Program-made: the position numbers and the translations under genes
Notes under the pieces: generated by a model
What the model was told of the DNA's origin: nothing
The model's database searches: none
Seen by the model: only the letters and a program-made list of their open reading frames with translations
Assembly: GCA_001310415.1 (NCBI GenBank)
Contig: BAXE01000007.1
Coordinates: 62,001 to 126,000, forward strand
DNA: 64,000 bases
Origin: Enterovibrio sp. JCM 19048
GTDB taxonomy: Bacteria > Pseudomonadota > Gammaproteobacteria > Enterobacterales > Vibrionaceae
Direction of reading: 5' to 3'
Part shown: positions 1 through 64,000 of the stretch, piece by piece
Layout of the letters: each line of letters starts with the position of its first letter
Numbering within the stretch: the stretch's first letter is position 1

Positions 1-726
1 AACTGTTCGGCTAACCCGCTTGATCCGGGTGCGATGGGCAAACGCCACCGTCAGGAAATGGAAGACACCATTCGTCTGGCCGGTGAAATTGGCGTGAAGA
101 AAATTGTCACTATGTCTGGTCTGCCGGAAGCGGCACCGGGTGACAGCGTGCCGAATTGGCTGGTTTACACCAAGAGCTGGCCGGATGAAATGCCGGAGCG
201 TGACCGCTATCAGTGGGAAGACCGCGCATTTCCGCTCTGGCACGATTTAGTGAAACTTGCCAAAGAAGTCGGCGTCGAAAAGTACGCGCTGGAAAACTTC
301 TCCGCCATGTTGGTCTGGAACCCGGAAACCCTTTTCCGTCTGCGCGATGAAGTCGGCCCTATGGTGGGGATGAATCTTGACCCAAGTCACCTGTTCTGGA
401 AAGGCGCAGATCCTATCGCTTCTGCCCGTGCTTTGGGCGATGCGATTCACCATGTTCATGGCAAAGACACCCGCATTGAACGCGGGTTGGCGGACATCAA
501 TGGCTTGCTGGAACTGCGTGAAGTCACTGATGTGAAAAACCGCAGCTGGAACTATGTTGCTGTAGGTGCAGGGCACGATCTGCAATGGTGGAAAGAGTTC
601 TTCTCTGTGGTCGGCATGATGGGCTACAACGGCTGGGTATCGCTGGAAATGGAGGACTTCACCATGTCAACCGAGCAGGGTATTCAATCGTCCGTTGATG
701 CGCTGAAAGCCAGCATTATTCGTTGA
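1..726 (+). CDS. Sugar phosphate isomerase/epimerase, TIM-barrel (5' partial)
   Basis: The reading frame is open from base 1, so the gene begins upstream of the window; the first Met seen, at 34, is internal. The fold is the xylose-isomerase-like TIM barrel used by inosose dehydratases and related sugar isomerases. Likely metal or substrate residues are visible in ALENFS, NLDPSHLFWKGADP, HVHGKD and, near the C-terminus, SLEMED. It lies 91 bases upstream of iolD in the same orientation, so a role in inositol or inosose conversion (IolE- or IolH-like step) is likely. The exact reaction cannot be told from this sequence. The family is certain, the substrate is inferred from context. Confidence 0.85.
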   Translation, partial: NCSANPLDPGAMGKRHRQEMEDTIRLAGEIGVKKIVTMSGLPEAAPGDSVPNWLVYTKSWPDEMPERDRYQWEDRAFPLWHDLVKLAKEVGVEKYALENFSAMLVWNPETLFRLRDEVGPMVGMNLDPSHLFWKGADPIASARALGDAIHHVHGKDTRIERGLADINGLLELREVTDVKNRSWNYVAVGAGHDLQWWKEFFSVVGMMGYNGWVSLEMEDFTMSTEQGIQSSVDALKASIIR

Positions 727-817
727 TCTTTATTCAGCAAGGAAACCGTGGGATCTGCCTGAACATCAGGTGAACTGGCATTGAATCCGGGCAGGTCATC
801 ACTCGAGGGAAATGGCA

Positions 818-2646
818 ATGAAAACGATACGACTAACCGCAGCCCAGGCCATGATCAAATGGTTGTCCGTTCAAATGAACGAAGAGGGTGAGCGTTTTAT
901 CGAAGGAATGTGGGCGATTTTCGGTCACGGTAATGTCGCAGGGCTGGGTGAAGCGCTGCACGGGGCGGGCGAGTCGTTTCCAACCTGGCGCGGACAGAAT
1001 GAACAAACCATGGCCCACGCGGCGATTGCCTATGCAAAAACCAAAAAGCGTAAACGTGCACACGCGGTGACGTCTTCCATTGGGCCAGGCTCGACCAACA
1101 TGGTCACGGCAGCCGCGTTGGCGCATGTTAACCGACTGCCAGTGTTGATGGTGTGTGGCGATGTGTTTGCCAACCGCCGTCCTGATCCGGTGTTACAGCA
1201 AATTGAAGATTTCGATGATGGCACAGTCAGTGCCAACGATGCCTTTCGCCCTGTGGTGCGTTATTTCGACCGCATCACCCGCCCTGAACATTTGCTGACT
1301 TGTCTCCCGCGAGCGTTGGCAGTGATGACAGACCCAGTCAATTGCGGCCCCGTATGTCTGGCATTTTGTCAGGACGTACAGGCCGAAGCCTATGACTATC
1401 CTGAAGCTTTCTTCCAGCCCAAAACATGGCGTATCCGCCGACAGTCTCCGGACGCCCGTGAAGTCTCAGACATTGCAGACATGATCAAAGCGGCGAAGCA
1501 GCCTGTGATTGTCTCTGGTGGCGGTGTGATTTACTCAGAAGCAGAGGCAGATCTTGCGGCTTTTGCCGAGCGTCACAACATTCCATTTGTGGAAACACAG
1601 GCAGGCAAGGGCGGAAACAGTTGGGAGAATGAATTCAACTTTGGCTCACCAGGTGTGACAGGCTCTCAATGCGCAAACGCCTTGTGTGAAGCGGCGGATT
1701 TAGTGATTGGTGTCGGCACACGCTTTCAGGATTTCACCACAGGCTCGTGGGCGCTGTTTAAAAACGGTGACCGCCGACTGATTTCTATCAATCTTCATGG
1801 CTACGACGCGACCAAACATGGCTCAGTGCCTTGTGTGGGGGATGCCAAAGTGACGCTGGCAGCGCTTTCTGGTGTGTTAGGTGACTTTAAAGCGCCAGCG
1901 TTTGATGGGGGTTCCCGTCAGGATTGGCTGGATACTGTGAAGCGTGTGACAGCGTCACCGGAAGATATGCAAAAATTGCCTTCCGACGCGCAGGTAATTG
2001 GTGCGGTTCAGCGGGTTTCGCAGGACAACACGGTTGCATGTGTGCGGCTGGCACCATGCCCGGTGCCTTACAGGTATTGTGGCAGGCGGCGCAAAGCGGT
2101 TACCACATGGAATATGGCTTTAGCTGTATGGGCTATGAAGTGGCAGGCGCCATGGGTATTAAACTGGCGCGGCCGGAAAAAGAAGTGATCTGCTTTGTGG
2201 GTGACGGCTCTTACATGATGGCGAACTCCGAGCTGGCAACGGCGGTGATGCGTCGCGTGCCGTTTACCATTGTGCTGACAGACAACCGTGGCTATGGCTG
2301 TATCAACCGCCTGCAAATTGAATGTGGCGGTGCAGAGTTCAACAATATGTACAAAGACAGCAATGTTGAAGTGCAACCGGAAATTGACTTTGTGGGCCAT
2401 GCCAAATCCATGGGGGCGCACGCCGAAAAAGCTGCAAACATCGCCGAACTGGAAGCGAAAATCATCGAAGCGCGCTCACGCAATATTCCTTCCGTGATTG
2501 TGATTGATACCGAAGCGGTATCCGGCACAGGCGCGGGTGGTCACTGGTGGGATGTCGCCGTACCCGAAGTGGGTGGCCCTGAGCGTCTGGAAAAAGCGCG
2601 AGAACATTACCAAAGCAACGCTGCTAACCAGCGCACCTTTGACTGA
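818..2646 (+). CDS. iolD: IolD, 3D-(3,5/4)-trihydroxycyclohexane-1,2-dione hydrolase (frameshifted)
   Basis: ThDP-dependent ring-opening hydrolase of myo-inositol catabolism, acting on diketo-inositol in the cytoplasm. The N-terminal PYR domain carries GNVAGLGEAL with the cofactor-activating Glu. The C-terminal ThDP-binding segment has GDGSYMMANSE followed by NRGYGCIN. Combined length is about 610 residues, normal for IolD. The frame breaks near 2038: one base added after GTTGCA turns the sequence into VAVCAAG and joins the two halves. ATG 818 is preferred over 812 because the GAGGGA ribosome-binding site at 805-810 sits 7 bases before 818 but only 1 base before 812. The break looks like a sequencing deletion, because the distal 200 residues are fully conserved. 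Confidence 0.93.
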
Positions 2647-2649
2647 TGG

Positions 2650-3465
2650 ATGATGGTGATGCAAAGGGCGATTAACCAGCGAAGCGCAAAACACCTGCCG
2701 TTTGAAGCGTTCCTTGATTTAGCGGCTGCGACGAATTGCGTGGGTGTTGAGCCGCGCAATGATCTGGGACGGCCACTGTTTGACGGCATTGCGCCGTCTG
2801 TGGCAGCGGAGTTGGCGAAGCAACGTGGGCTGCGAATATTGGCGCTTGGTGAGATTTATCCATTCAACAACTGGAACCGGGAGCGTGAAACGCAGGTGAG
2901 GGTGTTGCTCGATGCGGCCATTGAATCTGGGGCGGAGTCCATCATTCTGATCCCGGAAGTGAATCTGGCGCAAACCCATACCAGACAACTTACCGCCGCC
3001 ACAGTTTCAGCAATGGATGCTATTGCCTACATGCTCGAAGGGACAGGTGTGACCGGGTTGATTGAGCCAATTGGTTTTAACAGTTCTTCAATCCGCACGC
3101 AGGCTGATGTTGTGCCGCTAATGACTGCATTGGGTAAAGATAATCCCTTCAAGCTCATACACGATACGTTCCAGCACTTTATTTCCGGAGACAATGACTA
3201 CTTCGCGGAGCACATTGCGACGGTGCAAATCTCCGGTGTTTCAGACCCCACAGTGGTTTTGGACGAATCGCAGGATGGGCACCGCGTATATGTTGAGGCG
3301 GAAGATCGCTGCGAAAACATCGCGCAGTTGAAAGCACTGTTCAGCAGGGGCTTTGACGGGCCAGTTTCCTTTGAAACCACAGAGGTCGCTTTGCTGGATG
3401 CACCGGATTTAGAAGCGCAAATGCGAAAGTCATTTGAATACATAGAACGTAGGTTGGCTGAGTAA
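2650..3465 (+). CDS. iolI: IolI-like TIM-barrel isomerase (2-keto-myo-inositol isomerase family)
   Basis: Intact 271-residue xylose-isomerase-like TIM-barrel protein starting three bases after the iolD stop, so it is translationally linked to it. CVGVEPRNDLGRP near residue 30 and LALGEIYPFNNW near residue 75 match the IolI type of inosose isomerase. Candidate metal-binding residues are Glu in LIEPIGF, Asp/His in LIHDTFQH, and Glu in SFETTEVA. The start could also be ATG 2659, because there is no strong ribosome-binding site. Its place between iolD and iolB supports isomerisation of 2-keto-myo-inositol. An IolH-type or other TIM-barrel activity is not excluded. Confidence 0.8.
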   Translation: MMVMQRAINQRSAKHLPFEAFLDLAAATNCVGVEPRNDLGRPLFDGIAPSVAAELAKQRGLRILALGEIYPFNNWNRERETQVRVLLDAAIESGAESIILIPEVNLAQTHTRQLTAATVSAMDAIAYMLEGTGVTGLIEPIGFNSSSIRTQADVVPLMTALGKDNPFKLIHDTFQHFISGDNDYFAEHIATVQISGVSDPTVVLDESQDGHRVYVEAEDRCENIAQLKALFSRGFDGPVSFETTEVALLDAPDLEAQMRKSFEYIERRLAE

Positions 3466-3515
3466 CAGGGTTCACGGTTTTACGGCAGCCACAGGACAAT
3501 TTTTGGAGGGAAACA

Positions 3516-4325
3516 ATGTCAAAATTACTGGTTAAACCGGGCGCACCTGACAGCGACGGCCGTATTCTTAAAATCACCCCTGAATCGGCCGGTTGGTCAT
3601 TTGTGGGCTTTGAAGTGTTCAACATTAAAGCCGGGGAAACCCTGACCCAAGGCACTGGCGATCAGGAAGCGTGTCTGGTTCTGCTCAGCGGCAAGGGCGA
3701 TGTCGCAGTGGGTGCGGAGACTTGGCATGACATTGGCGAACGCATGGATATTTTCGAGCAAATCCCGCCTTGGGCGGTGTATGTGCCTAACGACAGCGAG
3801 TGGACGCTCAAAGCCAACACTGACGTTGAACTTGCGGTCTGTAAAGCACCGGGATTTGGCAACCATCAAGCGCGTTTGATTGAGCCGGATCCGAGGAAAG
3901 TGTCTGTACGCGGGGAAGGTGCCAACACCCGTCATATTCACGATATTTTGCCGGACTGGGATGAAAACGCCGACAGCCTGTTGGTGGTGGAAGTGTTTAC
4001 GCCATCGGGTAATTGGTCGAGCTATCCGCCACATAAACACAGCGTGGATAATCTGCCGGAAGAATCCATCCTCGAAGAAACCTATTACCACCGCATCAAC
4101 CCCAAGCAAGGCTTTTCGTTCCAGCGGGTTTACAACGATGATCGCACTTTAGATGAAACCATGGCGGTAGAAGATGGCAACGTGGTGATGGTTCCGGAAG
4201 GCTATCACCCCGTCGGAGCGCCGTATGGTTACGACCTGTATTACCTGAATGTGATGGCGGGACCAAAACGTGTCTGGAAGTTCAAAAACGACCCGGATCA
4301 TGAATGGATGCTAAATAAGAAGTAA
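3516..4325 (+). CDS. iolB: IolB, 5-deoxy-glucuronate isomerase
   Basis: Intact 269-residue bicupin isomerase converting 5-deoxy-D-glucuronate to 2-deoxy-5-keto-D-gluconate, the step after IolD. The C-terminal cupin shows SSYPPHKHSVDN and EETYYHRINPKQGF, the family's metal-binding His/Glu pattern, then VPEGYHPVGAPYGYDLYYLNVMAG close to the end. The start at 3516 follows GGAGGG by 8 bases. It is the last gene of the inositol block; a strong terminator hairpin follows within 75 bases. Confidence 0.96.
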   Translation: MSKLLVKPGAPDSDGRILKITPESAGWSFVGFEVFNIKAGETLTQGTGDQEACLVLLSGKGDVAVGAETWHDIGERMDIFEQIPPWAVYVPNDSEWTLKANTDVELAVCKAPGFGNHQARLIEPDPRKVSVRGEGANTRHIHDILPDWDENADSLLVVEVFTPSGNWSSYPPHKHSVDNLPEESILEETYYHRINPKQGFSFQRVYNDDRTLDETMAVEDGNVVMVPEGYHPVGAPYGYDLYYLNVMAGPKRVWKFKNDPDHEWMLNKK

Positions 4326-4357
4326 CATCCCAACGCATACTGAATACCAAAAAGACT

Positions 4358-4398
4358 GAAGCCGCTGGTGGAAAATGCTCGCCACCTGCGGCTTCTTT
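4358..4398 (+). terminator. Rho-independent terminator after iolB
   Basis: Arms GAAGCCGC (4358-4365) and GCGGCTTC (4388-4395) pair perfectly. They extend inward through GGTGG/CCACC with one T-T mismatch and are followed by TTT. It closes the inositol operon before the unrelated ABC efflux genes. Confidence 0.85.
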
Positions 4399-4588
4399 GG
4401 CTTTGTACGAGGCTGGAGATATTGAATTCGATCTCTGTTCGTCAGCAGAAATTATTCAACAATATGTTTCTGTGTGGAATTGTCTTTCTGGCAGAGATGA
4501 CCTAATACGCCTTACACTTAATTCATCATATGAGGAATTAATTCTCGTTCCTGTCCTGCCTCCTGCCATTATCGCTAAGGAATGGATC

Positions 4589-5548
4589 ATGAAACTGTTA
4601 ATGCCTGTCACTCTTGTGCTCACACTCCTTACTGCCTGCTCAGGCGAAAGCAACCAGCAGGCTTTGGGGACGCTTGAGCGTGACCGTGTCACATTATCTG
4701 CGACCGAAAATGAAATCATCCGTGCCTTGCCAATCAAAGAGGGCTCCGAGGTGGTGGAAGGCGATGTGCTAGTGGAGCTGGATACCAAAAACCAAGAAGC
4801 CGTGCTTGCCCGTGCTGTGGCAGAAAAAACGAAAGCGTCAGCCTATCTATTGAAGCTCACCAACGGCGAACGGCCGGAAGATATTGCTGCCGCGCAGGCG
4901 AGGGTTGACCGCGCTCAGGCACAATTGGTTGAAGCGCAGAAAAACTACGAAAGGAAATCTGAACTGGTCAGAAAAACAGCTGATCAGTCGCTCGGATGAA
5001 GATACGGCCTTAGCGGGGCGTGATTCAGCCCGCGCAGAACTGGATTCGGCAAAAGAAGAGTTTTTAAAGCTGACTTCCGGGTCCCGTCCGGAAGATATCG
5101 AACAGGCCAAAGCTGCTTGATGGCGGCAGAAGCAGAAGTGGCACTGCAACAGCAAAAACTGTCAGACCTGACGGTTGTTGCAACCCGCGACGGAGTGTTG
5201 GATACCTTGCCCTATAACCTTGGGGAACGTGTGCCGCTGAACGGCATTGTGGCAGTGATCCAGGCCAGCCGGATTCCTTACGCCCGCGTTTATGTCCCTT
5301 CCACCCATCGCGTCAACATGGTGCCGGGAAAAACGGTGACTGTGCATGTTGATGGTGTAGACGCGCCTTTTGACGGCACCGTTCGTTGGGTGGCAACCGA
5401 ACCTTCCTTTACGCCTTATTATGCGCTGACTGAAGAAGACCGCTCCCGGCTGATGTATCTGGCTGAAATCGATTTAACCGATAACGCTGCATCCTTGCCT
5501 TCCGGCATTCCTGCTCAGGTGGATTTGGTGGAGCAGGCTGATGACTGA
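4589..5548 (+). CDS. HlyD/RND-type membrane-fusion lipoprotein of an ABC exporter (frameshifted)
   Basis: Periplasmic adaptor of a tripartite ABC efflux pump (YbhG-like). ATG 4589 begins a lipoprotein signal ending in LLTAC, preceded by AAGGA; the longer upstream open frame has no support. Order: signal, first half of the biotinyl-lipoyl-like domain (IKEGSEVVEGDVLVELDT), long alpha-helical hairpin with the RPEDI repeat seen twice (GERPEDI and GSRPEDI), then beta-barrel (TVVATRDGVLDTLPYNLGERV). Two breaks are seen: an extra A in the run at 4972-4976, and a missing base near 5117. The last 8 bases overlap the ATPase gene start, typical of one operon. The exported substrate is unknown. Confidence 0.88.
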
Positions 5549-6466
5549 ATACGCTATCCGCGCTGAAAATGTGGTGAAAAGGTTTGGCGATTTTGCTGCC
5601 ATCAATAATATCACCCTCAATGTCCCCAAGGGGAGTATCTACGGTTTTTTGGGCCCAAACGGGTGCGGTAAATCGACCACTATCCGGGTGCTGACTGGCT
5701 TGTTGCATCCTTCTGACGGAAAGGTGGACGTGTTGGGGCTGGAGATACCGCGCCAGTCTGAACTGCTGAGGTTGAAAATTGGCTACATGACGCAAAAGTT
5801 TTCCCTCTACGACGATTTGAGCGTGGAGGAAAACCTGGAATTTATCGGCCAGATCTTCGGTATGCCGCGCAGTGAACTCAAAGTCCGCATCAACGAACAG
5901 CTCAAAACCTACGGCCTCGACCAGCGCCGTAAACAGCGCGTAGGCGGCATGAGTGGTGGACAGAAACAACGGCTTTCGCTTGCGGCAGCGACCATGCATA
6001 AACCTGAACTCCTGTTTCTGGATGAGCCGACTTCTGCGGTTGACCCGGAAAACCGCCGCGAGTTTTGGGAGCAGTTGTTTGACCTTTCCGACCAAGGCAC
6101 CACGATTCTGGTGACGACCCATTACATGGATGAAGCTGAACGCTGTCACCGTCTGGCGATTATGGAATCCGGTGAAATCCGTGCAGACGGTGAGCCGGAA
6201 ACCTGATGGCACAAATGGGCGTGAACATCGTCGAGGTGAAAGCTGACAACCTGAGAGCACTGAAAGACAAAGTGATGGCGCGGGATGAAGTACGCTCAGC
6301 GGCGCAGTTGGGGGTTCGCCTCCGTATCCTGATTTATCAGAACGTGCAGCAGCCCATTGAATGGCTGAAACAGACTTTCCCTGAGCTAGCGTCTGCAGAG
6401 ATGAACATTGCCAGACCCAGCCTCGAAGATGTGTTTGTCAGTGTCACCGGGGAGGGACGACAATGA
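5541..6466 (+). CDS. ABC-2 type exporter ATP-binding protein (frameshifted)
   Basis: Cytoplasmic ATPase of the efflux system. Walker A GPNGCGKST near residue 40, Q-loop MTQKFSLYDDLS, signature MSGGQKQRL and Walker B LLFLDEPTSAVDP are all present, followed by the H-loop THYMDEAERC. One base is missing near 6204, where adding C in the CC run gives TLMAQ and joins the last 85 residues, which carry RPSLEDVFVSVTG, the usual C-terminal tail of YbhF/CcmA-type ATPases. It starts inside the end of the adaptor gene and overlaps the permease by four bases (ATGA). Confidence 0.92.
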
Positions 6467-7563
6467 TCCCATCCTTGGCACGCATGAAAGCCATCATCGT
6501 TAAAGAGTTCCGGCAACTCTCCCGTGATCGCATTACCTTCGGCATGGTGGTGATGATCCCGCTTATCCAGTTGCTGTTGTTTGGCTTTGCGATTAACACA
6601 GATATTCGCAATATCCCTGTGGGTGTGGTGGATCAAAGCGGCAGCACCGCTGGCCGCGTGGTGACAGAGTCGGTCAAAGTCACCCAGGTTGTGTCGGTGA
6701 AAGAAACCTTTGCAACGCCTCAGGAAGCACAGAAGGCGATTGAAGATGGGAGGGTTCGTGCTGTCCTCATTCTGCCGGACGACCTGACACAACGTATTGT
6801 CGATGGTCGTGAGATAGGTCAGTGGCTGGTGGATGGTTCGGACACCATGATCAGTTCGGCGATCATGGCATTGCGCAATATGCCGTTAACGGATTTTGAT
6901 TTCGATATCAGGCCGGCACCTTCAAAGACCTTCGAAGTGGCGCTGTTTTACAACCCCAGCAGGCGGTCAGCAGTCAATATTGTTCCAGGCTTGTTGGGGG
7001 TGATCCTGACTATGACCATGATCCTTTTCACCAGCGCTGCCATTGTGCGCGAACGAGAGCGGGGCAATCTGGAACTGCTTATCACCACGCCGGTTCATTC
7101 TATCGAGTTGATGGTGGCGAAGATCGTCCCGTACATTTTCGTCGGCCTGATCCAGGTATTTATCATTTTAGGGTTGGGGCACTTCATCTTTGCCGTGCCC
7201 ATCAACGGAGCAATTAGCCAGATATTGCTGGGTACCTTGCTGTTTATCGCTGCAAGCCTGACTCTGGGGCTGGTCATTTCCACCATCGCCAATACCCAGT
7301 TGCAAGCGATGCAGATGACGGTATTTATCCTGTTGCCCTCCATTTTGTTATCTGGGTTTATGTTCCCGTATGAAGGCATGCCAGTGGCAGCCCAATGGAT
7401 TTCGGAAGCCCTGCCTGCCACCCATTTCATGCGGATGATCCGCGGTATTGTGTTGCGCGGCGCTGATTTAGTGGATTTATGGCGCGACACGTTATGGCTG
7501 GCAGGGTTCACTGTGCTTGGATTGTTGGTCGCTTCAAAGCGGTTTAAGAAAACGCTTGATTGA
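6463..7563 (+). CDS. ABC-2 type exporter permease
   Basis: Intact 366-residue inner-membrane permease of the YbhS/YbhR (ABC2_membrane_3) type. There is a first membrane helix around residues 20-40, a long periplasmic loop (to about residue 170), then five hydrophobic segments. The family signature RERERGNLELLITTPV precedes the second membrane helix group, and LSGFMFPYEGMP lies in the last third. Only one permease gene is seen, so the transporter is expected to use a homodimer, unlike YbhR/YbhS pairs. It ends the three-gene efflux operon; the substrate is unknown (drugs or hydrophobic compounds in characterised relatives). Confidence 0.93.
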   Translation: MIPSLARMKAIIVKEFRQLSRDRITFGMVVMIPLIQLLLFGFAINTDIRNIPVGVVDQSGSTAGRVVTESVKVTQVVSVKETFATPQEAQKAIEDGRVRAVLILPDDLTQRIVDGREIGQWLVDGSDTMISSAIMALRNMPLTDFDFDIRPAPSKTFEVALFYNPSRRSAVNIVPGLLGVILTMTMILFTSAAIVRERERGNLELLITTPVHSIELMVAKIVPYIFVGLIQVFIILGLGHFIFAVPINGAISQILLGTLLFIAASLTLGLVISTIANTQLQAMQMTVFILLPSILLSGFMFPYEGMPVAAQWISEALPATHFMRMIRGIVLRGADLVDLWRDTLWLAGFTVLGLLVASKRFKKTLD

Positions 7564-7657
7564 TCATCGGTTTGATAAGGACGCGGTTATTTCTGTCTAT
7601 CGGGCTGGGCGATAGCGTATAGTGTTCGCGGTATCGGAAAGTTAATTAGGAACCACA

Positions 7658-8082
7658 ATGAAAAAATCGATCACTGCACTGATGCTTGTTGCTGCACTGA
7701 CAGGCTGTGATGAAGCAAACAAAGCGATTGATAAGGCACAGGAAGCGGCAACCAAGGCCGTCGACAGTGTGCAGGAACAAATCGAATCTGTTGATCTCAG
7801 TGAGTTGAACATTGAATCGCTGCAAGGTGCGACGGAATCTGCCAGGAGCTGGCTGAATCTCTGAAAGAAGCGGTTGATGTTGATTTTACCGATACATCAG
7901 CGTTGCAGGAAGTCAGCGACCAGATTGCCAACTCTTACGCTTGCCTGGTGGATGCGACCTCAGAAAGCACAGCAGAAAAGATGCTGAACAAGTTTATGGC
8001 TGTGATTGGCAATGAAGAATCGCAATCTCTGATTGAGAAAGCGATTGATAAGGCTAAAGCGGCGCAAGAGTGTGTGATGTAA
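7658..8082 (+). CDS. Small lipoprotein of unknown function (frameshifted)
   Basis: Starts MKKSITALMLVAALTGCDEA, a lipoprotein signal with Cys 17 in the lipobox. The mature part is short, charged and helical (KAIDKAQEAATKAVDSVQEQIESV). The frame breaks near 7850; shifted by one base, it continues in frame through AESLKEAVDVDF and YACLVDATSES to QECVM, a stop at 8080-8082, giving about 141 residues. Two Cys in the distal part could form a disulfide. It has its own ribosome-binding site (TTAGGA) and a strong terminator after it, so it is likely monocistronic. I do not recognise the family. Confidence 0.75.
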
Positions 8083-8102
8083 CCTAACTCGTTACTCCCG
8101 AA

Positions 8103-8133
8103 CAAAAAGGCTGACAGTGTTCAGCCTTTTTTG
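8103..8133 (+). terminator. Rho-independent terminator
   Basis: AGGCTGA and TCAGCCT flank a short loop CAGTGT, with A-run before and TTTTTTG after. It ends the small lipoprotein gene and, given the A-run, may work in both directions. Confidence 0.92.
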
Positions 8134-8213
8134 TATCTGAGTTGCGACTTGACTAAGTGTCCATCCGGACTAGCTTCGATGCTAACAGGGATAAAGACAT
8201 ACAAGGATTGTAA

Positions 8214-8854
8214 ATGACCGAAAAGGTGTTCTGGCTGATCCGTATTTAACGGAAATCACCGCCAACGTGACCCACATTCATGGCAACGAAGTGGAACTGT
8301 CCCGCACAGTGTTTTACGCAGAATCTGGCGGGCAGGAGAGCGATACCGGCACGATCGGCGGCGTTCCCGTCATTAACGCGCGCAAATCAGGCCATGGGAT
8401 TATTTATACCCTGGAGTCGGCACCGGGTTTTGCTGTCGGTGACGAGGTTGTCTGCAAGATTGACTGGCCTCGACGTTACGCCCTGATGAAGCTGCATTTC
8501 GCTGCGGAAGTGGTGCTTGAGCTTTTCACCCAGCGCTTTGATGGGATAGTCAAAATCGGTGCTCATATCAGTGAGGACAAAAGCCGGGTCGATTTCGAGT
8601 GGCCAGAAAATATCACGCCGCTCCTTGCACAAATGGAATCAAAGGCGCAGGCTTTGCTTGATGCAGATTCGCCCATTGAAAGCGCCTTCTCGGATGAAGC
8701 ATTGGGGCGAAGATACTGGCAGGTGGATGGCTTTGCCAAAGTGCCCTGTGGTGGCACACACCTCAAACGAACAGCGGAAGTCGGTAACATCAAACTCAAA
8801 CGCAAAAACATTGGCAGAGGGAAAGAGCGGGTTGAGATTTTGCTGGATTCCTGA
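8214..8854 (+). CDS. AlaX-like alanyl-tRNA editing protein (frameshifted near start)
   Basis: Free-standing relative of the alanyl-tRNA synthetase editing domain, expected to deacylate mischarged Ser- or Gly-tRNA(Ala). The true start is ATG 8214 behind AAGGA: it reads MTEKVFW, then a missing G near 8233 joins it to ADPYLTEITANV and the rest. AESGGQESDTGTI matches the family's FYPTSGGQ-type segment. CGGTH near residue 185 supplies the C-terminal zinc ligands. Oddly, the usual HxxxH zinc motif reads HFAAE, with Glu in place of the second His. Length about 213 residues fits AlaX-M. Editing activity is therefore probable, not proven. Confidence 0.83.
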
Positions 8855-8961
8855 AGGGTTACAGTGAGAAATCAGGCGTTTTTGATCAGAAATGAGCCAG
8901 TCCCGCACTTTCTATTCTCTACACTCAATGCGTTGAACAAGCCAAAAATTGGAGATGTGAA

Positions 8962-9366
8962 ATGACAACAATACGGGCAACGATGCAAACCAGTGATGTA
9001 TGGAACCACCTCAAAACTGAGGATGATCTTCCAGAAGGTTTTACTTTCAGGGGCACATTGCCGACTGACCCGGACGGTATTGAAACCATGTTGGAGGCTT
9101 GGAATGCAGGTACATCCGAACCACCACACTCACATCCTGGCGATGATATGACCATTATCTGTGAAGGTGAAATGCGTGTGCAGTTTTACAACCTTGATGA
9201 CGGCACTTTGGTCAAAGACGGCCCGGAAGAAATCTATGTTGAGGGTGACACGGCTTACATCCATAAAGGCCAAATCCACAGTGTGAAATACGTGAAGGAT
9301 TGCCGCCTTGTTTATATTCACAGCGGCACGTTTGACTTTATCGAAAGCGATTTACCTGTTGCCTAA
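8962..9366 (+). CDS. Cupin-domain protein
   Basis: Intact 134-residue single cupin. Motif 1 is EPPHSHPGDDMTIICEGEMRV and motif 2 is VEGDTAYIHKGQIHSVKYV, supplying His/His/Glu and His metal ligands. A ribosome-binding site GGAG lies about 8 bases before ATG 8962. Small cupins of this kind include metal-dependent isomerases, dioxygenases and sugar-binding proteins; nothing in the neighbourhood fixes the substrate. It stands alone, ending in a strong hairpin. Confidence 0.85.
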   Translation: MTTIRATMQTSDVWNHLKTEDDLPEGFTFRGTLPTDPDGIETMLEAWNAGTSEPPHSHPGDDMTIICEGEMRVQFYNLDDGTLVKDGPEEIYVEGDTAYIHKGQIHSVKYVKDCRLVYIHSGTFDFIESDLPVA

Positions 9367-9387
9367 CCCCCGGTAACGGTTCTTGAG

Positions 9388-9415
9388 ATGGCAGACAATG
9401 AAGTCTGCCATTTTT
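9388..9415 (+). terminator. Rho-independent terminator after cupin gene
   Basis: ATGGCAGAC (9388-9396) pairs perfectly with GTCTGCCAT (9403-9411) and is followed by TTTT. It separates the cupin gene from the convergent tetR-type gene. Confidence 0.9.
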
Positions 9416-9473
9416 GTATCCCGTTAAAAATTTCCAAAGCGGGGGGAGAGGGGCTTTATGTTTGCGCCCAGCG

Positions 9474-10025
9474 TCAGTCCGCAAACTTAGCCAGTAGTGC
9501 AATACATTTTTCCGTCACCACTTTTCCGTTTTCGCCCATGCCCGCGGTGATAATGGCCCCTTCTTTGAGCATGCAAACCATATCAAGCAGAAGCGGATCG
9601 TCGCTTTTCAGGTGACGTGCAATCAATTCCCTGACTTCACGTTTGTGGCTGCGGCAAAGCCGGAGAATTTCAGTGTTTGATTCACTGAATTCGGCCGATG
9701 TATTAATAAACAAGCAGCCGCGAAAATCGCCTAGCATTGGCTCTTTACTGCAAAACCAACTTCCCAACGCTGAAAATAGGGTGTCGATGACGTCACGATC
9801 GTTTTCTGCACCTGAAAGTTTCTGCTCCAACCACGCCATAAATACAGTGTGTCGCTGTTGAAGTGTCGCGAGAACCAACTCTTCTTTGCTTTGAAATTGC
9901 GAATACAAGGTTCGTTTGGCGACACCAGAGACATTGAGTATCTCGTTGATCCCAATGGAGTTAATGCCATTTTTGTAGAAAAGATCTAAGGCGGTATCTA
10001 TCAGAACTTGACGCTTCTGGCTCAT
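9474..10025 (-). CDS. TetR/AcrR-family repressor
   Basis: 183-residue regulator. The N-terminal helix-turn-helix covers roughly residues 10-55 (ALDLFYKNGINSIGINEIL, then VAKRTLYSQFQSKEEL). The C-terminal ligand domain contains DFRGCLFINTSAEF, a segment seen in YcdC/TetR_C_16-like regulators of drug or aldehyde stress genes. The start at 10025 is chosen because AAGGAGG lies 8 bases upstream; a longer open frame to 10067 lacks such a site. It is divergent from the HPP-family gene, and a pair of identical palindromes lies between them, so it very likely represses both genes. Confidence 0.93.
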   Translation of the reverse strand: MSQKRQVLIDTALDLFYKNGINSIGINEILNVSGVAKRTLYSQFQSKEELVLATLQQRHTVFMAWLEQKLSGAENDRDVIDTLFSALGSWFCSKEPMLGDFRGCLFINTSAEFSESNTEILRLCRSHKREVRELIARHLKSDDPLLLDMVCMLKEGAIITAGMGENGKVVTEKCIALLAKFAD

Positions 10026-10058
10026 GTTGGCCCTCCTTATAACGGCATATTGACAAAG

Positions 10059-10103
10059 GTAGACCAATCTGTCTACTCTAAAAAAGTAGACAGATTGGTC
10101 TAC
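10059..10103. promoter_or_regulatory. Double-palindrome operator for the TetR-family repressor
   Basis: GTAGACCAATCTGTCTAC (10059-10076) and GTAGACAGATTGGTCTAC (10086-10103) are exact reverse complements of each other, separated by 9 bases. Each is itself an inverted repeat, GTAGAC/GTCTAC. A TTGACA box at 10050-10055 precedes a weak TACTCT at 10074-10079, so a bound repressor would cover the rightward promoter. Two adjacent TetR dimers could bind. Assignment to the neighbouring regulator is inferred from its divergent position. Confidence 0.85.
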
Positions 10104-10122
10104 CTCATTAAAAGGAATTGAT

Positions 10123-10569
10123 ATGAACCAAACTATTTTGTCAGTGGTTGCGGGGTGGCTGCTTTTCTCTCACTGAGTGTGATTTCACTTCTCGATGCTT
10201 CGTTGGGTGAGGGGCTATTGCTCATGGCTCCTTTTGGTGCGACCGCAGTGTTGGTCTTTGGCGTACCGGAAAGTCCGTTAGCCAGCCGAAAAATGTGATT
10301 GTCGGGCATCTCATCACCGCATTTATCGGCGTGTTATTCACCCAGTATGTGGCGTAACGCCGCTGACGCTGGCATTGGCCACGGGAATGGCTATCAGCGC
10401 TATGTTGTTGACCAAAACAACGCATCCGCCAGCGGGGGCAAATCCAATCCTGATTATGCTAGCCGGACAAAGTTGGTCGTTTTTAGTGATGCCAGTTTTG
10501 TTGGGATCTGTTTTGATTGTTCTGATGAGTAAAAGCACACAATTGCTGTTAAGATGGTGGGCGAATTAA
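10123..10569 (+). CDS. HPP-family membrane protein (three frame breaks)
   Basis: Begins MNQTILSVVAG and, read across breaks near 10151, 10285 and 10357, gives a hydrophobic protein of about 150 residues. Recognisable parts are MAPFGATAVLVFGVP, NVIVGHLITAFIGVLF, and LTKTTHPPAGANPILIML with the HPPAGA signature that names the family. Four to five membrane helices are expected. Some HPP proteins are linked to nitrite transport in plastids and cyanobacteria, but the bacterial role is unsettled. All three breaks are repaired by one added base, so an intact gene is plausible. Still, three in 450 bases leaves a real pseudogene possible. It is controlled by the divergent TetR-type gene. Confidence 0.82.
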
Positions 10570-10606
10570 TAGCGTGCGGATAGAAATTTTGAGGTTGGGA
10601 TAACAC

Positions 10607-10646
10607 ACGACGCCCAGACTTAAACGTTAGCGAGGGCGTCGTATTT
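10607..10646. terminator. Hairpin between convergent genes
   Basis: ACGACGCCC (10607-10615) pairs with GGGCGTCGT (10634-10642), loop of 18 bases, followed by ATTT. It lies between the ends of the HPP gene and the convergent small lipoprotein gene, and probably terminates both. Confidence 0.7.
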
Positions 10647-10665
10647 AAGGGTTTGCAGGGGCGAT

Positions 10666-10892
10666 TTATGGCGAGCAGAAAAGCGCGAAGCTCTCAGGAG
10701 TGTTCTCAAAGCCTTGCTCTTGCGCCAGTTCCCACGAGCGTCGCATTGGTTTGTTGTCTCGCACCATGCATACCCGGCCGAGCCAATACAGCCATGCTCA
10801 TCTTTATCTGCGCCAACCTTCGGTGATTCTTGTGTCACCGAGCAGGCTGACAAAAGAAAGGCAGCCCCGGCTACAAGGTTCAATCTACGCAT
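10666..10892 (-). CDS. Small cysteine-rich lipoprotein (frameshifted)
   Basis: MRRLNLVAGAAFLLSACSV is a lipoprotein signal with Cys 17 in the lipobox. The mature part reads GCIGSAGYAWCETTNQC, and after a one-base shift near 10740 continues SWELAQEQGFENTPE and ends FCSP. The pattern GYxWC...C.R.WE recurs in small secreted bacterial and eukaryotic proteins of unknown role. Total length is about 75 residues with four Cys after the lipidated one, suggesting two disulfides in the periplasm. The start could alternatively be 10919. Function unknown. Confidence 0.7.
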
Positions 10893-10941
10893 ATTCCGTT
10901 TCTCCCATACAGGAAACATTTAGCTTGTCAGTCCAACTTTA

Positions 10942-10964
10942 TGCCAGAGGTTCTTCCTCTGGCA
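10942..10964. other. Perfect hairpin upstream of the small lipoprotein gene
   Basis: TGCCAGAGG (10942-10950) and CCTCTGGCA (10956-10964) form a 9-bp stem with a 5-base loop. No clear U-run follows on either strand. It could be a terminator remnant, an RNA-processing structure or an operator in front of the leftward lipoprotein gene. Confidence 0.5.
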
Positions 10965-11099
10965 AACACTGATTGCTGCTTGTTACGTGCCTGTTATCGG
11001 CTATCCGTAAATCAAAAAAGAGTGGAATAATTAAAGCCTGGGAGTAGGATTCAGCTTTGGCTTTCGCAACAATCTCAAATTGTCACAGTGGTATTCAAG

Positions 11100-12086
11100 A
11101 TGTATCCCCACGAACGCACCAGAGGCGTATTATTTTCCCTCGGCATGGGTTTGCCGATCCTTTATGGCGCACTGGCGCATCAATATCTTCAAGCGGCGTT
11201 TATGTGTTTAGGGGCTTTGCTGGCCCTGTTACTTGATCCGCGCAGTCAGGCGTTAAAGCAGCTGACCGCAATCGTTGTTGGCGTTCTGGCTGTCATCCTT
11301 GCCGCCGCATTGGGGCTGAATCTGGTTGGGCACCAATACCTTGCCATTGCCGCCTTGATGATATTCGGCTTCCTTGCTGGGCAACCCAAACCTGAACATG
11401 CCTACTGGGGTTTGCTCGGGAAATATCTGGCGACGGCGCTGTTGTTGGCACAACTCGGTTTTCCTGCCACAGTGGAAGTTGGCAAAGCCTATTTCTCCGG
11501 CGCATTGCTGGCAGTCGTACTGATTGTGTTGCAGGGTTGGCTTCACAAAACCCATGAGACTGCCCATTCACCCAATGATGAGTTTTTCCAAATCATCAAA
11601 GGGGATACCAACGGCCCGCTTTATGGCTTTACCTTACCTCTGACCATTCTGGTCGCCACCCTAAGCGCGAACTGGCTCCATGTATCTCAACCGGGGTGGG
11701 TTGGCCTGACTATTCTGTTTGTTATGCATATCAACGACAGGCTTTCCTGGCATCACCTGTGGGATCGTATTGTCGGTACGCTGCTTGGTATCATCATTGC
11801 CTACGTTGCGGTGAGATATATTCCCCAATCTGCATTGGCGCTTGTGGTGGCCGTATTTGCCTTCTGGATCCCATTCAGTCTGCGTAAGAGCTATATGTTG
11901 TTCAGTCTGGCGATCACGGTAACGGTAATGGTGGCGATTAACTTTGCTCTGTTCCCGAAAGGCGACTTAGAACTCATGCAGTGGCGCTTCTTCGATACCG
12001 TGATTGGCTGTTTCTGGGTGGCAGTAGCCTTGATGATTACCCACGCCTCCATGCCAGAAAATAAAGCTTTGCGGGAAATGGAATAA
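11100..12086 (+). CDS. FUSC-family membrane protein (aromatic acid exporter-like)
   Basis: Intact inner-membrane protein of about 328 residues with two blocks of hydrophobic helices (roughly residues 10-150 and 180-310) around a short hydrophilic linker (LHKTHETAHSPNDEF). The second block contains DRIVGTLLGIIIAYVAVRYI, resembling the repeated FUSC motif of fusaric-acid and p-hydroxybenzoic-acid exporters. It lacks the large cytoplasmic domain of full AaeB/YccS proteins. ATG 11100 is taken as the start; GTG 11088 in the same frame is an alternative, and neither has a strong ribosome-binding site. No partner adaptor gene is adjacent. Substrate unknown. Confidence 0.78.
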   Translation: MYPHERTRGVLFSLGMGLPILYGALAHQYLQAAFMCLGALLALLLDPRSQALKQLTAIVVGVLAVILAAALGLNLVGHQYLAIAALMIFGFLAGQPKPEHAYWGLLGKYLATALLLAQLGFPATVEVGKAYFSGALLAVVLIVLQGWLHKTHETAHSPNDEFFQIIKGDTNGPLYGFTLPLTILVATLSANWLHVSQPGWVGLTILFVMHINDRLSWHHLWDRIVGTLLGIIIAYVAVRYIPQSALALVVAVFAFWIPFSLRKSYMLFSLAITVTVMVAINFALFPKGDLELMQWRFFDTVIGCFWVAVALMITHASMPENKALREME

Positions 12087-12089
12087 ATA

Positions 12090-12109
12090 AGCCAGCAAGG
12101 AAGCTGGCT
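12090..12109 (+). terminator. Hairpin after the FUSC gene
   Basis: AGCCAGC and GCTGGCT flank a 6-base loop just after the stop codon. The following bases are not U-rich, so terminator strength is uncertain. Confidence 0.55.
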
Positions 12110-12394
12110 AATCAGTAAAACCGAAAATAAAGAAGTGAAGAACGCCGTTACAGAAAATAGGATTTTTTATTTGAACGGTGAAATATGCGTGCTTCATTCT
12201 GTTGTTAATATTCCGGATTAAAATTGAGCGAGATCAAGGCAACGCCGTTTATTGAATAAATGCAAATTCATCAAATGGCGAGGTGTCACCGCTGAACTAT
12301 ATTCAGTCGAAAAGAGATAAATAATATCGCCATAAGCTGTATTTATTGGATGTCGACGTTATTGGTTTGGTGACAGGAATGCCTTGGGGGTTCA
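12110..12394. other. AT-rich intergenic region upstream of the chemosensory operon
   Basis: About 290 bases without a coding frame, richer in A+T than the flanking genes. It presumably carries the promoter of the che operon. I looked for a flagellar sigma-28 promoter (TAAA, 15-base spacer, GCCGATAA) and did not find a convincing one. No hairpins or repeats stand out. Confidence 0.6.
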
Positions 12395-13546
12395 ATGAAA
12401 TATAATCTCGACAAATACTCGGTCTTGCAAATTGTGCTGGGCATCGTTTTTTTTGTTGGGATATTAGTGATTGATAATCACCAATCTACAATTTCAATTC
12501 TTTGGTTGCTGTCTGTTGCAATAACTTCATTGCTTCAATCACGAAATACAAGCAAGTTAAACCTGAAAATTGAACAGTACAAAAAGGCAAATAAAGAACT
12601 CAAGCAAAGTGTTTCATGTGATGAACTGAATGCTGAAACACAAAAGCAACTTTGGCAACGTGTAGTGCCTTTATGGCAACGCCATTTATTCACCTGTCAG
12701 GAACTGTCAGAAAAAGCGGTCAATGAACTGACGGAACGGTTTGGCAATTTGGTGGAGTTGATTGTCGAAACCAGAAACATGGCTTCTGGAGGCAGCTTAG
12801 CGGTCGACAATACTATCGAAAGTGACATGTCCAACCTGCACAATATTTTCGTTAAACTTAACGAGTACGACGCCACCACCGACCAGCTATTCCACCAAAT
12901 CGAAGAACTACACGCCTTTACCAGCGACCTTGACCATATGGCGTCATCAGTCGCCTCTATCGCGAATCAAACCAACTTACTGGCACTCAATGCTGCCATT
13001 GAAGCCGCGCGCGCGGGAGAGGCAGGGCGTGGGTTTGCGGTTGTCGCGCAGGAAGTGAGGGAGCTTTCCTCACAGTCGGGCGGCACAGGGGAGCAAATAG
13101 CGAAAAAAATTGAGGAAGTAAAAGCAGTTATTTCCCGCATCCTATCTTCGGCCTCTTCTACAAAAGATCAGGAAGGCAGAACCTTGGAAGAGAGCGAGGC
13201 TTACATCTCGCAGGTCATTGAACACCTGGAATCTTACGCGAAAAGTCTGGTCGCGGAGGGAGAACAATTGCTTTCCGTCAACCAGGAAATTCAAGGTCAA
13301 ATTGAACAAATGCTGATAGAACTCCAATTCCAGGATCGTATCAGCCAAATTCTCCTGCAGGTGACGTCCAGTATGGATCAGCTCATTCTCCAAAATGCCG
13401 ACAGTCAGATAAATATTGATGTCGATGAAATTCTGGAAGCCATGAAAATGACCTACACGACGCAAGATGAGCACCGGCAACACGCCCCCAGCGATACCAA
13501 ACAAATAAGTGGTGTGGCGGAGGGAGGTTCCATCAGCTTTTTCTAA
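12395..13546 (+). CDS. Methyl-accepting chemotaxis-like protein with CheZ-like motif
   Basis: 383 residues. Two membrane helices sit close together (about residues 9-26 and 30-47) with almost no periplasmic part. Coiled coil and the receptor tip follow, [38 protein letters not shown] (residues 188-225, given in full families as the kinase-contact hairpin). Beyond it, residues 303-325 contain QFQDRISQ, matching the DxxxQ catalytic motif of CheZ phosphatases (Asp 314, Gln 318). No HAMP domain is seen. It is first in the operon and directly upstream of cheY. It could be a receptor-like scaffold with CheY-phosphatase activity; that activity is an inference. Confidence 0.88.
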
Positions 13547-13590
13547 GTGGTATCCGTGAATATATTCCCTTGGCTTAAAGAGAGTAAACA

Positions 13591-13959
13591 ATGGCGAAGA
13601 CTATTTTGATTGTGGATGACTCCTTATCCATCCGTAAAGTTGTTGGTATTGCCTTGCGGGGAGGCGGTTATGACGTTATTGAAGCGTGTGATGGGAGAGA
13701 TGCATTAAGCAAAATGACGGGTCAAAAAATCCACCTGATTATCAGCGATGTCAATATGCCAAACATGGATGGTATTACGTTCCTGAAAGAGGTGAAAAAG
13801 CATCCCAATTATAAATTCACGCCGGTCATTATGCTCACAACCGAAGCGGGTCAAAATAAAATCAGTGAGGGTCGTGCAGCAGGCGCGAAAGCATGGGTGG
13901 TTAAGCCATTTCAACCACCCCAAATGTTAGATGCAGTCGCGAAACTTGTATTGCCATAA
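13591..13959 (+). CDS. cheY: CheY-type response regulator
   Basis: Intact 122-residue stand-alone receiver domain. Acidic pair Asp 9/Asp 10 (LIVDDS), phosphoacceptor Asp 53 (IISDVNMPNMDG), Thr in LTTEAG and Lys in VVKPF are all present. It has no output domain, so it acts by protein contact after phosphorylation by the downstream CheA. An AGAGAG-type ribosome-binding site precedes ATG 13591. The operon is not beside flagellar genes here, so its target may be something other than the motor. Confidence 0.95.
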   Translation: MAKTILIVDDSLSIRKVVGIALRGGGYDVIEACDGRDALSKMTGQKIHLIISDVNMPNMDGITFLKEVKKHPNYKFTPVIMLTTEAGQNKISEGRAAGAKAWVVKPFQPPQMLDAVAKLVLP

Positions 13960-13999
13960 GCGTGAAATTCAATCGGAATTTCGTAGCAAGGGGAATGGA

Positions 14000-14329
14000 A
14001 TGAGTATCGATGTAAATAGCAAAGATGGCGTCAGTCATCTCAGTATCAATGACGAAATGACTATTTACACGGCCACAGCCATGAAAAATGAGCTGGTAGA
14101 CAAATTGTGCCACTGCCACGAAATGGAAATCTCTCTGGAAAATGTCAGCGAGATAGACAGTGCGGGCGTCCAAATTCTCATCGCACTGCGGCAGGAAGCG
14201 GCTCAACTCAAAAAAGAAATGCGCTTTGTCAAACACAGTGCCGCTGTACTCGATGTTTTTGAAACCCTGAATCTGGCGGCGCATTTTGGTGACCCAATTG
14301 TTCTTCCTGCTGGGGGTAAATCGCAATGA
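14000..14329 (+). CDS. STAS-domain protein (anti-sigma-factor-antagonist-like)
   Basis: 109-residue single STAS domain. The conserved loop EIDSAGVQILIAL places the phosphorylatable Ser at residue 54. ATG 14000 follows AAGGGG; an upstream in-frame extension has no ribosome-binding site. It overlaps cheA by four bases. STAS proteins lie beside cheY and cheA in several accessory chemosensory operons, where they may link the array to other signalling or structural partners. No kinase or phosphatase partner for it is seen here. Confidence 0.9.
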   Translation: MSIDVNSKDGVSHLSINDEMTIYTATAMKNELVDKLCHCHEMEISLENVSEIDSAGVQILIALRQEAAQLKKEMRFVKHSAAVLDVFETLNLAAHFGDPIVLPAGGKSQ

Positions 14330-16582
14330 CGGATGACGTAAAGCTCACCTTTGTACAGGAATCCGAAGAACTACTGGAGCAGATGGAGGATGCGCTGCTC
14401 GCCATGGAAGAAGCGCCTGACGATGATGAGCATCTCAACAGCGTATTCCGCGCAATGCACACCATCAAAGGCGCAGCAGGCATTTTTGGTTTTGATTTTA
14501 TCGTTGCTTTCACCCATCCCGTTGAAACGGTCATGGACCATGTGAGAAGCGGTGAGCGGGGGCTCGATGCCGACACCATTGCGCTTTTGCTCCAGTGCAA
14601 AGATCACACCTCAAATCTGGTCAGGGTAGTCGCTGAGGGTGATGAAAACGCAATCCCTCAGGATCTATTGGATGTGGGCGAAGATATCTTGCAGAGGCTT
14701 TCCGGACAGCCGGAGCAAGAAACCGAAGCTCAGGCACTGACGCATGCGGTAACACTGACTCATGAAGTGCCACTGGCGCATGAAATAACAAAGGTGCATG
14801 AGGAGAAAGCCACCGTCGATGTCCAGCCTAAGTGCGATACCTGTGATGACACCTGGCTAATTTCCCTGGATTTTCAGAGTGACGCCCTGCGAAATGGCAT
14901 CGATCCGCTGTCATTTATCCGCTATTTGCAGCGAATGGGGACGATTACTGATATCGCCACGCTGACCCATCGCCTGCCTCCTATCGAAAACTTTGACCCG
15001 GAAAGCTGTTACCTGTCATTTCGTATCGCGCTGCAAACCTCCTCCGGGAAAGAAGATATCGAATCTGTGTTTGAGTTCGCTGCCGATGACTGTGAAATCC
15101 GCATTCTTCCTCCGCATTCCAAACAGGTTAGCTATCTCAAACTGCTGGAAGAACTGCCCGAAGGGGCGGTGCAAAAGCTGGGCGAGATCCTTGTTCATGT
15201 TGGTGCGATTACTGAACAGGAACTGCAAGGTGCCCTGAATGAACAGGAAAATGCGATTGATGAGGCGATCGGCAACCCGGAAAAAGGGATAAAACCCCTC
15301 GGTGAAATACTGGTAGAGCGAAATGTCGTCAGCCAGCCTGTGGTGTCCCAAGCGCTGAAAAAGCAGGAAGTGACACGGGAAAAGGCCAGTAAGGAAGCCC
15401 ACTACATTCGGTTGATGCAAACCGGTTAGGGCAGCTGATTAACCTTGTGGGTGAATTGGTTATCTCCAACGCGGCTGTAAAACTGATGGTCGACAAATAC
15501 GATATTCAGGAGGCAACCGAGGTCGTTGCTGGTGTCGAAAATCTCGTAGAGGAAATCCGCGACAACGCCTTGCAACTGCGCATGGTACAGATTGGTGACA
15601 CTTTCTCGCGCTTCCGCCGCGTCGTGAGGGATGTCAGCAAGGAGCTGGGCAAAGATATTGAACTGGTCATTACTGGAGGCGAAGCGGAACTCGACAAAAC
15701 CGTCGTCGAAAAAATCAATGATCCTTTAACCCACCTTATCCGCAACTCCCTGGATCACGGCATTGAACGCCGGATGACCGGGAACCAAAGGCAAACCTCG
15801 CAAAGGTACCCTCCGCCTGAATGCCCTGCATGATTCTGGCCACATCGTTATTCAAATCGCGGATGACGGTGCAGGTCTGGATGTGGAAAAAATACGCACC
15901 AAAGCCATTGCCAACGGGCTGATCACCGCGGAGCAAACCCTGACACACCGCGAGTTGATGCGGTTGATTTTTGAACCGGGACTCAGCACCAAAGAGCAAG
16001 CGAGTAACCTTTCCGGACGCGGCGTCGGGATGGATGTTGTCAGGCGCAATATCGATGAGCTGCGCGGCAGCGTCGAAGTGGAAAGTGAAGTCGACAAAGG
16101 CACCTTGGTAACCATCCACTTGCCACTGACCCTCGCCATTATCGACGGCTTTATGGTCGGAACCGGCGACGAACGCTACGTCATCCCGCTCAGTATGGTG
16201 GAAGAGTGCGTGGAAATGGACGCATACCACTGGGGCGTGGATGAGAAGCGTCATTACGTCAATCTCCGTGGCGATGTGATGCCGTACATACGGCTCGGGG
16301 ATTTCTTCAACGTACACGTGCAACCACCCACACAAGAACCGCGAAAGCCTTGTCGTGGTGCGCTTTGGGCGTACCCGGGCAGGGCTGGTGGTCGATCAGC
16401 TGTTTGGTGAACTGCAGACCGTGATCAAGCCACTGGGCAAGGTCTTCCAAGGGTTGCAGGGTGTCAGCGGGGCGACGGTACTGGGCAGTGGCGATATTGC
16501 CTTGATTCTGGATGTACAGGGTCTGATCACCCTCGCCACACAAAAAAACGAGCGCGAGCCTTTAGTCGCCAATCAAATCTGA
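14326..16582 (+). CDS. cheA: CheA histidine kinase (frameshifted)
   Basis: Chemotaxis kinase, about 750 residues once joined. Order: HPt domain with phosphorylated His 45 (AMHTIKGAAG); a linker; a 100-residue region typical of CheA P2-like segments; two tandem copies of a short repeat (LGEILVHVGAITEQEL and LGEILVERNVVSQPVV); dimerisation helices (LVGELVISNAAVK); ATPase with N-box LIRNSLDHGIE, ADDGAGLD and GRGVGMDVV; and a C-terminal CheW-like domain. Breaks lie near 15425, near 15765-15810 (two, restoring RPDDREPK and KPRKGTLRLN) and near 16330. Breaks fall in conserved segments, which suggests sequencing deletions. It overlaps the STAS gene by ATGA. Confidence 0.93.
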
Positions 16583-16613
16583 CGATTTCGAAACGCTTCC
16601 GGGAGCATTGTTT

Positions 16614-17192
16614 ATGGCTGAGTTAATTACAGGGTATGGCATCGACTTAGAAGAGATAAAAGACAGTGCCGACGAGCTGTTTACCCAGTACCTGACATTC
16701 AATATCGCCGGTAAGAAATTTGCGGTCTCTATTCTTGATGTCAACGAAATCATCGAGATAAGTGACATGACCGAAGTGCCTATGATGCCGGATTTCATCC
16801 GCGGGGTTATCAACCTGCGTGGCGAAGTGGTCACAGTGATTGACCTCGCTGCACGTATGGCAAAGGGCTACAGCGAAATCGGCAAACGCAGCTGTATTGT
16901 GCTGGTGGAAATTACCCAGCCAGCAGGTGGTAAACAGGTGATTGGCATGTTGGTGGATGCGGTGAATGAGATTGTAGAGATCGAACAAAGCAATATTCAG
17001 CCTGCTCCTTCAATGGGAGAGGGCGTCAATACCGACTTTATCCAGGCGCTGGGCAGGGTAGACGATCTGTTTTTTATTTTGTTGGACATCAACCATGTGC
17101 TCTCTCGCGAACAAGTCCAATTGCTGGAGCAAATGGAAAATGCCTATGAGCCATCGAGCCGCGTCGATAAAAAGGCTGTGGAAACAGAGTAG
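16614..17192 (+). CDS. cheW: CheW coupling protein (first copy)
   Basis: Intact 192-residue adaptor that links receptors to CheA. The SH3-like CheW fold is recognisable from YLTFNIAGKKFAVSILDVNEIIE, GVINLRGEVVTVIDL and GMLVDAVNEIVEI. ATG 16614, behind GGGAG, is preferred to the TTG at 16608. An N-terminal tail of about 25 residues and a C-terminal tail of about 25 residues extend beyond the core domain. A second CheW lies downstream, so the two may serve different receptors or array positions. Confidence 0.95.
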   Translation: MAELITGYGIDLEEIKDSADELFTQYLTFNIAGKKFAVSILDVNEIIEISDMTEVPMMPDFIRGVINLRGEVVTVIDLAARMAKGYSEIGKRSCIVLVEITQPAGGKQVIGMLVDAVNEIVEIEQSNIQPAPSMGEGVNTDFIQALGRVDDLFFILLDINHVLSREQVQLLEQMENAYEPSSRVDKKAVETE

Positions 17193-17377
17193 GTGCACGC
17201 TGGAAATGTGTTTACACACCCATAGCGGTTGAAAGCTTAACGCTAAAAACTTGCGGTGCTAACCAGAAACAGGATTGGGACTCACTGATTGCGACTTTCT
17301 AATTGCGAGAGGTGACTGATTTTCAGAGAAGTGCTGGGAAGTGCGCGAAAAAATAATCTTCTGATCCAAGGAGCAAG

Positions 17378-19334
17378 ATGATGTTTAAAAATCTCAAGCT
17401 AAGTGCCCAGATCAGTATTGGGTATGCGCTCGTACTGGCGATGCTTGTTGTCGTTTCTGTGTCGGCATTTGTTGGGCTGGAGCGGGCTGTTAACGGTTTC
17501 AATGATTACCGTGGACTCGCAAGGGACGCCAATCTGGCGGGGCGCGTGCAGGCGAATATGTTGCTTGTCCGCCTTTATGCCAAAGACTACCTACTGAAGG
17601 ACAATGACAAAGCCATTGAAGCGTTCAAGGAGCGCCATACCCTGCTGGAAGAGTTGGTGCAGGAGGCAGAAAAGGAGATCCAAAAGCCTGAACGAGCTGA
17701 AAAGGTTGATTACATCACGCAGGCCACAGAGCAATATGACGCGGCCTTTGACAAGGTTGTCGGCTACATGAAAAGGCGCGATGAAGTCGTCAGCAACAAA
17801 TTGGAACCCGCAGTTTGCAATGAGTCAGGCGATGAACAACATCATGGAATCTGCGTATCTTGATGGCGACCCTGAAGCGGCGTATTTGGCGGGAAGAACG
17901 TTGGAAACGGTGCTGACAGCGCGCCTTTTCGTCGTCAAATACCTGAACTCTAATTTGCAGCAAGATGCGGATGTTGCGCATAAAGAAATGGATGTCGCGC
18001 TCTCTGGCAGGGAGTCGACGTTGGATCAAGCACTTCAGAATCCCGAACGCCGCCGTATGTTGCAAGATTTCCAGCAAGCAAAAGAAGAATACTCAGTCGC
18101 ATTGGATGAAATTAACGAAATCATCCGTGACAGAAACGTCATTATTACCAGCGAGCTGGATGCGATTGGACCGATGGTTGCAGAGGCGACTGAAGAGGTG
18201 AAACTGTCCGTTCAGCAGGATCAAGACATCCTTGGCCCGAAAGTCAGAAAAGAGAATGAGATGACCGTTACCGTGGTTGTCATCATGTCTGTATTGGCCA
18301 TTGCGCTTGGCATTGCTCTCTCTTGGATGTTGGTCAGGGTGATCAAAAAACCGCTGGGTGGTGAACCCCGTGAAATGGAGGCGATTGCACGCAGAATTGC
18401 TGACGGGGATTTGAATGTCACTTTCCACAATGCGGAAAACGCTACCGGTGTCTACGCCGCCATGAAAGATATGGTGGCGAGGTTGACCAGTGTTATTCAG
18501 CAGGTGCGCTCGAATGCTGATTCGTTGGTCAGTGCGTCACAACAGGTGAGTGCAACGGCACAAACCCTGAGCCAAGGGGCAACAGAGCAGGCTGCGAGTG
18601 TTGAAGAAACCACAGCCTCGGTGGAAGAGCTGAACGCTTCTGTCCAGCAAAATGCCGAAAATGCTCGGGTGACAGACGGAATGGCAACCAAGGCCGCCGG
18701 TGAAGCGGATCAGGGCGGGCAGGCTGTCGAACGTACAGTCAAAGCCATGAAGGAGATCGCCAACAAGATTGGCCTTATCGAAGATATTGCCTACAAAACC
18801 AACCTGCTTTCCCTCAATGCTGCCATTGAAGCGGCAAGGGCGGGTGAGCACGGCAAAGGCTTTACCGTGGTAGCCGCAGAAGTACGTAAACTGGCGGAAA
18901 ACAGCCGGGTGACAGCCCAGGAAATCAATGAGCTTGCTACCAACAGTGTCTCAATCGCTGAAGAAGCCGGGCACCTGCTGGAGAAAATTGTCCCCAGCAT
19001 CAGTAAAACCGCTGATTTGGTGCAGGAAATTGCGGCTGCGTCGGACGAGCAATCTGCCGGTGTCGGCCAAATCAATGTTGCCATGTCCCAACTGGATAAA
19101 ACCACACAGCAAAGCGCATCGTCTTCCGAAGAGCTTGCTGCCACTGCTGAAGAGTTGAATGCGCAAGCCTCTGCGCTACAGGAAGCGGTTGCATTTTTCA
19201 AAGTGAAGCAAAGCGGCGTCGAGAAAGCACCGTCGCAACAACGTCCGGCAATCCCCGCGGCATCAAAACAGGCTTTGTCACAATTTGCAGCCTCTGAAGC
19301 GGTGTTTGATGAGAAGGACTTTGAGCGCTTTTAG
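17378..19334 (+). CDS. Methyl-accepting chemotaxis protein with large periplasmic helical domain (frameshifted)
   Basis: About 650 residues joined. Membrane helix 1 is at residues 10-31. An all-helical periplasmic sensor of about 250 residues follows, compatible with a helical bimodular (HBM) domain. Next come membrane helix 2 ([21 protein letters not shown]), a HAMP domain after [16 protein letters not shown], and the signalling hairpin with [23 protein letters not shown]. Gln/Glu pairs in [11 protein letters not shown] and [13 protein letters not shown] are candidate methylation and deamidation sites for CheR and CheD. The frame breaks near 17815. It has its own ribosome-binding site AGGAGC. 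HBM sensors in studied relatives bind TCA-cycle acids or similar small ligands; the ligand here is unknown. Confidence 0.92.
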
Positions 19335-19345
19335 GAAGGCAGGGT

Positions 19346-19885
19346 ATGGCGAATCTATTAACTGACCAATCTGTGCGTCTTGATTTGGGTGGGGAGTCCC
19401 AGCAGTACCTCACCTTTACTGTTCTCGGCGAAATGCTGGGAATAGGCATTCTCGACGTGAAAGAGATCATTGAAGTCGGCGGTATGACCCGCGTGCCAAT
19501 GACACTGGACAGCGTCAGGGGCGTGATTAACCTGCGTGGAAATGTGGTGCCTGTGGTGGATCTCTGTTATCGGCTGGGCAATCAGGTCGCCACGCTGAGT
19601 AAACGCAGCTGCATCGTGATGGTTGAACTGTTTGTTGACGGTGACCCGCAACCGATGGGGATGCTTGTTGATGCAGTGAACGAAATCTTGGAGATACCGG
19701 AACAGAACATCCAGAACGCGCCGGAATTTGGTACCGATATCCGCGGCGATTTTATACAGCGGATGGGGCTGCACAATGACGGGTTTATTATTCTGCTGAA
19801 CATTGAGCGGGTAATGTCCGTCGAAGAGCTGTCTGATACGTCATTCAACAGCTCCCCACACCAGAAAGTCATGGTGCCACAGTAA
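19346..19885 (+). CDS. cheW: CheW coupling protein (second copy)
   Basis: Intact 179-residue CheW-like adaptor. Conserved segments are YLTFTVLGEMLGIGILDVKEIIE, GVINLRGNVVPVVDL and GMLVDAVNEILEI. It starts 12 bases after the receptor stop with AGGAAGG upstream, so it is translated with it. It parallels the first CheW closely in the core, but the termini differ. Confidence 0.95.
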   Translation: MANLLTDQSVRLDLGGESQQYLTFTVLGEMLGIGILDVKEIIEVGGMTRVPMTLDSVRGVINLRGNVVPVVDLCYRLGNQVATLSKRSCIVMVELFVDGDPQPMGMLVDAVNEILEIPEQNIQNAPEFGTDIRGDFIQRMGLHNDGFIILLNIERVMSVEELSDTSFNSSPHQKVMVPQ

Positions 19886-19909
19886 GCGCAGAGAGATGTA
19901 AGGGGCGGG

Positions 19910-20718
19910 ATGAATGGATTAATACCGATCTCAGATGCTGAGTTTGAACTGTTCAGAAAACTCATCTTTGATACGGCGGGTATCTCTATGGCGCCGGAGA
20001 AGAAAACACTGGTGGCCAGTCGTTTAAGCAAGCGGCTGGCTCAGTTGTCCCTGAATTCTTTCCGCAAATATGCCCAGCGGGTTGCCGACAGAAGACACCA
20101 TCCTAATGAGATGCAGATGATGGTCGACCTGCTAACCACCAATGAAACCTATTTCTTCCGGGAACCCAAACATTTCGATTTTCTCTCCAACGAGGTGTTG
20201 AAAAGCTGGTCGGGCAATCAGTTTCGGGTCTGGAGTGCAGCCTGCTCCACCGGAGAAGAGGTGTACACCATCGCCATGTTGTTGGCTGAGCAGTTGCGCA
20301 AACGTCCTTGGGAAGTTTATGGCTCAGATATCAGCACACGGGTTTTGAAATCCTGCACACAGGCGGTTTACCCGCTCTCTCGCCTCGGCTCAATGCCCGA
20401 TAACTATTTACACAAGTACTGCCTAAAAGGTGTCAGGGAGCAGGAAGGCATGTTCATGGTGGACAGGAAAATCCGAGAGCGGTGTCAGTTTCACCATATC
20501 AATCTGATGGAGTGCATTCCGAGTATTGGTCAATTTGACGTTATCTTCCTCCGAAATGTCATGATCTACTTTGATATTGCGAATAAAGCGAAAGTTGTGA
20601 ATAGCTGGTGGATTTGTTGAAACCTAACGGACACCTGCTGATTGGTCATTCAGAAAGCCTTCATGGCATTACCGACAAAGTGAAGATGCTGCGTCCTTCC
20701 ATTTACACAAAGCAGTGA
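19910..20718 (+). CDS. cheR: CheR, protein-glutamate methyltransferase (frameshifted near 3' end)
   Basis: SAM-dependent methyltransferase that methylates receptor glutamates. The N-terminal helical domain includes LTTNETYFFREPKHF. The SAM-binding domain has WSAACSTGEEVYTIAMLL and VYGSDIST, then FDVIFLRNVMIYFD. One base is missing near 20608. The restored tail reads LLKPNGHLLIGHSESLHG and ends SIYTKQ at 20718. Length is about 268 residues, normal for CheR. A GGGGCGGG ribosome-binding site precedes ATG 19910. Confidence 0.94.
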
Positions 20719-20727
20719 CCCCCTCAC

Positions 20728-21214
20728 ATGATGCAGACCAACTACAAGGGGAGGGAGAGGGTCATTATTGAGCCGGGAGAGATTTTCACCAGCCGTGACG
20801 ACGTCATCATTTCAACCACCCTCGTTCCTGCATCAGCGTCTGTCTGTGGGATGCCACTAACCGCGTGATTGGCATGAACCATTTTGTGTTGGTCGGTGAT
20901 TCAGCCAATGCGCGTTATGGCGACATGCCATGAATGGGTTAATCGACAGCATGGTTGCCAAGGGCGCGGAGAAACAATATTTGAGGGCAAAGGCTTTTGG
21001 TGGTGCCAACGTACTTAACAGTGGTGCAAAGCGCGTGAACGTTTTAAATGTGGGTGAAGACAACAGCCAGTTTATGAAACGCTATCTCGCACTGGCGGGT
21101 ATCCCTTTGGTTGCCTCCAGCATTGGCGGCGATTTCGGTCGGGTCATCCATTTCTTTTCCAGCGACTTTTCTGTCTACATGAAGCGCTTAAGCAGCATGG
21201 AGCCGACGCTGTAA
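20728..21214 (+). CDS. cheD: CheD, receptor glutamine deamidase (two frame breaks)
   Basis: Deamidates specific receptor glutamines so they can be methylated. One base missing near 20821 restores [13 protein letters not shown], with the catalytic Cys of the GSC motif. The catalytic His is in MNHFVLVG. A second missing base near 20927 restores [12 protein letters not shown]. The C-terminal half ([30 protein letters not shown]) is intact. Length of about 162 residues matches the family. The start is ATG 20728 or 20731. Its presence together with CheR and CheB gives this operon a full adaptation system of its own. Confidence 0.88.
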
Positions 21215-21245
21215 TACCAGCCCATCAGTTTATGGGAGCAGAGTG

Positions 21246-22337
21246 ATGATAAAGGCTTTGATCGTTGATGATTCTGCCGTTGTCCGGCAAGTGTTAACGC
21301 AGCAAATCAGCCAGCACGCCGGGATTGGTGTGATGGGGGCGGTTTCCGATCCTATCTTTGCGATGAAGAAAATGGCATCAGAATGGCCGGATGTCATCAT
21401 TCTCGACATCGAAATGCCGCGTATGGATGGCATTACTTTCCTGAAAAAAATCATGAAGGAAAGGCCAACGCCGGTCATTATCTGCTCCACGCTAACGGAT
21501 AAAGGGGCGCAGGTGACCATGGAAGCGATGGCCGCAGGGGCGGTAGACATTATCTCCAAACCCAAATCCGGCCTGAAGAGCTTCCTTCAGGACAGTAAAA
21601 CCTTGCTGCTTGACGCCATCAAAGCTGCCTCCGTCGCCCGGGTAGGTAAACGCAATCCAGCCGCGACGAAACAAACCCGCGCCGAAGCATTACCCAAACT
21701 TACCGCAGATGCTGTGCTTAGCGCTGGCAAAGCCAGACCTATGACCACAACCACAGACAGCGTGGTGGCAATCGGCACCTCAACCGGTGGTACACAGGCA
21801 CTTGAAGCGGTGCTGGTGCAATTGCCAAGAACCGCGCCAGGCATCGTGATTGTCCAGCATATGCCGGAGCAATTTACCGCTGCGTTCGCCCAGCGGCTCG
21901 ATGGACTTTGCCATGTGCAGGTCAAAGAAGCGGAAAACAACGACAGAGTGATGCCCGGTTTGGTGCTGATCGCCAATGGGGGCAAACATATGTTGCTTCG
22001 CCGCAGCGGTGCGCAGTACAGGGTAGAGTTGAAAGATGGGCCTTTGGTCAGCCGTCACCGCCCGTCGGTAGACGTTCTTTTCCGCTCGGTTGCACAGGCT
22101 GCAGGCGCAAATGCACTGGGCATTATTCTTACCGGCATGGGAGATGACGGTGCGCGGGGTATGAAAGAAATGCATGATGCCGGTGCATACACAGTGGCGC
22201 AGGATGAACAGACCTGCCTGGTTTACGGCATGCCGAAAGAGGCCGTAAACCTGGGCGGCGTAGACAGCATTCAGCCGCTGAACAATGTGCCCAGCCTGAT
22301 CATGAACTTCGCCACCAAACATGAAAAAGCCTCCTGA
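21246..22337 (+). CDS. cheB: CheB, receptor methylesterase/deamidase
   Basis: Intact 363-residue response regulator. The receiver domain has [10 protein letters not shown] and phosphoacceptor Asp 54 ([11 protein letters not shown]). A linker of about 40 residues follows. The esterase domain carries the catalytic triad Ser ([11 protein letters not shown]), His (VQHMPEQF) and Asp ([10 protein letters not shown]). ATG 21246 fits GGGAG upstream better than GTG 21243. It is the last gene of the chemosensory operon. Confidence 0.96.
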
Positions 22338-22506
22338 AAAGGATGACATCGACCAAACCAAAAGGTAACAACGTAATTTCAGAAACGATTTTGCACGGGT
22401 GATTGTGATGCTCTTCACGATTATCAGGCTGTTGCCTTCTTATAGTCTGCTTCCGGCACGTGGATGACGCCGCCATATAAAAACAGACGAATAAGAGGTA
22501 AAAATC

Positions 22507-24062
22507 ATGATGAAAAAGCCACTCATACTTCCCCTGGCTTTACTTATCTCCGCTGCTTTCAATCCAGCAATGGCAGAAGAAAAAATAGTGACGCTTCTCA
22601 ACACCAACGACATTGAAAGCGTCTACGAACCCGTGGATGCGTTCTGGAATAAGGACATTGATAAAATTGGCGGCATTCCCTATCTGGCAACCCTGATCAA
22701 ACAGGTTCGTGCCGAAGAAGACACCAGCTTCCTGTTTGATGCCGGAGACATCTACACCGGTTCACTGTCGAAAAAGACCAAAGGCAAACTGCCGTTCGAT
22801 CTTTACAGTGCCATGGGTTACGACGTGATCACCTTAGGTAACCATGAGTTCGAATACGGCTGGCAGTCCCTGAAAGAAACCATGCCCCGCGCTTCATTCC
22901 CAACCCTGAATGCCAACATCGTTTTTGAAGACAATGACGCACCGTTTGCCCAGCCTTATACCATTGTTGAGAAAGACGGCGTGCGAATCGGTGTGATTGG
23001 CGTGATGGGGATTGATGCGTTCTACAACACCATGTGGAAAGGCAACCGAAAGGGGCTGACCATTAAAGATCCTGTCGAGACCGTGCAATATTGGGCGGAT
23101 AAGATCCACGACGATGTCGACATGATCGTAGTACTGACCCACCAGAACAAAACCGCGCCAATGCAGACCGACAAAGAAGCAGATCCGGAAGTGCAACGCG
23201 GATTTGATGAAGATTACGCCATGGCTCGTAAGCTCAAAAATGTCGATGTGATTTTTGGTGGTCATTCGGATAACGGTCTGTGGGAACCGGTTGTTCACCC
23301 TGAAACCGGTGTTGTCGTGAGCCTGACATTTGGTCAGGGCAAATACCTAGGATTTAACCGTTTCTCTGTGGATACCGAAACTGACCAAGTTCGCTTCCTT
23401 GACGGCAAGCTGATCCCGGTTGAATCTTCAAAGCTGGCGCGTGATACAAAACCGGTGCCTTGATTGATACGGCGCGCGAACAATATCCAGAGTTAGCCGA
23501 ACAGATTGCAACCATAGACAAAACCGCATTCCGCCGTTACTACCGCGAATCCAATATCGGTAACCTGGTGGCAGATTTGATGCGTGAAGCAGGCAATGCT
23601 GACATTGCGATGATGAGTTCAGGCAGTATCCGTGTTGACCTGAACAAAGGGCCGGTGACGATGGAAAATGTCATGGACGTATTCCCATTCACCGACAAAC
23701 TTTCTGTGGTTTCCCTTAACGGCAAACAAGTGAAGGATTTGCTGGAGTACAGCTACAAGTTGCCTTATGGTCTGGCGCAGTTTTCTGGCATTGAAGCGAC
23801 TTACGACAGCACCAAACCGGAAGGCCAACGCTTGCTGACTCTGAACATCAACGGGGACAAGGTTGTGGACGACAAGCAGTACAAAGTCGCGACCTATTCC
23901 TACGCGGCGAGCGGTGGTGACGGTTATAAGATGTTTGCTGAGGGTAAGTTGTTGTCAGAGGGTGACTCTGTAACACAAGTGCTTATCGACCAGTTTAAAG
24001 CGAAAAAGAACATCAAGGTTCCGGATACAGGCCGTCAGGTTGATGTCAGCCGCGTAAATTAA
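22507..24062 (+). CDS. Periplasmic 5'-nucleotidase/metallophosphatase family enzyme (frameshifted)
   Basis: Exported protein of about 518 residues; signal peptide ends near residue 23 (PAMA/EE). The N-terminal calcineurin-like domain has LFDAGDIYTG, TLGNHEFEYG and IFGGHSDN. The C-terminal 5'-nucleotidase domain has RYYRESNIGNLVADLMR and YSYAASGGDGYKM. One base is missing near 23460. The first metal motif, normally TNDxH, reads TNDIES here, so His is replaced by Glu. The usual SHLG-type segment reads THQNK. Likely substrates are nucleotides or other phosphate esters. It stands alone with AGAGGTAA before the start. Confidence 0.88.
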
Positions 24063-24092
24063 CCGGAAGTAAACAATCAGGGCAGTGAGTTT

Positions 24093-25567
24093 GTGACGCT
24101 GGGTTTTCGTAATGAATACAATTGCTGTAAATCGTTTGGCTGTGAAAACAGCGGCGACGGTGATCTCAGTCTTTATGAAGAATCCCAGCGTCTGGGTTAT
24201 CCCGCCTACCACTGCCCGAAATGCGGCGCTTATCCGCCAGTTCTGCAAAACGCGCCGATACTGGCGTTAGCGCACCAAATCCAATCTAGAACCCTTTCAA
24301 TCGAACAACGGTTACTTCCAACATACCGCTGCGTGGATAGCAAACCGCGCTGGCAGCGTTTTGGCACAACCCAATCAGCGACCCAGAAACTGAAATGCAC
24401 GGGTTGTGGCGCATTTTCCAGCCTACCTAACAGCGTCAAAATGGCGAAAAGCCTTCAGCCAATTCTGTCTGCGTTGGTGGAGGGCGTGTCGCCGGAAGCG
24501 TTGCTACAACACCTTTCCCTCAACCGTAAGCTCTATTACGAGCGTCTGGGCAAACTGGCTGACCTGCTTCGCCTTGTCAGCGATATCCGCGAAAAACGCT
24601 ATTTGAAAACGAAGCAAACGCTCTGTTTGCAAACTCAAAGCCGGACACTGCAATGCCGCTCCGGTAAAGGGCGCAGCGAATTTTCAGCCACGAAAGTGTG
24701 GACGCTTTCCAGTTGTGAAAGTGAGTCGGGGTATATGTTGATGACCTCCGACAATATGCTGCTGAATGTGGCGGAAATGGGCGGTGTTCCTGGCCTCTAT
24801 TCGCCTGGCGAGCCTGAAAATCCGGTCGCTGAAAATCAGGATGTATTTGCGGTTGCCAATGCCACTTACGACAGGATCTTCGCACGTCCTCAGTTTGATG
24901 AGTTGGTTTACTGTGAAAGCAAACATGCGCAATCGACAGAAGGGCAGTTATATCGCCCTGTTTATGCTTCGCATGCACACTTCCAGAACCTCAAATTGAA
25001 AATCGAGGGCAAGCCATTCGCTTTGGTGTTGGAACATGAAAGCTTTATCCGCGGGGCTGCTATCACTGCTTTCTCTGAATTGGTCAAAACCGGCGAGGCA
25101 AAACTCTACTTTTGCCACACTGCGATGGCTTCCGGTGAGCAGGTTAAACGCGCCAATGTCGATCAGTGCGAAATCAAAATTCTCAACTGGTGGAGTGAAA
25201 AATGGTATCGCTTACCAGTGAGCAATCAACACGGGAATTGGTTTGTCGGCATGGCGCTGCTGACAGACCGAGGCGGAGATTCGCCAATGATCCTTTTGGA
25301 TCAACTTGGCGCGCGACCGGACTGGAACAAACATTTCTGGCAAGCATTTGAGCAGTGGTTACCTGAAAACCAACGCAAGAAAATGAGCCACCAAATGCTG
25401 GTTCAATGGATAGAAATTTATCGCTATCTCTTCAATTACGTGTTCGAGAAACGTGGATATAGTGTGGCAGGTAGCCGGGTGAGATTGGTGATATTGTCGA
25501 GGAGCTGAACATCGGCTTCTTGAATGCCCAGCAGTCTGAGAGTGCGCATTCACCCAACGACACTTAA
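24093..25567 (+). CDS. Unrecognised protein with zinc-ribbon motifs (frameshifted near end)
   Basis: About 490 residues. The N-terminal 115 residues hold three Cys groups: NCCKSFGCENSG, YHCPKCGAYPP and KCTGCGAF, laid out like two zinc ribbons. The rest is mixed alpha/beta without a domain I can name; it includes a segment DQLGARPDWNKHFWQAFEQWLP and many His and Trp. This layout, zinc ribbons then a large domain, resembles some transposase-like or nucleic-acid-handling proteins, but no DDE or HUH motif is evident. GTG 24093 starts 30 bases after the nucleotidase stop. A missing base near 25482 extends it to DIVEELNIGFLN and a stop at 25567. Confidence 0.72.
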
Positions 25568-25590
25568 ACCAAGGCCTAAATGCCTCGGTT
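25567..25590. terminator. Hairpin between convergent genes
   Basis: AACC-A-AGGC (25567-25575) pairs with GCCT-C-GGTT (25582-25590), with one mismatch and a 6-base loop. It lies between the convergent zinc-ribbon gene and the ribulokinase gene. Confidence 0.6.
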
Positions 25591-25606
25591 CAAGTGATGA
25601 ATTTTG

Positions 25607-27232
25607 TTAGTGATTGACTGCGTTGCGGGCAACATTCTGGAGCTGTGAAAACGTCTCAAACCGCACTTGGTGGTGCTTTTGTACATCTCCATTTTGAGGA
25701 TAGAAGGCTTCAGAAAAGCGTGACATTTCCGCCATCGCGGCGTGAATATCCGGGTATAAACCGGCTGCGACGCTGCCCAGAATTGCAGAACCTAACAACA
25801 CAGGTTCGCTGGTTTGTGGCGCCGCGACAATTTTCCCTGTGGTATCGGCCAGAAGTTGTCGGATAAACGGACTTCGACCTGCACCGCCACTTATCACAAT
25901 CCTGTCGATACTCGCGCCTGCCTTGTCCTGCGCTTCGATAATCTGGCGAAGGCCATAACCGATGCCGCAAATGCCCGCGACGTAGAGTGACACCAGACTT
26001 TCCAACCCGTTTTCCATCCCCAGTCCGGCAATTACGGCGCGGGTATGGGGATCCGCATAGGGTGCCCGGTTGCCGAGAAACTCGGGAACAACATGCACTC
26101 CTTCCGCCAGTTTTGCGGCGTGACTGTCTTTATCCAGCAAAACCTCAGCCTGTTGGACTAACCACTCATTTAGCGACATACCCATTTCGTCAGCGGCTTT
26201 TCGCGCTTCCCCAACATAAGGTGGAAAGTGAGCAGGGTATCGATGGCGGCACCTGCGGCAGATTGTCCGCCTTCGTTAAGCCATAACCCCGGCACCATGG
26301 CGGAATAGTAAGGCCCCCAAACGCCGGGGACAAAGACAGGCTCTTCCGTTGAAGTCATGGTGCACGAGGAAGTACCAAAGACATACGCAAGGTTGGTGGT
26401 GGCGCCACCACTGCCTTCCACGCCCACCGAGCCGATACCACCGGCATGGGCATCAATCAGCCCGTCGCCATAGGTGTGCCTGCACAAAGCCCCATTTGTT
26501 CGGCGGCTTCTGCAGTCAAGCCGTTGCCGAGGCTGTGCCGGCAGGGACGACCTTGGTGCCAATTCGCGCAAACTCTTCCTCAGAAAGTTCTTTAAGACCA
26601 ATGGCTTCAAAGTAACTTTTGTCCCATGCATCTTCGTGAGCCATGTAAGTCCACTTACAGGTGACAGTACATACCGAGCGGGACAAATCACCAGTACCGC
26701 GCCAGGTCAGGAAATCGGTCAAATCCATAAACTGCCAGGCCGCGGCAAAGGTTTCTGGGCGATGCTCTTTCAGCCAAAGCAGCTTGGGTGTTTCCATTTC
26801 CGGCGAAATACGCCCGCCAACGTAATCCAACACCCTGTGACCAATGCGGTTGATGCGTTCTGCCTGAGCAAGGGCACGGTGATCCATCCACACCATGATG
26901 TTTCTTTCCGGCAACTCAGGGTCGCCCACTGGGAGCGGTTCACCGTTTTTACCCAATACGACCAGCGAACAGGTGGCATCAACGCCAATACCGGCAATCT
27001 GTTCAGGATTCACGCCGGAAGCGCTCACCGCACCCCGTACGGCAGTACACACCGCATTCCAGATATCAGTGCTCGATTGCTCTACGTGGTTTCCGGCAGA
27101 TTTGAAAATCTGGATATCACATTTATCCGTGCCGAGCAGGGCTCCATCCAGGGTAAACACGCCTGCGCGGGCACTGCCTGTCCCCACGTCGATACCAATC
27201 AAGTATCGCATGTTGGTTTCGCTTTCTGTCAT
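25607..27232 (-). CDS. rbtK: FGGY-family kinase, probable D-ribulokinase (three frame breaks)
   Basis: Phosphorylates the ketopentose made by the adjacent ribitol dehydrogenase. About 540 residues joined, the size of ribulokinases. N-terminal FGGY domain: [19 protein letters not shown] (phosphate-binding start), [18 protein letters not shown] and [12 protein letters not shown]-terminal domain: [11 protein letters not shown] with the catalytic Asp, [18 protein letters not shown] and [12 protein letters not shown]. Breaks near 26535, 26470 and 26180 are each healed by one base. The start may also be the Met at 27211. It is the last gene of the leftward ribitol operon. The precise sugar is inferred from the neighbour. 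Confidence 0.85.
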
Positions 27233-27252
27233 CTTGATTGACCTCGCTGTCG

Positions 27253-27989
27253 TTAAAGGTCAACGCTGTTTGGCAGGATAACCAAATCACGCACGACTAC
27301 ACCGGGTGGCCTTGTCACCATAAAGAGCACGGCTTCTGCCACCTCTCTGGCTGCATCAAGGAACCATTTGCCAGCGCTTCTTCCATTTTCTCTTTCGGCC
27401 AGTCGTCCAGCAGCGCGGTGACAACCGGGCCCGGCAACACCGCGCCCATACGCACACCATGCTCCGATACTTGACGGCGAGTAGAATGCAGAAATGCCTG
27501 AACCGCAAACTTAGAGGCGGTATAGATGGGCTCCCAGACTACAGGGACAACACCGGCTACCGAGCTGGTAAAGATAATGTCGCCGGACTTGCGTTCAATC
27601 ATGCCCGGCAATACGGCGCGGACACTTCGAAACGCTGCATTGATGTTCAGGTTCAATACCCGATCCCACTCATCTGCGTCACCTTCAGCAGCAGCACCAC
27701 CAACATAAGCACCGGCATTGGCGTGGAAGATATCCAGATCGCCGACCAAGGCTTCGATCTTCTCACCCAGTGCAGAGACCTGGGCGGTGTCAAATAGGTC
27801 AACCACCAAAGGAATGGCGTTTTCGCCAAGTTCTGCGCAAATCTGGTTGAGTCTGTCTTCGGCGCGGTCAATCAATACCACGCGCGCACCTTGTTCAATC
27901 AGTATGGTGGCACACGCCAGACCAATCCCGGAGGCGGCGCCTGTAATAGCGGCTGTTTTGTTTTCCAGTCGGTTAGTCACAATATCCAC
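27253..27989 (-). CDS. rbtD: Ribitol 2-dehydrogenase, SDR family (frameshifted near end)
   Basis: NAD-dependent oxidation of ribitol to D-ribulose. Rossmann motif TGAASGIG (residues 16-23), [11 protein letters not shown], catalytic Ser and the YTASK pair are present. Segments such as [26 protein letters not shown] and [20 protein letters not shown] agree very closely with the Klebsiella ribitol dehydrogenase as I recall it. One base missing near 27350 restores [16 protein letters not shown] and the ending ILPNSVDL at 27253. Length is about 245 residues. It lies between the importer and the kinase genes. Confidence 0.92.
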
Positions 27990-27997
27990 TCCTTGAA

Positions 27998-29254
27998 TTA
28001 AGCGCGGCCGTGGCTGGCGCGGGATTTACGGGCCAAAGAATCTACAATCACGGCAATGGCCAGCACGGCACCAGTGATCATGTAGCGCAGGGAAGAGCTG
28101 AGGTTCAGTAGCGTCAGGCCATTGGAAATGGCCATGATGACCAACACACCCAGCAAGGCCGACCACGCAGAGCCACGTCCCCCGAACAGGGAAGTGCCCC
28201 CGATTACCGCAGCAGCAATGGCGTTAAGGTTAACGTCGCCCGTACCGGCTTGTTGGCTGGCTGAGGCCAGTCTCGCGGCAGCAAAAACACCACCGAGAGA
28301 GGCAAAGGTACAGCAGACAATAAAGGCGGATGTGCGAATTTGCTGCACATTGATGCCAGAGCGGCGCGCCGCTTCCGCGTTACCGCCGACGGCGAACATA
28401 GAGCGTCCCCATTTGGTGCGGGTCAGGGCATAGTCTAGCGCGACCACAAACAGCACAAACACACCAAACATCCATGGCACACCGCGCCCCTGTTCGAGGT
28501 AGAACACGGCAAATAGCAGGCATACGGTCAGCACTCCCGCTTTGAGCAGCGGAACGCTCATACCTGTGGATGTCAGGTTGGCGGCAACCCGGCTTTTATT
28601 GCTGCGGATAGCGCCAAGAACAATGAGAACACCCGGCGTTAACGCAGCCAGATAGGAAAGCCATTCCGGCATGATCATGATTTGGCCGAAACGCACCAGG
28701 GATGAAGTGAACGGCAGGTTGATCGAACCTGTTGGGCCCAGGATATAAAGCTGCATGCCAAGCAAGGCCAGCAGACCCGAAAGAGTGGCAACAAAGCTTG
28801 GCATATCAAAACGGTTACGGAGAAAACTGTAGATAGCCCCGACAACAACGCCTGTCAGCACTGAAGCCAAAATCGCAATGGGCAGCGCGAAGCCAGCATT
28901 CACCCAAAGCACGCCGATCAACGCAGAAGACAGCCCGCTCATGGAGCCGATAGAAAGGTCGATTTCACCTAGCAGAAGAACGCAAATTACACCCAGTGAA
29001 ATCAGGCCGACAGAGGCGGCATCAAACAGAAGGTTGACCAGGTTATTGGGTTTGATAAACACAGGGTTAAGTAGGGTGAAAACCACCGAAATCAGAATGA
29101 GTCCGATAATCACGGGTAGCATGCCAAGGTCACCGGAGCGGACACGGTCAACGAATCCACGGTATGCACCTGCAAGGCCTGTATCATGCCGGACACGGGA
29201 ATCGGCACGGTCAAATTTCGGGGTGTCGATATTGGAGGAGTTTTGCTGGGTCAT
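27998..29254 (-). CDS. Sugar ABC transporter permease (CUT2 class, ribitol)
   Basis: Intact 418-residue membrane permease of the RbsC/XylH family with about ten hydrophobic helices. [19 protein letters not shown] is the family's signature loop in the first third, and [22 protein letters not shown] the coupling-loop segment near the end. It carries a longer N-terminal cytoplasmic tail (about 45 residues) like XylH. It overlaps the ATPase gene by ATGA. Expected to import ribitol together with the binding protein and single-domain ATPase upstream. Confidence 0.92.
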
Positions 29255-30057
29255 TGGATACTCTCCCTTGCCGATTCTATTTTGGCCTGACGGCGTGATA
29301 CGGCGTTTTCACTGGCACCGGTAATGGCGGCAACCAGTTCCTGATGCGAGGTTTCAGCGGTGAAGACACCGTTATTCTTGCCAAGGCGAAGGACAACAAT
29401 GCGGTCTGCCACGGCACGGACATCATCCATGTTGTGTGAAATCAGGATGACGCCATGACCACGCTCGCGAACCCGTTCAATCAGGTTGAGCACTTCGGCT
29501 GTCTGGGCAACACCGAGGGCGGCTGTTGGTTCATCCAACATAATGATTTGAGGATCGAGCAGCAGCGAGCGGGCAATGGCGACCGTTTGTCGCTGGCCGC
29601 CGGACAGCGACGCGATAGGTTCACGCACGGAAGGAATGCGGGCGGCAAGCTCTTGCAATAATGTCCAAGCTCTCACTTCCATCTGTACTTCATCCAAATT
29701 CCAGGGTGACAGTTCGTGGCCGAGGAAAAGGTTGGAAACCACGTCCAGATTCTCGCAAAGCGCCAAATCCTGGAACACAGTAGCAATGCCAAGTTCAAGT
29801 GCTTTTCCCGGAGTATCCAGCGAGACTTCATTGCCGAGGTACTTAATGCTGCCCGAGGTAGGCTGGTGAACACCGGCCAGAATTTTAACCAGGGTTGATT
29901 TACCGGCACCGTTATCGCCAACCAATGCCACCACTTCTTTGGCATGAACATCCAGTTCGATATCTTCAAGCGCAGTCACTGCACCAAACTGTTTACACAC
30001 TCCCCGTAGACTCAGGATGAGTTCACCGTCCGGCGTTCTCGAATGTTTCTGCTCCAT
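29251..30057 (-). CDS. Sugar ABC transporter ATP-binding protein, single domain
   Basis: Intact 268-residue ATPase: Walker A GDNGAGKST, signature LSGGQRQTVAIARSL, Walker B IIMLDEPTAALG, H-loop ISHNMDD. Most CUT2 sugar importers use an ATPase of about 500 residues with two fused domains; this one has a single domain, as in the FrcA type, and should work as a homodimer. A 25-residue charged C-terminal tail follows the core. Confidence 0.93.
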   Translation of the reverse strand: MEQKHSRTPDGELILSLRGVCKQFGAVTALEDIELDVHAKEVVALVGDNGAGKSTLVKILAGVHQPTSGSIKYLGNEVSLDTPGKALELGIATVFQDLALCENLDVVSNLFLGHELSPWNLDEVQMEVRAWTLLQELAARIPSVREPIASLSGGQRQTVAIARSLLLDPQIIMLDEPTAALGVAQTAEVLNLIERVRERGHGVILISHNMDDVRAVADRIVVLRLGKNNGVFTAETSHQELVAAITGASENAVSRRQAKIESARESIQ

Positions 30058-30125
30058 GCTATTTCTCCCAATTCGTCAGGAAGGCGCACCGCCTTAACCC
30101 TTTAAGGCGGCGCTGAGATTAAAAA

Positions 30126-31165
30126 TTACTGCGTAATACCAAGTTTTTTACAACCAGCGGCATACTCTCCGGTGCACACTTCACTTGGAGATTGGATGCC
30201 TGAATCAAAGATCAGCTCTTTGATGTTTTCTTGTGTAACCACAGCAGGCACGAACAATTGTGAAGGCGTGTTGTACAGCGAGGTTTCGGCTTTCGGTGTT
30301 TCGCCATTCAGCAGTTGAACTGCAACCTGAGCCGCGGCTTCGGCAACCGTTTCAGAAGGTTTAGAGATGGTGTTGTATTGGTCGCCAGCGATGATCAGCT
30401 GCAGTGCCGCGATAGTGGCATCGTTGCCGGTAACAGGAGGAAGTGGATTCACACCCGCAGCTTTCAGCGCGGCAATCGCGCCACCGCCTGTGCCGTCATT
30501 GGCTGCGACAATACCGTTGATCTTGTCGCCAAAACGCGTGATCTGACCGGCTGTCCACTCTTGTGCTTTTGGTGGCGCCAGTCTGGCGTATCAAACTCAG
30601 ACAGGGTGACATAAGGGGAATTGTCGAGTGCGCGGTCGATACCGTCACGGATCAAACCTGCGGCAGCATCTGTTGGGGAACCGTTGATTTGCAGTACGCC
30701 TGCGCCTTCAGGTACGCCAGCTTGCTGCAATTGTTCAACCAGAGATTGGGCAATCGCATAGCCGATGCCTTCATTGTCGAACGAGACATAGAAGTCAGCG
30801 GGAGAATCAGGAATAGGGCGGTCGTAGGCAATCACTTTGACACCCTGGGACTGCGCAATCTGAACCAGTGCTGCGGCAGCGGCTGAATCGACTGGGTCGA
30901 GTACGATCACTTCTGCACCCTGTGCAATCACTGAGTTGAACTGTTGCTGTTGCAGCGCAACATCGGCATTACCGTTTTGGTAGATCAAGGTGCAGTCAGG
31001 GCAAAGCTTTTCCATGGCAGACTGAAAGCCTGGCCAGTCGTGTTCTTCATAGCGGGTTGAAGCTTGGTCTGGCATCAGAAACGCAACGGTCTGTGCGTAT
31101 GATGCTGAAGCGAACAGGGCGGCGGCGACGCCAGAAAGAGCGGCTAACTTGGTTAACTTGTTCAT
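30126..31165 (-). CDS. Periplasmic sugar-binding protein of the ribitol importer (frameshifted)
   Basis: Type I periplasmic-binding protein, about 346 residues. Start 31165 follows GGAGG; signal peptide ends at SASYA/QT near residue 24. Typical segments: VAFLMPDQASTRYEEHDWPGF, VIVLDPVDSAAAAALV, VIAYDRPIPDSPADFYVSFDN. One base missing near 30577 restores PDWAPPKAQEWTAGQI and then NGIVAANDGTGGGAIAALK. Two Cys near the C-terminus (EVCTGEYAAGCKK) probably form a disulfide. The first gene of the operon, 160 bases from the LacI-type operator. Ribitol as ligand is inferred from the dehydrogenase. Confidence 0.9.
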
Positions 31166-31320
31166 AGGATCCTCCGTAATGCTGGGTACGCGCAGGAGTT
31201 TTTTGCCGGATATTGCACAAACAATAGCCTGCTGCTTTGGGTTGCCTTGTCGTTTTGGTGTTGGCCAAGGATTGATAGGCATCCAAGTGCAAAACCTTCT
31301 GCACCATCGACGTTGAACTA

Positions 31321-31340
31321 TTGCTCAATCGATTGTGCAA
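31321..31340. promoter_or_regulatory. LacI-type operator between the ribitol operon and its regulator
   Basis: TTGCTCAATCGATTGTGCAA is symmetric at 18 of 20 positions around a central CG, the hallmark of LacI/GalR-family sites. A partial copy, TTGCACAA followed by ACAAT, lies near 31212 on the + strand, closer to the binding-protein gene, and a short palindrome TTGATCAA lies at 31361-31368. The divergent LacI-type regulator probably binds here to control both directions. Confidence 0.8.
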
Positions 31341-31462
31341 ATGTGAACGATGGATTAAGATTGATCAACATTCCATTAACGTTTGATCGGGTGGATTGGT
31401 AGGAATGAAGCAAAACTCTTAAATGTGAGTCATTTTTGGTCTGGGTTATCGGACAGGGAATA

Positions 31463-32460
31463 ATGAAAAAAGAGACAAAACGCACCACCATTTACGATCT
31501 TGCTACGCGGCTTGGCGCATCGCCCAGCTCTGTCAGTGCTGTGCTCAATGGCACCTGGAAAAAGCGCCGGATCAGCGCGAAATTGGCCGAACGTGTCATG
31601 AAACTCGCCAATGAAGAAGGGTATGCGATGAATACCCAGGCCAGTCTGTTGCGCCGTGAAAAATCGAACATTGTTGCCATGATCGTGCCGAAATATGACA
31701 ACCGCTACTTTGGGGATATCGCGGAAAAGTTTGAACACCGTGCGCGCGAATTGGGACTTATTCCCATCGTGACCTGTACCCAACGTGACCCTGAATTGGA
31801 GTTTAATGCTGCGCGGGAGTTGGTTTCCTATCAGGCGGAATGCCTGATCGCCACAGGCGCGACCGACCCCGACCGGATTGCGGATTTTTGCCATGCAGCC
31901 GGTGTGCAAGCCATCAACATGGACTTGCCGGGAGAAAAAGCCCCGTCAGTGATTTCTGATAACTTCGAAGGGGCGCTGAACCTGACCCGTTTAATCCTGG
32001 ACAGATGTCAGCAGGAACTTGGTTGGGAGGGGGCTTTGCGGTTTGTAGGCGGGCGGTTAAGTGACCACAACACCGTAGCCGTTTAGAAGGTTTCAAGGCT
32101 GCACATCAGGAGCGCGGATTAGACGTGCCGGAATCACACATCTTGATTCAAGGATATTCGGCAGAGACCGCTCAGAGGTTATTGGCTGACTTCCAACCGA
32201 CAGTGCCAACGGGATTGTTTGTGAATTCAACCATTGCGCTTGAAGGGGTTGTTGCCTGGCAAAGCCGTTTACCTAATGGTGCAGAGCTTATCCGCTATGG
32301 CTGTTTTGACTGGGATCCCTTTGGATCTTTCCTGCCGGGCAATGTCGGCATGATGGAACAGAATGTCGATACCATGCTCGACCATGTGTTTGAGCTTATC
32401 GGAAAGAAAGAAACACCTGCTGAGGTGATTAAAATTCCGTGCGAGTTAAGAGTTTACTAA
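31463..32460 (+). CDS. LacI-family regulator of the ribitol operon (frameshifted)
   Basis: About 332 residues. The N-terminal helix-turn-helix reads TTIYDLATRLGASPSSVSAVLNG, with hinge region after KLANEEGYAMN. The periplasmic-binding-like ligand domain follows (NIVAMIVPKYDNRYFGDIAE; FVGGRLSDHNT). One C missing near 32070 restores NTRSRLEGFKAAHQERG and joins the distal part starting LDVPESHIL. Start 31463 has AGGGA upstream. It is divergent from the ribitol operon, so the effector is probably ribitol or ribulose. Confidence 0.88.
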
Positions 32461-32480
32461 GAACCTACAAACGGTTGTAT

Positions 32481-33188
32481 CTACCAGGGTATTTTCGCAC
32501 CGTCATAGCTGAAAAACTTACCGGTATCAGCGGGTGTTTTACTTTCGATGAGTGTGAGCAGGGAATCAGCAACAAAGTCAGCGGTAAACAGCTTTCCCGG
32601 GGGAACATTCTTTTGGAAAGGCTCAGATAACGGGGTGTCCGTTGTGCCGGGGTGAAAGGCGAAAATGCAACAGTTTGGCAGTTTGTACTTCCATTCAATG
32701 CTGACAGTTTTGATCGCCATATTCAGGGCGGCTTTTGAGCAGCGGTAGCTAATCCAGCCGCCTATTTTATTGTCCCCTATGCTGCCAATTCGGGCGGAAA
32801 CGGACACAAAGAAGGTGGAATGACCCGCTTTCAGATGTTGTTGGAAATATTTGGCCAATAACAGCGTCGGGAGTGTGTTGGATTCGATATTTGTTTTGAA
32901 AAATCCACTGTCAAAGGCTGATACCGTCTTTTCTGGCATGTTGCCATTGCTGTGCAACACGCCCACGGTATTGATGAGCATATCTAATGCTGGAACATTT
33001 TCCGCCAATGATTGCACGTCGCTTTCTGATGAAATGTCTGTCTGGAACCAATGAACACGTTCACTCACCAGGCTTGGCCGGTGGCTCCGGTATGTTGCAA
33101 AAACGGCAGCATTGGGATGTGTTGTTAGTATCTGATTGATGAGTGCGGAACCTATGCCGCCTGAGCCACCGAGGATGAGAATATTCAT
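32481..33188 (-). CDS. Short-chain dehydrogenase/reductase (C-factor-like)
   Basis: Intact 235-residue SDR. The cofactor loop is LGGSGGIGSA; catalytic Ser in SVSARIGS and YRCSK pair near residue 150. The end, SYDGAKIPW, matches CsgA/C-factor-like SDRs, in which GxxIPW closes the protein. Substrate unknown. It is convergent with the LacI gene and divergent from the tautomerase-like gene, with no operon partners. Confidence 0.85.
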   Translation of the reverse strand: MNILILGGSGGIGSALINQILTTHPNAAVFATYRSHRPSLVSERVHWFQTDISSESDVQSLAENVPALDMLINTVGVLHSNGNMPEKTVSAFDSGFFKTNIESNTLPTLLLAKYFQQHLKAGHSTFFVSVSARIGSIGDNKIGGWISYRCSKAALNMAIKTVSIEWKYKLPNCCIFAFHPGTTDTPLSEPFQKNVPPGKLFTADFVADSLLTLIESKTPADTGKFFSYDGAKIPW

Positions 33189-33260
33189 GAGTCAATTCCA
33201 TGTTGTCTAAAGCAATGTATACCCATTCAACTCAGAATCAGTTCATCAATGGAGGTCAGT

Positions 33261-33599
33261 ATGCCGATTGCGAACTGTATTTTATCCAGCAGTGTTGCCC
33301 AAAGCGGAGATCATCCCTCCGATCTCATTGCGAAGTGGAGGCATCATTCTGGCGTCGATACCTCTGAAATGACCGTAACGGTTGTCCGTGCTGAACAACA
33401 GATGGGCAAAGAGTATAAAGCGATTTGTACCCTGCATTTACCCAGCGTGTGGTCACCCAAATCTGTAGACTTACTTCAGGTGGGACTGGCGAAAGCTATA
33501 TCCGAACAGTTTGAACTCAAGGTGGCCGACGTGATTGTTATGACATCCATCATTCAATCCGGTCATGTGGTGGAAGGTGGGGAAGTCGTCAGTTGGTAA
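33261..33599 (+). CDS. Tautomerase/MIF-like protein
   Basis: 112 residues starting MPIANCILS, preceded by GGAGGT 6 bases upstream. After Met removal the N-terminal residue would be Pro, the catalytic base of the tautomerase superfamily. The layout beta-alpha-beta twice over (TVTVVRAEQQMGKEYKAICTLHLPS; VDLLQVGLAKAISEQFELKVADVIVMT) fits a duplicated 4-OT/MIF fold. Family assignment is moderately sure; substrate is unknown. An upstream in-frame ATG at 33249 is less likely. Confidence 0.65.
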   Translation: MPIANCILSSSVAQSGDHPSDLIAKWRHHSGVDTSEMTVTVVRAEQQMGKEYKAICTLHLPSVWSPKSVDLLQVGLAKAISEQFELKVADVIVMTSIIQSGHVVEGGEVVSW

Positions 33600-33640
33600 G
33601 CCAGTCTTCATACGTTTTGTTTAATCGCAGAAGCATCGGG

Positions 33641-33678
33641 TTATTCCTTGTCGTTTGAGTTATTCCTTGTCGTTTGAA
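33641..33678. repeat. 19-bp tandem duplication
   Basis: TTATTCCTTGTCGTTTGAG (33641-33659) is followed at once by the same 19 bases with one change, final A (33660-33678). The copy at 33660 contains the end and stop codon of the leftward 40-residue gene; the other copy lies just after it. Confidence 0.9.
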
Positions 33679-33782
33679 TTGATACCTAGCTGTTTGTCGC
33701 ACCACGTTATGATTTGCGGGCCATAAAGGGTCAGCAGTCCAATAACGATGGCGATGCTGCAAATGATTAAAACCGTTGTCAT
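33660..33782 (-). CDS. 40-residue single-span membrane peptide
   Basis: MTTVLIICSIAIVIGLLTLY (residues 1-20) is one hydrophobic helix, followed by a short polar tail ending NSNDKE. AAGGAGAGG lies 6 to 8 bases before the ATG, a very strong ribosome-binding site for such a short frame, which is the main reason to believe it is real. The stop codon lies in a 19-bp tandem duplication. Function unknown; small inner-membrane peptides often regulate transporters or kinases. Confidence 0.6.
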   Translation of the reverse strand: MTTVLIICSIAIVIGLLTLYGPQIITWCDKQLGINSNDKE

Positions 33783-34059
33783 AGAACCTCTCCTTCGTTG
33801 TTTCAATTAGCGTATCACGCCTAAATATTTCCAAAATTTTGCCTCTTGGAATGTTGTTTTTGTTTTTCCCCGAAAAGGAATGCTGTTCTGTATATTATTG
33901 AATTCTAAAGTGTCCAGTTAGATATTCAGCATTGCCTTGATTACTTTCTTAAAAAAAGCACGGGCACCGCACACAAGCAAAACTAGTCTTTCATGAACTG
34001 TCGAGCCTAAGTGATTGTTCATAATCACCTAAGCGTGAACGTGTGTGGGAGTATGAGCA

Positions 34060-34757
34060 ATGTTGAGCATCAAACAAGAAGCCGTATCTTCATTTTTACA
34101 ATCTTCAAACCCTTGGCGGGATTTATCCAAAAACTGGCCTGACGATTCCTGGGCGAATTTTGCTGATTCACTGATTAATGCTGTCGCCATTTTCGGCGAA
34201 ACCGAACACTTTGCCCGGGAGGCAGAGCGTTGCCAGGTGCTGGTATTCAGAAAGACCGCGAAAAGCAGTGCAACCGCATGGTTAAAAAAAGAAATGCAGC
34301 GGGTTTGGATGTGCTGTCTGACGCCGGTGCCGCGTTAAAGAAAATGAAAAAGCGCGCTAAGGATGCGAAAGTTTGCTCTGCCAAACGCATTAAATCCGAA
34401 CTGGCCGCGTTTGAAAGCGATTTTGCCGATCTACTGGTGGATAGCCAACTCAAGCCTTCAGATGTGCGCAAAGTGCAGAATGTGGTGGAAGAAGCTGTTT
34501 CGCTTACCCGCAAGAAGGGCGTAGACGGTATGTTCAGTCTGCTCGAAAAGAACCTTGATGAATTGACTTCGCTTCGCAAAAGGGATGACCGCGGTGCGTT
34601 CGACAATGTTCCAATGTGGAAGATTGTTGCTGTGGCGCTTTTCTTGGGTGTTGCGGTCATTGCCATTATTCACTGTCTGGGTTTTGGTTGCCGGGGCAGC
34701 GAAATTTCTTACGGGGCAGCATTGCTCGTCTTGGGATTGATTGCACTCTTTTGCTGA
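34060..34757 (+). CDS. Unrecognised protein with C-terminal membrane helices (frameshifted)
   Basis: About 232 residues joined. A soluble N-terminal half (MLSIKQEAVSSFLQSSNPW, later FADSLINAVAIFGETEHFA) is followed, after a missing base near 34240, by a very basic helical region (LKKMKKRAKDAKVCSAKR), then two hydrophobic segments at the C-terminus (IVAVALFLGVAVIAIIHCLG and YGAALLVLGLIALFC). The C-tail location of the membrane spans suggests a tail-anchored topology with the helices facing the cytoplasm. I do not recognise a family. It lies alone between the tautomerase-like gene and the phn operon. Confidence 0.6.
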
Positions 34758-34790
34758 ACAATCACATTCTGTGAAGATTTGATGAAGCGG

Positions 34791-34824
34791 TTATCTAGAC
34801 AAGTGCTTTTACTTATCTAGATGA
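34791..34824. promoter_or_regulatory. Paired PhnF-like operator sites upstream of phnC
   Basis: TTATCTAGACAAG (34791-34803) and CTTATCTAGATGA (34812-34824) form an inverted arrangement around TCTAGA cores. The reverse complement of the first, CTTGTCTAGATAA, occurs exactly upstream of phnF at 37715. GTCTAGAT is close to the GTnTAnAC half-pattern bound by HutC-type GntR regulators, the group PhnF belongs to. The sites lie about 150 bases before phnC. Confidence 0.75.
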
Positions 34825-34973
34825 CTGCTTTCAAGCCCCGTAAATTAGGGGATCCTGCCGCTAGACATCTGCTCACCCCTTATTTCCTGCCACATCCCTG
34901 ACACCTCTCCGTTATATAAACGACACAAACAGCCCACAGGATAGGGACACCACTTAACGAGGTTCCCTGAAAC

Positions 34974-35807
34974 ATGGACAGCATTATTGAAGTCAACGGC
35001 TTGACCAAAACCTTTGGAAATAACAAGGCGCTTGACCACATCAATTTAAAAATCCAGCACAAGGAAATGACGGCGCTGCTCGGGCCTTCTGGCTCAGGAA
35101 AGTCGACCTTGTTGCGCCATCTCAGCGGCTTGGTGTTTTCTGACAAAGCAAAAAGCGGCGAGATTCAGGTCTTGGGCAAAACCGTTCAATCCGCAGGCAG
35201 GGCATCTTCAGAAGTTCGCCACTGCCGTGCTCAGGCCGGGTACATTTTCCAGCAATTCAATCTGGTCAACCGCCTGTCCGTGATGACTAACGTGCTAATT
35301 GGCGCGCTTAACTACACGCCTTTCTGGCGCACCATCACGGGCAACTTCACCAAAGCGCAGAAAGCAGAAGCGATGGCAGCGCTGGAGCGGGTAGGGATGA
35401 AGGACTTCGCCCACCAACGTGTTTCGACGCTTTCCGGCGGTCAGCAACAACGTGTGGCCATTGCTCGTGCGTTGATGCAAAAGGCACGCATCATTTTCGC
35501 GGATGAACCTATCGCGTCACTGGATCCGGAATCTTCCCGCATCGTGATGGAGCTGCTCAGTGACATCAACCAGCGTGAAGGCATTCCAGTGATTGTCACG
35601 CTGCATCAGGTGGATCACGCACTCAAATATTGCCAGCACGTGGTTGCATTGCGCGACGGCAAGATTTTCTACCAAGGGGAAAGTGCAGGTATCAGCCAGG
35701 ATGCTCTGGACGAGCTGTATGGCTGCAAGTCTGAACCTTCTCCAAAAGCGGCGCAGGCAAATGTTCCGGCGCTGCAACGTAAAACCCCACTTTCTCTCAT
35801 CAGTTAA
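34974..35807 (+). CDS. phnC: PhnC, phosphonate ABC importer ATPase
   Basis: Intact 277-residue ATPase. Walker A GPSGSGKST, Q-loop FQQFNLVNRLSVM, signature LSGGQQQRV, Walker B IIFADEPIASLDP, H-loop TLHQVDHA, all as in PhnC. A C-terminal tail of about 35 residues goes beyond the E. coli type. The first gene of the phosphonate operon, next to phnD and phnE. Confidence 0.95.
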   Translation: MDSIIEVNGLTKTFGNNKALDHINLKIQHKEMTALLGPSGSGKSTLLRHLSGLVFSDKAKSGEIQVLGKTVQSAGRASSEVRHCRAQAGYIFQQFNLVNRLSVMTNVLIGALNYTPFWRTITGNFTKAQKAEAMAALERVGMKDFAHQRVSTLSGGQQQRVAIARALMQKARIIFADEPIASLDPESSRIVMELLSDINQREGIPVIVTLHQVDHALKYCQHVVALRDGKIFYQGESAGISQDALDELYGCKSEPSPKAAQANVPALQRKTPLSLIS

Positions 35808-35834
35808 ACCGTTAACACATAAAGGACGATGACG

Positions 35835-36829
35835 ATGTTACGAGCAATTCGCACTATCACCTGTGGTCTTGGCCTTATGGCTGCCACTGTCACAGGCAAC
35901 GCTTATGCAGATGACAACATGGACACGCTGAATTTCGGCATTATCTCCACCGAATCACAGCAAAACCTGAAAGCAATGTGGGACCCGTTCCTGGCGGACA
36001 TGAGCAAAGATCTGGGCATGGAAGTGAAAGCCTACTTTGCACCGGACTACGCGGGCATTATCCAAGGCATGCGCTTCGACAAAGTGGACGTGGCCTGGTT
36101 CGGTAACAAATCCGCCATGGAAGCGGTTGACCGCGCGGGTGGTGAGATCTTCGCGCAAACTGTCGATGCAGAAGGCAATCCGGGATACTGGAGCCTGCTG
36201 GTCACCCACAAAGACAGCCCAATCAACAGCGTCGAAGACATGATTGCCAACCGCAGCAAACTGGCGTTTGGTAACGGCGATCCAAACTCTACTTCTGGCT
36301 TCTTAGTGCTTCTTACTATGTGTTTGCCAAGAACAACATCCAGCCTTCTGATTTCAAACGCACATTGAACTCCAGCCACGAAGTGAACCTTTACGCTGTG
36401 GTGAACAAGCAAGTGGATGTGGCAACCAACAACACAGAAAACCTGCGTCGTTTTGAGCAGACCAACCCTGAAAAATTCAAAGACGTGAAAGTGATTTGGC
36501 AATCACCGCTGATCCCGTCTGACCCTATCGTTTGGCGCAAAAACCTGCCTGAGAATGTGAAAGAAGACGTGTATGACTTCTTCATGAGCTACGGCAAAAA
36601 CGGCGATGCCAAAGAAGTGGCTGTGCTGAACAACCTGCAATGGGCACCGTTTAAACCTTCAAGTGACTTGCAGCTTCTGCCAATCCGTCAGCTGGCACTC
36701 TACAAGCAGCTCAGTGGCCTGAATAACCAGGACAAGCTTTCTGACGAGCAAGCGGCAGAGCTGGTGAACATCAAAACCTCTCTGGCAGCGCTTAACCGCC
36801 AGATGAGTGCGCTGGAAGCGATGGAATAA
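35835..36829 (+). CDS. phnD: PhnD, periplasmic phosphonate-binding protein (frameshifted)
   Basis: Captures phosphonates in the periplasm for PhnCE. Signal peptide to about residue 25 (GNAYA/DD). LNFGIISTESQQNLKAMWDPF and VDVAWFGNKSAMEAVDRAGGE are PhnD segments. One base missing near 36308 restores FLVPSYYVFAKNNIQPSDF. The rest (NLYAVVNKQVDVATNNTENL) is intact. Total about 331 residues. ATG 35835 is favoured over 35829 because AAAGGA ends at 35826. A terminator-like hairpin follows its stop. Confidence 0.93.
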
Positions 36830-36838
36830 AAGGGAAAT

Positions 36839-36863
36839 GAGCCGGACGCTGTTCCGGCTCTTT
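36839..36863 (+). terminator. Attenuating hairpin between phnD and phnE
   Basis: GAGCCGGA (36839-36846) pairs with TCCGGCTC (36853-36860), followed by TTT. Inside an operon such a structure usually lowers transcription of later genes and protects the upstream mRNA, giving more binding protein than permease. Confidence 0.75.
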
Positions 36864-36897
36864 GATACCAAACGAAATAATCGTGATGGAAACCAGA

Positions 36898-37686
36898 ATG
36901 AGCAGTCACACCGCAGTTTTAACTACACCACCTACATCACACTGGAAACGCTTTGTTGGCATGTTGCTGGTGGCCGTTGTTCTTGCCTGGTCATGGCAGG
37001 GCGCGGAAATGAACCCCGGCCAGTTGATCAAAGACGCCGGAAACATGGCGGAGCTTGGCAGTGACTTTTTCCCGCCGGATTTCACTCACTGGAAGCTCTA
37101 CGTCGATGAAACCCTGATCACCATTCAAATCGCTATCTGGGGCACGGTGCTATCCGTCTTGCTTTCAATTCCCCTTGGTCTGCTCTGCGCCGACAACATT
37201 GTGCCTTGGTGGGTGTATCAACCCATGCGCCGTCTGATGGATGCCGCCCGTGCCATCAACGAAATGGTGTTTGCAATGTTGTTTGTTGTCGCTGTTGGCC
37301 TGGGGCCATTCGCCGGTGTGCTGGCGTTGTTTGTTCACACCACTGGCGTGCTGGCAAAGCTGTTCTCCGAAGCGGTCGAGGCCATTGATATCGGCCCGGT
37401 GGAAGGTGTTCGTGCGACTGGCGCAAACAAGATTGAAGAAGTGATGTACGGCGTATTGCCACAGGTGTTGCCGCTGTGGATTTCATTCACGCTGTATCGG
37501 TTTGAGTCGAATGTGCGTTCAGCCACCGTGGTGGGCATGGTCGGGGCAGGCGGTATCGGCGTGTTGCTCTGGGAAGCTATCCGCGGATTTCAGTTCCAGC
37601 AGACCGCGGCCATCATGCTGATTGTGATTGTGACCGTCAGCCTGATTGACTTCGCATCGCAATATATCCGCAAGATGTTCATCTGA
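36898..37686 (+). CDS. phnE: PhnE, phosphonate ABC importer permease
   Basis: Intact, about 262 residues, with five to six membrane helices. The EAA-type coupling segment is [55 protein letters not shown] is typical of PhnE. ATG 36898 is chosen (GATGGA upstream); ATG 36886 in frame is an alternative, and the open frame reaches a TTG at 36862. Confidence 0.93.
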
Positions 37687-37714
37687 TTCGAAGGGCGCTT
37701 TTTATTTACCCCAA

Positions 37715-37727
37715 CTTGTCTAGATAA
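37715..37727. promoter_or_regulatory. PhnF-like operator site upstream of phnF
   Basis: CTTGTCTAGATAA, identical to the reverse complement of the site at 34791, lies 25 bases before the phnF start. Suggests PhnF controls its own transcription unit as well as phnCDE. Confidence 0.75.
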
Positions 37728-37751
37728 CCCGAAAGGAAGCGAGGAAGCAGG

Positions 37752-38446
37752 ATGCGCGTTTACTTGGACATCGCCCGACAACTTGAAAGCCAGGTGAAAA
37801 ACCATTTTCAGGCGGGTGACTACCTGCCGCCTGAATCTGCGCTGGCAAAGACGTTTGACGTTAACCGTCATACCGTGCGGCGGGCAATCGACGAGCTGGT
37901 GTTCAGCGGCTTGGTGGAGCGTCAGCAGGGAAGGGGAAACATGGTGGTCAGTCAGCCTTATGACTATCCACTGCATCCCGGCGCGCATTTCACCGACAAC
38001 CTGTTGGAGCAGGGTAGCTTACCAACAGGTCAGGTACTGAGCCGGGGTCTGATCGCGGCCAACGAGAAAATTTCTGGCATGTTTGGCCTTGAACCTGAAA
38101 GCCAAATCATCAAATTGCGCACCCTGCGCAAAATCAACGGCATGCCAGCAAGCGTGATTGACCACTATCTGGCAGACCTTTCGTGGTGGGCAGTGGTGAA
38201 GCACTTTGAAGTGGGCTCGTTGCACGGTTTTTTGAAAGACAAACTGGATGTTCACCTGACACGCAAGAGCACGCGGCTGAGAGCCATGATGCCGAAAAAG
38301 ACCGACTGCCGCCTGCTTCAGCTGTCTGGCAAGACACCCATCATGTGTTTAAAACCACCAACGTGATTACAGGAACTGACCGGATTGTGGAGTTCTCATC
38401 ATCCCACACCCGCTCCGATCTGGTTGAGATTGTTTTGGAGCACTAA
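37752..38446 (+). CDS. phnF: PhnF, GntR/HutC-family regulator (frameshifted near end)
   Basis: About 231 residues. The N-terminal winged helix (residues 1-65) contains YLPPESALAKTFDVNRHTVRRAIDEL, and the UTRA ligand domain follows, with LRTLRKINGMPASVIDHYL. One base is missing near 38352; the restored tail is TTNVITGTDRIVEFSSSHTRSDL to VLEH. Stop and phnG start abut (TAAATG). It probably represses phn genes through the TCTAGA-core sites and is released by a phosphonate or phosphate-ester effector. Confidence 0.92.
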
Positions 38447-38896
38447 ATGGAACAGAAACAACGAACACCCCGTCAACGCTGGATGTCTGTCCTTGCCAGG
38501 CAGATGCCGAGATGTTGCAAAAGCATTGGGAAAAACTGGCGCTGACGCCGCAATACCAGAGCGTCCGTGCCCCTGAAATTGGCCTGGCGCAGGTTCGCGC
38601 CCGCATGGGGGGCACAGGCAACGCCTTCAATATGGGCGACGTAACCATTACCCGCAGCGTGGTGCGCCTTGCCAGTGGCGAGCTGGGTTACAGCTACATC
38701 ACTGGACGCAACAAGCGGCATGCAGAGTTGGCCGCGGTGGTGGATGCCTGATGCAAACCGGCGCGCATGGCGTGTTGCAGCAGAACCTGATATCGACACT
38801 GGCAGCAGAAAAAGCAGAACAAGAACAGCTGCGGGCAAGGGAAGTCGCTGCCAGCAAAGTGGACTTTTCACCATGGTGAGGGGAGAGGACGAATGA
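38447..38896 (+). CDS. phnG: PhnG, C-P lyase core subunit (three frame breaks)
   Basis: Subunit of the PhnGHIJ core. Pieces: MEQKQRTPRQRWMSVLA, then MLQKHWEKLALTPQYQSVRAPE and GDVTITRSVVRLASGELGYSYITGR, then QTGAHGVLQQNLISTLAAEK, then FTMVRGEDE. Missing bases near 38500, 38748 and 38868 (a T in TTTT) connect them. The last repair makes the stop overlap the phnH start as ATGA, which supports it. Total about 150 residues, as usual for PhnG. Confidence 0.88.
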
Positions 38897-39489
38897 GCAA
38901 GTTAACCGCGGGATTTGATGACCCGGTGCATGATGCGCAGCAGGTGTTCCGTGAATTGATGGATGCTATGTCCCAGCCGGGTAAGCGCATTGCAGTGAAA
39001 CATGCCTCCCGCTTTGGCAAGGCCAGCTATGCCGCAACTCAGGTTTTGCTGACACTGGCAGATAATGCAACGCCGCTTTGGCTTTCCGGGTATTTCCGGG
39101 ACGACGAAGCGCTGGTGGAGAACATCCGCTTTCACTGTGCAGCGCCCGTTATTGCGGAAAAGTCCGAGGCAACATTTGCACTGGCACAGGGCGTAGAGCT
39201 GGAGAGTGTTAAAGCGTTTGCGATGGGCTGTGAAAGCTACCCCGACAAAAGCACCACACTGATTCTGGAAGTGGAAAGCCTGGACGAAGGCGTCACCTTT
39301 TCGCTGACAGGGCCTGGAATACCCACGACTGCGCAGCTCGCTGTCAAAGGCTCAATGAGTCACTTCTGGCCTCGCTGCAAACCGAGCGCAGCGCCTTTCC
39401 CCATGGAATCGACATTCTGTTTACCTCAGGCCATGAGGTGGTTGCACTACCACGCTCAACCAACCTGACGCTGAAAAGCACGGAGCCAC
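38893..39489 (+). CDS. phnH: PhnH, C-P lyase core subunit (frameshifted, 3' end uncertain)
   Basis: Intact to about residue 150 (FDDPVHDAQQVFRELMDAMSQPG, LLTLADNATPLWLS, FSLTGPGIP). A missing base near 39345 restores LNESLLASLQTERSAFPHGIDILFTSGHEVVALPRST in pieces, close to the E. coli PhnH C-terminal pattern. The E. coli protein ends in VEVC; here HVC appears just before phnI without a stop in that frame, so a second indel is likely near 39470-39490. The end given is the base before phnI. Confidence 0.85.
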
Positions 39490-40587
39490 ATGTATGTAGC
39501 CGTAAAAGGGGGCGAGAAAGCGATCGCCGCCGCACACGAATTGCAGGACAAAAAACGCCGCGGCTCCCTATCCCAACCCGCGCTGACAGTTGAGCAAATC
39601 GCTGAGCAACTGGCAGGTGCCACAGACCGGGTGATGACCGAAGGCGGCATTTACGACAAAGAACTTGCTGCCCTAGCCATCAAACAGGCGGGCGGCGACC
39701 TGGTTGAAGCGATTTTCCTGCTGCGAGCTTACCGCACCACGCTGCCCAGATTGGCGGTGACAGAGCCGGCAAACACCGAATTGATGAAAATCGAGCGCCG
39801 TATCTCAGCAACCTACAAAGACTTGCCCGGTGGTCAGGTGCTTGGCCCAACGTATGACTATACCCACCGGTTGCTTGATTTCGCGTTGTTGGCGGAGGGA
39901 AACACGCCCAAAACTGTGGGTGAACGGGATGACATTCAGGAAATGGAAGCATGCCCGCGTGTGATGGGCATTCTTGAAAACCTAGAGCTCGCGGTGAAGG
40001 AAGAAGACAACGGCTGCACGCCGGACGACATCACCATGGAGCCGCCGACATTTCCGGCCAATCGCAGCGCAAGGTTGCAGCAACTGGCACGCAGTGATGA
40101 AGGCTTCCTGTTGGCGCTTGGTTATTCCACCCAACGTGGGTACGGACGCAATCACCCGTTCGCCAGTGAGATCCGCGCTGGGAAGGTCACCCTGGAAATG
40201 GTTCCTGAAGAGCTGGGTTTTGCGATTGAGATTGGCGATATCGAAATGACGGAATGCCAGATGATCAATGGCTTTACCGGCAGCAAAAAGCAGAAAGCGA
40301 AATTCACCAGAGGTTACGGTGTGACGTTTGGCTTTGCCGAACGCAAAGCCATGTCCATGGCGTTGGTCGACAGGGCATTGCAATGCAGCGAATACGGCGA
40401 AGTGCCCGAGGGGCCTGCGCAGGACGAAGAATTTGTGCTTTCCCACGGCGATAACGTTGAAGCGGCGGGCTTTGTCAGCCACCTGAAATTGCCGCACTAC
40501 GTGGACTTTCAGGCTGAGCTTGAACTTATCCGAAAGCTTCAGAAAGAGTTTGATGCCCGTGAATCCAGTGAAGGAGACGCACAATGA
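39490..40587 (+). CDS. phnI: PhnI, C-P lyase core subunit (nucleosidase)
   Basis: Intact 365 residues. With PhnG, H and L, it exchanges the base of a nucleoside triphosphate for the phosphonate, giving ribose-1-phosphonate triphosphate. MYVAVKGGEKAI at the N-terminus, GGQVLGPTYDYTHRLLDFALLAEG, and LALGYSTQRGYGRNHPFASEIR are PhnI hallmarks. It overlaps phnJ by ATGA. Confidence 0.96.
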   Translation: MYVAVKGGEKAIAAAHELQDKKRRGSLSQPALTVEQIAEQLAGATDRVMTEGGIYDKELAALAIKQAGGDLVEAIFLLRAYRTTLPRLAVTEPANTELMKIERRISATYKDLPGGQVLGPTYDYTHRLLDFALLAEGNTPKTVGERDDIQEMEACPRVMGILENLELAVKEEDNGCTPDDITMEPPTFPANRSARLQQLARSDEGFLLALGYSTQRGYGRNHPFASEIRAGKVTLEMVPEELGFAIEIGDIEMTECQMINGFTGSKKQKAKFTRGYGVTFGFAERKAMSMALVDRALQCSEYGEVPEGPAQDEEFVLSHGDNVEAAGFVSHLKLPHYVDFQAELELIRKLQKEFDARESSEGDAQ

Positions 40588-41468
40588 ATACGGCAGTGCA
40601 AAGTGGCTATAACTTCGGCTATCTCGATGAGCAGACCAAACGCATGATCCGTCGTGCCTTACTCAAAGCCATCGCGATTCCCGGCTATCAGGTGCCATTT
40701 GGCGGCCGTGAAATGCCCATGCCTTATGGCTGGGGAACCGGGGGTATTCAAATTACAGCGGCAATTATTGGCGAGCCTGACGTGCTGAAAGTGATTGATC
40801 AGGGCGCTGACGACACAACCAACGCCGTTTCTATCCGCCACTTCTTTGAAAAAGTAGCGGGCGTCGAGACCACGGAAAAGACAGAACAAGCGACGCTGAT
40901 CCAAACCCGCCACCGCATCCCGGAAAAAGCGCTTAAAGAAGGGCAGATCCTTGTTTATCAGGTGCCCATTCCGGAGCCATTGCGGTTTATCGAACCGCGG
41001 GAAACGGAAACCCGCAAAATGCATGGTCTTGAAGAGTATGGCGTGATGCACGTGAAGCTGTATGAAGATATTGCGCGCTATGGACATATATCGACGTCCT
41101 ACGCCTATCCGGTTCGCGTCAATGGCCGCTACATCATGGACCCGTCGCCCATTCCAAAATTCGATAATCCGAAAATGGATCAAATTCCCGCTTTGCAACT
41201 TTTCGGCGCAGGCCGCGAGAAACGCATCTATGCCATTCCGCCTTATACCGATGTGAAAAGCCTCGACTTTGAAGACCATCCGTTTGAGGTGCAGCAATGG
41301 GACGAGCCGTGTTGCATTTGTGGCTCGACCACAAGCTTTCTGGATGAAGTCGTCACGGACGACAAAGGCAGCCGGATTTTTGTCTGTTCCGATACCAACT
41401 ACTGCCATGAGCAGCAGGCAAGGAATCAACAGCAAGCTGTAGAAAAGGAGACTATCGCGTGTCAGTAA
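40584..41468 (+). CDS. phnJ: PhnJ, C-P lyase radical-SAM enzyme
   Basis: Intact 294 residues. Cleaves the carbon-phosphorus bond using a 4Fe-4S cluster and SAM. The C-terminal Cys cluster CCICGSTTSFLDEV then FVCSDTNYC holds the residues needed for cluster binding and for the thiyl radical. GWGTGGIQITAAIIGEPDVLKVIDQGADDTTNA is highly conserved in the family. Confidence 0.96.
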   Translation: MNTAVQSGYNFGYLDEQTKRMIRRALLKAIAIPGYQVPFGGREMPMPYGWGTGGIQITAAIIGEPDVLKVIDQGADDTTNAVSIRHFFEKVAGVETTEKTEQATLIQTRHRIPEKALKEGQILVYQVPIPEPLRFIEPRETETRKMHGLEEYGVMHVKLYEDIARYGHISTSYAYPVRVNGRYIMDPSPIPKFDNPKMDQIPALQLFGAGREKRIYAIPPYTDVKSLDFEDHPFEVQQWDEPCCICGSTTSFLDEVVTDDKGSRIFVCSDTNYCHEQQARNQQQAVEKETIACQ

Positions 41469-42292
41469 CAGAGTTGAGTCGCAACAGCGCGATCATGCCA
41501 ACCCCAACCCTAAACCCAACAGTGCAGCCATTGCTGGATGTATCTGGGATCACCAAGCTTTACCAACCGGGCAAGGGGTGTCAGGACATTTCCTTTGATT
41601 TGTGGCCAGGTGAAGTGCTGGGCATTGTCGGTGAATCTGGTTCGGGGAAAAGTACCTTGCTGCGTGTGCTTTCCGGGCGGGAAGCACCGGATTCAGGCTC
41701 GGTGAATTACCAGTTTGAAAACGGTTCGCAAGCCAGTCTCTATGACCTTTCCGAAAGCGATCGCCGACGCTTGCTCCGGACTGACTGGGGCGTTGTACAC
41801 CAACATCCGATGGATGGATTAAGACCGCGCGTTTCTGCCGGCGGCAATATTGGCGAACGGCTAATGGCGGTAGGAAACCGTCACTATGGTGATATCCGCA
41901 ATCAGGCGCTGGACTGGCTTTCCCAGGTTGAGATCCCGACAGATCGCATCGACGACATGCCAATCACTTTCTCCGGCGGCATGCAGCAGCGCCTGCAAAT
42001 TGCCCGCAACCTTGTCACCCATCCAAGGTTGATTTTTATGGATGAACCGACCGGCGGGCTGGATGTGTCCGTTCAGGCAAGGTTACTGGATTTAATCCGC
42101 AATCTGGTGACAGATTTAGGGCTTTCCGTGGTGATTGTGACCCATGATTTGGCCGTCGCACGCTTGCTGGCACACCGTTTGGTGGTGATGAAAGAGAGCC
42201 GGATTGTTGAGAGTGGACTGACAGATCAGGTCTTGGATGACCCACAACATCCGTACACCCAGTTGCTCGTTTCTTCGGTTTTGCAGGGGTAG
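41459..42292 (+). CDS. phnK: PhnK, ABC-type ATPase of the C-P lyase complex
   Basis: Intact. GTG start at 41459 overlaps the end of phnJ by 10 bases; ATG 41495 is the alternative. Walker [10 protein letters not shown], signature [10 protein letters not shown], Walker [38 protein letters not shown] is characteristic of PhnK. It docks on PhnJ in the core complex and is not a transporter subunit. An N-terminal extension of about 20 residues (polar, Pro-rich) is unusual compared with E. coli. Confidence 0.93.
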
Positions 42293-42299
42293 GGAAGCC

Positions 42300-43049
42300 A
42301 TGAGTTTCACAAACATGACAACAATGCTGGACGTAAAAAACGTTAGCAAAACATTCGTTCTCCACAATCAGGACAGTGTCAGGTTGCCGGTATTGGCCGA
42401 TTCCAGTTTCTCGGTCGATAAAGGCGAGTGCGTGGTATTGCTTGGGCGCTCCGGTGCGGGGAAAAGCACCTTACTCCGTGCGCTCTATGCGAACTATCTC
42501 GTCGATGGTGGCGAGATCAAGGTGCGCCATACTGATAGATCCAACAAAGAGCAATGGATTGATATTGCCAATGCGCTGCCAAGGGACATTCTGGATGTAC
42601 GCAAGAAAACCTTGGGTTGGGTCAGCCAGTTTCTCCGGGTTATTCCCCGTATCAGTGCGCTGGATGTGGTTTGCCAACCGCTGGTGGAACAAGGGGAAAG
42701 CAAGAAAACCGCGAGGGAGAAAGCAGGCGCCATGCTCAAGCGCCTGAATGTGCCTGAGCATCTTTGGCAACTGGCTCCAGCCACGTTTTCCGGCGGCGAG
42801 CAGCAGCGCGTGAACATCGCTAGGGGTTTTATTGTCGATTCTCCTGTGCTCTTGCTGGATGAACCGACAGCATCGCTGGATGAAAGAAACCGGGAAGTGG
42901 TAATTGAGCTCATTTTGGAAGCCAAGCAACGCGGGGCAGCCATTGTCGGTATTTTCCACGATGAATATGTGCGCCAGCGTGTGGCGAACCACTACTACGA
43001 CATTTCAACGGCAACACTGATTAAAGCGGAAGGGAAGGAAGTGCAATGA
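42300..43049 (+). CDS. phnL: PhnL, ABC-type ATPase of the C-P lyase pathway
   Basis: Intact 249 residues from ATG 42300 (AGGGA upstream). Walker [10 protein letters not shown], signature [15 protein letters not shown], Walker [14 protein letters not shown]-loop IFHDEYVR as in PhnL. Required with PhnGHI for the first step of the pathway. The stop overlaps the phnM start as ATGA. Confidence 0.94.
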
Positions 43050-44181
43050 TCATTACCAATGTTCAACTGGTGTTGGAAGACGATGTCATCAATGGCTCGT
43101 TGGAAGTTGAAATGGCGTGATTCGCGCCATGTCTGATTCGCCAAGCCAGCAACCGGGCGCGATTGATGGTAATCAGGGTTGGTTGATGCCGGGCTTGATT
43201 GAACTTCACACCGACAACCTCGAAAAGTATTTCACGCCACGCCCAAAGGTCAGCTGGCCGCCGTTTTCAGCCATGGCGGCACACGACGCACAATTGATTG
43301 GCGCAGGTATCACCACTGTTTTAGATGCGATTGCAGTGGGTGATGTGCGCGATGGTGGTCACCGTCAGGAAAACCTCGATAACATGATCAACACTATTGT
43401 CCAGAGTGGTGAAAGAGGTCTGAACCGCGCCGAGCATTTTGTCCATATCCGCTGTGAGTTGCCCCATCATTCCACCGTGGAACTGGCATTGCGCTATCTT
43501 GATTTGGAGCAAACCCATATGGTGTCACTGATGGACCATTCGCCGGGTCAGCGTCAGTTCGTCAATCTCGACAAGTATTACGAATATTATCAGGGGAAAT
43601 ACAACCTCAGTGACGACGAAATGGCAGCGTTTGAAAAAGACCAGCGCGAGCAGTCTGCGCAATGGTCAGACAGCAACCGACGCACGATTGCAGAGCTGTG
43701 TCACGCTAAAAGGATTCCCCTTGCCAGCCACGACGATGCAACCCGTGCTCATGTCGAAGAATCCCGCGAGCTAGGCATGGTGTTGGCGGAATTCCCGACC
43801 ACGGTGGAAGCCGCGCAGCGCTCGCACGAACTGGGTTTGAAAGTGATGATGGGTGCCCCGAACGTGGTTCGCGGTGGTTCGCATTCAGGCAATGTGGCGG
43901 CACACGAACTGGCATCGCTCGGCGTGTTGGATGCACTTTCGTCTGACTACATTCCGGCAAGCCTGCTGGAAGCCGTTTTCCGTCTCGCGGACGACGAACG
44001 AAACGATATGGATTTGGCCGCCGCTGCAACGCTGGCCACGAAAAAGCCCGCATCAGCGCTGGGTCTGGCAGACCGGGGCGTGATCAAAGAGGGGATGCGA
44101 GCCGATATGTTGCTGGTGGAGCGTCATTTCAACCAGCCGTATGTGCAGCAAGTGTGGCGCTCCGGTCGTCGTGTGTTCTAA
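43046..44181 (+). CDS. phnM: PhnM, ribose-1-phosphonate triphosphate pyrophosphohydrolase (frameshifted near start)
   Basis: Amidohydrolase-fold enzyme that removes pyrophosphate before the PhnJ step. The N-terminal part [22 protein letters not shown] is joined, after adding one A to the AAA run near 43113, to [11 protein letters not shown]. Key segments: [13 protein letters not shown] with metal His and Asp, [12 protein letters not shown], and [13 protein letters not shown]. About 378 residues in all. Confidence 0.93.
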
Positions 44182-44192
44182 GGCGGAGATAT

Positions 44193-44782
44193 ATGCCGAA
44201 ATTGTTTTATGTGCTGGGCGCATCCGGTGCGGGGAAGGATTCATTGATTGATGCGGTAAGAGATCAGTTCTCCGATCGCCTGATGGTGGCACACCGTTAC
44301 ATCACACGTCCTGCTTCCGCAGGCAGTGAAAACCATGTGGCGCTTTCCGATGCGGAATTTGATCTTCGGGTCGAACGTGGGCTGTTCACCATGCAGTGGC
44401 GCGCCAACGGTATGCGCTATGGCGTGGGCAGGGAGGTGGAAAACTGGCTGGAAGCTGGCTGGATGTCATGGTGAATGGCTCCCGCGCCTACCTTCCTTTG
44501 GCTCAAGGGCTGTTTGGCAAGCAACTGGAAGTGGTATGGATTTCTGTTTCCCAGCAAGTGTTGCGTGAAAGGCTGGAAACGCGGGGCAGGGAATCGGCTG
44601 AAGAGATTGCCCAGCGCTTGGAGAGGGCAGTCGAATATGAGTCGTTGAAACCACATGATGCGATTTGTCTTGATAACAGCGGTGTGTTGGCAGATACAGT
44701 GGCGCAGTTTGCGTGTAGGCTGGATCAAAAGCTTTGTCAGACGTACAGCGCACAAAACCGTGCAAAAGCAGTGAAGCTCTGA
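44193..44782 (+). CDS. phnN: PhnN, ribose 1,5-bisphosphate phosphokinase (frameshifted)
   Basis: Makes PRPP from ribose 1,5-bisphosphate, the last step for the ribose part. P-loop GASGAGKDSLIDAVR, then HRYITRPASAGSENHVALS, like guanylate kinases. One base missing near 44461 restores WLEAGLDVMVNGSRAYLP. About 196 residues. Starts 12 bases after phnM with GGCGGAG before the ATG. Confidence 0.93.
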
Positions 44783-44846
44783 CAATAAGCGATTAACTTT
44801 ATGACATCGGGTTTTCTTGGCTTCTCAACCACTCATGGAAGGACAA

Positions 44847-45605
44847 ATGTTGCGACTGACTTTGCTGGGTACCGGTGCCGCGGGAGGCGTGCCGCTTTAT
44901 GGATGTGAGTGTCCGGCGTGCAAGAGGGCAACAGAACACCCCACCTTCGAGCGAAAGCCCTGCTCAGCCATGGTGGAATGGGGAAATGGAAGCGCCAAGG
45001 AACGCTTGCTGATTGATGCAGGGTTGATGGACTTACACTCGCGCTTTCCGGCAGAAACTTACCACGGTTTTTTGCTCACCCACTTCCATGTAGACCACGT
45101 TCAGGGATTGTTTCACCTGCGCTGGGGTACGGCTTCCCCCATCCCAGTGTGGTGCCCACCGGACGATCAGGGCTGCGCCGATCTGCTCAAGCATTCCGGT
45201 TGCCTGAACTTCCTGCCGACGATGACGCATGGAGAGCCGGAGAACATTAACGGTCTTCGTGTTACGCCGCTGCAAATGGCACATTCACGCCCAACGTTTG
45301 GCTATCTGTTGGAATACGGTGTGAAAAATATCGCTTATCTGACCGATACCGACGGACTTCCAGAAAATACGCTGTCATTTTTGAGTGAACTCCCACCGCT
45401 GGATGCGCTGATCGTTGACTGCTCTTTTCCGCCTGACCATTCAGGGCGAAACCACAACAACATCAACACCGTTACGCAAATCTACCTGGATTTGGCGCCC
45501 AAACGCCTGATTATCACCCATCTCGGTCATGATCTTGATGCTTGGCTGATGGAGCATGGCGTGCCTGAATGGCTCGAAATAGGCCGGGATGGAATGACGG
45601 TTTAA
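44847..45605 (+). CDS. phnP: PhnP, 5-phosphoribosyl 1,2-cyclic phosphate phosphodiesterase
   Basis: Intact 252 residues from ATG 44847 (AAGGA upstream). Metallo-beta-lactamase fold with THFHVDHVQG metal motif, GTGAAGGVPLYGCECPACK (extra zinc-binding Cys as in E. coli PhnP), LTDTDGLPENT and THLGHDLDAW. Opens the cyclic ribosyl phosphate released by PhnJ to ribose 1,5-bisphosphate. It is the last phn gene; there is no phnO here. Confidence 0.95.
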   Translation: MLRLTLLGTGAAGGVPLYGCECPACKRATEHPTFERKPCSAMVEWGNGSAKERLLIDAGLMDLHSRFPAETYHGFLLTHFHVDHVQGLFHLRWGTASPIPVWCPPDDQGCADLLKHSGCLNFLPTMTHGEPENINGLRVTPLQMAHSRPTFGYLLEYGVKNIAYLTDTDGLPENTLSFLSELPPLDALIVDCSFPPDHSGRNHNNINTVTQIYLDLAPKRLIITHLGHDLDAWLMEHGVPEWLEIGRDGMTV

Positions 45606-45650
45606 CGTCACCATTTCCGCGTTTTCAAAGAACGCTTTGAGCCAGAAGGC

Positions 45651-46858
45651 TTAGGGCGAGGCTTTAAAGTTCCCTTCTTCATCCAGCTGGTTTTTCTCAG
45701 AAAAGCCAGCCCTGATCAGTCCGCTGCCAAGAATACCCACACAGACCAGCAGCAAACCAAGATGCCATGCTTTGCTCATGCCCAGCGCCATCAACCCCAT
45801 ACTCAGCAGGGAAGCCGTGACCATTTGCATTGCACCACCCAGTGCTGCCGTGGTGCCTGCTTTGTCCCGAAATGGCAACAGCAGCTGGGATTGGGCGCAG
45901 GGGAAGGCGATACCGTTTGCCACCACCATCAGGAATTGCCCTGCAATCACCGACCATGCAGTAAGCGGTGCGACAATCAGCCAGATACCGGCAATTGCAT
46001 GTAAATACGGGGCAACTTTGAGCATCCGTTCTGAGCCCAGTTTTGGACGTAGCCTGTTGCAAATCGCCCCACCTAAAAGCAGGCCGAATGCCGGGATCAG
46101 CGCCCAGATAGCATATTCATCACTCGTCATGCCGATTTGCACCTGCATGATGAAAGGAATAACTGAGATGGAGACAACCACCATGCTGTAATTCAGCCAG
46201 CCAATGCCGGAAAAGCTGATGAAATAGCTGGATGTAATCAGTTGCTTGTAGTTACCAAGTACGGTTTTCAGGTTGGGTACATGGCTTTTGGTATTCACAG
46301 TTTCTTTGAAGCTGAATACAAGGATCAACCAGACAATGGCGATGTAGATCAGCATGACAACAAACACGGACAGCCAACCAAAATGGAAGTTAACAAATCC
46401 GCCAATCACAGGTGCGACAATTGGACTGAACGACGCGACGATACCGAGCCAGGTCATGGCTGAGCCAAATGTTGATAGGAGTAGCTATCGCGCAATGACG
46501 CCCGCGACAGCACCGAGCAGCATCCCGCACCGAGGCCTTGTAAAAAGCGCCCCCAAAGGAGCAGGGAAAAGTTATCGACACCGCTGACAGTCAGCACCAA
46601 TCCGGCAATAGAAATGGCGATACCCAGAAGCAATACAGGTTTGCGGCCAATGGCATCAGAAAGGGGGCCATAAAGCAGTTGAGAAGGGCCAAATCCGAGC
46701 AGATAAAATGAGATCAGTCGCTGGACTTGCTCAGCGTTTAACGAAAAGTTCTGTGCAATGGAAGGCAACGCGGGAAACAACAAACCCACACTGAGCTGAC
46801 CAATACTGACAATCAGACAAGCGAGTAAAACAGGGCGAAGGGGAAAGCTAGACGGCAT
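45651..46858 (-). CDS. MFS drug-efflux transporter, Bcr/CflA-like (frameshifted)
   Basis: About 402 residues with twelve expected membrane helices. GFGPSQLLYGPLSDAIGRKPVLLLG is the loop 2-3 motif of the drug:H+ antiporter DHA1 group, with LLFPALPSIAQ at helix 1. The frame breaks near 46460 between SLRDSYSYQHLAQ and TWLGIVASFSPIVAPVIGGF (motif C-like). Convergent with phnP, and same strand as the LuxR-type gene upstream of it, with 100 bases between. Substrate unknown. Confidence 0.88.
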
Positions 46859-46958
46859 GAAACGGACTCCTTATGGCTCCATTATCACCGTAAAAACAAA
46901 AACCTATTTAAGAATTCCTGGCAGTGGTTTCTTTCCGCTGTGGAATGAATCAACACCG

Positions 46959-47707
46959 CTAGAGAATATTATTCCGGAGTACAAATTTGGTGAGATCGGT
47001 GCCTTTCTCTAGCGATAATCTCTCTGCGATCCGGTATTTGTAGGTTTCAATTGTTCTTGTGCTCAGGTTCAGTGCGCTGGCGATTTCCCGGGTTGAAAGG
47101 CCTGCTCCAATCAGTCTCAGTGTTTCATACTGACGTGGCGTCAACTGTTCCAGCATCGCGTGCTCTTGAATGTAGCAGCAGTTGATAGTGTTTAAGGATG
47201 CGAGAAGCTGGATTTTTGCCACAGCATTACCCAAACTTGAGCAAGCAGCGTCAGACTGTCGAGGTACTCCTGGCTGGTCTCCACGTGTTTGAAATAAGCA
47301 ATACTGACCCCCGCGTAGACTTCTTCAAAGCAGACGATAGGAATATTGCCATATTGCTTCACGCCTTCTTTTCCTAATGAAGCCAACCATTTCAGTTCGC
47401 TCTTTGCGATGGTTTTTTCATCATAAAAATACCACCCGCGACGCTTGTTTAATGACGTCAGAAATTTATCGATCTCCAAGCTTTTGTAGTATTCAACGGG
47501 CAGTCTTTTGTGGCTATAACGGGTGACAGTGATCAGGTCATTGGCGTCAATTTTGACCTTGGACATCGGAAAAATAGCCGTTCTGTCAATATCAAACACC
47601 TCCAGCGCTTCTTGGATATTGCTCAGTATGGTTTCCTGCAAAGTCTCTTTAGGGCTGCTTAACAGCTTTTGTTGGGACTGGAAGACGAATTCTAGATAGG
47701 GGTTCAA
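46959..47707 (-). CDS. LuxR-type transcriptional regulator (frameshifted)
   Basis: About 248 residues. The N-terminal 170 residues look like a GAF/PAS-like sensor (ALEVFDIDRTAIFPMSK, WYFYDEKTIAKSELKWLAS, VCFEEVYAGVSIAYF). The C-terminal LuxR helix-turn-helix has LTPRQYETLRLIGAGLSTREIASALNLS then TIETYKYRIAERLS. One break near 47217 separates them. The sensor part is not the acyl-homoserine-lactone type. It is divergent from the sulfatase operon, with 284 bases between, and is the best candidate for its regulator. Confidence 0.88.
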
Positions 47708-47915
47708 GGAAATACCGGAGCCAAATGAAGTTAGTTGCAGAGGATTATGTCAGAACAAACAAAGGATTATATCACCAATGATGTTTCCTTAAGGTTCCTG
47801 CAAGCTTCCTTTATAAGATGTAGATGGATTGTGTTTATGATGTTTCAACCGCACTTGCGGTGATTATCTAAACGTGATTCAGGCCACATATGGGATTGGC
47901 CTCTCAAAAAATTGT

Positions 47916-47930
47916 CGTAGTTCTACTACG
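47916..47930. promoter_or_regulatory. Candidate operator upstream of the sulfatase gene
   Basis: CGTAGT and ACTACG are perfect inverted repeats around TCT, about 60 bases before the sulfatase start and 210 bases from the divergent LuxR-type gene. LuxR-family activators bind such short dyads. Assignment is by position only. Confidence 0.45.
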
Positions 47931-47991
47931 TGTGATGTTGAGCACTTCATCTAAATTCATCGCCGAATCAATCCAATAGACGGGTTTTACG

Positions 47992-49569
47992 ATGAATAAA
48001 CAAAATATCCTAACCTTAGCGACGGGCGCGGTTTTAGCGTCTACTGCGACTACGGCAATGGCGACCACAGATACCAGCCGGCCAAACATCCTGGCAATTT
48101 GGGGTGACGACATTGGTATGGACAATATCAGTGCCTACACCCGTGGACAGGCAGGTCACTGGACACCAAACATTGACCGCATCGCCAACGAAGGCGTGCT
48201 GTTCACTGACTTCTATGGTGAGCAATCCTGTACAGCTGGCCGATCTGCATTTATTACCGGCCAGCACCCTATCCGTACCGGCCTGACCAAGGTTGGTATG
48301 CCGGGCGCGAAAGAGGGCATTCGAAAAGAAGACCCTACGCTTGCGACCATGCTGAAAGAAGAGGGCTATCTGACTGGCCAATTTGGTAAAAACCACCTTG
48401 GCGATTTGGATGAGCAACTTCCAACCAACCACGGCTTTGATGAGTTCTTCGGCAACTTGTATCACCTGAATGCAGAAGAAGAACCAGAGCATCCGGATTA
48501 CCCGCAAGACGCCGCGTTCAAAAAACAATTTGGACCGCGTGGTGTTATCCACTCATTTGCAGACGGCAAAATCGAAGACACAGGCCCGTTAACGGTTAAG
48601 CGTATGGAAACCGTGGATGACGAGTTTGCTGCAGCGGCTGTTGACTTCATTGAGCGCGCTCACAAAGAGAAAAAGCCTTTCTTCGTGTGGTTTAACTCAA
48701 CGCGCATGCATGTGTGGACTCACCTGAAAGAAGAATCTCAGGGTATTTCCAAACGTGGCGGCCTTTACGGCGACGGTATGATCGAGCATGACAACCATGT
48801 CGGTATGTTGCTGGACAAGCTGGATGAGCTGAAGATTGCTGACAACACCATCGTTTCTTACACCACGGATAACGGTGCAGAGAAGCTGTCTTGGCCTGAT
48901 GGCGGTACGGTGCGTTTCCGCGGTGAGAAAAACTCCTCTTGGGAAGGTGGTTTCCGTGTACCGGCAATGGTGCGTTGGCCAGGCAAGATCCCTGCGGGTC
49001 AAGTCGTAAACGAAATGGCAGCGCACAACGACTGGGTGCCAACCTTTATGGCTGCTGTGGGTGAAGAAAAGATTGTTGCAGAGTTGAAGAAAGGCAAAAC
49101 CCTGCAAGGTCAGAAATACAAGGTTCATCTGGATGGATACAACCTACTGCCAAAACTGATGGAAGGTAAATCAACCACGGCAGACGACAACAGCAACTGG
49201 CCGCGCAAGAACTTCTTCTATGCGGCTGATGATGGTCACATCTCAGCAGTTCGCATGGGCGACTGGAAAGTCATGTTCACCGTGAACAATTGCCATAGCA
49301 TTGAGACTTGGCAGTGTCAGTTCGAACCACTTCGTTTGCCTCTAATCATGAACTTGCGTCAAGACCCATATGAAGTTGCAGAACTAGAGGGTATTGGTTA
49401 TTCAAAATGGCGCGTCGAACATATCCCATATATGTACATGGCGGCTGCTCAAACCTCTGAATTCCTAAACACCTTCGTGGAATTCCCACCACGTCAGGTA
49501 CCTGGCAGTTTCTCTGTCGACAAGATCGTCGAGAAGATGGGTATCTGGGAACGCGCGCAATACAAATAA
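47992..49569 (+). CDS. Periplasmic sulfatase, formylglycine-dependent
   Basis: Intact 525 residues; signal peptide to about residue 24 (TTAMA/TT). RPNILAIWGDDIGMDN carries the metal-binding Asp pair. The Cys-type sulfatase motif reads CTAGRSAFITGQ, in which Cys is converted to formylglycine; CxAGR suits both enzymes of the anaerobic maturase kind and FGE. GQFGKNHLGD gives the Lys and His of the active site, and YTTDNGAEKLSWPDGG the second metal loop. It hydrolyses sulfate esters, probably of algal or host polysaccharides or small aryl sulfates; substrate unknown. The radical-SAM maturase lies right downstream. Confidence 0.95.
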   Translation: MNKQNILTLATGAVLASTATTAMATTDTSRPNILAIWGDDIGMDNISAYTRGQAGHWTPNIDRIANEGVLFTDFYGEQSCTAGRSAFITGQHPIRTGLTKVGMPGAKEGIRKEDPTLATMLKEEGYLTGQFGKNHLGDLDEQLPTNHGFDEFFGNLYHLNAEEEPEHPDYPQDAAFKKQFGPRGVIHSFADGKIEDTGPLTVKRMETVDDEFAAAAVDFIERAHKEKKPFFVWFNSTRMHVWTHLKEESQGISKRGGLYGDGMIEHDNHVGMLLDKLDELKIADNTIVSYTTDNGAEKLSWPDGGTVRFRGEKNSSWEGGFRVPAMVRWPGKIPAGQVVNEMAAHNDWVPTFMAAVGEEKIVAELKKGKTLQGQKYKVHLDGYNLLPKLMEGKSTTADDNSNWPRKNFFYAADDGHISAVRMGDWKVMFTVNNCHSIETWQCQFEPLRLPLIMNLRQDPYEVAELEGIGYSKWRVEHIPYMYMAAAQTSEFLNTFVEFPPRQVPGSFSVDKIVEKMGIWERAQYK

Positions 49570-49584
49570 GTCGCGTATTGACAC

Positions 49585-49610
49585 CGGCAGGAGGCTTCTC
49601 CTGCCGTATT
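49585..49610 (+). terminator. Hairpin between sulfatase and maturase genes
   Basis: CGGCAGGAG and CTCCTGCCG form a perfect 9-bp stem with a 4-base loop, followed by TATTT. It should partly separate high sulfatase expression from lower expression of the genes downstream. Confidence 0.85.
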
Positions 49611-49674
49611 TCGCCTTGCTATCAGCACTTAAACCAAAACAAAAATAACAATAATTCGCCAAGGAATGTTTTAG

Positions 49675-50969
49675 ATGACCACGCAAAAGTTGCAGTCATT
49701 TGACCCAACAAAGACCATCAAGCGTCTGAATATTATGACCAAGCCAGCCGGGTCGAAATGCAATATCGACTGTCAGTATTGCTACTACCTGAGCAAAACA
49801 GCCTTACTTGCCAGGGAAGGGGAATGTGTTAAGCAGATGGATGAGGCTGCGCTAGAGCACTACATCCGAAGCTACATTGAACAGCAAAACTATCCGGAAA
49901 TCGTTTTTCATTGGCAGGGAGGTGAACCAACCCTGCTGGGTGTCAATTACTTCAGGGATGTGGTTCGTCTCCAGAAGCAATATTGCCCTGAGGGCGTCAC
50001 CATTCGCAACAATTTACAGACAAACGGCATTTTGCTTGATGATGAGTGGTGCCGATTTTTGGCTAAGAACAATTTCCTGGTTGGGTTGAGCATTGATGGG
50101 CCGGAGCTTATTCACAATACCTATCGCGTCAACCGGGCTGGGCGCGGTACGTTCGCACAAACGATGAAGGGCGTATCGTTTTTACATAAGCATGACGTGT
50201 CTTTCGCAACGCTAACCTGCGTAAACAATATCACTGCAGCCAATGCGCTGGAGGTTTACCGTTTTCTGCGCGATGTCGTGAAGTCTTCCCAAATGCAGTT
50301 CATCCCCATTGTTGAACCTAAAAGTTTCCGCCACACCGCGCCACAGCATTGGCAAGCCGAAGAAATTGTCTTTCAAGGCATGCCAGAAACAGAGCCAAGC
50401 CATCCCAACTCAATTGTCGAGCCTTGGTGCGTATCCGACCAACAATGGGGCGAATTCCTTTGCGCCGTGTTTGATGAGTGGCTGGAAAACGATATTGGTC
50501 AGATCAACGTGCCTTATTTTGAAGCGTGCGTAGAAGCATGGATGGGACGTGTAAACCGCTCTGCACCTTGGCACCAATGTGTGGCAAAGGCTTGGCTGTG
50601 GAAGCCAATGGCGATGTCTATTCCTGCGACCATTACGTCTATCCACAATACAAGCTCGGCAACATGTACCAGTCTACGTTGGACGAACTTCAGTTCTCGC
50701 CACGTCAGGAGAGCTTTGGTCGCGCGAAAGAAGGCGACCTGCCAAAACAGTGCCGTGAATGCAAATTTCAGTTTGCTTGCTTTGGTGAGTGTCCAAAAAA
50801 CCGTTTCCTCAAAACTTTGGAGGGAGAAACCGGCCTCAACTACCTGTGTGCAGGCTGGAAGCGCTTCTTCTCTCATGCTGACCCCTATATCGAGATGATC
50901 GTCAAATCGATGGGGTACAAAGTGCACCGACAAATCAATCGTGAAGCGATGGCGATAAGGTTTAATTAA
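49675..50969 (+). CDS. Anaerobic sulfatase maturase, radical SAM/SPASM (frameshifted)
   Basis: anSME-type enzyme that oxidises the sulfatase Cys to formylglycine without oxygen. The radical-SAM motif is CNIDCQYCYY (residues 29-38), then HWQGGEPTLLG and LSIDGPELIHNTYR. The SPASM domain near the C-terminus has CKFQFACFGECPKNRF, with further Cys in APMCGKGLAVEANGDVYSCDH. One base missing near 50555 joins the two parts. About 430 residues, typical. Its next gene starts in the stop codon (TAATG). Confidence 0.94.
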
Positions 50970-51520
50970 TGGTGATGGCGGTTGTGATAAAACGAACGAC
51001 GCGACGTGTTTGTCTGCTTGTTGCCTTGTGTGTGAGTCCGTCAGTATTTGCTGTTGAGTCGAAGATGGCGGCATTCAGTGATGCGCAGCAGCAAACTATC
51101 AGTGAATTTAAATCGCTGGCTTATACCACCATGGCGAGGCGATATACCCAGTATTCCAAACTGTTTAACCTGTGCCAGCAGCTGCCAGAGGATGCCGCTT
51201 GCGGGGAGCGTTATGACAGTGCTGAGTCTGAGTATCTGGCGGTGAAATCGGTTCACGGCGTGTTTTCTATGTTGTTGGAAGAAGGGATGACAAGGCTTCC
51301 CTTGCCAGAAATGGCCTATCGGGAAGTCTCAGATGCCCTGATTGATTTGGGTGTGATGCCAAAGCAAAACGTGGACTCAGCCATTGACGCCAATGCGTTG
51401 CTCGCCGTCGTACAACGTTGGCAACGCAAGCATCAATTGCCTGCCAGCGAGTACATCACCATGTTGGATTACGTGATGATCCGCACCGATGCTTTTGCGT
51501 CAGATATTCAGGTGCAGTAA
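50969..51520 (+). CDS. Exported protein of unknown function
   Basis: Intact 183 residues with a signal peptide (VCLLVALCVSPSVFAVES). The mature part is helical with two Cys (LFNLCQQLPEDAACGERY) that could form a disulfide. No family recognised. Translationally coupled to the maturase gene and 5 bases from the next gene, so it belongs to the same unit. Confidence 0.75.
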   Translation: MVMAVVIKRTTRRVCLLVALCVSPSVFAVESKMAAFSDAQQQTISEFKSLAYTTMARRYTQYSKLFNLCQQLPEDAACGERYDSAESEYLAVKSVHGVFSMLLEEGMTRLPLPEMAYREVSDALIDLGVMPKQNVDSAIDANALLAVVQRWQRKHQLPASEYITMLDYVMIRTDAFASDIQVQ

Positions 51521-51525
51521 CAGCG

Positions 51526-52554
51526 ATGATAGGTAAACAGACAGTGCTGGCACTGGTGGTGTGGTTAGCCTTTGGTGGCCCTGCAATAGCAGACTCACAA
51601 TACCAAGTGGTTGCTGCGAGTGAGCAATATTACGCGGAATTGTCACAGAACTTTCATGCTGATGTTTCTTCCCGCGTTGAAGCGACGTTGGCACTGGGCC
51701 AGTATCAGGGTGCGAATGCATTGATTGGCATTGCGCGAGCGTCGAGAGATCTGAACCCCGACCTGAGAATTGCGGCAATTCAGGCGGTACGTCAATGGTC
51801 AGATCTCGCGAAATGGGATGTGGTATCACCGCTGTTGGCTGATGAAGTGGAGAGCGTAAAACGTGCTGCCGTGTATGCGTTATTACCACTACGTCACTTA
51901 CTTAACGCAGAGCAATCTGCATATGTAGATCGTCAAACTGAAAGCTATCTGAACAGGTTAGACGACCATCCCCAGAGCCTGCTTGAAAAGGCTCAACTGA
52001 ACAGTCTGATGACTCGCTATGCAGAGGCAGAAGCCTTTTACACAGCATTGTTAGTCAGCGAGCATGATGCGGTTTTTGCCCGCGCTTTGACGGTGGCCTA
52101 CAGCCAGTTTCTGCTACAGCAGCAACGAGCAAGTGACGCTGTCACACATCTTGAGGCAGTACTCTTATCGCAAACGGAGCAACCCACCTTTAGCGACAGT
52201 CAACAAGCCTCGATTCACTACCAATTGGGCATTGCTTACCTGAAAACGGGTCGCAGTGAAGCTGCAACTATGCAGTTTGAAACAGCGCATACGCTAGATA
52301 GCAATCAGCCCCAATATCTTTATACCTATGCGACCGCATTGCAGGCCAAACAGCCTGAAAGAGCCGCGACATTGTTCCTGCAGCTTTACGATGCCACACA
52401 AGACCCAAGGTCACTGTATGCAACATGCCAGTCGCAGTTGATGGCAGCGATGGATGCCAGCTCATGCATCAGCGCCTTACGCACAATGGCACCTGCGGAT
52501 GTCGCAGACACCCTCGTCAACCAATATTCAACACCTCAAACCGACAATAAGTAG
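51526..52554 (+). CDS. Exported HEAT-like/TPR repeat protein
   Basis: Intact 342 residues from ATG 51526 with a signal peptide ending near residue 23 (GPAIA/DS). The first half shows repeats like DLRIAAIQAVRQWSD and ESVKRAAVYALLPLR (HEAT-type). The second half shows TPR helices (ASIHYQLGIAYLKTGRSEAATMQFETAHTLDS). Repeat proteins of this type act as binding platforms; here the partner could be the exported sulfatase or the VWA/BatD proteins. The next gene, moxR-like, starts 6 bases later. Confidence 0.78.
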   Translation: MIGKQTVLALVVWLAFGGPAIADSQYQVVAASEQYYAELSQNFHADVSSRVEATLALGQYQGANALIGIARASRDLNPDLRIAAIQAVRQWSDLAKWDVVSPLLADEVESVKRAAVYALLPLRHLLNAEQSAYVDRQTESYLNRLDDHPQSLLEKAQLNSLMTRYAEAEAFYTALLVSEHDAVFARALTVAYSQFLLQQQRASDAVTHLEAVLLSQTEQPTFSDSQQASIHYQLGIAYLKTGRSEAATMQFETAHTLDSNQPQYLYTYATALQAKQPERAATLFLQLYDATQDPRSLYATCQSQLMAAMDASSCISALRTMAPADVADTLVNQYSTPQTDNK

Positions 52555-52560
52555 AACCCG

Positions 52561-53540
52561 ATGACAACTGCACATGACGCACTCTCTCAACTGGCGACGC
52601 GCCTCAACCACGCTGTTATTGGTCAGCAACATGTGATTAATGCTCTGATGATTGCTTTGCTTACTGATGGACACCTGCTTTTGGAGGGTTTGCCCGGCAC
52701 GGCAAAAACCCGTTCGGTAAAAATGCTGGCCGATGCGCTGAACATTGGTTTTGGCCGGATTCAGTTCACACCGGACTTGCTGCCGTCAGACGTGACAGGC
52801 TCAGAGATTTACCACGAAGAGCAAGGGAAGCCGACCATTACCTTTAAGCCAGGGCCGATCTTTAATGCCATTGTTCTGGCGGATGAAATTAACCGTGCGC
52901 CGGCCAAAGTACAAGCTGCGCTGCTTGAAGCCATGGCGGAAGGAACGGTCACGGCAGCGGGAAAAACCATGGCGTTGCCACAGCCTTTTATGGTGCTGGC
53001 AACACAAAACCCGGTTGATCAGGAAGGCACATATCCACTGCCTGAAGCACAGATGGACCGCTTTTTTATGAAAGTCGAAGTGGACTATCCCGATGTGGAC
53101 GCCGAACTCGACATTATCCGACTGGTGCGCCAGGAAGAGCTGCAAGCCCGCAATGAACAGCAAAGTGTGCTGGAACCTATCAATATCGAGCACATTTTCT
53201 CGGCTCGTGAAGCCATTAAGCGTTTACACATCGCAGAAAGTGTCGAGCGTTATATCGTAGAAATTGTGATTGCCACGCGCAGACTGATCGGTATCCGCAT
53301 ACTGATTTGTCACGCTGGATCGAAGTGGGGGCGAGCCCTCGCGCCAGCATTGCACTAGAGCGAGCTTCCCGCGCTAATGCCTGGTTAGCAGGCCGCGACT
53401 TTGTCACGCCGGATGATGTCAGAGCCGTGGTTTACAGCGTATTGGGTCACCGTATTGCCCTGAGTTTTGAAGCTGTTTCTGGTGGAACCAGCACCAAAAT
53501 GGTGATCGATGAGATTCTGCATCACGTGATGTTGGCTTAA
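52561..53540 (+). CDS. MoxR-family AAA+ ATPase (frameshifted)
   Basis: About 326 residues. Walker A EGLPGTAKTRSV near residue 45, Walker B IVLADEINRAPAKVQ, sensor 1 ATQNPVDQEGTYPLPEAQMDRF. One base missing near 53300 restores a C-terminal part beginning SRWIEVGASPRASIALER (sensor 2). MoxR proteins act with DUF58 and VWA-domain partners as chaperones for metalloprotein or complex maturation. Here it heads such a set. Confidence 0.94.
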
Positions 53541-53561
53541 AACGCAAATAAGAACGCTGTA

Positions 53562-54516
53562 ATGCTAGATAAACAATCTGCAAGAGGGGATGCACGTATT
53601 TATTCGAGCTTGCATCGCCTGCAAACGCTGAGCGCATTGGCTGCGAGCGTATCGCTCCGCCCTTGCCAGTATGCGCGCTGCCATACCTCAGGAAAGCACA
53701 TCGCAAAAGCTAGAGGGCGGGGTCTGGATTTTGCCGAGTATCGTCACTATCAGGCGGGTGATGACATTCGGGCGATGGACTGGCGTGTCACGATGCGCAC
53801 CAAGCAACCTCATATCCGTGTGTTTTCGGAAGAAAAAGAGTTGCCCGTGATCCTGATGGTTGATCAACGGCTAAGTATGTTTTTCTCTTCGCAACAGACT
53901 ATGAAATCTGTCGTTGCGGCAGAACTTGCCAGCCTGTGTGGGTGGAGTGCCTTAAAGGAGGAGATCGTGTTGGCGCGCTGGTTTTTAACGATGAAAGTGT
54001 CAACTGGTTTCCCCCTAAACGTTCTCACAAGCACTTGCTGCAGGTGTTGGCGCAGGTGCATCTTTTCAATCAGGCACTTGGGGTTGATAAACCTGTTACC
54101 CGCCAGAACAGCTCATCGTTGGACCTTGCACTGACGAAACTATTGCAGACGAAAATGGCAGGATCCTTGGTCATCATCCTTTCCGATTTTAAAGGGATAG
54201 AAAGCAAAGCAAGCCAAACCTTGCAAGCGGTGTTGGCCAAAAACGAAGTGATCGCTGTGTCGGTGAAAGACCCGCTGGAAGTGAGTTTATCTCCCTCACA
54301 CAGTGCCTGTGTCAGTGATGGTATTGAGCAGGTTCTCCTCCCCAGTGATACGCCTGCATTACTGGAAAAATATGAGCAGCACAATCGTGAAAAAATGAGG
54401 CGTTAAAGACGCGCTTGTTGAACCAAGGTGCCATGTTTTGCGAGGTATCATCCGAGGGTGAGCACCTTGTTCACTTCCAGCAAGCGATGAACGGTGGAAA
54501 ACAACGTGGCAAATAA
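53562..54516 (+). CDS. DUF58 protein, MoxR partner (two frame breaks)
   Basis: Cytoplasmic DUF58 protein. FAEYRHYQAGDDIRAMDWRVTMRT is the defining motif. It continues with IRVFSEEKELPVILMVDQRLSMFF, a degenerate VWA-like start. A missing base near 53942 joins GDRVGALVFND; the end near 54403 is broken again, and the corrected frame continues LLNQGAMFCEVSSEGEH to a stop at 54516. About 315 residues. Adjacent on both sides to MoxR and DUF4381 genes. Confidence 0.85.
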
Positions 54517-55002
54517 CCCATTACTGCAATCACTGGTGGCACCGCCGATGCCAGAGCCGATTTCCTGGTTGCCACAAACGCTTGGTTGGAAAGTCGTGGC
54601 AGTCGTTTTGCTGCTTGTTGCATTGCAACAAAGCATTCAGCGGCGGTGAGATGGCGGCAACATCGCTATCGGCGAGAAGCAATGACTAAGATCCGAATCC
54701 TTCAACATTCCCTGACGGATAACAATCGCGTGGCGTCGATAAAAGCCTTAAACCGTGTGTTAAAGGAAACCGCCGTTTTCAGCTTTGGAGACAAAACGGT
54801 TGCGTCATTGCAACGAGAGCATTGGCTCCAGTTCCTGAACCAAAGCGGTGCGGAGAAACTCGATGAAACCTTGGGGGACGCATGGCAAATCGCGCTGTAT
54901 GTGCCCGAAGAACGTGTGGCGTTAGACGATAAACAATGCCGCATGTTGCTCGAATTTGCATTGGTCTGGGTGGCTACGCATAAGGTGAACGATGAACATT
55001 GA
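54507..55002 (+). CDS. DUF4381 membrane protein (frameshifted)
   Basis: About 164 residues. GTG 54507 overlaps the DUF58 end. Start reads MANNPLLQSLVAPPMPEPIS with WLPQTLGW, then one membrane helix (VVAVVLLLVALQQSI), a break near 54630, then basic RWRQHRYRREA and a soluble C-terminal domain with VASIKALNRVLKETAV. These are hallmark features of DUF4381, a usual member of moxR/VWA operons. Overlaps the next gene by 11 bases. Confidence 0.82.
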
Positions 55003-56052
55003 ATTTGATCAGAGCTGGGCGTTTGCTTTGCTCATCCTGCCTTTTTCATCAGGCGTTTTGCCCCTGACCACCACACCAAACAACCCTCGGTGCATGTTTC
55101 ATTCTTTGATGTATTGGTCAATGAACTGGGCCTTAAGGCATCAAAAGGCGCGAAGCGTTTGTCATCACGTCGTTGGCAGCGGGCTTCAGTCTGGATCACT
55201 TGGGTGTTATTGGTAGTGTCGATGGCTAAGCCTGTGTGGCTGGCTGAACCTCAGGTGAGGGAACTGTACGGCAGAGATTTGCTGGTGGTTGCAGACTTAT
55301 CAGGCTCGATGTCAGAAACGGACTTTGTTGACCCCTATGGTGAGAAGACCTCACGGTTAAGCGCCATAAAAAGCGTATTGAAAGATTTTGCCAAAGAACG
55401 AAAAGGGGATCGTCTGGGATTAATTTTGTTTTCGGACTTTGCCTACCTACAAGCTCCTTTCACTGCCGATCATAGCGCCTGGTGTGAACTGCTAGAGGAA
55501 GCAGAAGTCGGCATGGCGGGTCAAAGCACCCATTTGGGTGATGCTATTGGACTAGGGCTAAAAACCTTTCAGCAACAACCGATGCTTAAAGAGAAAACGA
55601 GCAAAGAAAAAGTCATGCTGGTACTGACTGACGGCAATGACACGGGCAGTCTCGTTCCGCCGATTGAAGCTGCAAAAATTGCTAAACACCTTGGTGTCAG
55701 GATTTATATGGTCGCCATGGGGGACCCCAATACTGAAGGCGAATCTGCATTGGACATGACAGTGTTGAAGCGTGTCGCTGACATCACAGGTGGACAGGCG
55801 TTTCTTGCCATGTCACGTGCTGAACTTACCGACGTACATCAAACCATTGCATCTCTCGAACCACAGCAATTTGAGAGCTTTCATTACCAGCCGAAAGAAT
55901 CACTTCACGTGATTCCGCTGATCATTATTGCTCTCAACCAGTTAGCCATGATGACGTATTGCATGATATCGCAGCGTTTAAGCGGTGCGATAAAGACAGA
56001 ATTCCGAACTAATCATCGTGTGAACGTAGAAAAGCGAGGAGCAGGCTTGTGA
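54992..56052 (+). CDS. VWA-domain membrane protein, BatA-like (frameshifted near start)
   Basis: About 353 residues. N-terminal membrane segments, broken near 55043 (a T missing in TTTTT), then WITWVLLVVSMAKPVW, then the VWA domain with MIDAS motif VADLSGSMS (DxSxS) and LTDGNDTGS (second metal site), and a C-terminal helix HVIPLIIIALNQLAMM. The A-domain should face the periplasm. Overlaps the next gene by ATGA-like GTGA. Confidence 0.88.
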
Positions 56053-57657
56053 ACATGGATGCATTGAGTTCTTTTCATTTTCTTCGCCCGTACTTTTTGT
56101 TCTTGATAGTGCCTTTCGCGATATTGCTGAGCCTCAAGTGGCATCAGAAGACCCAACAAGCGATGCACTTTAAATTCATCCCTGTTCATATTCTCAATGT
56201 CTTGAAACTGGGCGAGAAAGGGTGGCGCAGCAGTTGCCGCTCAAACTGTTGAGTGTGGTGTGTGTGCTTTTGGTCATAGCGCTCGCGGGACCTGCGTGGG
56301 AAAAAGAACCGTCCCCGTTTGGAGAGGATCATTCTGATCTAGTCATCGTATTGGACGTGTCAGCATCCATGCAGGAAAAGGATGTTGCTCCGTCACGATT
56401 GGAGCTGGCGAAGTACAAATTGCAGGATTTACTGGCCAAACGTGGAGGCGGTAGAACAGCGTTAGTGGTGTATGCGGGCAGTGCGCACATCGCGATGCCG
56501 CTAACACTGGATACTCAGGTATTTACACCGCTTTTAGACGCGATTTCCCCAAATATCATGCCGAGGGAGGGAAAGTTTCTGTCGAAGGCGATACCGCTTG
56601 TTGAGCAACTCAGTCGAGAATCATTGGCAATGACGGTGCTGGTGGTTAGCGATGCGGCAGACAAGCATGATGTAACGGCATTTTCGGATTTTGCCGGGCG
56701 CAACTCTCATCATCTGCTGGTGTGGGGCATGGGCAATGAGGAAAGAGAAGCAGCAATACCGTTCGAGCCAGATTCACTGATGCATTGGCGAAGGCAAACG
56801 GCGGTGATTTTCAAACCGTTACGGTGGATAACCGCGATGTCGATACGTTGAGCAAACGCGTTGCACAAAACCTACTTATTCAGCAAGACAACAACATGCC
56901 TTGGGTAGATGCAGGATATTACTTGGTGTTTGTTATCGCTGCGTTGGCTTTACTGTGGTTTCGCAAAGGTTGGCTGGTGACTTGGTGCTTGGTCGGTAGT
57001 GTCTCGCTTTTCAGTGCCTTACCGATGAAGGCAGAGGCAGCCGACTGGCAAATCGCAGATTTATGGCTGACTGGCGATCAACAAGGGTGGGTCTGGTTTA
57101 AAAAGGCGGAATACACAAAGGCCGCCGAGGCGTTTGATTCCAATAGTTGGCGAGCGACTGCCCATTTCCTTGCTGGGAACTACTCAGCCGCAGAGCAGTA
57201 TTACCTGCGCACAGACAGTCTGTCTGCCCGTTTTGGTGCTGCATCAGCACTGGCACATCAACGGGAATATGTAGCGGCCAAGCGCATGTTTGCCGATATT
57301 CTCGCTGAGTCTCCCGACTTTCCCGGTGCGAAACATAACTATCAGTTGATGGTGGAAATTATCACGTTTATTGAGCAGCACACTAAATCCCAAGGCGAAA
57401 GCGCTGAACGGCAATCCAGCAAAGAGTTGGGAGACAAACCTAAAACCAGCGAAGGAGCGGAAGCAACGGTTCAGCGCGATCAGTTGATCGAAGAAACGCT
57501 GAGTTCAGAGGAAATACTTAACGACCCTGGTATGAATGAAAAATGGATGCGACGCGTGGGCAGCGATCTGTCGGGCTTTTTACAGATGAAATTTGTCCTT
57601 CAACTCGATAAACGCCAAGAAATTCCCAGAGAACAGCAACCAGGGAGTCAACAATGA
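56049..57657 (+). CDS. VWA-TPR membrane protein, BatB/BatC-like (two frame breaks)
   Basis: About 535 residues. N-terminal membrane helix, second helix (LSVVCVLLVIALAGPAW), VWA domain with MIDAS VLDVSASMQ, another helix near the middle (YYLVFVIAALALLWF), then a TPR part (SARFGAASALAHQREYVAAKRMFADILAESP) and a charged tail. Breaks near 56225 and 56785. Fusion of VWA and TPR parts in one protein is seen in this family. GTG start 56049 has GAGGAG upstream; ATG 56055 is the alternative. Confidence 0.87.
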
Positions 57658-58882
57658 TTAAGTCGTGCGCCATTTCCCTTTGCTTGCTGTTCAGTGTTTC
57701 GGTCAATGCTGGCTTCTCATCTGAGGCTGTTACTTTACGAGACCTTTTGGCTGGGCGTCATGTGCTGATTGATGCTTATCTTCCTCCAAAGCGGATTATG
57801 TGGTGGGGGAGCAAGTCATACTGCACGTAGAAGTGGCGACCGACCAATGGTTTGTGAAAGGGGCAAAAATTGCGGATTTTTCGTTGCCGAACGCCTTGGT
57901 ACTCAACCATCAGGCCAACAATATCAATTCTGTGGTTAGAAAGCATGGCCGTCGGTACGCAAGCCAGATCGTTGAAATTCCTTTGTACCCGCAGACGGAA
58001 GGAAGGTTTGTTATCCCATCGCTTGCCGTTGAGTTTACCGTTAAGCATGGCAATGAGAGTGTGTCCGGGATGCTTGAGACAACACCTGTTGCGTTTGATG
58101 TGCGTTTGCCGTCACCAGAATTTTGTCGACAAATGCGTGGGTGGTTGGGGAACGCGTCACTCTGTCTGAAACAGTTGGACGTGTTCAGGCTGACATTGAC
58201 GATGGGGATACCCTTCGTGTCGGCGATGTGATTACCCGTGGCGTGCAATTAAACGGAGAAGCAACGGTATCCATGCTGATGCCAAACCTCATTCAGAGTG
58301 AAGACTATGAACAGCTTGGGCTCGTACTTATCTCGCTGAAGACAAACGGGAGGACAGGCTAGTACGCGGCTTTAGCCAAGCCTCGCTGACAGAATCTGTT
58401 TCAGTAGTGCTGGAAGAAGCAGGAGAGGTACATTTTCCTGCTATTTCCTTGTTTTGGTGGGATACGGAAGAGCAGCAACAGAAAGAGCTCACGCTACCTA
58501 GCCATCAGTTTGTTGTGAAGCACACGCCATTGTCTTTTTCCATGCGTATTGGAAAGAGACGGCGATATGCGCAGTGGCAATTTTACTATTACTGTACGGT
58601 GGCTATCGGATGGCTATTTACATGATGTATTTACATAAAGTCGATAGATTGCCACTGGCCGTTCAGTTTTGGCTCGCTCTACTCTCCAATAACCTTGGAC
58701 GTTGCGAAATCGTAATTTGCCGCAAAATCAAACATCGAACTGGCAAATATCAGATGAATCAAAACTCAACCCAGTCACCAAACAATATTATTGACAGTTA
58801 CACCAAGCAAAAATACAGCCTTTCAAATTGCAGGGTGCGAAAGCGTTCACTAATTAGGATCTGGTTTGGAATGGGCTGGTGA
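57654..58882 (+). CDS. BatD-like oxygen-tolerance/adhesion-type protein (four frame breaks)
   Basis: Exported protein with signal CAISLCLLFSVSVNAGFS, then immunoglobulin-like domains (YVVGEQVILHVEVATDQWFV; FVIPSLAVEFTVKH) typical of BatD. A C-terminal helix appears after the last break (AVAILLLLYGGYRMAIYMMY). Breaks near 57785, 58125, 58355 and 58570 leave a plausible protein of about 408 residues. This density of breaks in one gene is the highest in the window. The gene may really be decayed, or just poorly sequenced. Confidence 0.78.
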
Positions 58883-59150
58883 CTGTAAGACCTTCCCCAG
58901 AATGCGCCTCAGAGCACGCTTCAATCTCTATACGCATGGCAGGCCTATTTGCTATTTTAGTCAGTAACTTAGTGCATTATTACTGGTTTGAGGGAATGAC
59001 ATTTTCTCGGTCACTCACTGCGTGCAGGGAGAAGTGATAATTGACGAGGTCAACGCCTCAAGAGAATTGAGAAGACATGGTTATCTCGGGTATTTGAAGC
59101 AACGCCTCAGTGTGTGGCAAATCCTCTGAGGGGGAACCATGTCATTGGTT
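58883..59150. other. Intergenic region, nothing recognised
   Basis: About 270 bases between the BatD-like gene and the SEC-C gene's terminator. No coding frame with a ribosome-binding site or family similarity was seen. Short direct repeats of CAACGCCTCA occur near 59051 and 59100. Confidence 0.5.
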
Positions 59151-59177
59151 ATACCGCCGTGTGAGGGCGGTATTTGG
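59151..59177. terminator. Hairpin at the end of the SEC-C gene
   Basis: ATACCGCC (59151-59158) and GGCGGTAT (59166-59173) pair perfectly. It lies just beyond the SEC-C stop codon on the minus strand. No strong U-run on either strand, so its strength is uncertain. Confidence 0.65.
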
Positions 59178-59180
59178 AAT

Positions 59181-59513
59181 CTATGCACAGCACTTCTTGT
59201 ATTTCTTGCCACTTCCACAGCTACAAGGGTCGTTTCTGTTAGGTGTTTTCTCAAATACTATCGGTTTTGGTTTGCTCAGAAGCGTATCCAACTCAACCGT
59301 GTTTTCTTCTTGGTTTTCATCAATAGTGATATTGGCAACAATTGAATGCTCTTGAGTGATAGCTTCAATTTCAAATTTGCGAGCTTCAGTCTGAACAGAG
59401 ATCGAAATTGGCGCTTCTTCAGTACCCGCTTTTACGTCACGATTAACGTTGTAACCTGATATTACGTGGTTTTGTCGAGTTTCTATTCGACCTTTGAAAA
59501 ACATTTTAGACAT
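59181..59513 (-). CDS. SWIM/SEC-C metal-binding motif protein (PBPRA1643-type)
   Basis: Intact 110 residues. Starts [22 protein letters not shown] and ends with the SEC-C zinc motif [18 protein letters not shown]. The arrangement fits the small PBPRA1643 family of marine gammaproteobacteria. SEC-C motifs bind zinc and contact SecB or ribosomes in other proteins; the role here is unknown. Monocistronic on the minus strand. Confidence 0.9.
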
Positions 59514-59987
59514 GCTGGTATTCTTAGTTTTCGGAACAGGAAAATGAGCAGGGATTATACGTGTCGTGTTGAAATGATAAAGCTCAAATTAAGTGAAGTT
59601 TAGTGTCGCGATAAAGCGGTATAACACATACGAGCCCGTATCTGCCAACAGGCAATAGCATGCTCTGGCAGCGTCAACAGCAATGCTTCTCGGACAACAA
59701 AACCGTCTAGAAAAAGAAGGCTTTGTTGTTTTCCAATTATCTTCAGGATCAAGTTGGCTGTAGGCAGCGTTGATGTGCGTTTGGTTGCTTAATAATGGGG
59801 CAGTTAGTCAACGCGGAAGAATTTGAACGAAGGTTGCACAGCAGACCATCAAAGTGATCCAATTCAATAATTTAGAAAGATAAATACAACAACCTCAGAC
59901 GTGTGTCGAAAAAACAGACACCCTGTGTTCTACTTGATGGAAATCCAAGGCGTGAATAAGAAGTGGTTCTATCAAACGGTTTTTAAA
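59514..59987. other. Intergenic region, nothing recognised
   Basis: About 470 bases between divergent genes. It holds no coding frame I can support. It should contain the promoters for the SEC-C gene and for the DUF4105 gene. A short inverted pair TGCCAACAGGCA occurs near 59647. Confidence 0.5.
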
Positions 59988-61824
59988 ATGCATAAGTGCA
60001 TTCTCATTACACTTGTTGGCATCATTTACAACAAATGCTGAAGGCGCTCACGAAGCAGATATCCTCCCTGTTTCCTCTCTCCACAAAAACCAAACGTGGC
60101 TCAATCTACTACACCATGAACCCGGTTTGTTTGGGTCAGAAAGTCTCATAAACAGCGCCGACTTTTTTCTTTCTCCTGATGGCAAGAATGATGCTGCAGC
60201 GGAGCTGCGGGCGACGTTGAAAGCGTTCAAGTCTGATCCTCAAACGCAATGCCGATTTCCCGCAAGAAAAATGTGGTTGGAACAACAGTTACCGGACTTA
60301 GATTTTCCAGTCGCCGAATGTGGCGATTATGCGGCTTACATGAAGGCGTTTGCGGCAGAAAGTGTCAGCCTGATATATGCCAGTGGCTACTTGGGTAATC
60401 CTGCCTCTATGTACGGGCATTTGCTACTGAAATTTAATAGCTCCCAAAACCATGAGTTTCTTGATAACACATTTAATTATGGCGCCCGCGTACCTGATGG
60501 GGAGAATAAGTTCGTATACATCTTTCAGGGTATTACTGGCGGTTATTCCGGACAATTTGCCAACCAAAAATACCACCATCAAAACCTCACTTACAATGAA
60601 TCAGAATTAAGGGATTTGTGGGAGTATCGACTTCGCCTGTCACAGAACAAGGTTAACTTCCTGTTGGCTCATTTATGGGAGTTGGAAAATAGCAATATGA
60701 CGTACTATTTCTTCACGGAGAACTGTGCGTACCAGTTAGCCAAAATTCTGGAAATGGTCACGGGAGTGCAGCTAATCGCTGAAGGGAAACTATGGGTGAT
60801 GCCATTTGATATTGTCATGATGTTGAATAAACCCGAAGCAAAAACGTTTGTTGATGATGTTATTTATCATGGTTCACGACAAGAGCAACTGTATCAGCGT
60901 TTTACCCAACTTAATGACGAAGAAAAAACAACCGTTGCTAATATTATCGACGCGCCATTGCAAGGTGTAGAGAAGCAATTTAATGACCAATCAACAGTCA
61001 GTGCCTTGCGGATCATTGATACCCTCTATGACTACTATGCTTATATCAATGTGAAAAACGACGGTTTAAGCGATGTGCAGAAGGCCAAGCTTAAGAAACT
61101 TCTTGCGCTAAGGTTCAGATATCCGGCAGAGAAAACGGAATGGAAAGTCGACAAAAAGACGCCACCTCATAAAGCCCAAAACACGGCCATGTTTCAGGCT
61201 TCCCCAATCTACAACGATTCCTTTGGTGAGGGCTTGGAGCTTCGGTTCCGCGCTAACTATTACGATCTGTTGAATGTAAATGCTGCGCGTATTGAAAACT
61301 CTGCATTGAATACTTTTGACCTGACACTTCTTTATACCAAAGAGGAAGAAAGGGTTCGACTGAGAGAGTTTACGCTCATAGATATTGTTAATTTGAACCT
61401 TTCTCAAACTGGGCTTCCAGAGGATAGCGAATTAGCGTGGGGGATTTCCGCGGGATACAGACCAACTGCTCTCGATTGTATCGATTGCTCCAATACTTAT
61501 TTCGAGGGCTTTGTTGGCAAAAGTTGGGAAACTGCTGACAACTTCGTGAACTATTTAGCGTTAGCCGGAGAAGTTCAATTAAATTCATTAAAGGACATTG
61601 AATTCTTCAGTGGTCCTGAGGTTGGGGGGGTATTAACCATCGCTCCTTATTGGGTTGGCTCAATTAAATTAGGTGGTTATTTTAATTTAAACAAAAATTG
61701 GCAATACGATAATCATTTGACATGGGAACAACGATTTTTTGAACATCAAGCATTTGATGTCAGGACATCTGTTCGATATGACCAAGGGTTTGAATATGCC
61801 GTGAATCTATCTATTTATTGGTGA
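59988..61824 (+). CDS. DUF4105 (Lnb-like N-terminal) periplasmic protein
   Basis: About 610 residues. The frame from TTG 60013 onward is intact, with SLIYASGYLGNPASMYGHLLLKF (Lnb N-terminal papain-like motif with Cys/His-type catalytic pattern around YGHLLLKF) and NMTYYFFTENCAYQLAKILE, where Cys could be catalytic. The C-terminal 200 residues look like an outer-membrane beta barrel (alternating, ending IYW). ATG 59988 (MHKCILITLV) gives a signal-like start, but a one-base change near 60018 is needed to join it; otherwise TTG 60013 starts a protein with no full signal. Coupled to the DUF3015 gene. Confidence 0.82.
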
Positions 61825-61829
61825 ATACT

Positions 61830-62273
61830 ATGAGAAAAATTGCTTTAGTCGCTGTCGCTGCTGCTCTAATGTCAGGGAATGTCGCTGCAGAAAATAAGAA
61901 AGGCGTTAACCCTTGGACACAATGTGGTATTGGCGCAATGATTTTTAAAGATACCCCTGTTGGCGCTGTTATCTCAAACGTTATCTGGGACTTGGGTACA
62001 ACTGCTGTGTCTTCAAATATTTCTTCGCAACAGACCTGTGAAGGCAGTGAAGTGAAAGCTGCGATGTTCATCCAGGATAATTTCGACCAGATGATGGAAG
62101 ACACGTCTAAAGGCTATGGTGAGCACATCTATACGATGCTGGAAATTCTGGAAGTTGAACAAAAAGACCAGCAGGAAATTATTACATCTGTGCGTGCTAG
62201 CGTCGCAGATCAACTAGCTGCGGACGAGGTGACACCTCAGTCATACTACAATGCTGTAGTAGCAAGCTTATAA
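61830..62273 (+). CDS. DUF3015-family periplasmic protein
   Basis: Intact 147 residues; signal peptide to about residue 22 (GNVAA/EN). NPWTQCGIGAMIFKDTPVGAVISNVIWDLGTTAVSSN and the later SSQQTCEGSEVKAAMFI are the family's hallmark, with two conserved Cys. It starts 5 bases after the DUF4105 stop, so the two are one operon; this pairing recurs in marine gammaproteobacteria. Function unknown, possibly a small partner of the Lnb-like protein. Confidence 0.9.
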   Translation: MRKIALVAVAAALMSGNVAAENKKGVNPWTQCGIGAMIFKDTPVGAVISNVIWDLGTTAVSSNISSQQTCEGSEVKAAMFIQDNFDQMMEDTSKGYGEHIYTMLEILEVEQKDQQEIITSVRASVADQLAADEVTPQSYYNAVVASL

Positions 62274-62395
62274 CACTGAATCGCAGGCAGTATTGGCACT
62301 CAGTTCGTTTAAGACATCTCGCCAATACTCGGTGTTTAAGTTTCACTGGTGTTCAAACGCTAGATTGGAAATTTAAACAGCATCAAGATAAAGAA

Positions 62396-62425
62396 AAGGG
62401 GCTCGCTGGAGCCCCTTGAGTTTAT
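62396..62425. terminator. Bidirectional terminator
   Basis: AAGGGGCTC and GAGCCCCTT form a perfect 9-bp stem with a GCTG loop. An A-run precedes it and T-rich bases follow, so it can end both the rightward DUF3015 operon and the leftward dockerin gene. Confidence 0.85.
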
Positions 62426-62440
62426 CTATATGACAGACTT

Positions 62441-64000
62441 TTAGTTAAGTCGTTGTAACAACAAAATATCACGAATAGTGATTTTACCGTCGTTGTCTAA
62501 ATCTCTCCTGTCACCTGGAGTTAGCGCTTGTTGGTTGCGGAAGGGCACAAGTATTGCGCGATCCGCGGCATCTACATCGCCATCCGCATCAAGATCCCCT
62601 TGCTTAGTCGGCACAAATTGCCACCTGAGCAGGGTATCTGAGCTGCCAACAAATGCTTTCTGGGCAGATATCCCACCACGAACAACGAGTGCGGAGATGA
62701 GCTGATAGGGGCCATCAGAGGTCTGGAACTGATCAGAACCGACGGTGAAGGTGATATCGTTTTGTCCTTGGGACAAAAAGCGGGAGAAAGCAACCAAGTC
62801 AATATCCTGTCCAGTCGCAGATACCACTTTGAAGGACATTTGGTAGCTGCCTTGTAGCGTGACTGAAACAGGAACGGAGAACTCCAAAGCACCGATCATG
62901 TTGTTTTGGATAATCGGTGAGATAACCGCTTCGCCGATCACGATGTCCTCACTGCACAGATCTGCCAATGATATCGCGTCCGTTTCACCGAGCTGGGTTC
63001 CTTTACCAGCAAGCACTATGCCTTCATCCGAAAGCGATAGTACATTGAGGTATGGAAGCTGATACGGGCCATCTACAGCCAGGCTTTCCAGAATATCGTC
63101 CACATCGTAAAACAGCGTGACGTTTGACGTGCCGGAAGAGAGCGTGAAACGAGCCTGTTGATTAAGCGTGTTCCCATTACTCGCTACCAGTTGGCCTTGA
63201 ACCACATATTCCCCGGATGTGTTCACCGTTAACGTGGCGATTTCGTTGATCCTTCAATACATCCTCCGTTGCCATAGACCAGTTGCGAAACCACGGTCGA
63301 CACATTTACCGGTGGCGCTTTCACCGTCACCGTGCGGCTGACTGAGCGGGAGATCGTACCGTTAACAGTAGGGATGTCAGTATTGGCCTGAATGATATAA
63401 GTACCGGCAGCATTAAAGGTATAACCGCGGGTATATACGCCATCATTAGCCAGCCCATCGGGATCCACACCGTCGTCCTTGCCCGGTGCGCTGTCCGGAG
63501 CTGCACCTTCTTTGGTAACGGTAATAGTGGGTGAGAGGCCAGTAACGGGCGAGCCGTTATTCAGAACCAGCATACCGGGGGCAATCTCTTCTCCCACCAA
63601 GTAGTTATCCCGGTCGAGGCAACGCCTACCTGCCATTTCGAACGAACAAACAGCGTGGTGACGATCACTGTGTCGACAGGGGCTTCAGTGTAAATCAGCT
63701 TGATTTTCCACACGCCACTTTGGGGGGAGGCAACTTCCTCAGTGGAAAAAATACCACCGGGAAGATTTGAACCAGGCTGAATGTCTTCACCTGAGACAAA
63801 GCTTACTTCAGCGTCACCGGATTCGAGCACCACAGCGCCCGTTGGATCGATTAACTGAAATGTTGCACCGTCAAGCGGCGTTACAGCTTCAGTTTTGAGG
63901 CCATCAGCCCCTTCAATTAAGAAAGAAAACTCCGTTTCAGTATCATTGACTTTTACCTCTTCAATCAGTGTGACCGGCATATTGACAGCAACCGGAACCG
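62441..64000 (-). CDS. Large secreted protein ending in a dockerin-like domain (5' end outside window, two frame breaks)
   Basis: The leftward frame is open at base 64000, so only the C-terminal 520 residues are seen. Ig-like regions (FSFLIEGADGLKTEAVTPLDG) are followed by a segment of the choice-of-anchor type (DDGVDPDGLANDGVYTRGY, TFNAAGTYIIQA), more beta-rich sequence with one Cys (LADLCSED), and at the end a dockerin-like pair of calcium loops: DLDADGDVDAADRAIL and DLDNDGKITIRDILLL. Breaks near 63613 and 63253. The N-terminus may carry a VWA domain as in related proteins; that cannot be checked here. Confidence 0.82.

Follow-up and report, generated by a model that had tools for sequence, protein, structure and literature searches.

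A type of exported sulfatase found in Vibrionaceae is coupled to its own type of MoxR gene set, MoxR-DUF58-DUF4381-VWA-VWA-BatD. We show that this coupling is conserved and specific, and it is more than chance. The locus lies in a 64,000-nucleotide stretch of contig BAXE01000007.1 from Enterovibrio sp. JCM 19048, here called the window. Our main reading, to which we give a probability of about 0.45, is that the set is a sulfatase-dedicated relative of mxaRSCKL that would act after formylglycine formation, probably by loading or opening the Ca2+ site of the enzyme.

A ten-gene run from sulfatase to BatD

Ten genes on the plus strand follow one another in the order sulfatase, anSME, X1, HEAT/TPR, MoxR, DUF58, DUF4381, VWA1, VWA2 and BatD. 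Their strand, order and span are as an earlier note on this sequence had stated. The sulfatase and anSME genes are separated by 105 bases, and all gaps downstream of anSME are 21 bases or less, inside the 25 bases that the earlier note gave for the stretch from the maturase to BatD; its several start/stop overlaps correspond to four overlapping neighbor pairs. Start and stop codons are present at the gene coordinates listed here, the DUF4381 start being one of two candidates. Divergent from the sulfatase is a LuxR-type regulator gene with a broken frame (46959..47707, minus strand; pieces 46959-47234 and 47192-47707). Its C-terminal piece has a GerE domain, and tblastn pairs each of the two pieces with the LuxR gene of relatives. 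A LuxR-labeled gene is seen at 18 of the 20 named X1-type loci, in some but not all of them directly beside the sulfatase.

The sulfatase is an exported type I (S1) enzyme of the Cys type (47992..49569, plus strand; 525 aa, open frame). It carries the PF00884 domain (E 2e-49), the C/S-x-A/P-x-R signature as C-T-A-G-R from residue 80, and the DD, D-N and K motifs; its nearest solved chain is 7aj0 (E 2.9e-50). The Asp-Asp and Asp-Asn motifs, which correspond to Ca2+ ligands in papers on S1 sulfatases, are kept in all linked-sulfatase variants listed (45 and 50 of 54 rows). The next gene encodes the anaerobic sulfatase maturase, with Radical_SAM and SPASM domains (49675..50969, plus strand). Because its frame is broken near 50544-50556, the pieces singly fall under the TIGR03942 cut-off of 349 bits (309.9 and 147.3 bits), which the intact maturases of relatives exceed (484 bits in L080 and 513 bits in L188).

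Two exported helical proteins follow the maturase. X1 (50969..51520, plus strand, open) is small, and no Pfam family was found for it. It has two invariant cysteines (69 and 78) in an alignment of 21 rows, and its model is all helical (mean pLDDT 87.3), with no Foldseek match at E 0.001 or better. A weak PG_binding_2 match in 3 of the 21 rows (best E 0.0014) and a Foldseek hit to a SleB N-terminal domain at E 2.4 hint at a peptidoglycan-binding-like C-terminal part, and are too weak for us to claim one. The idea that X1 is the remnant of a cytochrome part is unsupported by sequence, and its two conserved cysteines differ. The HEAT/TPR protein (51526..52554, plus strand, open) gives weak TPR/HEAT matches and is predicted to be an all-helical solenoid (mean pLDDT 91.5), with TPR superhelices among its best PDB matches.

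The remaining six genes, all on the plus strand and all with broken frames, form a Bat-type set, a single run that combines MoxR, DUF58, VWA proteins and BatD. The MoxR gene (52561..53540, broken between 53280 and 53289) encodes a MoxR AAA+ ATPase, its pieces matching PF07726 (AAA_3, E 9e-60) and PF17863 (AAA_lid_2, E 1.2e-21); the P-loop and Walker B are present in at least 62 of 63 MoxR rows, near-copies included. After it come DUF58 (53562..54516; PF01882 in both pieces), DUF4381 (54494..55002; PF14316; approximate start, GTG at 54494 or 54506) and VWA1 (54992..56052; PF00092; broken near its start), which is BatA/MxaC-like when the profile of its relatives is compared with MxaC. VWA2 (56055..57657; PF13519) has a TPR tail and is BatB-C/MxaL-MxaK-like by the same kind of comparison with MxaL and MxaK. 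The run ends with a BatD-like gene that is broken several times (57654..58882; PF13584, 27.2 bits against a cut-off of 24.1; 43.5 bits in L080). A DxSxS string is found in 87 of 88 VWA1 rows, where it is of the D-L/I-S-x-S kind, and in 80 of 92 VWA2 rows, near-copies included. The BatA N-terminal domain PF07584 is under its cut-off in the VWA2 of L028 (17.8 against 25.9 bits) and is not among the matches listed for L080 at E 0.001. An anti-phage defense system was considered and rejected: PADLOC, run on seven proteins with the maturase, DUF58, DUF4381 and BatD outside the scan, returned a weak DolB match of MoxR alone (E 3e-4).

The broken frames are likelier to reflect assembly error than local decay. 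At least ten frame changes hit seven of the ten genes (anSME, MoxR, DUF58, DUF4381, VWA1, VWA2 and BatD) and the neighboring LuxR-type gene; the sulfatase, X1 and HEAT genes are open. The genome seems to be rich in indels elsewhere too. The share taken up by open reading frames of at least 250 aa is 0.53 in the window, 0.31-0.77 in five other stretches of the same genome and on average 0.79 (lowest 0.62) in 29 stretches of relatives; the second anSME of the window's genome is also fragmented. In relatives the same genes are mostly open, with some broken (e.g., anSME in L184 and VWA2 in L098). Because relatives carry the same run with mostly open frames, we reject an assembly artefact as the explanation of the whole cluster.

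Sulfatase type and MoxR type are coupled across genomes

The two types are found in the same genomes. Among 150 Vibrionaceae genomes, 73 have both the sulfatase type and the distinct MoxR type, two have the sulfatase alone, none has the MoxR alone and 75 have neither; these genomes are related, and a Fisher value for the co-occurrence is not a true probability. That 73 of the 75 genomes with the sulfatase type also have the distinct MoxR bears out the coupling proposed in the earlier note. The genes are also close together, with distances taken from match start to match start. The distinct-type MoxR is within 6 kb of a linked-type sulfatase in 83 of 89 cases, and ordinary MoxR is within 20 kb of one in 0 of 62 among the matches listed. 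Six sets have no linked-type sulfatase nearby, which in G123 and G079 may be due to a split contig. Sulfatase places with at least 54% identity are within 10 kb of a distinct MoxR in 128 of 150 cases among the matches listed, the reverse of the situation that the earlier note had named in advance as contrary to its proposal, namely homologous sulfatases usually lacking the MoxR block. The other 22 of these 150 listed places have no set nearby, and close sulfatases without a nearby set were also seen at individual loci of Moritella (L095 and L097) and Aliivibrio (L088).

Sulfatase-linked MoxR proteins form a separate group. In the MoxR tree, ordinary sets make up one group (25 rows, 100*) and the sulfatase-linked MoxR fall in a second (39 rows), whose SH-aLRT of 91 is below the starred level; the first piece of the window's MoxR falls in a starred group of 16 rows, mostly X1-type MoxR. 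The borders between types were drawn after the lists had been seen: the sulfatases show a gap from 54% to 48% identity, and the MoxR types are told apart by their E-values (1.7e-109 against 8.8e-104), with identities that touch (57-58% against 53-57%). A third branch of the tree takes one of the 89 linked-type MoxR (G131:C1:426945) and one of the 62 ordinary ones (G129:C1:775181).

In relatives, whose genes were labeled by BLAST with the window proteins and their relatives, the sulfatase and the MoxR-to-BatD set recur together in at least four arrangements. The common part is the sulfatase with MoxR-DUF58-DUF4381-VWA-VWA-BatD; some arrangements lack X1 and HEAT, and the maturase is sometimes about 10-15 kb away. 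Of the ten-gene unit described earlier, it is thus the sulfatase and MoxR set that recur, and not the exact run, in which X1, HEAT and the maturase vary. A fifth independent arrangement, with the sulfatase divergent from MoxR in a stretch without a maturase (L193-L195, L198 and L203), was dropped on rechecking, as the maturase is elsewhere in three of the genomes: about 14-15 kb off in G135 and G129, as in type B, and on another contig in G096. The type B neighbor L045 carries PF03781, of the formylglycine-generating enzyme family. Formylglycine-generating enzyme has a catalytic Cys pair near its C-terminus, and none of the ten C-termini examined has such a pair; we reject a functional enzyme of this kind in type B on that ground.

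The MoxR set follows the sulfatase type, not the maturase. This is because two genomes, G072 (L193) and G110 (L203, with a shortened MoxR piece), have a Cys-type sulfatase beside the set and no maturase in the genome at E 1e-60, and because the set is absent at all eight loci of the nearest other sulfatases (45-48% identical), seven of which have an anSME-like gene. Five positions and a 16-residue insertion are seen only in these eight unlinked sulfatases. A second sulfatase of the window's own genome is accompanied by a broken anSME, and the 20 kb read there contain no MoxR. At class level, a maturase search found three other genomes at E 1e-60 (G414, G452 and G373); G414 has its maturase and one listed MoxR place on different contigs, and G452 is absent from the genomes listed with MoxR. 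At E 1e-60, 210 of the 369 genomes of the class have a MoxR relative at this breadth.

These data also bear on whether the maturase or a multiheme cytochrome is the client of the set, with the sulfatase a mere neighbor. In many type B loci the set also borders an octaheme cytochrome, which could be the client instead and counts against the sulfatase; some sets beside the cytochrome have their sulfatase at least 96 kb away (L041 and L039), and RavA-ViaA is linked to anaerobic respiration. We consider either client improbable, given that X1-type and C-type loci keep sulfatase and set with no cytochrome in view, that the set adjoins the sulfatase in G072 and G110, where no maturase is found at E 1e-60, and that a maturase can be present without the set.

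The cluster is an accessory trait. The next sulfatase in the window's genus is 45% identical, and none of the other 17 genomes of the genus has a match to the HEAT gene, as might be expected if one habitat favored both modules and they traveled together without acting on each other. Against this stand the near-perfect co-occurrence, the close packing of the genes, their recurrence in several arrangements and a MoxR group of its own, and we rate shared ecology as the least probable of the explanations that we considered.

Comparison with known MoxR systems and a proposed mechanism

A close parallel is with mxaRSACKLD, the maturation genes of the Ca2+-dependent methanol dehydrogenase MxaFI. In both, a single run with homologous MoxR and DUF58 proteins, a pair of VWA proteins and a TPR part lies beside an exported Ca2+ enzyme. 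Profile-profile matches, with each mxa profile built from 3-4 of six mxa loci, pair MxaR with MoxR (100%), MxaC with VWA1 (99.3%), MxaS with DUF58 (98.1%), MxaL with VWA2 (95.6%) and MxaK with the VWA2 TPR tail (88.3%). Unlike the mxa genes, the set neighbors a sulfatase rather than methanol dehydrogenase, has DUF4381 and BatD instead of MxaA and MxaD, and is joined by a maturase and often X1/HEAT. DUF4381 and BatD match no Mxa family in the profile comparison, and MxaI (PF02315) was not found in the window's genome. The sections consulted of PMC11845868 describe mxaACKLD as Ca2+ insertion genes and mxaRSEH as maturation genes. Among mxaACKLD, MxaA and MxaD have no counterpart with a profile match above 20% among the eight families tried (the MxaD profile has two rows), which counts against Ca2+ loading of the Mxa type.

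Ordinary gammaproteobacterial Bat-type sets, one of which is also present in the window's genome (L059), have the same six gene kinds in mostly the same order, but the sulfatase-linked set has its separate MoxR group. No sulfatase or maturase label stands beside ordinary sets at 9 of 9 loci of the family, the order and the own genome, or at 20 of 20 class-level loci, which were picked from the best MoxR places listed with some on short contigs left out, six being shortened by contig ends and two having MoxR lost by the ORF picker. NorQ/NorD, RavA/ViaA and CbbQ/CbbO likewise combine a MoxR AAA+ ATPase with a VWA partner that has a MIDAS; they are two-protein systems with other clients, and are not known to include DUF58, DUF4381 or BatD. 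As in known sulfatase and anSME pairs, a type I sulfatase adjoins its radical SAM maturase, but the nearest ordinary sulfatases, as above, have no MoxR set. In open-licence PubMed Central papers we found no earlier description of the sulfatase-MoxR coupling, in agreement with the earlier note, which knew of none for this combination.

The sulfatase is probably the client of the MoxR set. In the order of events that we infer, anSME would act in the cytoplasm and turn the active-site Cys (or Ser) into formylglycine, and the sulfatase, periplasmic or secreted, would then be exported via its signal peptide. Judged from simple hydropathy, MoxR and DUF58 are probably cytoplasmic, the VWA proteins and DUF4381 would be membrane-anchored, and BatD would have an exported part. 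The dedicated MoxR machine would remodel the sulfatase, most likely admitting the essential active-site Ca2+, with X1 and HEAT/TPR as putative exported escorts. This step is modeled on Mxa for methanol dehydrogenase and on NorQD, to which the sections consulted of PMC13036017 and PMC9976466 ascribe metal insertion, of iron for nitric oxide reductase.

Ca2+ as the cargo is a tentative choice, somewhat short of an even chance. The parts consulted of PMC10154612 and PMC8746622 give Ca2+ as essential in S1 sulfatases, and recombinant PyuS of Pedobacter contained Ca2+ (PMC8746622, same parts). Other type I sulfatases, such as PyuS, acquire Ca2+ without a known set, which counts against Ca2+ loading. 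As a chaperone, the set could instead help the sulfatase, or a complex of it with X1 and HEAT/TPR, to fold, assemble or reach its place, with Ca2+ uninvolved; the coupling evidence is the same for both. Even at loci with no MoxR in view (L088, L095 and L097), X1 and HEAT/TPR come after the maturase, and a HEAT/TPR gene is within two ORFs after 77 of 80 maturases, which speaks for protein-protein work. RavA-ViaA is tied to fumarate reductase and NADH dehydrogenase (PMC10585395 and PMC3893208). Mxa and Nor, however, the comparable sets of described function that we examined, are tied to metal loading, and we regard a chaperone role as rather unlikely.

A role in sensing or regulation appears quite improbable. 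The set would then report the state of the substrate or the sulfatase, or place the sulfatase in a glycan-binding complex. LuxR- or LysR-type regulators accompany many clusters, but they vary between arrangements while the set stays constant, and no glycan-binding or uptake gene was seen recurring in all arrangements. The earlier note's idea of a dedicated system thus holds as far as the coupling to the sulfatase; nothing was found pointing to export or to a sulfated-glycan-binding complex.

A possible third stage of sulfatase biogenesis

Few MoxR-type sets, to our knowledge, have a described client. It is doubtful, though conceivable, that the orphan and very widespread MoxR-DUF58-DUF4381-VWA-VWA-BatD set is a general divalent-metal loader for exported enzymes, of which the sulfatase would be one natural client. 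Loading would then be a third stage of biogenesis after formylglycine formation and export, carrying the action of cytoplasmic ATP across the membrane with X1 and HEAT/TPR as escorts. Here a MoxR branch goes with a single enzyme that is easily assayed by fluorescence and whose cofactor and maturase are known, so that what such a set does can be tested directly.

Sulfatase biogenesis is usually told as formylglycine formation alone. If our main reading is true, there would be an extra step, which might, speculatively, explain the poor activity of some recombinant sulfatases. In Vibrio-related marine bacteria, one group of sulfatases usually stands beside its own MoxR set, often with the maturase, which suggests that the set helps to finish the enzyme.

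The gene cluster in the window

The cluster occupies 47992 to 58882 on the + strand. The ten same-strand genes claimed in the earlier note are all present in the order it gave: sulfatase, anaerobic sulfatase maturase (anSME), two exported proteins (X1 and a HEAT/TPR protein), and a set comprising MoxR-DUF58-DUF4381-VWA1-VWA2-BatD. Downstream of the maturase, spacing is 21 bases or less. The divergent LuxR-type gene (46959-47707) is probably part of the unit, because a LuxR-labelled gene occurs in 18 of the 20 named loci that carry X1 (X1-type loci). Upstream, a run at 43117-45605 consists of putative phosphonate-use genes resembling PhnM, PhnN (broken frame) and PhnP. A Lnb_N/DUF7840/DUF7843 protein lies downstream (60013-61824).

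Of the ten genes, only sulfatase, X1 and HEAT/TPR have open frames; the other seven hold at least ten frame changes altogether. Assembly error is the likelier cause. Long-ORF coverage is 0.53 in the window, 0.31-0.77 in five other stretches of the same genome, and 0.79 on average in 29 stretches of relatives. The second maturase of this genome is also broken. The assembly, from whose contig C7 the window takes positions 62001-126000, spans 5.27 Mb in 70 contigs and is 87.5% complete. Frequent frame changes in many genes suggest that it is rich in indels, and this completeness is in keeping with that. A separate stretch (L060; contig C28, 18001-38000) carries a second sulfatase and a maturase in several pieces, with no MoxR label in the 20 kb read.

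Linkage of the sulfatase to a distinct MoxR set

The HEAT/TPR protein is matched in 73 of 150 genomes of the family (Vibrionaceae), its own included; within the genus, no other genome has a match (0/17). The next best sulfatase among the 18 genomes of the genus has 45% identity. In family genomes we read stretches of about 15-20 kb spanning matches to the sulfatase, the maturase, HEAT or MoxR. Eighty named loci were found with a maturase alignment, being the best 80 of 235 relatives and thus biased to close kin. They belong to Vibrio, Aliivibrio, Photobacterium, Moritella, Agarivorans, Aeromonas and Shewanella, plus one record titled Vibrionales bacterium. At least one set gene lies within the flank in 62/80 of these loci (16/20 of the X1-type) and all six do in 39/80. 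Six of the 18 set-free loci are shorter than 15 kb owing to contig ends. A HEAT/TPR gene lies within two ORFs after the maturase in 77/80.

Several arrangements recur. Type A, the form in the window, pairs a LuxR gene (often divergent) with sulfatase-anSME-X1-HEAT-MoxR-DUF58-DUF4381-VWA1-VWA2-BatD, and is also found in Vibrio, an Aliivibrio MAG and Agarivorans. Type B (Vibrio, Aliivibrio, Photobacterium; the Aeromonas arrangement resembles it) combines one or more sulfatases, often an octaheme cytochrome-HEAT-TPR fusion, MoxR to BatD, LysR, often a phosphodiesterase, a protein resembling formylglycine-generating enzyme (FGE), anSME and HEAT. Type C has LysR and sulfatase-anSME-MoxR to BatD without HEAT (L184-L190, L196). 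In type E, anSME and LuxR diverge from sulfatase-FGE-like-MoxR to BatD (L191, L192). Shewanella loci (L132, L140) place the set back to back with the sulfatase, followed by anSME-HEAT. In a looser form (L193-L195, L198, L203), the sulfatase diverges from the set and the maturase is absent from the stretch; it lies about 14-15 kb off in G135 and G129, and on another contig in G096.

The octaheme c-type cytochrome (8 CXXCH)-HEAT/TPR solenoid fusion adjoins sulfatases in many type B loci, and examples lie at L045:15113-17371 (-), L066:2859-5201 (-) and in L192. In L201, L204, L111 and L130 it accompanies a sulfatase with no MoxR set in the stretch. The FGE-domain protein, present in 58/80 named loci, lacks the catalytic Cys pair in L045 (4783-5661, +) and similar cases. 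For the L045 protein, the nearest NCBIfam model is GldK, with a score far below its cut-off.

We used the L028 MoxR and the window's own sulfatase as queries against the 150 family genomes. Among the matches listed, 128/150 sulfatase places have the MoxR type found near sulfatases (linked-type) no more than 10 kb away, and 83/89 linked-type MoxR have such a sulfatase within 6 kb; for the MoxR of the common Bat-type set (ordinary MoxR), the count within 20 kb is 0/62. Per genome, 73 have both, two the sulfatase only, none the MoxR only, and 75 neither. The two exceptions are G110, where a shortened MoxR piece adjoins the sulfatase (L203), and G143, with sulfatase and cytochrome and the set absent from the stretch (L204). 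That sulfatase and set share only an ecology is, given this spacing and co-occurrence, very unlikely. Eight more genomes hold sulfatases at 45-48% without linked-type MoxR; the set is absent from all eight loci, and seven have a maturase-like gene.

The 15 closest sulfatases, counting the window's own, have 76% identity or more; 12 of them adjoin MoxR, one is split from it by a contig end (G123), and two are not MoxR-adjacent (G044, G131). In G131, an X1-type-like MoxR set and the sulfatase are on separate contigs (L181, L182), neither with a maturase, X1 or HEAT label beside it, and a 59% maturase lies elsewhere on contig C1. This cluster looks as if it is breaking up.

The ordinary set served as a control: no sulfatase or maturase was found at E 1e-4 near the ordinary set in 20 class-level loci, nor in nine loci from the family, order and own genome (L059, L171, L173-L179), where one chance maturase hit occurred at E 0.006. 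L172 was not counted among the nine since its MoxR belongs to a third branch. At E 1e-60, MoxR is found in 210/369 class genomes and the maturase in 4/369, own included. In the own genome's ordinary set (L059; contig C2, 178001-198000), the BatD label was not found at its expected place.

A quick MoxR tree of 71 rows (70 kept of 94 after near-copy removal, plus the window piece) places ordinary sets in one group (25 rows; support 100, starred) and the linked type in another (39 rows; SH-aLRT 91, no bootstrap). Sulfatase or maturase is in view for 33 of these 39 rows and not in view for six. The window row falls inside a starred 16-row group (99), 15 of them sulfatase-linked. Two rows are irregular: Shewanella L132 is unplaced, outside the linked group, and Agarivorans type A L096 groups with type C. 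L172 and L180 form the third Vibrionaceae branch, with its own set (DUF4381-VWA-VWA-MoxR-DUF58 in L172) and no sulfatase in view. In the sulfatase tree, X1-type sulfatases are one group (100, starred), and the eight unlinked rows cluster separately (86, with a long-branch warning).

A possible third stage of sulfatase maturation

We consider the sulfatase the likely client of the set, with a probability of about 0.8. The alternative that the set serves the maturase or the cytochrome is improbable, given that two genomes hold sulfatase and set with no maturase at E 1e-60 (G072, L193; G110, L203); in both, a Cys-type sulfatase sits beside the MoxR set.

Across the printed variants, which cover 45 to 50 of 54 rows depending on the motif, the linked sulfatases all retain Asp-Asp, C/S-T-A-G-R, Asp-Asn and Lys. 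Judging from these motifs, we expect them to depend on Ca2+ and formylglycine. Type I (S1) sulfatases contain an essential Ca2+, according to a passage in PMC10154612. Some linked sulfatases are of the Cys type and others of the Ser type, in keeping with anSME.

The linked set also matches, part by part, the maturation genes of Ca2+-dependent methanol dehydrogenase (Mxa); MxaA and MxaD are the exceptions. Methanol dehydrogenase genes, located via MxaI, occur in 6/369 class genomes, and four of the six stretches read held a usable Mxa run. A passage in one review assigns mxaACKLD to Ca2+ insertion and mxaRSEH to maturation control (PMC11845868). NorQD offers a worked-out mechanism, in which the VWA finger sits inside the pore of MoxR; the proposal is that twisting opens the target so that metal can enter (PMC13036017). 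Simple hydropathy in four loci, which is no more than a hint at topology, gives no span in MoxR and DUF58, spans in VWA1, VWA2 and BatD, and signal-like N-terminal stretches in X1 and HEAT.

The HEAT/TPR protein is modelled as a helical solenoid (pLDDT 91.5), its PDB matches include TPR superhelices, and residues 306 and 319 of the modelled chain are an invariant pair of Cys. X1 is helical and carries another Cys besides an invariant F-N-x-C-Q; a fold search returned no match at E 0.001. In L088, L095 and L097, where the stretch shows no MoxR, X1 and HEAT/TPR still accompany the maturase. These two proteins may therefore be tied more closely than MoxR to the sulfatase-maturase pair.

Searches of open-licence PubMed Central papers turned up no description of a sulfatase-MoxR-set coupling; the sulfatase passage of PMC7159879 concerns a different system. 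Every part of the cluster is already known; what looks new is the client, together with the lasting coupling. From the Mxa likeness and the NorQD mechanism, we propose that these sulfatases pass through a third maturation stage, which would be run by the linked set. Ca2+ as its cargo is a supported guess, with odds a little short of even.
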